44,887 nucleotides of DNA from the NCBI GenBank assembly GCA_023231475.1, contig JALJEE010001843.1, positions 1-44,887 of the forward strand, read 5' to 3'. Under the pieces are notes generated by a model, which ran no database searches, was not told the origin of the DNA, and was given only the letters and a program-made list of their open reading frames with translations. Every line of letters begins with the position of its first letter. Position 1 is the first letter of the stretch. This stretch comes from Seison nebaliae (lineage: Eukaryota; Rotifera; Pararotatoria; Seisonacea; Seisonidae). The position numbers were made by a program, and so were the translations under genes. Shown here piece by piece: positions 1 through 44,887 of the stretch.

Positions 1-79
1 ATCTATTCTGATTGTAAACATATATACGTCATTCCTTATCAAATTTCTGTTTTTCGATGGACCATTGTACGTACAAAAC

Positions 80-135
80 GGGCGCCCTTTTTTCCGTTTT
101 TTTCAAAAAATCAAGCTGGGCGCCCTTTTCTCCGT
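80..135. repeat. direct repeat with GGGCGCCC cores
   Basis: Two 18-bp copies (80-97 and 118-135) differ at one base. Each begins with the 8-bp palindrome GGGCGCCC followed by a T-rich run and CCGT. They are 38 bp apart, start to start, and stand out as GC-rich in AT-rich sequence. Role unknown. Confidence 0.6.
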
Positions 136-1296
136 CAACCAAATAAATTTATGAATGTTAATTTCAAGAAATTTACATGAATATTTCGTCATTTTATTGA
201 AAAGTGATAGAAGATAGATAACAGATCAATTATACTGATAATTTGATCCTTCATCGAACATTTCATTTGATTTATTTTTATTGTTTTTGTTTTCCGAATT
301 AGCATTAATATTTATAGATCATTATGCGAATTGCTGATTTGGAGAGATCGGTTGTTGATAATAACAATTTTTTTCTTTATTCTAATGAAACTGTTCCACA
401 TCAATTCTCCTATGGTCCAATTTTAATTCAGTCGTACGCATATTTATTAATAAGTAATACCAGTAGCGTTGTGCAGGAGAAAAGAAGAGATATTCTCAAA
501 CATTTCATCTTTCTTTTACATTTCCTATGGAATTTGATCGAATAAAAAGAAAGTATATAATTATAGATTTAGCAAAGAATACGAATGTTCTCCAAAACGG
601 TTTGGGGCAGGGAGTCGATTTTACATAATCAAAACAAATTTTAATCAGATTCCTTTCATAATTGGGAGACGAATCGTCAGAAGAACAATGAGGCAAGGAT
701 TGAATTGATTTATGTGAACAAATTGTAAATATCCAATCAATTTAATTGCCTTCGCTAAATCGAACAGAAATGTCAATTGGTGAGAAAATCCGACGAATGT
801 TTCCCAAAAACAAAAGGCAAACGTATAATAGTACTTAACTACAATAGACATATCTGTAGGAGGATGAATTAATGGAATCGATTATTTAAGAAAAGTTCTC
901 CTTTCCAACGAACAACACATTTGACTATTTCAATATGTAATTTTAATGATTGTCGCAGTAAGAACCATAAGAATAAATCAAAAAATTCCGAGCTGTAAGT
1001 GAAAAGAATATGTAGAAGCGGAAGATTAACAGTATGAAATGCATGACATTAGAAATTGTATGACCATATTATATATTGGAAGCAATTTTTCTACATTTAG
1101 TTAATTGGATAGGATATTTCGTGATAATTATTCTTTTCTATATTTTTCTTCTTTAAATTTTCGAGAATACTATCTCTCCTGTTCTTCACTTTTCCTGTTC
1201 TCTGTTATCAATAGATCGAAGAATTTCATTTTAAATTTCGTTCCACCATTTTCAATCAAGAATTATTGTTTTTACTAAATCTTTCTAACTTCACAG
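136..1296. other. no gene identified
   Basis: AT-rich sequence with only short unconvincing reading frames, such as a 73-codon one at 324-545. It may contain upstream exon(s) and the promoter of the gene whose exons are seen at 1297-1987, but no start exon could be fixed. Confidence 0.5.
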
Positions 1297-1987
1297 ATAT
1301 CACAAGTTCCACTATTATTCTTTGAGTTGGAGGATATGGTTTGTACGTTCCTTTTCGGGATTCTTCTAATCTCTTATAGTGTTCTAGCAGAATTTCAAGT
1401 TACACTTTTTCAATTTTCACTTGTTTCATACAATTCTTTCGTTCTTTCGTTTCATCTGACAGCAAAATATCGATCGATGGCAAGCCGTTGACGATTCACC
1501 ATATTATGATGATTTCAACGAGGAAATACTTTCCATGATGTCACCATTGGCACTATGGAAACGTGGAGGTTCAATGCAAGCCCAATTATCAAATGATATG
1601 TCACGTTATATCAATGAACCGATTAAGAGAGCTGAAGCATTGATTCGCACAGGATTCTACCGAAAAGCACGATGGCGTTGCATTTATGATTGTAAGAAGA
1701 GCATTCCTATTCATGTATGGCGACCATTTTGGCAATGTGTCACTAAATGTATCCAACAAAAGGAACGAAATTATATCCGTCACTTAAAGAAATTACATAG
1801 AATTAACGGTAATCCAGGAATCGTAGAAATCGAAGAAGAAGAGAAACCGACGGAAATTATTCATTCACCTGTTCAATTGTTGGATAGCTTCCTAGCCAAG
1901 ATGAAATCGGAGAATGACAAACAAAAGCAAACGATGATACAATTACCAAAGAACAAAAGTGATATCATCAAGTCAGGAGACGAATAA
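1297..1987 (+). CDS. unrecognised protein with twin CX3C motif (3' exons)
   Basis: Two exons fit: 1297-1338 and 1463-1987, joined in phase 0 across a 124-bp intron (acceptor CAG, donor ATG|GT). The reading frame is open to the 5' end of the first exon, so at least one upstream exon is missing; an internal ATG at 1535 could serve if the gene is shorter. The protein has an amphipathic basic region containing CIYDC and CVTKC separated by 14 residues, a CX3C-X14-CX3C pattern flanked by predicted helices, then an acidic Glu-rich stretch and a Lys-rich tail. The spacing resembles the helical hairpin of small Tim chaperones, but the protein is longer and I see no other similarity. The stop codon lies within an AATAAA polyadenylation signal at 1984-1989, supporting this as the true gene end. 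Confidence 0.6.
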
Positions 1988-3237
1988 AATTTCCAAACGA
2001 TTTCTTTATTAAACTTAATTTTCCTTTACATATTTCTTCGGTGACAGAGTATTTCGGGAGATTCGCTTTTCAGTTCCACTTTTCTTCATTTCTCCAATTT
2101 AGTCATTATCTAAGTCATTATCAATCTTTTCTTTCGCAATTATTTCGATTTGCGAATGAATGACACTTGATCCCAACCAACAAATGATCAATTTTTCAAC
2201 ATTCGGAAATATTTCTTATAATTTTTTATTTTTTCTAATTTAGAAATATTATTTAGTTCTTCATCTTAAATCTAATGCTGCATTTTCCCGCCATGTTTCA
2301 TTCATTAACTTCACAACTTGTCAGCAAAAACTGAGACCATCGAACAAGTTGATGTGATTAGCTAACAACTGAAATTAAGAATTAGACAACATCATTTCAA
2401 CATTTCTCCTTAATTTACTCATAAAATACACACAGCATTAACTAGTTGTTGAAAAGAGTAGTGGATGAAGTTGAAGGTTATTGTTAGAAATATTCAGGCA
2501 GAAATATGTTAAACAGTTTTCATTCTGAAACGGAGGTGTTTCCACATAACAATAAAAATCAACTGTCAAACTTCTAATTTTGTTTGTGTTGGAAAATGAA
2601 CTACTTTTAAAATATTAATAGGGATTAATAATGTGAATAAGGAATATATATTATTTCATATTATGAAATATATTGTTCATTTTATACTAAACTAACTAAC
2701 TTGTAAGAATTGTATATCGATGAATTGAGTAAGTTAATCTGATTTTCCGTCGAAATCAAATGAAACGATTTGGGGAAAATTGAGGGAAAAGAACATTATA
2801 ATTTCGAAGAATAAGCTAAAATGAATATTATTCATCATTTGAACGCGATTTTTTAAAAAAAATGACAATTCTATGATGATATTATTGGAATTGTTGGGAA
2901 AAGAAAAGAATGAAATTATCATCCTCATTCTCCTTTCTCTTCTTCCCACTTTGCTTTCTGGTAGATGAGAACGCTTCTTAATAGATTCTTATGAATTCTT
3001 TCACTTTCCATGAAAACAATACGAAACGAAATATTTATTTTTGGAGGAGAGTTGCTACATTATGTAATGTGTTAGTTGATGTCGAATGTGAAATTGTTCG
3101 TACAAAAGAATATGGAGAGACGACACTCTCATACGACTCTAACTTCATTTCCTACTTACTAAGAATTTCCCTCATCAGAAACTTTCGACAAACACTTCTA
3201 AAGACTTCAAATTCGATTCAATTCAACAAACGTTCAA
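1988..3237. other. intergenic, no gene seen
   Basis: AT-rich sequence of about 1.25 kb. A frame at 2991-3257 overlaps the start of the next gene but shows no domain, signal peptide or splice support. The promoter of the membrane cupin gene presumably lies here. Confidence 0.5.
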
Positions 3238-4541
3238 ATGAAGATTTTAATCAATGAATTTTTGACACATCAGAAAGTTCGAAAGGAATATGAGGAATCA
3301 TTGAAGAAAACTGAATTGAATGAAAGAGAGAAAGAAATTAGAGAATTATCCGAATCCGACAATTGGAAATTGTTCGAAGAATTAACAGAAAAAGTAGCAA
3401 AACGTTCCCAGAATGACAAGGACAGAAGACGAAGACAATTTTTTCTTTTCATTTTCATCATCGGTCTCATCACCTCTCTCTATTATATGATTAGTGAGGA
3501 GACATATGAATTTATTTGGTATTGGTATTTGGTGGTCGCTCGGACATGTCTCATCAAATTGAGACCTTATTGGAATTGGGAACAATATAGTGAGACGACA
3601 TGCTTACTTAACAATCCTTATTATATGCCACCTAATTCGATTACTGCGGACACTTGTAAATATTGTTCAAATATCAGAAATGTTGAATATTTTGTTAATG
3701 TTACATCGAAAGATTTTAATAAACTGAAAGATCGTCACATTCCGTTTGTTGTGAAGAATGTGATGACGGATTGGGATTTTGATGTGGAACAATATACTCT
3801 CCCCAAATTCATTAATGTTCTTTTATTTTGTCTTTATTTTTCTCAAAAATTTTAATTTGTTTTGATAGAATTTGAAAATTGAAGATCCGGAAGTCATGTC
3901 AAAATTATGTCGATATTATTTCCGAAAGGAACGTAATCCGAAAAATTTTCCATTTAATTTAGATCATTTAATTGAGAATGATCCGTTATATCAAAAGAAT
4001 GTTGTTATGAGCTTGTTCGAACAATTTGTTGGTTGAAAAAAAAAGAAGTAATTTTATCTTATTCCAAATAGTTTATTTTGTGATCCACAAATCGTAAGAC
4101 ATTTGAGGAGGACATTCCAGAGACCATATTTCCTCCCGAGAAATGTGCAGGTTGCTGCTCAACTGGAAATGGTGTATGGTTACAATGTGAAAGATATTCG
4201 AGTTGTCGAAGTTCCCCACTTTATTATTAGTGATCTGATAATAATATGTTAATTTTAGATTGGTTCTACTGATATCATGAGCGCATATCTCCAAATTAAA
4301 GGATCGACTGTCATCGAACTGTTCGCTGAATCGTTCTGCGATGAGACGTGTGCTAATCCTGAGGATCCATTAGTCATTCCCATGGAAGCGGGAGATATCT
4401 GTTCATTTTCCTTTATGTCTACAAAGTGATGTAATTCTCTCATTCATTTCAGTAATAATGACGAACCTTTACCATATGGCCTGCTATCCGAAGCGGAATG
4501 ATACCGAATCAATCGGAGTTGTTTACAGTATCTCCCAATGA
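3238..4541 (+). CDS. type II membrane protein with cupin/JmjC-like domain
   Basis: Five exons close in phase: 3238-3816, 3869-4014, 4072-4201, 4259-4400, 4453-4541 (361 aa). The N-terminal 65 residues are charged and probably coiled-coil. A single membrane helix follows at about residues 67-88, preceded by RRRR, so the rest should be lumenal or extracellular. The C-terminal half has the jelly-roll pattern of the cupin_8/JmjC family, with an IGSTD...AYLQIKG strand and a GDILIMTNLYHMACYPK strand. The distal His of that second motif is present, but the HxD/E iron-binding pair expected near IGSTD is absent, so hydroxylase activity is doubtful. A paired Cys (CDETC) lies in the loop between. The exon 2 donor at 4015 was chosen because it alone keeps the frame; donors at 4028 and 4032 lead to stops. 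Family assignment is by pattern only. Confidence 0.72.
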
Positions 4542-6141
4542 GGAGAATTGAATAATACTAAATTTTATTGTTGTAGGCGTTATTTGACTGATACATACAA
4601 ATGTATTAATATTACATCACTTATACACACACAAACGCACACAAACACACAAGCACAAATACACACATACATATTTAGACAGATGAATCCGATTTAATTG
4701 ATTAATTGTTACAAGAAATAGAATTTTTCGTTGGAAAAAGAAAAGGAATGAAAGAATAAATAAGGAATTTATAATTAGCGAAAATTTTTTTCCTAAAAAA
4801 TATCTTTCTCTCATTCGATTTCATTCCATAATAAAAAAAATTATTATTCTTCATATTTATTCGAGAAATTTAATAGTTTATACTATTCGTCTCAACATTT
4901 CCAATAATCTTTTCTGTGTTTCCTTTTTTTTTGTTGTTACTGTAAGACGTGCGTTAGTGAATGTGGAACGAGAGAATGATGAGGAAAGACGAAGAATAAT
5001 GAATATTCTATTACAAACTGTCTTGCTACTTCTCCGGCTAATCTGTTATTCATTTAATTCATAATTTTTCAATTCTTTCGCACAATGTTGCGCAGGATTG
5101 AAGTGTACATATTGAATGGTTGGAACTAATCAATTCTATTCGATTTCTTTATTCCTCCTCTCGTTCGTTGGAGGGACACCTTCTATTTCATGAAAGTGTC
5201 AAATTAGAGAGATTGTTGAGAGAATTGGACGATTGAATACATAAGCGCTGAGAGAATTCGAATGAATAATAAACAAAATTAATCGCCATACTCAAAAATG
5301 ATTTTTATGATGAATTTTATATAAGAGGAAGAATTAGAAAACGAATGGAATAAAGGATGATAAAGTAAGTAATTGATTTGGAATAAATATTCGTTTCACA
5401 AACATCATAAAATCGTAGGAGAAAACAGATAAAGTAGTCGACGGAAGAATAATAATCAGTTCTCTGTTTTTGTCTGTCTACCCGAAATGGGGACATGGAC
5501 TCCTCTCTCATAAGTAAATAGATCGATATGTAATTCTAATTAACAATACGACTTCTCTTTCACATTTGAGAGGGAGAGGTGTAATGCTTATTGAGATTGA
5601 GCAGCCGTGGACGGTGAAATTTATAATGGAGAGAAAAGAAAAAGAAAGAAATTTGTAGAAATGGCAAAATAATCGGAAACATCAGAAGTATATTCCTCTA
5701 GTTGAATTGGCTTCGTCGTTTTTATCTTTCGTCCATTTTCTCCTTTTCCAAGGGTACATCGTACTGATAATTTAGTTAATTGACTTCCGTCATTGACACA
5801 TCTTTTCCCACTTCTGGACTTTCTCCATCAATATTCCTTCAATTTATCAGTCACTTTCTTAATATAATTTTCTGTGATGTTTGTCAAAATATTTTATTTT
5901 TAACTATCTCTCACCTCTCTCCGCCTCTCTCATTAGTTACATAAAATATAATCTTTCTCTATCACTTCCATTCATACTGATTCTTATTCGTAACATCAAT
6001 TTAAAAGTCAATTAGTGGACGAAGACTTAAAGGGAATTAACTAAAGAGAATTGGATAAAAAGCAAAATCGAGAGACTTCGTGAGATTTTCAAATAAAGAA
6101 GGAAATATTTTAACAATTTCAGTAATAGACAACGACAAAAA
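4542..6141. other. intergenic, probable promoter and 5' UTR of phosducin-like gene
   Basis: No coding region found over 1.6 kb. It contains a CA-rich simple repeat (4622-4671) and T-rich or pyrimidine tracts. A TTTCAG acceptor-like site at 6117-6122, about 20 bp before the next ATG, suggests a 5' UTR intron. Confidence 0.45.
4622..4671. repeat. imperfect CA microsatellite
   Basis: Irregular (CA)n/ACAA repeat interrupted by G and T. The minus-strand frame across it is a low-complexity artefact. Confidence 0.8.
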
Positions 6142-6981
6142 ATGACAACATTGGACGACAAATTATTAGGTGAGAAACAACATAATTATTGTAGTAGCAG
6201 CAGTGGATCGGATGATGAAAATGATTCGAATGACGAAGACAATCAACATCCCTCACAAACCAATGAGGAAACTCGTGAAAGTTGTGTAATTCGATCGAAT
6301 GGGAAGGCTACACAAAATACTGGACCAAAAGGTGTCATTCACGACTGGAAACAATATCGATTAGAGAGTGAACAACAAGAGAATTTACAACAACAACGTA
6401 CCGTCAAATTGGCATATAATAGTACGGTGCAATCGAATCCTCTTACTGACGACAATACAATGGAAGCAATTAATGATGAACAATTCTTGGAGAGTTATCG
6501 GAAGAAGCGTATCGACGAAATTCAAGCAAAACAAGAGAAATTGTTGAAGGATTCCAATCGATTATTCGGTAAAGTGATAGAGATGAATCGTGAGAATTTT
6601 GTGGAAATGATCGATGTGGAAGGTGATAATGATACATTAATTTTAGTGCTTATTTATTCGCTGAATGAGAAGAGTAGCAGGAATGCCAAATCATCATTTA
6701 GCACGTTTTCTAAATATCATAAAACGATAAAATGCTGTCAGATCGAGACACATATGGCGGAGTTGTCGATAAATTTTTCGATGAAAGCTTGTCCATCCAT
6801 TCTGTGTTATCAGAGGAAAGATCTCGTTCATTCATTCATTAATCTTGCTGACATTCTACCCAAAGATTTCGATGCCATCGATCTCGAACAATTTCTTTAT
6901 GAACAATCAATTATCGATAGTAAATTATGTGAACTATCTGATGATGATGATGATGAAGAGGTGGATGATGTGGACGAATAA
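6142..6981 (+). CDS. PDCL: phosducin-like protein
   Basis: 279 aa, no introns in the coding region. After an acidic Ser-rich N-terminus comes the family signature TGPKGVIHDWKQYRLE (about residues 60-75), the helix-1 motif that contacts G-protein beta-gamma in phosducin family members. A thioredoxin-like domain follows (about 140-255), beginning FGKVIEMNRENFVEMID and lacking a catalytic CxxC, as expected. It ends in an acidic DDDDDEE tail. Phosducin-like proteins act as co-chaperones of the cytosolic CCT chaperonin in folding and assembling G beta subunits. The length is close to the 300 aa usual for PhLP1. An AATAAA signal lies at 6999-7004. PDCL (PhLP1) is preferred over PhLP2/3 because of the N-terminal signature. 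Confidence 0.88.
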   Translation: MTTLDDKLLGEKQHNYCSSSSGSDDENDSNDEDNQHPSQTNEETRESCVIRSNGKATQNTGPKGVIHDWKQYRLESEQQENLQQQRTVKLAYNSTVQSNPLTDDNTMEAINDEQFLESYRKKRIDEIQAKQEKLLKDSNRLFGKVIEMNRENFVEMIDVEGDNDTLILVLIYSLNEKSSRNAKSSFSTFSKYHKTIKCCQIETHMAELSINFSMKACPSILCYQRKDLVHSFINLADILPKDFDAIDLEQFLYEQSIIDSKLCELSDDDDDEEVDDVDE

Positions 6982-7657
6982 TCTAATTCATATTTCCAAT
7001 AAACATTTTTATAATATTAACTTTTTCATTTTATTGATTCCTTTCCTTTCTAGTTAATATTGGCTTGTGATACAGAAGCAAAAATGCTCATGTTTGTTAA
7101 ATATATGTTTATTGAGAATTTAATTAATAAATTCCTTGAATGAATCTCATCATTAATTTTATTTTAATAAATTTTCTTCATTTCTTCATTTCGCTTTCCT
7201 AACCGATTGTGTATTGAGAGAGAAATTGGTTCAGAATCGTCTGTTCAATGTGTCTGTATCAATCAATAGAATTTTATGATAATTGATCATGGCTGACGAG
7301 TTGTTGTATCTTATACGAGAATTAATGGAATTATTATAAGTTCATCTCATAATGTTATGAAATAGAAAGTGAGAAGGAAAGTGTGATGTAGAAAATTGGA
7401 ATGAAAAGAGAAAACTTGAAAAGAAACGATATTTATTATCTTTCCACTTAACAATAATAGATGAGTTAGAGTTACATAGGAAGAAGCGATTGTATTGAAG
7501 AACATTAGCCGAATGCATTCGTCTTCTTCCTCATGTTTTGATGGATTACATATTAGTTCGGGTTGGAATGATGAGTGTAATGGAATAAATGTTACGTGTC
7601 TGTTAAGGAGAGTCAGAAATTGATTGTTTTCCCTTGTCTTCATCGCGTCACTACCAA
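6982..7657. other. intergenic
   Basis: Short 3' UTR with a polyadenylation signal at 6999, then AT-rich sequence to the K+ channel start. Small frames on both strands here overlap the channel's first exon and are not supported. Confidence 0.5.
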
Positions 7658-9796
7658 ATGGAAAGAACATCTATCGACAATATCAAACGATTGTTACCTC
7701 GAAGATTTCGAGATTATTTCCTTCTTCTCTTTCCCCATATTGCCATTATTGTCGTTTTCATTGCGTATATCATTTCGGGAGCAAGAATTATACAAGATAT
7801 TGAATCTGATCCTGAATTCTACGACAAATCACCATTACTTCCAGTTAAAGAGAATAATGAGTCGAATAATTTTCTTCGATCGATTGTTCGGAAAGTACGT
7901 TCAACTGGTATATTTCCAGAAAATCAAGTTAAATTATTTTACAATCTTCTAATTTGATCATTCTAATTCATTCCAAAGATTTCCAACCTTCCAATCGTTG
8001 AAGAATTAGGAAATTTGTTGGTGAATAAATTTAACGAATTGAACATCAATGGAAATATTACGACAATTGGTGATCTGAAAGATTTTTTGAAAGATGATGA
8101 AGTATCCGAAGAGCAGAAGAATAAGAAGAAATCGAAGAAAGAGAAGAAGAAGAATAAGAAATCGATGAAAGTTAATGACGAATTATTATTGTTGGAGAAT
8201 GGTGATGCATTTCTCAATCAATATAACGACGCAATAAAACGAAGAGCGAAATATGCGAAAAGTCGATTTATCAAACGAATAAACGATCAATTAACTAATC
8301 GCAAAACGAAATATTCGACGGAGAAGATCGGAGAAGATTTAGAAGAGTATGATGAATTTAAACTCAGTTTGAATTTGAGGAGAAGCTCATTGGAAAATCT
8401 GGTCAAAGAAGACAACACATTTGAGGAAAACAGAAATAAATGGAATTTTCGAACAGCCTTATATTATGTTTGTACATTACTCTCAACCATCGGCTATGGC
8501 GATATTGCTCCATCAACTGCAATTGGTCGTAGTTTTAGTTTATTCTATTGTGTTATAGGCGTTCCATTAACATTGTGCGTTCTTGCACATACAGCATCCG
8601 TAATATCATCATTTCTCATATTATTTGAGAATATTCTTAAGACAATAAATATTTTCAGAAAGAAACCATCAAATGATACAAATGCGAAAGATAGAGGAGA
8701 TCATTCACATTTGGAGAAGGCTGGAAAGTTAATCGATAAACATATCTTGAAAGCTGATGAACCACCTGTATTATCAACTACACCATCCCCATCAATTCTT
8801 CTGACTACTGTCATCGGATATATTATTGCGGGAGCTCTTCTATTCGCTTATTTAGAAGGATGGTCCATCTTTGACGGTTTCTATTTTACAATTATTTCTT
8901 TATCAACAATCGGATTTGGAGATTTAGTTCCTAATCCTGCAACTGGTCTAATAAGTAACGAGACAATATCAAATCAATCTTCAACAGATAATCATTATTT
9001 TCGAGTATTACCATTCTCTTCAAATGACGCCATTTCTTTAATGGCGTCGTTATATATATTTTTCGGATTGGCTTATCTTAGTTTAGCTATAACCGTTCTA
9101 CAGGATGCGATAGATAATTGGCTGCAAGATGTTGCGAAGAGAATTATTTCAATTTTCATCAAATCAACAAGAAGTGGAGGTACCAAGGAGAAACATCAAC
9201 CGTCTCCACCGCTCCCAATTGTAAATGAGGAGGAAGTTAATGATTCTGATAATATCATATTAACATCAATCCCAAATAATTTAAATGATCATAATAACAA
9301 AAATCAATGTGTTGGAAATGATGATGTAAATCGTTTCAAGTTCGATGAAGTTCTAACAGTTGATGCAAACATTGATTTATCTCCTCATGAAAAACATGAG
9401 GACAACGATATTAAAAATGTTAATGTTGACATTAGGGAGAATAATTTTGAACATAAACAAAACAACCGCAATTTATTAGTGGATGAGCCAACTTCACTAC
9501 AGGAACAAAAAACTGAAAAGAAACCTGTCAGTAAACCTGTATCAAAACCAAATTCACAAAAATCGACAGCTGCAAATTCACGTCAATCCAGTATTACTGG
9601 TTCGAGGATCTCGAAGGAACCAAGTACATCAAAAGTGAAGGCGAATGTGTCCAGAGAACCGAGTTCTGCACGATCCATGTCAAAGGAACCCAAATCATCG
9701 GAAACCTCCAGTGTCAGTTCGATAAGATCAAGATTTGGTAAACCGAGCGAAACGGTAGGCGAATATGAACGACCAAGGCGACGACGAAATTGGTGA
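7658..9796 (+). CDS. two-pore-domain (K2P) potassium channel
   Basis: Two exons, 7658-7927 and 7979-9796, join in phase 0 across a 51-bp intron (695 aa). The start is the ATG of MERTSIDNIKRLL. M1 spans about residues 20-42. The first pore has TIGYGD (G262) and the second has TIGFGD (G402), with M2 after pore 1, M3 before pore 2 and M4 ending near residue 480. This is the standard M1-P1-M2-M3-P2-M4 plan of leak K+ channels in the plasma membrane. Unusually, the M1-P1 extracellular cap loop is about 200 residues rather than the usual 60-70, and contains a Lys-rich block (8111-8172). The 215-residue cytoplasmic tail is Ser/Lys-rich with repeated SKEP units and a FDEVLTVDA motif that recurs in the FN3 protein at 31.5 kb. 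Subfamily not assigned. Confidence 0.93.
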
Positions 9797-10595
9797 AAAT
9801 TGAAATAATTTCATTTCATTTCTTTAATTTTTCTCTTATTTTAATTTATCTACACGGAATAATTACTGAAAACAAATTACATGAAATAAACCAGAATAGT
9901 TCTTCCATATTTATCATTCAGATGGAGATTCAATATCTACATTATGTTTCCACTTTCTTCTTATATTAATTGAATAATCATTAGATGGAATTGGTTAATA
10001 AACAATTTGCAGATTTCTGACTCGTTTGCTGACTTTATCATTTTCTTTATAAGTCTCTTTCGGAAAGTGTGGGAAAGTTGATTTTGTTTTAATGAGTTGA
10101 ATATTCAATTAATTCGTATGCAACAGAAGAAGATAAACAGGAAGAATTGGATAGTGAAATAGAAACGAATGGAGATGAGTTTAGATGCGGCCATATGGAA
10201 TTAAGTGGAAAGGAATTAAGAGAGAATGATTTGTTCAGAAATCGAAGAAATGACAATTTAATATTAAAAAATTACCTTGAGACCAATTTGGTGACATATA
10301 CTATGAATAGATTGGAAGAAGAAAGGAATGACGGTTATCACATATTTGATGTGCCAGTTCATCAATTACCGAGTGAACTAAACGGCAATTAACTAAAAAT
10401 TTCTTTTGATTTCCCATGTTATTAATAGTGTAGCAGAAGGTAGTTCGTGGGCAATTCTTTCCTTCTCATCAAATAAGAATTAACACATAAATTTCCTATT
10501 AAATTATCAAACTTTTACTGGCCAGCTAACGTTGGGTATCGTTTCTTTTCTCTCAAACATTCTTCTTTCGGTCATCACAAAATTTTTTAGGTGAA
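9797..10595. other. intergenic with one orphan reading frame
   Basis: Contains the channel 3' UTR (ATGAAATAAACC around 9880). An open frame of 98 codons (10096-10389, stop 10390-10392) starts without ATG until 10195. It is very acidic and hydrophilic. A possible CAG acceptor lies at 10124-10126, but no partner exon was found. It may be an exon of an unrecognised gene or chance. Confidence 0.35.
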
Positions 10596-13500
10596 ATGAT
10601 CTTGACCCTTCTTGTTTTTATTACTCTATCTCGGATTGGTCTAAGTTATTCATCATATTCATATATCGATCATTATTTAATCATTCTCTGTTTCAATTGA
10701 TTTATAACAATTTCAGTTGAAAGTCGCATTCTGCAATGTTCGGGTAGAATCGGTTTTTCATTAACTTTCTTCTTATCACAATACAATGAATAATATTATA
10801 TTTAATAAAAATTGATAATCGATTATGTTATTTACTTTCAAATGGAAACCGTTTTTTAACATAAATTCATCCATTAATTCGTTGGACGGAAATCCATCAA
10901 TTCTTTAAAGGAAGATGTCATGCACGAGGAGATATTCACGTCACCTCATTCGATGGCAATCGTAACGATCACCAGGGACATTGTAAGTATACATTAACAC
11001 AAGCAATCGACCAATCTGTTACCGATTCTTTCTTTGAGGAAAATATATCTAAATAAAAATTTTTCTAATTGAATCATCGATGGAATGCAGGATCCCTGCT
11101 GGTTCTCTGTGGATTATAAGGCAATACAAGATCCAAGATTTCCTAAAATCAATGGAATTGATACGACATCAATGAAATTATTTGATGTGATTACACCAAA
11201 AGCAATTATTAGAGCTGATGCTCAAAATAGGATTAAGGTTAATTGTTAAAGTTAATGAAGTAAAATTTAATAAAGATAATGAATGATATTTTCAGGTGAA
11301 TGGTCAATATAGACGATTACCTTATACTAATGGTAACATTAAAATCAAGAAGAATCAAGATGAAATTCAAATAATAAATTCTGAATGTAAATATGCGATG
11401 CATTACGATATCAAATGGACAATTATCGATTTAAATATTGAATTGTGTTGGGAGAAATGGAGTGAGAATGTTCGGGGAATATGTGGAAATTTTGATAACG
11501 ATAAAGAGAATGATCATCGTGACGCGAATGGTAAACTAACACCGATGACTAATTTCTTGCAGTGGTCTGGTGCTTATAGTTTCGAGGTGACGGATGACAC
11601 GGACTTAGAAACGTTAGTTTTTCATAAATATAAACGAATGAGAGAAATAAATGATAACAGATGCGAACGAAAAGAACCGATCGATAAAGGTCCAGATAAA
11701 GAGACAGATATAAATGTCAATGAACAAGAACGATTAGATAAATATTGTAGGAAGATCGAGGAGAATGAAATATTTCAAGCGAATTGCTTAAAAGATCAAG
11801 AAGATCGATTACAAATGAAATGGGTTTTGGACGACTGTAAAACGGATTTAATTTATCAACAAACGTCAAACGATGAGGGCGATTCGGATCGTCTTGATGA
11901 TTTATGTAGATATGCAGAAATTTTTGGGAAGTATTGTATCGAAAAATACAGTGACCAATTGATCAATTGGAGAAGTGATATATTTTGTGGTTCGATTCAT
12001 TAAAATGACCATTTAGAAAAAGAAATTACTTAATATTTTGCATTTAGAATTCAAATGTTCTTTGGAAGAGATGTTGTATTATCCGAGAATCAGAAGTTGC
12101 ATGAAGACCTGCAAAGATCCTGAGGGTGCTTATTGTGATGCCGAAGATAAAGTGGCTCATGAAGGATGTCTTTGCTTTTCAGGATTTTATTATCATGATG
12201 AAAAATGTGTTCCAAAAGAAATGTGCGGATGTTCTCATTCATTATACGGCGATATTGCGGTTAGTTAATAACAAGAAATTCTAATTACATAAACTTATTT
12301 GTAGTATGGTGAAAGTGTGGTGGATGATACATGTTCACTTATCATCACTTGTCTCGATAATGGGGAAGTGAAGGAAGCTGTCGCTCCAAAATCTTGTGGT
12401 TTGAATGCTGAATGTAAAACAGATTTAGCTGGCTTTTATAAATGCCAATGTATTGATGGTTTTGAAGGCGATCCTTATTATATTTGTGGTTAGAATAAAA
12501 AGAAAAGAATTTAGATGCTTAAAAGAAAATAAAATTAAAAATTAAAATATTTTCTAGATAAACCAATGACGATTATCGATGGTATAGTTGGTAGTACAAG
12601 TAATTATGTGATATATGATATTGAGCAACGACTGATCGGTTTGGATCCGAAAGAGAAGATACCAATTCTCATCGAATATTATGAATCGATATTAAAAAAT
12701 TCGAAAAATTTCGTTACTACTGGAGTGTTATGTGAACAAGAGAGAGTTAAATTGAGATGTCCGGTAGGGTATTGGATTCATATTTATGCGGCCTTTTATG
12801 GAAAGTTTGATGATGAATCAGGAAATGACAAATGCGCTTCAGTACGCTCACCAGATATAAATGTTCAATATCCATGTTATGCCAAAAATGCAAGAAGAAT
12901 TTTAATGGAAAGGTTTTCCTCCTCAATTTTCGAACAATATTCTTTCTCTTCTATTAAGATGTTTATTTCGAACAGAATGTGGTTTCTTACCAACCGATCA
13001 GTTATTTCATGCAAGATGTGATGGCATTTCTAGTCAATTAGTTGTCAAATTTGTTTGTTTAAGTACTCATTTGAAAGACTTGATAATTGGATCTGGCAAT
13101 TTGGGTGAACCGGAATTTACTAATAGTACCATCTATCCGAATCCGTGTGAGTTAAATTATCGGTTTAAAACTCATAAAAAGACGGATGCTTTCTGTCGAA
13201 TTAGTGGAGATCCACATTTCAAGACGTTCGATGAAGATTATCTTCATTTTCAAGGCGTTTGTAAATATACTGCCGCTAGGGTAAATGATATAATGGTTAA
13301 ATTTAATTTCAAAATTTTATGAAACTAACAAAATGTAAATTTAATAATTGAAATGTAAATTATTTTAAGGATCCATGTTATTTTAATGTGGAAGTGAAAG
13401 CTGTAAGAGATGAAAGTATAACTTTCATGAATCGTGTTGGATCAACGTTACGAGTAGTCGATGTAATAACTCATGAATTTCGAATAAGAATTAATCATTT

Positions 13501-16500
13501 TGAGGTGCAGGTGAATGGGGAAGTAGTCCGGTTACCGTATAATGCAAAAAGTTTTATCGTATTTCGAACAAAGAAGAATATTGTTCAAGTCAAACATAAA
13601 TGTTGCGGTTACACCGTCGAATATGATCAGAAATTTCAAGCAGATATCATCGTGCCTCCATATTATGAGAACAAATTATCTGGTCTGTGTGGAAATTATA
13701 ACAGAAATAAATCGGATGACATGATGTCTGCAGGTGGAGCAGTTAAAGGTTATGGTGCAAATCCAATTCATTGGCTAGGTGGTCAATCATTCCAAGTGGA
13801 AGACGACACTTTATTTGAAAGGTTTTCTAAATAATTTACAAGAAATATTAATAATAATTTTATGAATAGATGCGACTATTTGAAACCGGAACCAATATTT
13901 GATTATCGATATAGTCCCCCAAAAAATTTAACTATCGATGAATTGATAGAGATTGACGAGATCTGTGAAGAGATTGCTACAGTTCCTGCATTTATCGAAT
14001 GTATGAAGAACCACTCTTCAACCGTCTTACAACAAATTGATAATTGTAAGATGGATATCGCCGCTCTATATCAAGATGGACCTGAAGAGAAACAGCGAAC
14101 GGTTCAATGTCGTTATGGAGAGATAACTGCTCAATTATGTTCCAGTTTAATGACGGTCATATTCGAATGGAGATCGGAACAGTTTTGTCGTTATTACTTT
14201 TTACTTAATTTCTTCAAATATTCAATGTCTCATTTTTCTGATTAGCTATTGAATGTCCGAAAAACTCATATTTTTCAGTAGCTAGTCAGGACTGTCCAAA
14301 GACATGTATTGATCCGGAAGGAGATGACTGTGATGAAGATATTATAACACAGACATCCGAAGGATGTGAATGTATTGATGGTTATCTATGGCATGACAGA
14401 AGATGTGTAGAAAGAGATAATTGTGGTTGCACTTTACCTGAAGGTCCAACAATTGAAGTTAACTAAAATGATATTTTAATTTTTTCATTTCAACTAATTA
14501 TTTAGTTGAATGAAGAAGTATTAGATCGTACTTGTAAGAAAATCTTGAAATGTACTGCTCCTGGTAAAATAGAAGAAAGGAAATCGAGAAATGAATGTGG
14601 AATTAATGCGAAGTGTAAGACTAATTCCGAGGGGTATTATGATTGTATTTGCATGAAAGGATTTATTGGAGATCCATGGGTCGGTTGTGGTTCGTATAAA
14701 TTTTTATCTTATACTTTCAATTCCTCATATTGAATAGATGTACCTGTCAAGGAATATGAATCTCCAACTGGTCGTATTGATATTGAATTTGAATATGAAT
14801 CCGTTGATACAATAATAACTAAAAATGTCGATGTGTTTTCAGTTCTACTCGAATTCTATTTGAGACTAATACAAAAAGAACACTCTTTCGTAAACACAGG
14901 AACTCTTTGTGAGAATGATGTGGTTTATTTAAGATGTCCCAAACAATCGACAATTCATATAAAATCTGCTTTTTTTGGTCGAGTAAATAAAGTGCTCGGA
15001 TTCTATGAATGTCCCGTCACTGGTCCATCATTCACCGATTGGAATGAGAAGAAAGAATATTGTTATACTCAAAATATCAATAAAATTCTTAATAATCTGT
15101 TACTATCTTAAATCTTAGTGAAATGTTGAAGGATAATAAGTTTAGATGTAAACCAACGGATCATGAATGTCAAATTGATATCACTTCAACGAACTTTCCA
15201 AATAATTGTCCGTCTTTCGGGAAAATATTCGCACTTAAATATACATGTCATTATTATTATTTCTTCTCTTAATATTCTTCGACTTCCAGGTCTTCCAATG
15301 CAACAAATATTTGAAGAATTGACGTATGAAGAACGAAGAGCTAAACGTGAAAAACTGAGAAGGGAAAGATGGGAACGAGAACGAATTAAATCACTCAAAT
15401 TCCAATATAATGACACAAGTTATGTGGAATGTTCAGAAAAGGATTGGCAGAAGAAGTTCGATGATGGAGAATATAAATCAGCTTCCGTATCAATGTATGA
15501 CGTAGGACAGACGATACATCATATCAAAGAAAAGACGATAGACAAATTAGCGAAAGAAGAAGTTATTAAACGTCTAAAATTATTCAATTTAATTGAACTA
15601 CAAAGACGTCAAGCACGGGCAGCTTTAGTCCTTCTAGTTCAAAGAAATCGGGCTGCTAATATTGATGTCTCAAAATTAATCATCAATTCTTGGAATGATT
15701 TATTGCAAAATTATTCGAAAAATATTGAAGAATTCCATTTTGAAGAAATCGACGAAGTACGAGAAATAGCATTTAGAGACAAACCGTCTGCTTATTTGAT
15801 TGATAATTTCTTAAGCAAAAATCAAAGTTTGGTGAATAAATATCTGAAATTGAACAATCCGAATCAAACTATTTATCAATCAGTTTATCATCAAACGAAA
15901 AACGTCCATGATTCATCGAAGTTCCTGGAATTACAGAAACTTTATCAGAAGAAAAATGTTAAATTGTTGAATGATGATGATTTTGTGGTAGAAAAAGATC
16001 CTTGTGGTTGTGTTAAACCGAAGATTTTGATACCGTTCATTCCACCCATTGAGAAGATTAAACCTCTCAAACAAATCACTCCATTAAGTTCTAATATGCA
16101 ACCGTTACGTCAACTAAGTGGATTAAAACCGTTGACTGGTTTAAATGGATTAAAACCGTTGACTGGTTTAAGTGGAATAGATCGTCAAAATGGTATAAAC
16201 CCAATAGAAGAATTACAACCAATAAGATCGATTGATGATGAGTGGGGTATCTATTTGAATGATGCTACTGAATATGAGAAAGCTGTTATCATTTAATTAT
16301 CTAATTTAATTCTTTCTAATTTCCATTCTCTCATTAGAGTGATAATTCGTTTAACATAAAATTGGGAACGTTACGTGCTCCATTTTGGAAAGATTATAAT
16401 ACATTACCTGAACTGAACACAATCTGGTTAGCTCAGTGTCATATAATTGTTAATGATGAAATGGAGGAGAAGATTGAGAAGATGGTAAATCAACAAGATG

Positions 16501-19500
16501 ATAAATTGAAAAAGGAAATTGAAAGAATATCAGAGGATGAGAAAATTAGATCAAAAATGCGAATACAAATAAAAATAGATAATGAGAACGCCAAAATAAT
16601 AGAAGAAAAAAATCGAACGAAAAATTCGGAAGAAATGGAAATGATTGCAATCGAAACATTCCATAAAAGAATGGCAAATTTGACGGATCGAATTATTCAA
16701 ATTAATGACCGACGACAAACTAATAAAATAAAGAAATACGGTTCTTTCATTATCCTCTAACTTTCCATTAACACAAATGTTCAGGTGAATGTATTGCGAA
16801 AGGGGATCCACATTATGTCACATTTGATGGAATGGCGTTCAGTTTCCAAGGTGTCTGCAAATACATGCTTGCAAGTGTGAAGAATAAAAATGTTTTCCTT
16901 CCATCCAGTTTTATCGATATTGACAAAATTGTTTAATTTTTAGCATCTTTGTTGGTTTTCAGTCGAACAAAAGAATATTCCGTTTATCATTGCCAAACGG
17001 AAAACGAAATTCTCAGTAACCAGATTGATCGATGTGAAAGTTGATACGAAACACATAAGAATCTATAACGGCAATGTTGAAGTTGGCAAGAATAATTTTC
17101 TTTAGTTAATATCATTTTTAGATAAATGGATATCGTAAAACGATGCCAACATATTTGTCATATCATAATATTCCTGATGTAATATCTGTTAGACGGATGG
17201 GTTTAAGATCAATAATTGTTACTCATGAGTTATGCGGATGGTCGGTGGAGTATGACTCTCAGTTCAAGGTGTCTGTAAAAGTGCCAGACATACTTCAAAA
17301 CCAAATGACAGGTTTATGTGGCAATTTTGATGGTATGGCAGCGAATGATAATCAAGACAGTTTTGGAGAAAGTACACAAATTGTAGGTCGGAGTAATTGG
17401 TTGGGAGCATATACTTTTGAAGTCGTTGATGATACTTCATTCTCCACGTTTGATTAAAATTCATTCAATTTCATTATAAAGAAATTTTATTGAAATTAGT
17501 TGTGAAAAAATGGGAGCTGAAATACATTTACTAAAGGATAATATAATAAATATGAAAGCGACAAGATATACAAAGTCTAAAATATATGCCAGAGAATGTG
17601 AAAGTGCAATGAACATCGCTTCCTTTGATTATTGTCGTAAAGTTTGATTTGCGAACAGAATTCTAATGAAGAAATCGAATAATATTTTAGGAATATCCAG
17701 ATTTATTTTTTGAAACAATACAAGATTGTACATCTGATTTAGAAGCGATTGGCAAGGATGATTTGAACGAGATGAATGAATTCTTATGTAATTATGCGGA
17801 ATCGATTGCTATGCATTGTGAAAAAAATTTAAAACGATCAATTCAATGGAGAAACGATGAATTTTGCAGTTAATTTTTTTTAAATATTAAAAATTTCTTA
17901 ATTTTATTTCAAAGAATTCAATTGTCCAGAGAATAGTCAATATAAACCAGCATTTTCCGGCTGCATTAAATCGTGTGATGATCCTGATGGTGACCATTGT
18001 CCATTTGATGATCATATTAAGAGAGAACGATGTGTCTGCAACGAAGGATATCTTCATTCGGATAAGAAATGTGTAAAAAAAGATGAATGTTCATGTTATG
18101 CTCTTGACATTGGTCAAATCCCTTACGGAGTCACTACTCGTAGTGATCAATGTGAAAGTGAAGTCACATGCTCTAAGAATAGTGAAATAGTGGTAAACAA
18201 AGAATCTGAACCATGTTCGCCGCGTGCTGAATGTAAAACCAATTCAATGGGAATGAATCGATGCGTATGTAAAATGGGCTACGAAGGCGATGGAATAAAA
18301 TGCAGTTTGTTTTCAAAATATTAAAAAATGTTTATTAACAAAATTTGTTTAGCAAAAGTCAAATATAACTGTCGAGCAATTTGTTCGCCATCAAATATTT
18401 GTCAACATCTCTTCATAACCGACGATATGAAGGGTCACGATATTCTTCAGATTTTAAGATTATTCACTCCTCAAAGTAAACTTAGGAATGAATATGATAT
18501 TTGTCTTCCTCACTCCACAATGAATTTAGGTTAGAGAATTGAACTTGAATATTTTAAATATCATTTATTGATTTTCTAAGAAAATGATGAAGTAGCTGAT
18601 CAATTCGTAAGTACTTTCCATTTGGAACACAATTTTGAACAATATGAATTTGCTCGAAAACAAACTGTCACTAATCAATTTCTGGATGGTACATATATCG
18701 GTTGTCTAAATGCTCCATCATGTTTCGGGAATGAAGTGTGTTTTGGAGTTCATGTCAAAGTGAATGTTGCGAGAAAGATAGATTCAAGATTATTAAAGAT
18801 TCTTGAATATAAATCGAACAAAAAGAATTTGCCATATTTCGTTAAAGTTCCACTATGTCTCTCTTCTAAAGCATATTTGAGGAAAAGTTCAATTATTCAT
18901 TTAATTTATTTCAAATAATTTTCTTTCAAGGAAGTGTCTCTCATATTCTTCAACTATTCTGGAATAATTGGTTGAAAAGAAATTCTTGGCAAAAGTTTCT
19001 AATTGATTATGCTAATCGATTTCAAATTTTCAACAATATCCAAACAAAATGTTCCACATTTAAATGTGACGACAGTTATTTCTAATTTTTCTCATTATAA
19101 CAAAATCATCATTTTCTCATTACACTTTTTTTTTTCATTTTAGTTCAAACTGAATGTCGAACAATTCTGATGGATCATTTAACAGCTGAACGAATTGACA
19201 AGAAATTTGCCAATCTTCTTGTTCATCAACATCCGAAATTACTTTCTGATAAATTACCTTTATCGTTCTGTATCCGAAAAGATTTCCCTTCAACATGTTT
19301 TTTTTTCTTATAATTCTCAATTTACTCATTTCTAAAACTTACCTTAGCTTATATGGCATCATTGCAATGGTATTGGGATGATTGGAATACAAGACATGAT
19401 TATTATAGTTGGATGTCAAGATATGATTCTGAACCGAAACCATCAACGAATATCACAGGAGAGATAACGGTACTATTCGAACATCCTGATATGCAGAATG

Positions 19501-19517
19501 ATTGGATTGTTATTTGA
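10596..19517 (+). CDS. secreted VWD/C8/TIL/EGF/SUEL-lectin mosaic (hemolectin-like)
   Basis: About 28 exons, about 2,460 aa. Exons: 10596-10644 (signal peptide [15 protein letters not shown]), 10717-10743, 10911-11017, 11091-11237, 11296-11989, 12048-12259, 12305-12488, 12558-12912, 12959-13280, 13370-13821, 13870-14189, 14246-14457, 14506-14689, 14738-~15094, ~15119-15246, 15290-16284, 16338-16740, 16785-16891, 16944-17081, 17122-17447, 17500-17641, 17691-17868, 17915-18304, 18353-18529, 18581-18886, 18931-19074, 19144-19296, 19348-19517. Three VWD domains begin at [20 protein letters not shown] and [10 protein letters not shown], with CGNFD, CGNYN and CGNFD later. Each is followed by C8, TIL and one EGF-like domain. 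SUEL-type lectin domains ([15 protein letters not shown]) follow modules 1 and 2. A 465-aa charged spacer precedes VWD3. The C-terminal 330 residues are unrecognised. Such proteins form disulfide-linked clots, mucus or matrix. The exon 14/15 junction does not close in frame. Confidence 0.85.
10911..12488 (+). other. module 1: VWD1-C8-TIL-EGF
   Basis: VWD1 spans exons at 10911-11640: it opens with [16 protein letters not shown], has a DPCWF start in the second exon and [15 protein letters not shown]8 follows (about 11740-11989, CRKIEEN..., ending WRSDIFC). TIL is at 12048-12259, ending KEMCGC. The EGF-like repeat is at 12305-12488, with [10 protein letters not shown] and [11 protein letters not shown]. 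Each domain boundary coincides with an intron. Confidence 0.85.
12558..13163 (+). other. SUEL-type (galactose-binding lectin) domain 1
   Basis: After a linker, [24 protein letters not shown] matches the SUEL lectin start (C...L.CP.G..I.I..A.YG; only key residues used). [15 protein letters not shown] and VVKFVC follow across the intron at 12913-12958. SUEL domains bind rhamnose or galactose in many animal extracellular proteins. Confidence 0.7.
13190..14689 (+). other. module 2: VWD2-C8-TIL-EGF
   Basis: VWD2 starts [17 protein letters not shown], continues [12 protein letters not shown] after an intron at 13281-13369 and has [16 protein letters not shown]8 is at 13870-14189, TIL at 14246-14457 (ECPKNS ... 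RDNCGC), EGF-like at 14506-14689 ([18 protein letters not shown]). Intron phases match module 1. Confidence 0.85.
14738..15246 (+). other. SUEL-type lectin domain 2, with unresolved junction
   Basis: [18 protein letters not shown] starts the domain and [14 protein letters not shown] ends it, as in SUEL domains. Between 15085 and 15135 no GT-AG pair of plausible length restores the frame: the only fitting intron would be 20 bp. A one-base lesion near 15125 (either real or an assembly error) is likely. Confidence 0.6.
15290..16740 (+). other. charged spacer between SUEL2 and VWD3
   Basis: About 465 residues in two exons with no recognised domain. It starts with an Arg/Glu-rich helix ([19 protein letters not shown]), continues as long charged helices with only scattered Cys (one CGC cluster), and includes a tandem nine-residue repeat. 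Both ends splice in phase into flanking exons. Confidence 0.75.
16117..16170 (+). repeat. two-copy 27-bp tandem repeat in coding sequence
   Basis: Units 16117-16143 and 16144-16170 are 26/27 identical and encode SGLKPLTGL and NGLKPLTGL. Less exact LKQIT/LRQL-type units lie just upstream, suggesting repeat expansion in the spacer. Confidence 0.85.
16785..18304 (+). other. module 3: VWD3-C8-TIL-EGF
   Basis: VWD3 has [15 protein letters not shown], a CWFSVEQKN exon start at 16944 and [16 protein letters not shown]8 is split by an intron at 17642-17690, unlike modules 1 and 2. TIL and EGF share the single exon 17915-18304, so the intron between them in modules 1 and 2 is absent here. The following region (18353-19517) is Cys-containing but unrecognised. 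Confidence 0.82.
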
Positions 19518-19559
19518 AATTATTAGATTGAACAAAATTAGAAGAATTTAAATAAATAT

Positions 19560-22213
19560 TCATTTGGAAATAAAAATTTCGTTTAACGACTTTAACTCAT
19601 CATTCCATCGAATGACATCTTTATCGAAATATTCCTGAATCGAAATTCGTAATTTCCTCAATGACGTTGATAATTGATTGGGAATGGAGGAGAAATCTCC
19701 AAATTCGCTTTCCATAAATTTCAAATAAATTATCATTTCTGTCAAGTCCTTCATATTCTGGAATGGTTTTTGTTTCTTCATGAAAATTTTGTTTGGCAAC
19801 AAAATATCATCGACCTCATCGTCAACCCATTTCGTATGTTCCTTTTTCTTCAACAATTCTACTGACGTCTTAGCAAGCAATATGGAATATTGGAGATTAT
19901 ATGGAAATCGATTATTTATCGTCTTAAATAACGATATCGTTTTTTTCAATAAAAATAATTGATCAATATTTCTTTTCGGCTTTTCCATTCCATCACGTAA
20001 TCCACAATAAATATTTTGTAGTATCGTATTATCCAAATATCTTTTCCTTCTTAATTCATCTTCTGGATCGTATGCTTTCTCTTTCATATCCTTATGTTCC
20101 AACAAATTCTCAACAGCTCTTATCGTATCAGTCAGGAAACCACAATCGGAACTAATCCACATGAAATTCTCCCATAACTTCCAATTATCATGTTTGAATT
20201 TAATCGCTTCTTTAAGAACTGAATGAGCCTCTCTCTTCTTACCAATACGTATTAGACAAATTGATAAATTATTCCATATCTCAAAATTATCCGGTTCTAA
20301 CGACGAACATTGATAATAGGCAGATGATGCTCTCTCATATTCTTCTAACTCATACAACGTACGACCTAAAAGAAAAAATGCTTCATTCTTTATTTATTTG
20401 ATATAATAAGACATTTATTTGTCAAAAGAAAATTCTCAATAAACTTTTAACGGACAATATTTCGTGACAATTTTCAAATGTTCCACTGCACTCCCATATT
20501 CTTTCTTCCCATATAATATTTGTGCAATCCGATATTTTGGTTCTACTAATCTTCCATTCGACACTTCAAACGCTTTTTCTAATAAATCTATCGATTCTTC
20601 AATTTCCCCATATTCACCTAACAATTCTCCCAAAATTAAACTATCAACATTTATTTTTGTTGTTATAGAAATGAAATTAACCAATTATCTGATCGTTTCA
20701 TTTCATTCATATTTGAATTAATATCAAATCCATAATATTTCAATTCCTTATTAATCAGTTGTTTCGCATCATCTAATCGCAATAATCGTCGATAACATCG
20801 ACACAAACATAACCAATCGTCTTCATTCTCTAACAAATCGATTGCCATTTTATAGAAACCGAGTTTGATATAGAAATTAGAAATGTCTTCTTTCAATCGT
20901 TTAATCGATGGAAATGATAAATAATAAAAGAAATTCTGTTTCAATGTTATCGATATCTTATGATTATTTAACGATTCCAATAAATTCTGTTAATGAAATT
21001 TTTGAATTAATTTTTTTATATAAAAATTATACTTCTATTTGTAAAAATGTTCGTTGGAGACGACGAGGACTATCACTTTCCAACCAACATCTTTCCAATA
21101 AACAAATGAACATTATCGGCCAACAAAATCTCTTTTCACCATTTTCATCTTTCATTGGCAATAAAATGAAATTGAGATAAGTTAAACTCTCCTCATTGAA
21201 AATCTCATCCTTCGCTTCACTTTTCTTACGAATGAGCCAACACCAATACGAATATAATTTCTCTTCAATCTTCTCAAATGGTTGATCTTTTCCAATACAT
21301 TTGTTAGCAAAGTTGATCTTCTCCAGAACTGTGTCGTCGTTTAAAGCGAGATTTTCCTTTAAATAATTCATGAAGAATTATGGGAGAAAAATTATAACTA
21401 AATATTCTTCCTGAGATCCAAAAGAAAAATTTTTAAAATTCGATTCTAAATTTTCCATTCCTTCTTCCAAATTCATTCGATTTAATTTGATGTATAATTG
21501 AGCAACATCTTTCTGCTGATATTTTGTTCGTCTACCCAATGCACCTGAAAGTAATTATTATCAAATTATTAAGAATTCGATTGAAGAGAACCATCTAGTT
21601 CGATATGAAATTTTAATTCATTATTACACTTCTCTAATAAATCTTTCGCTTCGTCATATCGACAATAAATGAGAGCGAGTTGAAGTTTCAAGAATAGATA
21701 ATGTAATTTCGTTGTCTCATTCGGATCATTGTCTAATTGTTGACATAAGGAAAGTGAATTCTCCATTAAACTTTTCGATTTCTCATTCAAATCATTCTGA
21801 TACAAAATTATAAATTTCAATTTTTCTTCTACCGTTCCTTTTTCACTCAAATGATAATTCCAGAACAATATTATCATTAACCACATTTTCTCCAACTTCT
21901 TCTCCATCTTAAAAATACAATGATCGATCGATAATAAATCACGAAGTTTATTTATCATGATTGAATCGCTCTCATGATATTGTTGACGAAAGTTCACTGC
22001 AATTTCTTTCGATAAACTGCCACTTAATTCCAGAGGACCGGTATAGTTCAATCGAATATATTCTTCGGAACATTGTGATATAAATTTAGTAGAATTATTA
22101 TCGAATCTTTAAACGAAATCAAATTAAACTGATAAAATTATTAGAAACTTCTCTGAAATGAAATTATTTATTGTTTCGTTGAACCAAATTAGAGTTTTAT
22201 CAAAATTATCCAT
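19560..22213 (-). CDS. TTC27: tetratricopeptide repeat protein 27
   Basis: Seven exons on the minus strand: 22213-22149, 22106-21592, 21544-21399, 21356-21033, 20986-20682, 20640-20445, 20387-19560; all phases close (792 aa; the human protein is about 840). The conserved family core is clear: ALGRRTKYQQKDVAQLY, then CLILGELLGEYG, NEAFFLLGRTLYELEEYE, SLEPDNFEIWNNLSICLIR and HDNWKLWENFMWISSD, the C-terminal tandem TPR block. TTC27 is the animal counterpart of yeast Emw1; it is a soluble TPR scaffold, linked in the literature to chaperone-assisted assembly, with its molecular role still incompletely defined. Introns are 42-57 bp. The start is the ATG of MDNFDKTLIWFNE. It converges on the mosaic gene with 42 bp between stop codons, so 3' UTRs probably overlap; the AATAAA at 19551-19556 serves the plus-strand gene. 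Confidence 0.9.
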
Positions 22214-22687
22214 TTCCTTCTAATTCTCACCTTGATCACATGTATTTTAATTATTCTCCCATCAGCCTTACAATTGAACTATATCTCCTATATTATTGAA
22301 TGGTTTTTGAGTTTTAACGAACTTCTTAAACTTTTGATAAGCTGCTTCAAACTATGGACAATTATTGTTCTTATTGAATTAAGTTCAAATAAGTTATCAT
22401 TATCATTTTCATAAGTTATCATATTCAAGTGATAGAAATAGTATTCGAAATGAATTTAGAGAATATTTGGGAAATTAAAAAATTTTAATCAAGACCTAAT
22501 CAAATTTTGGAAGGGATTTGCTAAAGAAATGGAAAAATGGATTTGATTAAGATTCATAATAATTGATTAAGATAAAATTTGTTATTTGATTAAATGTTCT
22601 TAATTTAATATAAAATAGAACAGAAAGTGAATGACATTATTCATTGAAATAATTTGAAAGACATATTATTAGACAAAGATCATCATA
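22214..22687. promoter_or_regulatory. head-to-head intergenic region, possible shared promoter
   Basis: 474 bp separate the divergent starts of TTC27 (minus) and the small coiled-coil gene (plus). It is AT-rich with no convincing frame. A bidirectional promoter is inferred from arrangement only. Confidence 0.35.
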
Positions 22688-23222
22688 ATGGAAAAGAAAA
22701 GATTGATTCACAAAAATGATTTAATTGAAAAGATTCGTCGACAAAAAGCAAATCACGTCAATTCAATACAGAAAGATAATATTCGTCAACGAAGAAAATA
22801 CAAACAGTTAAAAGAGAATTATGAGAAGCTGATGAAAGAAAACGAAAGTTTGAAGGAAGAAATGAAGAAGTGTAACAAAGAGAATTCTATTATGAAAGAT
22901 ATGATACTCGAAGTTAACAGTGTTTTGAAAAATATTAATTCAATTATTTCCAAGTATTGTCAATTATCAAAAAATTCGGATTCTGTTCTTTTATTAAACT
23001 TTGAAGACGATGAACATACGACAACAAATACACCGAAGAAAACTCGATCTAAAGTTAGCACATTTATTATTTTACTGATTAATTTTACTTTTTATCTTTC
23101 TCTTTTAGAATAGTCTGAGACGTTTAATGGAGAATATTATGCGCACGAACGATCGTATAAGAAAATCAACAGAACAGGTCGTTATTAATGATTCGAATTT
23201 ATTATTATTATCATCTGAATAA
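22688..23222 (+). CDS. small basic coiled-coil protein, unrecognised
   Basis: Two exons, 22688-23053 and 23109-23222, join in phase 0 across a 55-bp intron (159 aa). Residues 15-95 are a continuous, Lys/Glu-rich predicted coiled coil with heptad-spaced hydrophobics (LKENYEK, LMKENES, LKEEMKK). A Ser/Thr-rich linker with TPKKTRSK and a second short basic segment (SLRRLMENIMRTNDR) follow. Basic-then-coil recalls bZIP or shugoshin N-termini. The bZIP register fails, because the Asn-x7-Arg pair is not followed by leucine at the required distance, and no shugoshin C-box was seen. Nuclear or chromatin role is only a guess. Confidence 0.6.
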
Positions 23223-26200
23223 ATTATTATGTTCCTAATAAAATTCTTGAAAAAACCTGAACACTTTATTCCGAATAGTTTCTCTTAAACAGTTTTTATT
23301 AAAGAATTTCTGAAAAAGGAGTCCTTCATTTCATGGTTCATAAAAAAGAAGAAGAAGGAGAATATATAGAATTAATATGTTCGTTGGATATTAATCGAAT
23401 TAATCGTCATAAAATTTATTGAGTGTTCTTTCGAGTATTTTATTGATCATGCAAAGCGATTCATATCCTTTTCTTCAAATAATAGATTAGGAACAGATGG
23501 CAATTTGTCAGAATTATATTCTCTAATTCCCTATTATTATCATGAGAGATGAAGAATGGAAGAGGTATTTTAGTTTTAGTTAAGCCGATAATGGAATTGA
23601 TCAGACTTCTTATCAGACTGACCATTTTCGATGGATAGATAATGCACTTTTTCTTTCTTTTCTAAATATCATCAGTTGAGCATTTGCACTTTGAATTGTC
23701 ATGATAGAATGAAAATGTTATAATGCCATTCGTCCATCTTCTAATTAGGATGGATTCCATGTTACAATTCTCCAAAGAATGAGAAGTCATATTATTGGAA
23801 TTGGTAAATTATTCATGAAAAACAAATAAATGATAATGTTATCGATAATTGAAAATTGGTTGTTCGGAGAACTGTATGTATACCATCATCATCGTCTAAC
23901 CAAAGTAAATAGGGAAAGTAGTCGTAGATGAAAGTGATACAAATAACCAATGCATTGTTATTAGAATAATACCGCTGACGATATGAAGACGAACATTTGT
24001 AGGAAACTTTATCTTATTAATATTTTCATTCTTTTCCATCAGCACAAGTTAATTCTCTTTGAGAATGATTTGGAAGGAAATGAATATGACAAAAAATTTG
24101 TAGGAGTTGACCGATCGATGGCAACTGTACGACTAACAGTTGCGGTGGACATTCGTCAGTAATAAATTTTTTCATTTCTATGATAGTTAATTTCAGGAAA
24201 AAGTATCGAATACGTTTCCGGATGATATAATCTCAGATGATAAAATGATCACTTTCTTTTTGGAGATGAATCAAAAAAGAAAGAAGGAGGAAATTCTTTA
24301 TTTTATCTTCGACTATTTTAGCGGTTATGTTAACTTTGATTGTAAACAATATTACCGTCATCAATGGTGGAGTTGGATAAATGAGTTGATGTAATGAATA
24401 GTCTTCTACGTTTTTTTATTTACTTTGAAATCAAAAATCGATCATTTGTCAATAATATAGAATTTATTGAAAGAAGTGGAGTCGGTTAACAGAGAAAGAA
24501 AGTTAGAGGAAAGTAAATTAGGAGTGAGCGAATATGATGCAAATAGAAACGGAAAGTTACCGCTAAAAATGAAAGATGAACACGTAATAACAAGGCGATG
24601 AGAAGTATTATGTATTCCATGAATTTTCGTCGACATCGTTTTCTAATAATAGGAATGAATGGCGGTGATGATGATAGCACAGGAAATGGATAATGTAAAG
24701 TAGTGTGAATATCAGTGTGCTCTTAATTTCTCCCATTCTTATCAAACTTCAATCACACATCTTTAATGGTTAATAATGTTATTTTGTATATCGTGTTTCG
24801 TAGTTGTATCCTTCACGCTCAATCCGAATGTAGAGCAGATGTGCTTTTTATAGAACGAAGGCCATATTAACATAAAATATGGTGCGAAAACGACACTGGG
24901 AATTTTAGAGCATTTCCCATTCTTCTTCTTATTTAATGAAACAGTAGAGTAGATTAAACTTGACACTCTGTGTGAAAAGTATTTAGGGAATTATTGGAAA
25001 CAGCAGCCGAGTTATCTCGTCTATCTTCATTTTGATTATTATTCACAAAAATTATCATATTCCCCAAATTCTCCCAGTTATCTAGTCAATTGCTGTGTGG
25101 TAGTGGAAATGTTAATTTATTTTTATGAGGTAACAAATTTTATTATTTTCCATTTTTTAGTTCTCATGAGAATTTATTTACACAGAAAATTCAAGTTATT
25201 TAACAAATTTAAGCGAAGTTAGCGTAGGAAGAAACTCAGACTCTTAATAATGAGGTTGCGGAAATGAGTTTCCTTTTTCATTACTGATCTGGCATATTCG
25301 ATCAGCAGCACAACCGAAGAAATTATCGATAATAAGACATCGACAGGTTTTCCGCTTAACTACCGTCTATTACATAATTATTACATAATTAGTTGGGATG
25401 CGCATTATGCAAAATGAGGGGCGTCTAATATTGTGACCGATCGCCTCTTCTCTTATTCTGCTCACAGCAGTAGTTGAGTAGATAGTGAAGTAATAATTCC
25501 TTTTAATACGTATGACCATAATAAATGATAATAAATTGGCAAGTAATTTATGTTCCTATTCTATTAATTTTGGGAAGATATTTGAAGAGAAGAACTTTTG
25601 TCTATCCGAATTGAAAAGAAAGATAACAGACGTTTTTAGTTTTCTCAAAATTTATGTTCGATTAAACTTTCAAATTTGTAGTTAGCACATGAATACATAA
25701 ACAAGACAACTGTTAGAGTTCGTTAGTTGGCCTTGTACCTTGTAAGAAGTTGAACAACTTGGAGTAAGGAGTAAAGAAAGGATCTGATAAAATTTTGTAT
25801 AGATGGTCTATCAAGAACGAAATAAGATAACAGTTGTTAATATTATTATTCGTATGTTTATGGATCATTGTTAGTAATAAAAAGTGGAAAAACAATTTGT
25901 TATATAATAAGAGATTGGTATTTCTAACGATATAATAATAAGAAAGAAGGAAAGAAATCTCGTTATGTTCAAACGAATGAAATATGCAGATGAGAAAACC
26001 CTTTTTCCACTAACCAAAATTAGGCTTAACTGCGTTTAGGGTGTCATTTGCATTTGCGGCAATTTTTCACTGTTATGTTTGTTCACTGATTATTAATCAT
26101 TTGCGTTAATCTATCCTCCATCGGAAGTTGATAAGTCAATTGAATGAAGGAAGAAGGCGGTGGGGGAAATTGTAAGATGCGGAAATCTCATTTAACTTAT

Positions 26201-28419
26201 TTATGGCAATGGCAGATGTGGCTCAAAGTAGAACTCCGAAGTATATTCGTATTAGTATGGAGAATACTCAATTCGTTCAATTCAAGTCACAAATAAATGA
26301 TGGAAAACGAAAAAATTTTCTCGTACAAACTTATTAATGAGTAGAAGGTGGGAAATTGGTTCGATTTATCTTCAAACCTTTCTACCATTACTATTCTCCC
26401 CTCAACCTATCAACTAATATGAAAAGTGATCAACAAAAGATTTCATTAGTAATCTGTCAACACTGTTCCTTTCCCTTTGGATTGATAAGAAAGAAATATT
26501 AAACTTTTCCACTACAACAAATGAAGCAGATCATCGATAATATGAAACGGATATCCTTAATGTAATTTCTTTACTGCAAATTTCTTATACGAAAAAGTTG
26601 TGTATAAACAAAGTGAATGATGGAAAATAAATAATGTATAGAAATATTTTTAATGTTACTGCAAATTAATGGTACTACAACTAAATATATATACACACTT
26701 TACGTTCATCCAAAATATTCCAAACCAATTTCATTTAGGATGACTCGACGGATACGTATGTGTAAAATGGTTTTATTTATTAGAAATGAATTCATATCGT
26801 TAGAATTCGTGTTAGTGTGCTACGAAACAGTGTAAGAGTTGCTAAATAGCTAGCACTTATTTATTTACACAGGAAACGGAGTAGTCGTATCACCACCGCC
26901 TACAATCACACGAGACACTTGAAAATTGCATATCACCTTCTTACTTTTCCTCCCGAATATTTCACGATCGTTTCATTTTCCTTTTAATTTTTTTGATATA
27001 GAATACAAATACTCTATTCCTCTTACAAGATTATCGACTGAAGTCTGAACTATTTATTTGAAAAGAAATTTTTTGGAGAAATCTTATATTATTCTTCTCT
27101 TTCTCCATATCATTTATCAGGAATTATAAGTGTCTCTTCATTTTGACCTTTTACTTCAGTGAAATTAACAAGATTATTAGAGTACTAGGAAGTTTGCACA
27201 ATTCCCTTACAAATCTATCAAAAGTCAGTTCTAACCAATTAACTCGGTTAAGAGTGAAATTTACGCGGAAGCATATGAGATTTTGACGTCGGTAACATTC
27301 AAGAGAGAAGCAGCATGATATGAATTATAGTCGTTTCCAATCAAAGTCTCAGGGAGAATTTCATGACTGATTCATATGTCCAACCGACATTCACATCAAA
27401 CGACTCTAATCTGTAGGACTTTCCATTACAGAGAGGAGATAATACGAACTAGTCAAATTTTTCATCAAAGATCATCAATGTGAATAAATCGTTGAATAAT
27501 GACATTAAGATAAAGGAACGGTTTATTTTCATTTTATCTTACTGACTGATTTCATATATAATAAATTAGAAGTTATAGAAATTTCTAATCAATTAGATAA
27601 TTCAATTTTAATGAAAAATCCCAATATATTTTTCATTTTTCTTAGATATTTCATTATTAAAATTATTGATTTATACAATTTCCTGTTGAATGATATTTGT
27701 TGAAATTTTCCTAATGGAATTATACACTCATGTCTGATTAAGGAAGGAACTGTTAGAACAATATACGTATGACGGAAATGTGTTTGTGGCACATAGAATA
27801 ATTAATATACTATCAAGTATCTTTCGAGTACACGTTGTCATGAGATTGAGCGATTAGTTCCTAACGTTTAGTGTCAGTAAAACGATCACATCTATTCCTT
27901 CATTATTCAGTTGGACCAGAAAGGAAATATTTGAATGATTTACGAGTAAGAAGAATACTTATGAATTGGAGTGATAGATTTTCAGATTTGAGGAGAACAT
28001 TCTTCATGTCAAGTAAAAAGATGAAAGATTCTAATGTGCACATCCTCTTCGTCGAAGAGTCTTCGAATGTTGTACGAATTTTAATAAATCTATTTATCTA
28101 AACCACCCATTTTCTCATATGGCCTAAAGGAGAGAAAACTGATAATGACCATTGTCCATTTCTTTCAATAAACAAATTTATTAATTTTCATTAATATTTA
28201 TTAGTTTTACCGATAGTTCTTCTCTCACGAATAATTCATCTTCCTAATTGCATATCGAGAGGAAATCAAATGGTGGATGGGCACCAAATTTTTTCAATTA
28301 TTTCAAATGTTTTCATTAATATACATTCAATTCCCGTTTGTATATCCGATTTTTTCCCATAATTAATTTCCAATTTTATCGGATGGATTGTTATGGTAAA
28401 ATGTATTTCTTCCGATTGT

Positions 28420-28480
28420 AGCCGCTAGAGAACTTCTCCTTTGGGCTGCAGCACCGCAGCAATTCCGCTCAAACGTGGAA
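28420..28480. other. GC-rich patch, possible exon or conserved element
   Basis: About 60 bp near 50% GC in roughly 30% GC surroundings, containing CTGCAGCACCGCAGCAATTC. All the way through it is open in more than one frame (for example WAAAPQQFRSNV on plus) and an AG acceptor-like site precedes it at 28419-28420. No partner exon was found. Confidence 0.25.
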
Positions 28481-31045
28481 AATGTTGTTTAATGAAAATG
28501 TTAATAAACATAAATAATATGTACACTAATTCATTAATGTACCGATTTGATTTTGACATAGATTGTCTGTATAGAAATCGGAAGATGTTGATATAAATGT
28601 GGATTGTCCTAATAAATTTGTATACATTGCACATTCATGATATATATGTGTTGTCGTCTTTAAATTATTCTCATATAATTTCCAGTTCTTTTTAATTATT
28701 TAATATGTATCTCAATTTGGAAATAGTTAGCATGTCGATCCGAATGTTGCCTGACAACAACCGATAGTTGCACATTTTCTGCATTTATATTTCACAAACA
28801 ACAAGAACGATTGATTAGAGAAAATGGTTTTCATTTCCAGTTTAAACGAGAAAGAAAGGGAGGAATATTTCGATATTAAAAAAAAGAGAAATTATAAGCG
28901 AGAACATGTCACACTTGGTCCACTAATCATAGCATCAATACATCACTTTCAAAAATTCTAATAAAATGCCCCAAAAATCTATATGGAATGAACCAGAATA
29001 TTTTATCGATGATTTCTCTTCTTTTCATTCAGGAGAATGGAGAAAACCACAAGAATCATTTCTCTAAAGTAATTTATCATATTCGGTGTCATCGTCATTG
29101 ATTATATGAATAGTACCAGAACCCGATGCCAAACATCTGTCATCTTATATGAACGTCAGCATCTGTTTTATAGAATACTGATATTTGTTGAGGTGAAATA
29201 TTGGATGTACATGTGTCTGTGTGTGTCTGTGAGTTTGTGGAATAGTGGAATGAGTAGTCAATTAATAAAATAAAAATTCTTAAAGAAATTACTAGATAAT
29301 TTAGCAGATCACTAAAGAAATAGTCCAGAAATGAGAGTCGTTCTTATTTTCATAACACAATTTTCCCTAAGCGATATTTGAAGTGGCCACGAACTAGCCT
29401 AGCGGTCATTAGATTTGGTTAAATGAACGATGAATGATACCTTGGATATCGGATAATGGACTTGTTGATTGTTCACTCGATTGATATCGATACTATCTAA
29501 ATGTTCTCCATTAGAAAAACGGGATTTAGGTCTCCTATTCATGGAGAGATAGTTATACCCGAAATATTAATAGTATAAGTAATTGTATCTTTTCATAGAA
29601 GAAACCATTCCCATCTATTATACAGCTCAATTCATTCCTGGTCTATTATCCTCAATTTCTCTTCATATTCAAATAGAATATCGCAATTACCAATCTTGTT
29701 TCATTAGAAAGATAATTTAATTTTATTTATCAGAATTTCCTCTCCAACATCCTCCATCGTCCCAACACAATCCATTATTTGTGGACATTCAACTTAATGC
29801 AGTGTCCGATATGCACTTCCTTTATGATGACATATTGAAATCGTTTGCATTTATTAGATGCTATATTAAATGCATCACTTCTCCTCTTCGGATAGTTCTC
29901 TCAAAAAATTCCAGAAACCTAATTCGGATAATTCCTTTTGCTATTCTACTTCACTTCAGCATTTCTTCGTTTTCCCCAATACAATTTACTTAACAAATTA
30001 ATTCTTTCTGTAAAAATTTCATTATTAGGTATTATATAATTGGAAAACAATAATTATAATGCAATAACCTCTTTCTTCAGCATTTTATGATCGAGCAAAT
30101 TCTTCTATTATGGATTCATTCATCAGCGAATTATGACTAATTCATTTGGAAATAGAAACGATAAAGCAGGTCAAGGGAAACAAATTCTCCTTTTTTTAAG
30201 TCAAACAAACGAACGATCAGGCATTTGACATCTTACCAAACATTCACGTTCTTCTCGTTGTATGGTAGAGGTTATAAACCGCAATATATAAAGATCTATA
30301 GATAGAATATAGAAAAAAAATATTTCGGTCTAATCCGTCATAATTTTCAATAATTCGATGACATAACATACATGAAGCTTATCGATTTCCACTTAGCTTG
30401 AAAAGACATATTAATTAAATAAGTTCTCACAATTATATCATTTTACCATATCCATTTCAAACAATTGTTTTTCATGCAAAATTTTTAGGAAAACTTCTCG
30501 AAAAAATGTGACAGAAGTTGGAGAAGTTTGAAGATTAAACATTTTTTAATGTGAAATTTATGTATGAAATTTGTCATGGGAATACGTTGTCTATATTTGT
30601 ACGTTGATGCATAGATGCCATTCCGGAAATTTATTCAATAGATAAGAAATTTTTACGGAAATATCGCTTATCGTTATTCTACATCGGTTCGTCGTCATAC
30701 TTCGAACGAATTTAGAGGAAAGAAGACGGAAAAGATGCGAAATTAGGAATAGAAAGAACCTTTCCCATTTAAATAACTACGTAACTTCTCCTTACTCACA
30801 TGTCAGATGTTGTGGTGGCACATATATGTCGATTTTATTATCTGTATACAGAGTTACCATCCCTGTCATTACAGCTGTATTACTATCATTCTTTATTCCT
30901 TACGGTTCGAATATTTCAATATCTATAAAATAATTTGATGTTATTCATTTTCGTGAAATAAAGTTATTTTCTGATTGAATTTTTCGAGTCGATATTCAAC
31001 TAATTTTTCGGTAGAAAAAAATATGTTCCCCGAAATCTTGTAAAG

Positions 31046-31214
31046 AGGAATTACCTGAAACTGATGTGTCACATATAATGGTCATTCTTATACTAACGAA
31101 ATTGCCGTTTTCCTCCTTTTTCTTCTTTTGTTCGTAATATTTTGCCGAGTTAAAAGAAACGCAAATTGAGAATGAATGAATGATGATGAGTATGAGTGAA
31201 GTAAATCTTTTCAT
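31046..31214 (-). CDS. possible first exon of a secreted peptide
   Basis: An ATG at 31214 opens a frame with a strong signal peptide (MKRFTSLILIIIHSFSICVS), then a Lys/Glu-rich stretch. A GTAATT donor-like site follows VSG near 31045. No second exon could be identified, so this is tentative. It would be transcribed divergently from the FN3 gene, 240 bp away. Confidence 0.25.
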
Positions 31215-31452
31215 GACAGTTCATTGTTGTTTACTTTCATTCTTTCTTTCATTTTTTGGTTGAAGAATTGAAAGTACATCGGCTAGAACTTATTAATCAC
31301 ATAACACTTCGATCGTAAGTACGTCATCAACGAAATAATTAGTTTTACCTCTATACATAATAATTATCGTAGAAAAGTCTCCTCGACAAATTTATTCATG
31401 ACAAAAAAGAAATTCATTTGTTCTTATCTCCCTGCAACATAGATTAATAAAT

Positions 31453-34287
31453 ATGAGACTGACCAGATCTCATTATTGGAGAATAATTTTACAATTTTTA
31501 ATTTCTTCAATTTCAATCGCTTTAGGCAATGAAGTAAGAAGTGATTGTAAAAATGATGGTTGTACCGTGAGATGGAATATGACACATCTCTCATTTGCGC
31601 CGGTTGAATCAGTCAGATATTATTTGGTAGAACTCGTAGCGAAATCTCATAATGAGATGAAACAAACTCAGAAAATTTATCAAAATCAACAACATCTAAT
31701 TTATTCGACTTCATTCAAAAATCTCAATAACAATTTCCAATACATTCTCACCATTACACCATTTATCGATACTCCTTATTCAATATATGACACTGATGCG
31801 CAAATACGTAAAATTCTAAATTTTGAGAAAAAATTCTCGAACGATAGATCGAATTTCTTTATTTCAAATTTTTTGGAAGATTATTCAACGAATAATATAC
31901 GTGTACATGATAACGTTAAATCCAATTCACAACTACCAATACCGTTTGCGTTACAATTTAAAATATCTTATTCTCCTTTATTGTTCAATATTCGATGGCA
32001 AATTGGAAATAATTCAATGAAGCATCAACTTTTTCGTTTAAGATTTCAAAGTGAATCTCTCTTTATGAAAAATTCAGAAGCTCTTCTTCAAGATGATGCA
32101 ATGATGATGGATGCGTTGAAAAGTTCCAATGATAAATTCTCCGAAATTTTCATTTTCAGCAAATGTTGTAGTATTGACTTCTCACCAGCCAAATTTAAAT
32201 TTCTCCCGTTCACTAATTATACATTACAAATCCAAAGAATTAATATTTCTTATAAGGCCAATAATCAATCGTATTACGTTGATAATAAATCATATTATTC
32301 GATGGGAATATACATCCAATTAGACACATTGTTTCCTCCATTAGATTCGCCATCAGGCTTAACTGTCATCTCACCGAATAAACCAACTTCAGTCAAAATA
32401 AAATGGAAAATGCCAATGGAACCGAATGGGAAAATCATCAAATATATCGTCGAATATCGAAAATTAATGGAGGAGAATGATAATTGGCAATTCGTTCTAA
32501 TTAATGGTAATATACCTCGTATTCATCTTCTTCAATTAATGCCTGAAACGAATTATTTATTCCGCGTAAAAGCTGAAAATGTTATTGGCAGTTCACCATA
32601 TTCGAAAACATTACAACATGTCACAGCTCCTCTATTCTATAATTCTGATTCGAATTATATGGATGACGCATTTCGTTCTTTAGAATTTGATGCTAATCTG
32701 CCCGAATTAGATTTTCAAATCGAATCCTATTCGACTGTGAAACCAAAAAAAATAAACAAATTTAAAGTCATTCAAAATGATGATCATACGATAACGAATA
32801 AAATGAAAGTAGATGACGAGTTTAGCGAAGATAAGAAGAAGAAAAATGAAAATTTATTCTCCAAGAAAATGATTTATATCGTTGTTGGATGTATTTGCAC
32901 AACCATATTTTGTACTGGTTCAATGGCAGGAATAATTATCAGAATGAAAATGAATAATACTCTACGACGACAACAAAGTCAAAATGGGAAAGCAGATTCA
33001 TCCAAATCGTTTGGAGAAGTTTTAACCGTAGACGCACCATCTTCTTTGACATCTGCAGGACAATTAGCGAATATTACATATAACATGAATAATCGAAATG
33101 GATCATATACACCACTACTTAGTAGTAGCGTAGATGGGACGAGTAGTCACCAAACTGAGAGAACGTCAACTACCAGTAATAGTAATTGTTCGAAGAAACA
33201 ATTATTAACGATTGCTTCTGATAATTCCAAATGTCAAAGTATTCTTAATCAAGAAAAAGAGAATAATAATTCGTCAATGAATCCAACCACATCATTACAC
33301 CGACAAAGGAATAGAAATCAATTGGTTTCCATTGAGGAACAACGTCAACAATCATCTCCGATTCATAATCCAATGATACATGTGACACCGTTAAGAGAAC
33401 CCAATGCTAATCTTTCAAGATTTTGTGCTATCGATGTAAACGATTCTGATTATGAACCATCGAATAGTTCAATGATGCAACATCAACATCAACAACAAGA
33501 ACAATGTTATAATATAGAAAAACAAAATAGTACAACTTTACTTTCATTTTCATCGAACAACAATATAATGAAACAACAAAACGGAACATTTTGCAACACG
33601 ATGAAGAAATCAAGAATTAACGGCAGTGTTACTAATACGAATGATGACGAATTTTATTGTTATAATAATGCAAATATTAATGATAATCGACATTTCCATC
33701 AATATACTCATGCTCGATCAAACCAAGCGACTTTACGTAGAAATATGAAAGATACTCCACATATACATGTGAAACCGTTATTCAAATCTCCAAATGACAA
33801 TATGATGATTAATGGTACAGAACGAAGCCTACATCAAATTATTAATAAAACTAATATTTTCTCACCTCATCACAGTCGCAATTATTTGGCAGATTATTAT
33901 TCTCAAAATAACAAGCAACCATATGAACCGACATCAGCAGGAATATATCAACCTACTAACAGCAGTTTAAATTCAGATAGTTTATCGACACGTGAGTCCA
34001 TCTATTCCAATGGTAATACTAGTTCCAATGGCGGAAAAGTTCAAATAAGTGGAAGAAGTCAATTGAATGTCAGTTTCAAAAATAATTTGAATTGTTATGA
34101 AACTAAATTAAATGAATCTCCAATTGTCCAACAACGACCTCCATCATCAAACATGTCATCTAATTCTAATAGTTCTATGAATGGACTAAAACAACGATGT
34201 GATTATCGTTACACACATGAACAAAGGGAAATTCCTGAAGAATGTCCCAATTCTATTAATTCAACGCAATTTTCAAATTCTCGTTAA
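31453..34287 (+). CDS. single-pass FN3 membrane protein with long tail
   Basis: 944 aa in one exon. Signal peptide at residues 1-25 (IILQFLISSISIALG). The ectodomain of about 445 residues has one clear fibronectin type III domain (about 297-392: PSGLTV, a conserved Trp in VKIKWKMP, LMPETNYLFRVKAENVIGSS) and two diverged beta-rich regions before it that could be further FN3 domains. The transmembrane helix is at about 473-496 (IYIVVGCICTTIFCTGSMAG). The 448-residue cytoplasmic tail is Asn/Ser/Gln-rich and low-complexity, with a FGEVLTVDA motif near the membrane. The architecture suits a neuronal adhesion or guidance receptor, but no kinase, Ig domain or named family is recognisable. Confidence 0.8.
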   Translation: MRLTRSHYWRIILQFLISSISIALGNEVRSDCKNDGCTVRWNMTHLSFAPVESVRYYLVELVAKSHNEMKQTQKIYQNQQHLIYSTSFKNLNNNFQYILTITPFIDTPYSIYDTDAQIRKILNFEKKFSNDRSNFFISNFLEDYSTNNIRVHDNVKSNSQLPIPFALQFKISYSPLLFNIRWQIGNNSMKHQLFRLRFQSESLFMKNSEALLQDDAMMMDALKSSNDKFSEIFIFSKCCSIDFSPAKFKFLPFTNYTLQIQRINISYKANNQSYYVDNKSYYSMGIYIQLDTLFPPLDSPSGLTVISPNKPTSVKIKWKMPMEPNGKIIKYIVEYRKLMEENDNWQFVLINGNIPRIHLLQLMPETNYLFRVKAENVIGSSPYSKTLQHVTAPLFYNSDSNYMDDAFRSLEFDANLPELDFQIESYSTVKPKKINKFKVIQNDDHTITNKMKVDDEFSEDKKKKNENLFSKKMIYIVVGCICTTIFCTGSMAGIIIRMKMNNTLRRQQSQNGKADSSKSFGEVLTVDAPSSLTSAGQLANITYNMNNRNGSYTPLLSSSVDGTSSHQTERTSTTSNSNCSKKQLLTIASDNSKCQSILNQEKENNNSSMNPTTSLHRQRNRNQLVSIEEQRQQSSPIHNPMIHVTPLREPNANLSRFCAIDVNDSDYEPSNSSMMQHQHQQQEQCYNIEKQNSTTLLSFSSNNNIMKQQNGTFCNTMKKSRINGSVTNTNDDEFYCYNNANINDNRHFHQYTHARSNQATLRRNMKDTPHIHVKPLFKSPNDNMMINGTERSLHQIINKTNIFSPHHSRNYLADYYSQNNKQPYEPTSAGIYQPTNSSLNSDSLSTRESIYSNGNTSSNGGKVQISGRSQLNVSFKNNLNCYETKLNESPIVQQRPPSSNMSSNSNSSMNGLKQRCDYRYTHEQREIPEECPNSINSTQFSNSR

Positions 34288-35484
34288 TATTTTTTCTAAA
34301 TTCAAAATTGTCAACTCTCACTCTTTTACTAGAAACAATGAAATTTGACGAATCTAATAATTCCCTCTTGAAAGTAATGAAACCGTTATTACGATCTCAG
34401 ACGGAAGATGAAACTTTAAGGAATAACAATAAAGTTAGATAGTTTTAACTAAATTGATAACATCAGTTGAAATTTTTATGTTCTATAAAGGTAACTTTTG
34501 AGAATCAAGATCTGACAGCAGAAATGGCAAGTCTCGATTGCATCATGCAAGACTTGAACACAATAACAGGCGACAATTGTCGTTGAAGCATTCGAGACTT
34601 TTCACTTTGATTCTTTGTAAATAACTTCGGAATGACAATAATTATACTTTTTATTTTAATTAATTTGATTAATCGAAATTAAATTATCTTATTTTCTTCT
34701 GCTTAATTGGTTATCCTTTTGAAAACATTAAAAAAATCAACTAAAAGAAAACTGTTAATCATTCTTGCTCTATTGAATTCGGACATGAAACTATTAGACA
34801 AATTTTATGATTGACCCATCAATAAAAATTAAGTATCCGAAATGAATTGAAGCAGTTGTAAATATTTTGCTTTACACAATGTCAAGTTGAAAGAATCATA
34901 AGATGGAAATAGTTTCGAAATAATTAAAGATTCTCCGATATAACTCATCTCAGATGTTACAGTTGAAAAGGAACTAACTCCCATTTTCAATAGTAATTCC
35001 ATCAATTTAATTTCTGCTTGAGCAATGATGTGTTAGAAAGTTATTGATGGCAAAATATGCAAAATGGAGGAATTTTGTAACGCGCTAAAACTTAATAGTG
35101 CGAACCGAGGAAAATTTTGACAATAAAATGAATGCGCCCTGGTGGGAAGGCGTTGATTCCCATTCATTTATGAGATCTTCATTAAAATATTCTTTACAGC
35201 TCGTGCCATCTTCAAGTTGGAGTTAATTGCTCTACTAAAAAACCAGGTGGAAAGTGATGAGATTGGAAGAATTATAATGAAGTAGTCATCAGATTTAAAT
35301 GAAAAAAAAAGATTTTCCTTTTCATACTTTCAGTTGAGGAATGATCGTTCGCACTTGACTCGTAAAGAAAGTGTTGCGTGTGTCATTTGCATGAGATCAT
35401 TCTTAATTTCATTCAATTTATATTCTCATATTCATCATTATAACCGACTACAACTTCCGTTCCTTTCAATTAGACACAAACATA
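34288..35484. promoter_or_regulatory. intergenic region upstream of the Pox-neuro-like gene
   Basis: 1.2 kb without coding signal. The final 100 bp contain a POU-type octamer (ATTTGCAT, 35385-35392) 93 bp before the start codon; the 13-mer around it also occurs at 26041-26053. A relatively GC-rich patch lies around 35130-35160. Promoter role inferred from position. Confidence 0.4.
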
Positions 35485-36310
35485 ATGTCAAATGATTGTT
35501 TTGAGCAGAGTAAAGAAAATTCGGATGAAACAAAAAACATTTCTGACAACAGTTCGTCTACTCAAATGGAAGATAATACTAACAATAACCGAGGGAAATT
35601 ATATGTTCCTGGATTAGGTTTAGAGATAATTCTCTTCCATTTCTTCATAACTATTCATTCATTTGTAAAGGGCAAGCCGGAGTTAATCAATTGGGTGGCG
35701 TATTTGTTAATGGGAGACCTCTCCCAGATCATGTTCGACAAAAAATTGTTGAATTATCATTATTAGGTGTCCGACCATGTGACATTTCTAGACATCTATT
35801 AGTTTCTCATGGTTGTGTCTCGAAAATATTAACTAGATTTTATGAAACTGGCACGATTAAACCTGGAAGTTTACAATGTTCTATCGATAAAAGTTAATTT
35901 ATTGTTTTCAACGTTCTCATTATGATGAATATATTTGCAGGTGAATTCAATGGAAAGAAGAAAAGGAAGAGTCTCGCATACAAGCGTAAATTACAAGTTA
36001 CAATTTTATTTGAGTTTTATTAATTCTATTGAAGTGTTAGACTGATAATCGAAATGTCAAGAGAATTTTATACAATTCCTCCATCAAATCCAACATGGAC
36101 AAAAAGGAATTTCTTCAGCCAATCAACGAATCAAATACGACGAAAGAAGTGCAAAATGGTGAATGCGACAAGAATTTAGTTGCCCTACTACTACTGCATT
36201 TAGCTAACGCGCTTAATCAAAAACAAAATGATTCGAACAAAGAAAAGAAGGTATTGACCAAAGAGAACGCTTCCCCAAAATCTTTCCATATCGAACATTT
36301 ACTGAAATAA
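35485..36310 (+). CDS. Poxn: Pox-neuro-like protein with PAI-only paired domain
   Basis: Four exons, 35485-35617, 35671-35892, 35941-35996, 36041-36310, phases closing to 226 aa. Residues 45-111 are the PAI (N-terminal) half of a paired domain: [19 protein letters not shown], then [19 protein letters not shown] and [11 protein letters not shown]; the ILTRFYETG ending points to Pox neuro rather than Pax2/5/8, Pax6 or Pax3/7. The RED half that normally follows (IGGSK...) is missing: after KPGS comes a short basic linker ([14 protein letters not shown], a likely nuclear localisation signal), then [10 protein letters not shown], which weakly resembles the end of RED's last helix. The protein ends SFHIEHLLK, fitting the eh1 Groucho-binding pattern FxIxxLL. 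Pox neuro is a DNA-binding regulator of sensory-organ fate in flies. Introns are 44-53 bp, leaving no room for a hidden RED exon between 35671 and 36310. Confidence 0.78.
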
Positions 36311-36474
36311 TATATTTTATGATTGTAACTCTATTAAGAAAATCGAGTAAAATATTGTGAAATTTCCTAAATCAACTTATTTTCCATTTTGCCTAATTTA
36401 CTTTTCATTTCGTTAATTAAAAATTTGTTCATTGTCGGTGATACTAACATTTCTTCATTTGTTTCTTGTGTATC

Positions 36475-37098
36475 ATGCCAATCCCAACAATTGACAATGC
36501 CGCCATTCCTTACCGATTACAACCGCCAATTGAGGGAAAATATTTTAATAAGAGATTTGTAAATCATCCAAATGAGAGACATGAGTTTCCTTGTCCTGAT
36601 CAGTACAAGTCTCAACCGGACAAGAGATTGAAAGAGATGTTGAAAAGACAAAAATTACCAGGAAAAGATACAATAACAAAACCAATCTTACCGAAATGTG
36701 AAGCAGAAGAGCGTAAGAAATATTGTTCGAATAACGGTTATGGCCAAAGAACAGCAAAAGAAACATTTTTCAACAAAGATCCTCCTGTTAAAAAGATTTA
36801 TCGAATATTCCTCAAATATGGGTCGAGTATGGTGGAGGTGTATGTTGGCCGTGACGAATCGCTAACAGGACCATGTTTAAAAGATTTAAGAGAGAAAGTT
36901 GATAAAACGTTTGGAATACCATTTGCCGATCAAAGACTTTATTATTTGGGACAGATTCTACAGAACTATGACGATGATCGATGTTTGAAAGATTTATATA
37001 TTTGGGATGGCGCCACCATTAACATAGGAGGTTGTCCAAAAGCAGGTAATTCGTGTGTCAGCGAATGTGCCAATAAAACATATTCCTGCACGATCTAA
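36475..37098 (+). CDS. BAG1-like ubiquitin-like domain protein A
   Basis: 207 aa, single exon; the ATG at 36475 is the first in frame. Residues 1-100 are basic and Pro-rich with no domain. Residues about 101-183 form a ubiquitin-like fold: KKIYRIFLKYGSS (strands 1-2), GPCLKDLREKVDKTFGIPF (helix), DQRLYYLGQILQNYDD, then WDGATINIGG. The helix and DQR-YY-GQ pattern resembles the Ubl of BAG1, but no BAG domain follows. After IGG comes a short Cys-rich tail (CPKAGNSCVSEC...). It forms a tandem pair with the next gene. A role in proteasome or chaperone contact is inferred only from the fold. Confidence 0.7.
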   Translation: MPIPTIDNAAIPYRLQPPIEGKYFNKRFVNHPNERHEFPCPDQYKSQPDKRLKEMLKRQKLPGKDTITKPILPKCEAEERKKYCSNNGYGQRTAKETFFNKDPPVKKIYRIFLKYGSSMVEVYVGRDESLTGPCLKDLREKVDKTFGIPFADQRLYYLGQILQNYDDDRCLKDLYIWDGATINIGGCPKAGNSCVSECANKTYSCTI

Positions 37099-37267
37099 TG
37101 AACATCAATTATAATGTTTTCAATTGAATATTGCTTGAGTATAAAACTCCAAACTATTTCTTTTTTTTCAGTAGGAATTCTCTTTTTTCTTTTCTTTTAT
37201 TCTGTTTTTAGTTCACTTTCCAAGTTTTCTTTTTCAATTGATATTCCGATTTTGTTTGTTAGTTAGA

Positions 37268-37702
37268 ATGAATAACCGCAAATTTTCAGTACCTGAATCT
37301 TGTCCCGATGGTTATGGTATCAAAAAGAAACAGGGACAAGGTTATCAAGGATTTGTTTTTGGTGGACATGATTCGAATGGTGCAAGGAAACTTGAAAGAA
37401 CGCCACCAAAAAGTATTCGGATCGAATTACAACATGGATCAGACAGAATAGCTTTAACTGTGGAGAATAAAGACTCACCGGAAGGACCAACAATAAAAGA
37501 TTTAAAAGATTTAGTAAAGAAACACACATATGTGCCTTTCTGCGATCAAAGAATCTATTACAAAGGACAATCGTTACAGAAAGAACCAGATAATGAATAT
37601 TTACATAAATATTATGTAATGCCAAATGCTCAAATTGCTATTGGTGGAGCGCAACAAGGTACATCATGCTTCACTGATTGTAAGGATCCAGCAGATCCTT
37701 GA
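37268..37702 (+). CDS. BAG1-like ubiquitin-like domain protein B
   Basis: 144 aa, single exon, a paralogue of the preceding gene 170 bp upstream. It has a shorter N-terminus. The ubiquitin-like domain (about residues 44-130) has KSIRIELQHGSD, GPTIKDLKDLVKKHTYVPF and CDQRIYYKGQSLQ, then IAIGG and a Cys tail (TSCFTDCKDPADP). Conserved between the two are GP-x-x-KDL, the PF-x-DQR-x-YY-x-GQ-x-LQ segment, IGG and SC-x3-C. Divergence outside these positions means the duplication is not recent. The start chosen is the ATG at 37268; the frame continues upstream without another ATG. Confidence 0.7.
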   Translation: MNNRKFSVPESCPDGYGIKKKQGQGYQGFVFGGHDSNGARKLERTPPKSIRIELQHGSDRIALTVENKDSPEGPTIKDLKDLVKKHTYVPFCDQRIYYKGQSLQKEPDNEYLHKYYVMPNAQIAIGGAQQGTSCFTDCKDPADP

Positions 37703-37799
37703 TCAATTATCGAAAAGAATATTTAGTTGCAAACAATTTATAATTAGGTAAAAATATTTAGGAAAAAATTTAGAAACAATTTAAAATATTCTCTTTCCA

Positions 37800-40277
37800 T
37801 CAAATATCAGTAAACATAATATTGTTTATCACGTCAGTTTCGAATACGAAATTTTCAATCACTTCTTTATGATATTCAGCCAGACATGGTTGACCAATAC
37901 GTAAACATTGAATTCGAATTTTTGAGTTGACTAATTCTTGAACAAGTCGATGGACAGCAAGGTCGTTCGCTGCTATCAACTGTAAACTGAACAATGTAAT
38001 ATTGGGAGCCATTCTTTTCGGAAGTACATTATCTGAATTTCTAGAAGTTTCCAATTTTCTTGTATTTTCATTGATAGATTTGGTAAGAATATAAAGAAAT
38101 TGATTTCCTAATCGAACATTCCCATCTAAGCAGAATATTTTTATTTGTGAAATTTTGTCAACTAAATTATCATTGAACGTCTTCATTAATGTCAGTGGCA
38201 TAATTATATTGCAATTAGTGAGAATTAAATTATTCAATGAAGATTGGACTTCTTTTAGAAATAAATGATTAATGGTTTCCATCGAAGCAATATTTAGATC
38301 GATTCCACTTATTTTTAACGTTTCAACGGTAAACGGATTTTGTAATAATAACAACAGAGCTGCCATATCCAGATTTCCTGAATTAAGTTGACCAGCGATA
38401 ATCGTTTTCATATTGGAGAAAATGAAAAAAAGAAATTTCAATGTATTCATGTCGATTGGCTTTAATGTCAATTTCTCCAGAATTATCTCTTCCATTCCTT
38501 GGAACCTTTTGATTATCCAAGAAATTTGAGAAACGGCAATCGATGACATTTCCGTTTTTACTTCAATACTTTGCTGTCTCGAATCCTGGTGTGATATACG
38601 TATTGGTTTCGATTTGTCTTTTCCTGCTCCAAAAATTTCAAATCGATAATTTTGTATCCTATTTATTCGTTGTTCTAAAGATTCGGTTGGTAAATCAAAA
38701 ATCTTGAAAATTTCTAAAGATGTAAAAAGACCAGTAGCTCTCTCTTCCGTAACTACACCAATTAATCCGCTTTTGTGAGGATCTTGAAAGATGTGTTGAT
38801 TTAAAAAAATCATATTTGGAATGGACGTTACAAAAGAAATATCTTTCAATTTGATACTTCGTAAATCTAAGGGATTATTCTTGGCTTGATTTGTGGTGAG
38901 AAGTAATGTTGAAAGAAGACTAGTCAAATCGGGTAATAATATAACGGTGGAACATAAAGAGAAATACTCTAATTTTTTATTCCAAAGTAAATTGAACATG
39001 ATATCAATGAGATCGATTGTTATTGGATTCGAAGAATCTAAATTTTCCAACTTGAATTTTTCAACGATATCGCAGAATGAAACGATGTGATGGATGTAAT
39101 GTTTAATGATTCGTAAGAAGAAGAATGTTCCACCGCTGATCTTGAAAGTTACTATACGGCGAATATTCTTATGATAAATATGTTCATAAAATTTTTCGAG
39201 GATGTGACTAATGCAAAAATTCTCCATGTTAATGAGATAAATTGAATTTATAGAATGGACGTTAAAAATCATTTCTAAAATATCCACATTCATTTCATAA
39301 TCCGTTTCTATAGATTCGAATGACAAATCACGTATCTTCTTTAGTTTGGCGTTGTTAATTGTAGCATCGGGTTTAACGAACTGTACTCCACATAATTTAA
39401 TTTCATTAATCGGATATGATGTGATTGTTGTATTTTCGTACAATTCTAATAATAGAGCGATATTATCATTGCGCAAATGGATAGAGTTGACGTATTTGAA
39501 GAATGTCCAGTCCCAACTGACATCTTCCCATGTATTCACTTTCTCCGAATAAAGAAATTCATATCCATTTTTTTTCCTCATGTCATATCTATATGAATCG
39601 ACCACAGACATATCCGTGACGGAAATTGAAATAGTTTTATTCAAATTTAAATGATATGCATTCAATTGTTCTGCAACTGAATTTTTCACACTTCTTTTTC
39701 GACTCTCTTCAAGATCTTTCAGTGTGATAACTCGATAATATAATTTTCTACATTTCAACACAGTTTCATTAAACAAATGATTGAAATATTTTCGGCGATA
39801 ATCTTCCGTCGTTTCTTTCAATATCAGAGAAGAAGGAGACCATGTTAATAATTCGCAATGAGATTTCCAAATGCTATCAAAATCGACAAATTTCTCATAT
39901 TTCATATTAATTGCACAATTCAATAAATCAATTGATTGTTCCATTAGAGTGGTATCGTTTACTAGCGTAGGTGGTGCAGTATCAGAAGAACGTAGTACGA
40001 ATTCTTCGAAAGTGTCCAAAAATGACTTGAATTTAACTGGTTGCATCAATAAAATTGAATAAAGACGTCGGCAGTTTACGACTATTTGGGAAGTGGTTAA
40101 CGTATGAAGATTTGGACCAACGTACAACATATTCTCTAAATGCAACAAATTGTTGACGTTAGAATGCATCGCAATCTTCAACAAACTGCCTGACGACAGA
40201 CCTAGAAGAAGCATTTCTTCAAATTCCGAAATATTATTCGCCACATATTCAGAACAAATTTCACAAAGCGATTCCAT
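37800..40277 (-). CDS. elongin BC-box leucine-rich protein (CRL substrate-receptor-like)
   Basis: 825 aa with no introns; the start is the ATG at 40277. Residues 3-12 (SLCEICSEYV) match the BC-box consensus (S/T/P)LxxxCxxxPhi exactly, followed by a predicted helical segment (EEMLLLGLSSGSLLKIAMH) where cullin-box sequences lie in such proteins. The rest is leucine/isoleucine-rich with irregular repeats of 24-30 residues (for example LEIFKIFDL, METINHLFL, LNNLILTNCNI), compatible with degenerate LRRs. That layout occurs in LRRC41/MUF1, ZYG11/ZER1 and PRAME, receptors of Cul2/Cul5-elongin BC ubiquitin ligases; I cannot choose between them. It converges on the ubiquitin-like pair with 97 bp between stop codons. 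Confidence 0.6.
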   Translation of the reverse strand: MESLCEICSEYVANNISEFEEMLLLGLSSGSLLKIAMHSNVNNLLHLENMLYVGPNLHTLTTSQIVVNCRRLYSILLMQPVKFKSFLDTFEEFVLRSSDTAPPTLVNDTTLMEQSIDLLNCAINMKYEKFVDFDSIWKSHCELLTWSPSSLILKETTEDYRRKYFNHLFNETVLKCRKLYYRVITLKDLEESRKRSVKNSVAEQLNAYHLNLNKTISISVTDMSVVDSYRYDMRKKNGYEFLYSEKVNTWEDVSWDWTFFKYVNSIHLRNDNIALLLELYENTTITSYPINEIKLCGVQFVKPDATINNAKLKKIRDLSFESIETDYEMNVDILEMIFNVHSINSIYLINMENFCISHILEKFYEHIYHKNIRRIVTFKISGGTFFFLRIIKHYIHHIVSFCDIVEKFKLENLDSSNPITIDLIDIMFNLLWNKKLEYFSLCSTVILLPDLTSLLSTLLLTTNQAKNNPLDLRSIKLKDISFVTSIPNMIFLNQHIFQDPHKSGLIGVVTEERATGLFTSLEIFKIFDLPTESLEQRINRIQNYRFEIFGAGKDKSKPIRISHQDSRQQSIEVKTEMSSIAVSQISWIIKRFQGMEEIILEKLTLKPIDMNTLKFLFFIFSNMKTIIAGQLNSGNLDMAALLLLLQNPFTVETLKISGIDLNIASMETINHLFLKEVQSSLNNLILTNCNIIMPLTLMKTFNDNLVDKISQIKIFCLDGNVRLGNQFLYILTKSINENTRKLETSRNSDNVLPKRMAPNITLFSLQLIAANDLAVHRLVQELVNSKIRIQCLRIGQPCLAEYHKEVIENFVFETDVINNIMFTDI

Positions 40278-40590
40278 GATAAACAGCAATTTTTTAGAAA
40301 TAGTATATGATAGTTTTTAATTTAACTCAAGTTACCACATACATGTACACTGCACAACATACAGTTAGGACAGTACCCAAATTTGCGCTAATCGTTAAAA
40401 AGCTTTTAATTGTTATATCAACAGTTTTTTTATTCTTATTGTCTCTTATCATATTTAATATACATATTAAACTTTATTTTCTTACTATATATCATATATA
40501 CTGCTTTTCAAAATTTTAAACAGTATCAAAACGTATTAGAACTATAAAGAGTCTCAAATTTTGCTGCAAATTACCATTATTTGAGATATA
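40278..40590. other. intergenic before the Tc1-like element
   Basis: AT-rich sequence with no gene. It is the presumed promoter of the minus-strand BC-box gene. The TA at 40589-40590 is the target-site duplication of the next element. Confidence 0.4.
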
Positions 40591-41622
40591 CAGTTCTATT
40601 CAAAAGTAATCGGACGAAATTCGATTTTTTTAAATGCTCATAACTTTCTTCAAGTAGCATGATATGAGTAAAGGAGCATATCGTTAGATAGCATTCAAGC
40701 TCTTTCTGATAGTCCTAACTTCGATAAAAAAATGTAAAATTCAGTCTCAAATAATCGATTAATCAACAAACTTCATTTCTATCTTTTTTTGAGATTCGAA
40801 AATCACATTTTAAGCGGTTAAAGATTTGATTTGATCTAACAAGTAAGATAATATTCGGTTTCGGCATAAAAAATCCATACAGAATATCAAAAATTTTTTT
40901 TTAAATGTTCATTGATTACATAGTTGTTGAGCATCTTTCGAAAAGGATTTTTTTGCAGCATCTAAGAAATTTTACGTGATTGAAAAATTTAAATTGCTTA
41001 TTATTATTCTTCAGCATCATCAATTGATGATATTATTAATAACCCAAAAATATAAATTTTTATTAACATTGGTAACAGAAAATTATATTATTTTTGCATT
41101 TCCAGTGCACATATTTAAGCACTCAGCAGGATACCTAATTGTGAATCTATTTTTATAAAGTTGATCTCAAATCAATCATCTATTATTTCTTAACCTTTGT
41201 TTAAAATTTCGTATAAATAGAGTCAATATTTTCTCTTCTATGGATAAAAGTATAAGAAGCATTTTTAAAGTATGCAAGAAGGAGTGTATTCTAGTCCTAT
41301 GACGATACGATTATTCTCATTCAGATAACGTAGAAGCCCATCAATAACCAGATCAAAAAGCCAAGGCCCAAGAATGCGGAACGCCTGAATTGATGTGGAA
41401 TGAATTTCTACAGCTGTTACTACGAACTTCGGAAACAACCAGGTTATAAAATATATTGTCTTTTTCGTTAATTTTCGACCAAAAAATAGCCCCGAAAAAT
41501 CGGACACAGCCGAACATGTACAATTATCATTAAAAAAAATTTTTCAACACGAGAAAATTTTATTTCAAAAAAAAAAATAATGGTATGGATATGGAATTAT
41601 CGATTACTTTTGAATACAGCTG
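40591..41622. mobile_element. Tc1/mariner-like element, non-autonomous
   Basis: Terminal inverted repeats of 22 bp at 40591-40612 and 41601-41622 match at 20/22 positions (cagttctattcaaaagtaat and the complement of its partner), each flanked by TA, the Tc1/mariner target duplication. The length is 1,032 bp, and no transposase frame remains. It carries a reverse-transcriptase fossil on the minus strand. Confidence 0.75.
41265..41507 (-). pseudogene. non-LTR retrotransposon reverse-transcriptase fragment
   Basis: The minus-strand frame ILGPWLFDLVIDGLLRYLNE resembles the RT block that normally reads GxPQGSxLGPxLFxLxIxxLL. The preceding GVP occurs in the neighbouring frame, so there is a frameshift. 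Only about 80 codons survive. It lies within the Tc1-like element, so it was probably inserted or captured there. Confidence 0.45.
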
Positions 41623-41648
41623 TATAAATATAATGTAGCTGTATAATA

Positions 41649-42100
41649 CACTGTGTTTCAAAAATTCTGGAACATAGGAAATCCCATGTATAATGAGGAA
41701 AAGTTTCAAAAAAAAATTCATAAATTCTGAGACAAAACTTCTAAAACATATTAAAAATTGAATTTTTTTGAAATGAAACACGCATAATTTTAAAATGACT
41801 AAATCCAAAAAAGTAAGTCAACACTTACAAGCCACTATTTTACAGGTCTATAAAGGCAACAAAACTATGAGGGAGGTTTCGAAGGAATTAGGTGTCTCTT
41901 TGGCCATAGTGGGACGAATTAGTCAAAGCGGAAAACGTGAAAGCCGTTATAGACCGATTCGATTAAGAATATTCGAAAACGACCGTTTGGACGACAATCC
42001 GTCGAATTAAATGGTAGTCGAAAGAGATGAAGGAGTAGCCTCATCTGACAAAAATGCACAAAAAGAAAAGATGCGATTTTGTGCGATTTGATTATCTAAT
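41649..42100 (+). mobile_element. truncated Tc1-type transposon
   Basis: A TA followed by a Tc1-like terminal sequence (cactgtgtttcaaaaattct) at 41649 precedes a 71-codon frame (41795-42010). That frame encodes a helix-turn-helix similar to Tc1 transposase N-termini (KGNKTMREVSKELGVSLAIVGR). No DDE catalytic domain and no matching right end were found. Fragment boundaries are approximate. Confidence 0.55.
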
Positions 42101-43668
42101 AATTTCTTTATTAAAGGTATAATTATTAAATATATATTAATAATAATTATAATATACATTAATAAATATTTGATTTTTCTTCTTTAATTATTTTTTCATA
42201 AAAAGAAAGGGGAGATTATCGAAAAAGTAAAATTTTGTACTTTCAAATTATTTTTCAATTTTTTAATATATCCTCGAAGTGAAACATCCTCGATGCTTCT
42301 AGGAAGCAAATTAGGAATATTTTATTAGATCATCGAAATAGCAAAAGAAAACATCTTATTAATACATTCATGGGTAATGTAACATTGCGTGAACTTCTGT
42401 ATAAGAATTGAAGAGAATATATCGATATATCGAAACATCTATTCTTAACTATCATCTCCATTTCTTGCAATAGGTAATTCGAAACACAAATAAGATGAAA
42501 GAAATCAACAGATTCTGATGCTAAGTGAACTAAAATTTTTCCGAAACATTTTCAGCATCAACTTTGACTCGCATCTTTTAAAGAACCGATTTTCTGGCGT
42601 TTAACCTATTTTATAATATTTTTTAATGAACAAACAGTTCTCTTGAATATTCTCTTCTCTCAAATGACGACAACGCATCTTCGGGTATATTCCTCACATA
42701 TAATTTCTTAAGATAACTGATAGAATTAAAATTAAAACGTGAAGGAAATTGAAGAGTCAATAACATAAACGACATATTCTTCGGATATAAAAATTCTCAA
42801 AGGATTTTTCAAGAATTCATAATTGATGATATCAAACTCCCCTATCACACAAAAACAAGCTGGATTTTAAGTACTCATCTGAGTATTTAATTAGAGGTTA
42901 ATTACACCGTTTTTTCACCGTGTTTTAGAGCTCTAAATCACGGCCATGGTCCTACAAATCACTTCACAATTAGATAATTCAGCAAATTTTAATTTTAATC
43001 AAAATTAAATTTGATTTAAAACAATTTTTCTTATATTTTATTATAATTACATGTTATTGTTTTTTTGTTTTTATGCAGATATTATTTGATACTCAAATTT
43101 GAATTTTAATTATTTCGCATTCAAATTTTAATTATTTTTAACTGTTTTTAATTTTTATTACTTATAAACGATGATATTAACACGTTAATGTTTATTTTCA
43201 TTCCTCAATTTTACCAAACAATTTTTAGAAATTTATCATTCAAACTCACCTTTACCAGACTTCGAACCCACATCGAACAATAAACGAATATAGTTAAGAA
43301 ATTAAAAAAAAACAATCAGAAACAGAGTAATTAAAAGTAAAGAAATGAAAGAAAAAGAAGAAAAAAATGAAAAAAAAACAAATTAAATTTGATTTATATA
43401 ATTAATGAAATCTTGTGGGATTGTGGAGAAAATTTTTTATCGATATGTCGATTTCAAATTTCGAAGCGACCGGGTTGATTTGTTGAACGGTTCCTGAAAT
43501 AGAAGAATATAAAGAAAAACAAACAAACAAAAAACTAACTAAAAATGAACTAATAATAAGTTCATGAATTTTTGAATCGTTCAGTTTGAACGAATTGGAT
43601 TGTTTATTTCTATTTTTCCATAAAATATGTTTCATTCCATTATTGTTTAACAGCTTCTGTGATGTTCT
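42101..43668. other. AT-rich intergenic sequence, no gene
   Basis: Very AT-rich with homopolymer A/T runs and an A/G-rich low-complexity tract around 43300-43380. Contains a near-perfect 26-bp palindrome (42918-42943). A minus-strand frame at 43402-43635 has no domain or splice support. Confidence 0.5.
42918..42943. repeat. 26-bp near-perfect palindrome
   Basis: The 13-bp arms match at 12/13 positions around TTAGAGCTCTAA, with CCGTG and CACGG at the ends. A shorter perfect palindrome (TACTCA-TC-TGAGTA, 42872-42885) lies 33 bp upstream. May be a transposon end or a cruciform-prone site. Confidence 0.7.
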
Positions 43669-43836
43669 TCATTCTCCATACGTTCCGTTGAACTTCCACT
43701 CGATTGAGATATTGATTGAGAATTGAAATCTTCGTTTGATGAACTCGATAACCAGTTGTATTTTTTTTGGTCGGACGATCTTCTTCACATCTTCCAACGG
43801 TATCTTCTGTTTTCTCCTACCGGTTCCCATTTTCAT
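43669..43836 (-). CDS. small basic reading frame, doubtful
   Basis: The ATG at 43836 opens MKMGTGRRKQKIPLEDVKK, continuing 55 codons. An A8 run (forward T8 near 43763) occurs in the middle; with one base fewer the frame would run into a Ser-rich C-terminus (NWLSSSSNEDFNSQS) that looks more protein-like, so a homopolymer indel is possible. No family recognised. Confidence 0.2.
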   Translation of the reverse strand: MKMGTGRRKQKIPLEDVKKIVRPKKIQLVIEFIKRRFQFSINISIEWKFNGTYGE

Positions 43837-43933
43837 TTTGTAATATTTGTGATTGTGAATTATAAATAAGAACAACAATAATAATAATAATTTTGAATAA
43901 AGTTCTATTAATTATAGCATATGATATCTAGAG

Positions 43934-44536
43934 CAGGTGTGTAAATTCTTGAGGAGAAAAGATTTTTTCCTCATTATACAGAATTATTATTCATGTATAG
44001 TATACGCCCTACATGTATACTACTTTATATTATATACTCATGTATTTATAATTTATTTGAGATTTGAAATGTTGAAATAGAAATAATGGAAAAGGAAATT
44101 TATAAAAAGTATCTACAAAAGAAAAATTCTTTTAATTACACAAAATAAGGAATAACATCTTCTTCATGATAAACGTTATCGTCATCTACATCTTCGAATT
44201 CATAGTTCTGGTTTACTTTCAATCTTAACAAATGACTTAAATTTTCGTCTTTTAATTGTGATCGGTAACGATTTTTCAAGTATCACAAAGAGGAAAATGC
44301 AGCTTCGCACAAATATGTAGTCCCAAATTTACAAAAATGTTTTTGCACGAATGAAACCATTTCTGGATAATCCATTGGCGATATTTTCGCCCAGAAATTT
44401 TGAATATATTTAATAAGAATTTAATGTAATAAGATATTTTATAATGTATTGAAATGTAGGTATATATTTATATGCATTAATAGGTGTAAATTTTTGAGGA
44501 GGAAAAACTCATTTTCCTCAGATATTTACATGCTTG
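43934..44536. mobile_element. hAT-family element with 8-bp TSDs
   Basis: Imperfect terminal inverted repeats begin CAGGTGTGTAAAT at 43934 and, read inward on the other strand, CAAGCATGTAAAT at 44536. Identical 8-bp direct repeats ATCTAGAG flank the element (43926-43933 and 44537-44544), the hAT hallmark. Length 603 bp. It contains only the 3' end of a transposase gene on the minus strand, so it is non-autonomous. Confidence 0.85.
44136..44415 (-). pseudogene. hAT transposase C-terminal fragment
   Basis: The minus-strand frame contains TTYLCEAAFSSL, then an in-frame TGA (44283-44285), then YLKNRYRSQLKDENLSHLL, the pattern of the hAT C-terminal dimerisation domain as in ZBED5/SCAND3-like proteins. 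It ends in an acidic tail at a stop at 44136-44138. The internal stop and lack of upstream coding show it is dead. Confidence 0.75.
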
Positions 44537-44544
44537 ATCTAGAG

Positions 44545-44887
44545 CCTTAAGTTCATATCTTATCAAAATGATTATTCTCTTATAATGACGACCAACAACA
44601 CTGACTAAAACTTACCGTTTATTCCATCATTAAATTCGTGTTCTTAACTGAAAATTGATGACAAAAATCGTTAATTTTAAGTAAGATAAAACTAATTTTA
44701 AAATTAGTTATTAGCACAGTAAGGTTAAAAGTAGCTTAAAAGTTAGTGGCGTTAGACTAACACAGTAAACTAGTCAGCACCAGTCAAAAGGCAAGGTGAA
44801 TCAAAGTCACACTGGTGAATTCAGGTTAATTCCAATTTAATTTAATAATTTTTTATGTAACTTGATTATTCAAGGTATGGAATCGGA
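44545..44887. other. intergenic to window end
   Basis: No gene or repeat identified. Short recurring words such as CACAGTAA near 44716-44768 are too weak to call. Confidence 0.4.

Follow-up and report, generated by a model that had tools for sequence, protein, structure and literature searches.

Can a Pox neuro (Poxn) gene persist with only one half of its paired domain, and what would the remaining protein do? The question is raised by a locus in Seison nebaliae, a seisonid rotifer; seisonids are described as dwellers on the crustacean Nebalia (PMC8351084). The locus lies on contig C835 of a 36.0-Mb assembly of 846 contigs, and the window referred to below is this contig in its entire length of 44,887 bp. 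A first-pass annotation of this window had proposed a Poxn-like protein carrying the PAI half of the paired domain, no RED half and a C-terminal eh1 motif.

Gene model and Pox neuro identity

Spliced together, the four exons (Table 1) remain in frame over 226 codons and a stop, and the product is identical over its full length (100%) to SNEBB_004075, deposited at NCBI as a hypothetical protein of S. nebaliae. The open frame and the deposited product bear out the four-exon structure of the first-pass annotation and show its guess of a mite origin to be wrong. The conserved PAI, the basic linker and the terminal FHIEHLLK that it had described were all recovered by the splice model, the Pfam scan and the motif scan. 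The codon of residue 45 is divided by intron 1. Lys-rich stretches were also seen by eye in the Brachionus proteins P0042 and P0131.

Table 1. Parts of the Seison Poxn gene, in positions of the window.
Feature	Position	Strand	Description
Exon 1	35485-35617	+	Ser/Asn-rich N-terminus, GKLYVPGLG at its end; splice model
Intron 1	35618-35670	+	53 bases, GT-AG, phase 1; splice model
Exon 2	35671-35892	+	PAI half, stops soon after; PF00292 match 35670-35888
PAI subdomain	35673-35870	+	Residues 46-111; beta hairpin and helix-turn-helix
Intron 2	35893-35940	+	48 bases, phase 1; near the expected RED start
Exon 3	35941-35996	+	First part of the linker occupying the place of RED; splice model
Basic linker	35949-35996	+	Residues 122-137; possible nuclear localisation signal
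Intron 3	35997-36040	+	44 bases, phase 0; splice model
Exon 4	36041-36310	+	Predicted disordered tail with one helix and the octapeptide; ends in TAA (36308-36310)
Predicted helix	36170-36217	+	Residues 181-196; AlphaFold2, block pLDDT 72-78
C-terminal octapeptide/eh1 FHIEHLLK	36284-36307	+	Residues 219-226

Other open frames are found on both sides of the gene. On the + strand, a 961-aa frame (31402-34287) harbors a fibronectin type III domain (51.8 bits), a transmembrane-looking hydrophobic stretch and a long Asn/Ser-rich tail. Two neighboring small frames on the same strand (36448-37098 and 37175-37702) encode a ubiquitin-like domain, with Pfam scores of 25.8 bits for one, just above the cut-off, and 21.1 bits for the other, below it; they are perhaps a tandem duplicate. 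An 838-aa frame on the - strand (37800-40316) has a leucine-rich appearance and no Pfam match at E 0.001.

The Pfam PAX model matched residues 45-119 of the Seison protein with its positions 1-75 of 125 (120 bits), and its positions 76-125 found no match there. Over 66 columns, the PAI half is 91% identical to that of Rotaria socialis and 89% identical to that of Tribolium Poxn (P0085), which was deposited as Pax-1 yet carries the Poxn signature, RED and the octapeptide. The Pfam scan recognized neither a homeobox family nor an activation domain in the Seison protein, and a sub-threshold HTH_23 match fell inside PAI. The GGSKPK that usually follows PAI is replaced in Seison, and the contact of the linker with DNA may therefore be partly weaker.

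Four distinct chains of known structure, those of Pax5, Pax8, Prd and Pax6, matched the protein by sequence at E 0.001. The AlphaFold2 model is of low confidence as a whole (mean pLDDT 61.4, pTM 0.37). Its folded parts are PAI, with a hairpin and helices 64-75, 80-87 and 91-104 (blocks 51-110, pLDDT 75-93), and one helix, and it contains no RED-like fold; residues 123-164, 166-178 and 215-226, the last including the octapeptide, are unfolded in the model with pLDDT below 50. Foldseek returned three matches below E 0.001, all of them paired domains (1pdn, 1k78 and 6pax). As whole structures they superpose poorly (rmsd 10.5-12.1; TM-score relative to the query 0.22), which is expected because the common part is one half only. 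Hydrophobic stretches in bdelloids and Brachionus (LFSVLHHYNQFLLQQ, KLWHDYVMSAMNNVLQ) are placed similarly to the Seison helix 181-196, a candidate likeness by position.

In a maximum-likelihood tree of PAI (66 columns, 45 rows), the Seison protein grouped with 30 Poxn sequences (support 98/98), apart from the seven Pax genes that Seison has besides it and from named Pax1/9, Pax5/8, Pax6 and Prd; branches within Poxn received mostly no resolution because the columns are few. Among the other Seison genes, C276 and C729 are two separate genes grouping with Pax6 (96/94), C147 groups with Pax1/9 (90/88) and C365 with Prd (97/85). Two genes about 5 kb apart (C381:70241-70653 and C381:75265-75680) group together (93/87); the pair resembles a tandem duplication and is Pax2/5/8-like by eye, while not grouped with Pax5/8 in the tree. 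The eighth Pax gene (C431:209205-209556; FNQLGGEFINGRPLPYDLRQ) is very divergent and stands unplaced on a long branch. Searches of the assembly with Pfam PAX and spider Poxn queries found no second Poxn, full-length or other, and the full-length copy that the first-pass annotation had thought worth looking for is not among the eight Seison Pax genes. PoxNeuro has been characterized by a tribasic signal in helix 1 and a KPKQVAT-type insertion (exon 2/3 junction) (PMC5333810). The Seison protein has no such insertion and no tribasic signal, reading VRQK in helix 1.

RED in Seison, other rotifers and other animals

The nematode protein NPAX-2 was first called PAI-only and its divergent RED was recognized later (PMC4448998). 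This precedent urges caution, and profile and shuffle tests were made for that reason. A RED profile, assembled from 73 relatives that had been retrieved, scored -4.8 bits on the Seison protein, its best match being five residues long (143-147). In six frames of the window the best score was 7.1 bits; 20 shuffled windows gave 7.2 on average and 11.9 at most. No RED coding was detected in intron 2. At the seven other Seison Pax loci, which served as a positive control, the same profile reached 41-97 bits. Across the whole assembly, Pfam PAX gave 14 exon matches above the cut-off, representing eight genes with PAI and seven with RED (in C276 a single match spans both), and each of the seven RED stretches adjoins the PAI of a gene other than Poxn. 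Spider Poxn as query led to the same places. The absence of RED claimed at the outset thus holds by Pfam PAX, by the RED profile and by the assembly search. A complete paired domain (PAI and RED) is among the criteria for Pox neuro; because the paired domain of the Seison protein is incomplete, we regard it as a RED-less member of Pox neuro by descent rather than a canonical one.

A weak RED echo had been suspected at residues 142-151 and is attributable to chance. Residues 112-226 scored 22-25 against six RED sequences, and shuffles matched or beat the local score in 104, 156, 180, 191, 223 and 317 of 500 cases. Nothing comparable was seen by eye at that place in other rotifers, and the candidate remnant was rejected.

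We then asked how RED fares in related proteins. The protein searches covered lengths of 0.55-1.75x the query (226 or 441 aa) and the best 120 matches each, and 200 proteins were retrieved. We counted the 99 with a Poxn signature, a start Met and at least 199 residues, some of which are still incomplete (P0154, P0191); the 101 dropped had no Poxn signature, fewer than 199 aa or no start Met. All are gene models rather than transcripts. RED profile scores were classed as below 20, 20-60 and at least 60 bits, and environmental proteins were called rotifer-like from YVPG or a PAI pattern. Among the proteins retrieved, all named rotifer Poxn with 199 aa or more, from bdelloids, monogononts and the seisonid, scored below 20 bits (11/11), and so did all rotifer-like environmental Poxn (11/11). 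The 77 other Poxn-signature proteins retrieved divided into 62 with at least 60 bits, 2 with 20-60 and 13 below 20. A gap in the assembly or a single missed exon would not produce such a distribution. None of the 19 named rotifer entries retrieved, partial ones included, reached 20 bits (top score -0.5). PAI without RED was found in Poxn of Rotaria, Adineta, Didymodactylos, Brachionus plicatilis and B. calyciflorus, and the longer and shorter forms of Rotaria and Adineta have RED in neither. The Seison gene is therefore not the single oddity it had been taken for: none of the 19 named rotifer entries retrieved has RED, and some other animals lack it too. No named member of Acanthocephala appeared among the matches listed in the protein searches.

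The motif YVPG[VIL]G precedes PAI in 41 of the 200 retrieved proteins, which are 15 of the 19 named rotifer entries and, for the rest, environmental proteins. Only PAI, the N-terminal YVPG and the octapeptide could be traced across rotifer classes. We infer from these sequences that the loss of RED dates back to the common stem of the rotifers sampled; a single loss is argued from the shared absence of RED and from YVPG, because the PAI tree gives no rotifer clade. A single rotifer clade on PAI was rejected: two changes are required on the tree to account for the 15 rotifer rows, and 5% of bootstrap trees (66 columns) unite them.

The loss may have a simple structural route. The exon 2/3 junction of Drosophila Poxn is described as lying between PAI and RED (PMC5333810). 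The Seison PAI exon ends at approximately the same place, 8 residues beyond the PAI core, and in the rotifer models P0012, P0175 and P0178 PAI runs directly, by eye, into an apparent retained intron. Loss of the RED coding at a standing intron would therefore be the simplest route, and RED was probably lost at the exon boundary between the two halves. The intron phase differs, being 1 in Seison versus apparently 0 in P0012, P0175 and P0178.

Outside the rotifers, RED was lost or eroded in 15 of the 77 other Poxn-signature proteins retrieved, which is not a natural frequency because of the length filter and the best-120 lists, and the 77 include environmental proteins. Six of the 13 low scorers are aphidomorphs and four are tick entries, two of which are isoforms from a single Ornithodoros gene; the other three come from the predatory mite Galendromus, the bug Rhodnius and the nemertean Lineus. 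RED of the scale insects Kerria and Planococcus is intermediate, with 34 and 48 bits. The arthropod Poxn with RED absent or eroded are P0024, P0025, P0031, P0038, P0043, P0047, P0050, P0059, P0064, P0073, P0079, P0092, P0150 and P0181. PAI of the RED-low or eroded non-rotifer Poxn is 91-98% identical to that of Tribolium P0085. Isoforms or annotation errors may account for some of the non-rotifer models without RED, among them nemertean P0070 and sea spider P0080. RED is intact in Poxn of the whitefly Bemisia, the mirid Apolygus and the mite Leptotrombidium, and because these relatives keep it, separate losses are suggested. RED loss apparently evolved several times. PAI and octapeptide were observed to persist in aphid, adelgid, phylloxeran, tick, Galendromus, Rhodnius and scale-insect Poxn despite RED being absent or eroded.

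A broader proposition, to which we give an even chance, is that RED of Poxn is an expendable module, dropped on four or more separate occasions (in rotifers, in aphidomorph insects, in a kissing bug, and in parasitiform mites with ticks) from a protein whose PAI and octapeptide are locked. The remainder would be a minimal stand-alone repressor reading one PAI half-site, and in rotifers it would have replaced the ancestral factor group-wide.

The terminal octapeptide and a proposed mode of action

The terminal FHIEHLLK fits the octapeptide pattern [FYH][SNHT]Ixx[IL]L, and its FHIEHLL fits the eh1 pattern FxIxx[IL]L. Shuffling the 115-residue tail 20,000 times produced the octapeptide pattern in 28 cases, one of them at the very end, and plain eh1 in 45 cases, both patterns having been picked after the motif had already been seen. 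The octapeptide is equated with the Groucho-binding EH1 motif in a review (PMC4901127). Of the 19 named rotifer entries, 17 carry it, and the exceptions are P0042 of B. plicatilis and P0125, a fragment of 87 aa. When V is also accepted in place of I, it occurs in 55/62 RED-bearing Poxn-signature proteins, in 12/13 low-RED non-rotifer proteins and in 8/11 rotifer-like environmental proteins. A separate cut (any non-rotifer Pax with RED of at least 60 bits and at least 250 aa) gave the octapeptide in 54/62. The Seison version is divergent, with FHIEHLL versus HSIENIL or HSIDNIL in bdelloids. FHIEHLLK is thus an ordinary Poxn octapeptide, because the pattern is widespread in RED-bearing and RED-less Poxn alike.

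These observations support the initial reading of a PAI-only Poxn protein with a C-terminal eh1-type motif. They also favor internal loss of RED over simple truncation, as had been suggested, because the octapeptide of RED-bearing Poxn persists behind the gap; the support comes from this motif and not from the supposed echo. The pattern is present both in rotifers and in the annelids Capitella and Dimorphilus, which extends the octapeptide to spiralian Poxn. Lophotrochozoan Pax genes had been surveyed in a study whose main text mentions neither Brachionus nor Adineta, and it reported no clearly detected octapeptide in Poxn (PMC5333810).

A Groucho gene is present in Seison (C588:3322-4543, minus strand). 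Its four exon matches are 58-70% identical to a 318-aa TLE1 WD40 query and cover 3-227 and 236-318 of it. The remaining WD40 matches in the assembly are 20-34% identical to the query. N-terminal Q-domain-like pieces were seen by eye upstream of the WD40 part; a Pfam TLE_N search of the assembly returned nothing, and no control gave a signal either. Absence of Groucho was rejected because the WD40 query had located the gene.

Taken together, the only Poxn gene found in the Seison assembly encodes PAI and the octapeptide/eh1 without RED, and we consider it fairly likely to be a small Groucho-dependent repressor that acts via the PAI half-site alone. Such a compact repressor is plausible with a Groucho partner in the genome, DNA binding and repression both being predicted from the sequence. 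The helix-turn-helix of PAI and its N-terminal hairpin would dock on the half-site, the basic linker may contribute non-specific DNA contact and nuclear import, and the tail octapeptide would bind the WD40 domain of Groucho. Without RED, the recognized sites would be shorter and specificity lower, so that target choice might lean more on partners or chromatin.

Other modes of action were weighed against this one. The protein might instead act as a competitor that occupies the PAI half-sites of full-length Pax proteins and blocks them, with a minor role for the octapeptide. Seven RED-bearing Pax genes in the assembly would provide targets for such interference, and Pax PAI domains are alike and might recognize overlapping sites. 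Poxn PAI, however, forms a separate clade, and a pure competitor needs neither the octapeptide, kept in most named rotifer entries, nor the Groucho gene that is present; we regard this as unlikely. We find it a little harder still to credit an activator or bifunctional factor in which activation comes from the C-terminal helix and the Ser/Asn-rich tail, the octapeptide doing no more than tune it. The predicted helix 181-196 and the long tails of monogonont-like Poxn (P0131, P0175-P0180) leave room for it, but Pfam recognized no activation domain, and the octapeptide is the sole motif followed across rotifer classes besides PAI and YVPG.

It is very improbable that RED comes from elsewhere, be it a distant exon missed by the annotation, a second gene or trans-splicing. 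The case of NPAX-2 shows that such errors happen (PMC4448998), but all seven RED stretches found in the assembly adjoin another PAI, the best six-frame score in the window is at the level of shuffled windows, bdelloid and monogonont gene models are equally devoid of RED, and no fold is predicted in its place. Gene loss has been reported in seisonids (PMC8351084), but a decaying gene or assembly artifact, a reading already disfavored, has next to no probability given an open four-exon frame, a PAI so close to that of Rotaria socialis and the same architecture throughout rotifer classes.

Comparison with known Pax proteins

The Groucho-dependent, PAI-only protein that we favor shares with the Pox neuro family its PAI clade, the Poxn signature, the lack of a homeodomain and the C-terminal octapeptide, and differs in the absent RED, the VRQK of helix 1 and the missing KPKQVAT insertion. 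Its architecture as such is not new, because NPAX-1 and NPAX-4 of nematodes have been described as having PAI alone together with an EH1 motif (PMC4901127). The likeness is one of kind, by description; those are nematode genes, whereas in rotifers the architecture extends over three classes and is traced to Poxn. As far as the literature was searched, three points are apparently new: that rotifers (seisonids, bdelloids and monogononts) have this architecture, that it arose from Poxn and that it recurs in arthropod lineages. Among the matches listed from the open-license literature, titles and abstract openings reported no rotifer Poxn or RED-less Poxn, although either may already be in print, and the main text of genome papers on seisonids and relatives holds no Pax- or Pox- words.

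Close natural parallels are Poxn of aphids, adelgids and phylloxerans (P0031, P0047, P0050, P0059, P0073 and P0079), deposited as pox-neuro, Pax, gooseberry or domain names. As in Seison, their RED score is at noise (-2.9 to 1.3 bits); their PAI is 97% identical to that of Tribolium Poxn and their octapeptide reads YTIEEIL. These insect proteins differ in keeping GG after PAI and in having no YVPG motif.

The contribution of RED to Pax function is poorly known. A study of Drosophila Prd called the physiological functions of RED elusive and then found one narrow role (PMC4345280). In that study, Prd without RED (prd-Prd-deltaPBC) supported segmentation, viability and male fertility, but not all accessory-gland functions (PMC4345280). 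Like Seison Poxn, it is a Pax protein with PAI and without RED, and it keeps most functions; it differs in being engineered and in having a homeodomain as second DNA-binding domain, of which Seison Poxn has none. Since RED-less Prd works, albeit with a homeodomain in addition, a Pax protein need not have more of the paired domain than PAI in order to function. Poxn offers a natural series in which PAI is almost unchanged and RED is intact, eroding (ticks, scale insects) or absent (rotifers, aphids), in effect a ready-made experiment. Finally, the Eyegone family also has one half of the paired domain reduced (PMC4901127), but there the reduced half is PAI, opposite to the situation in Seison Poxn.
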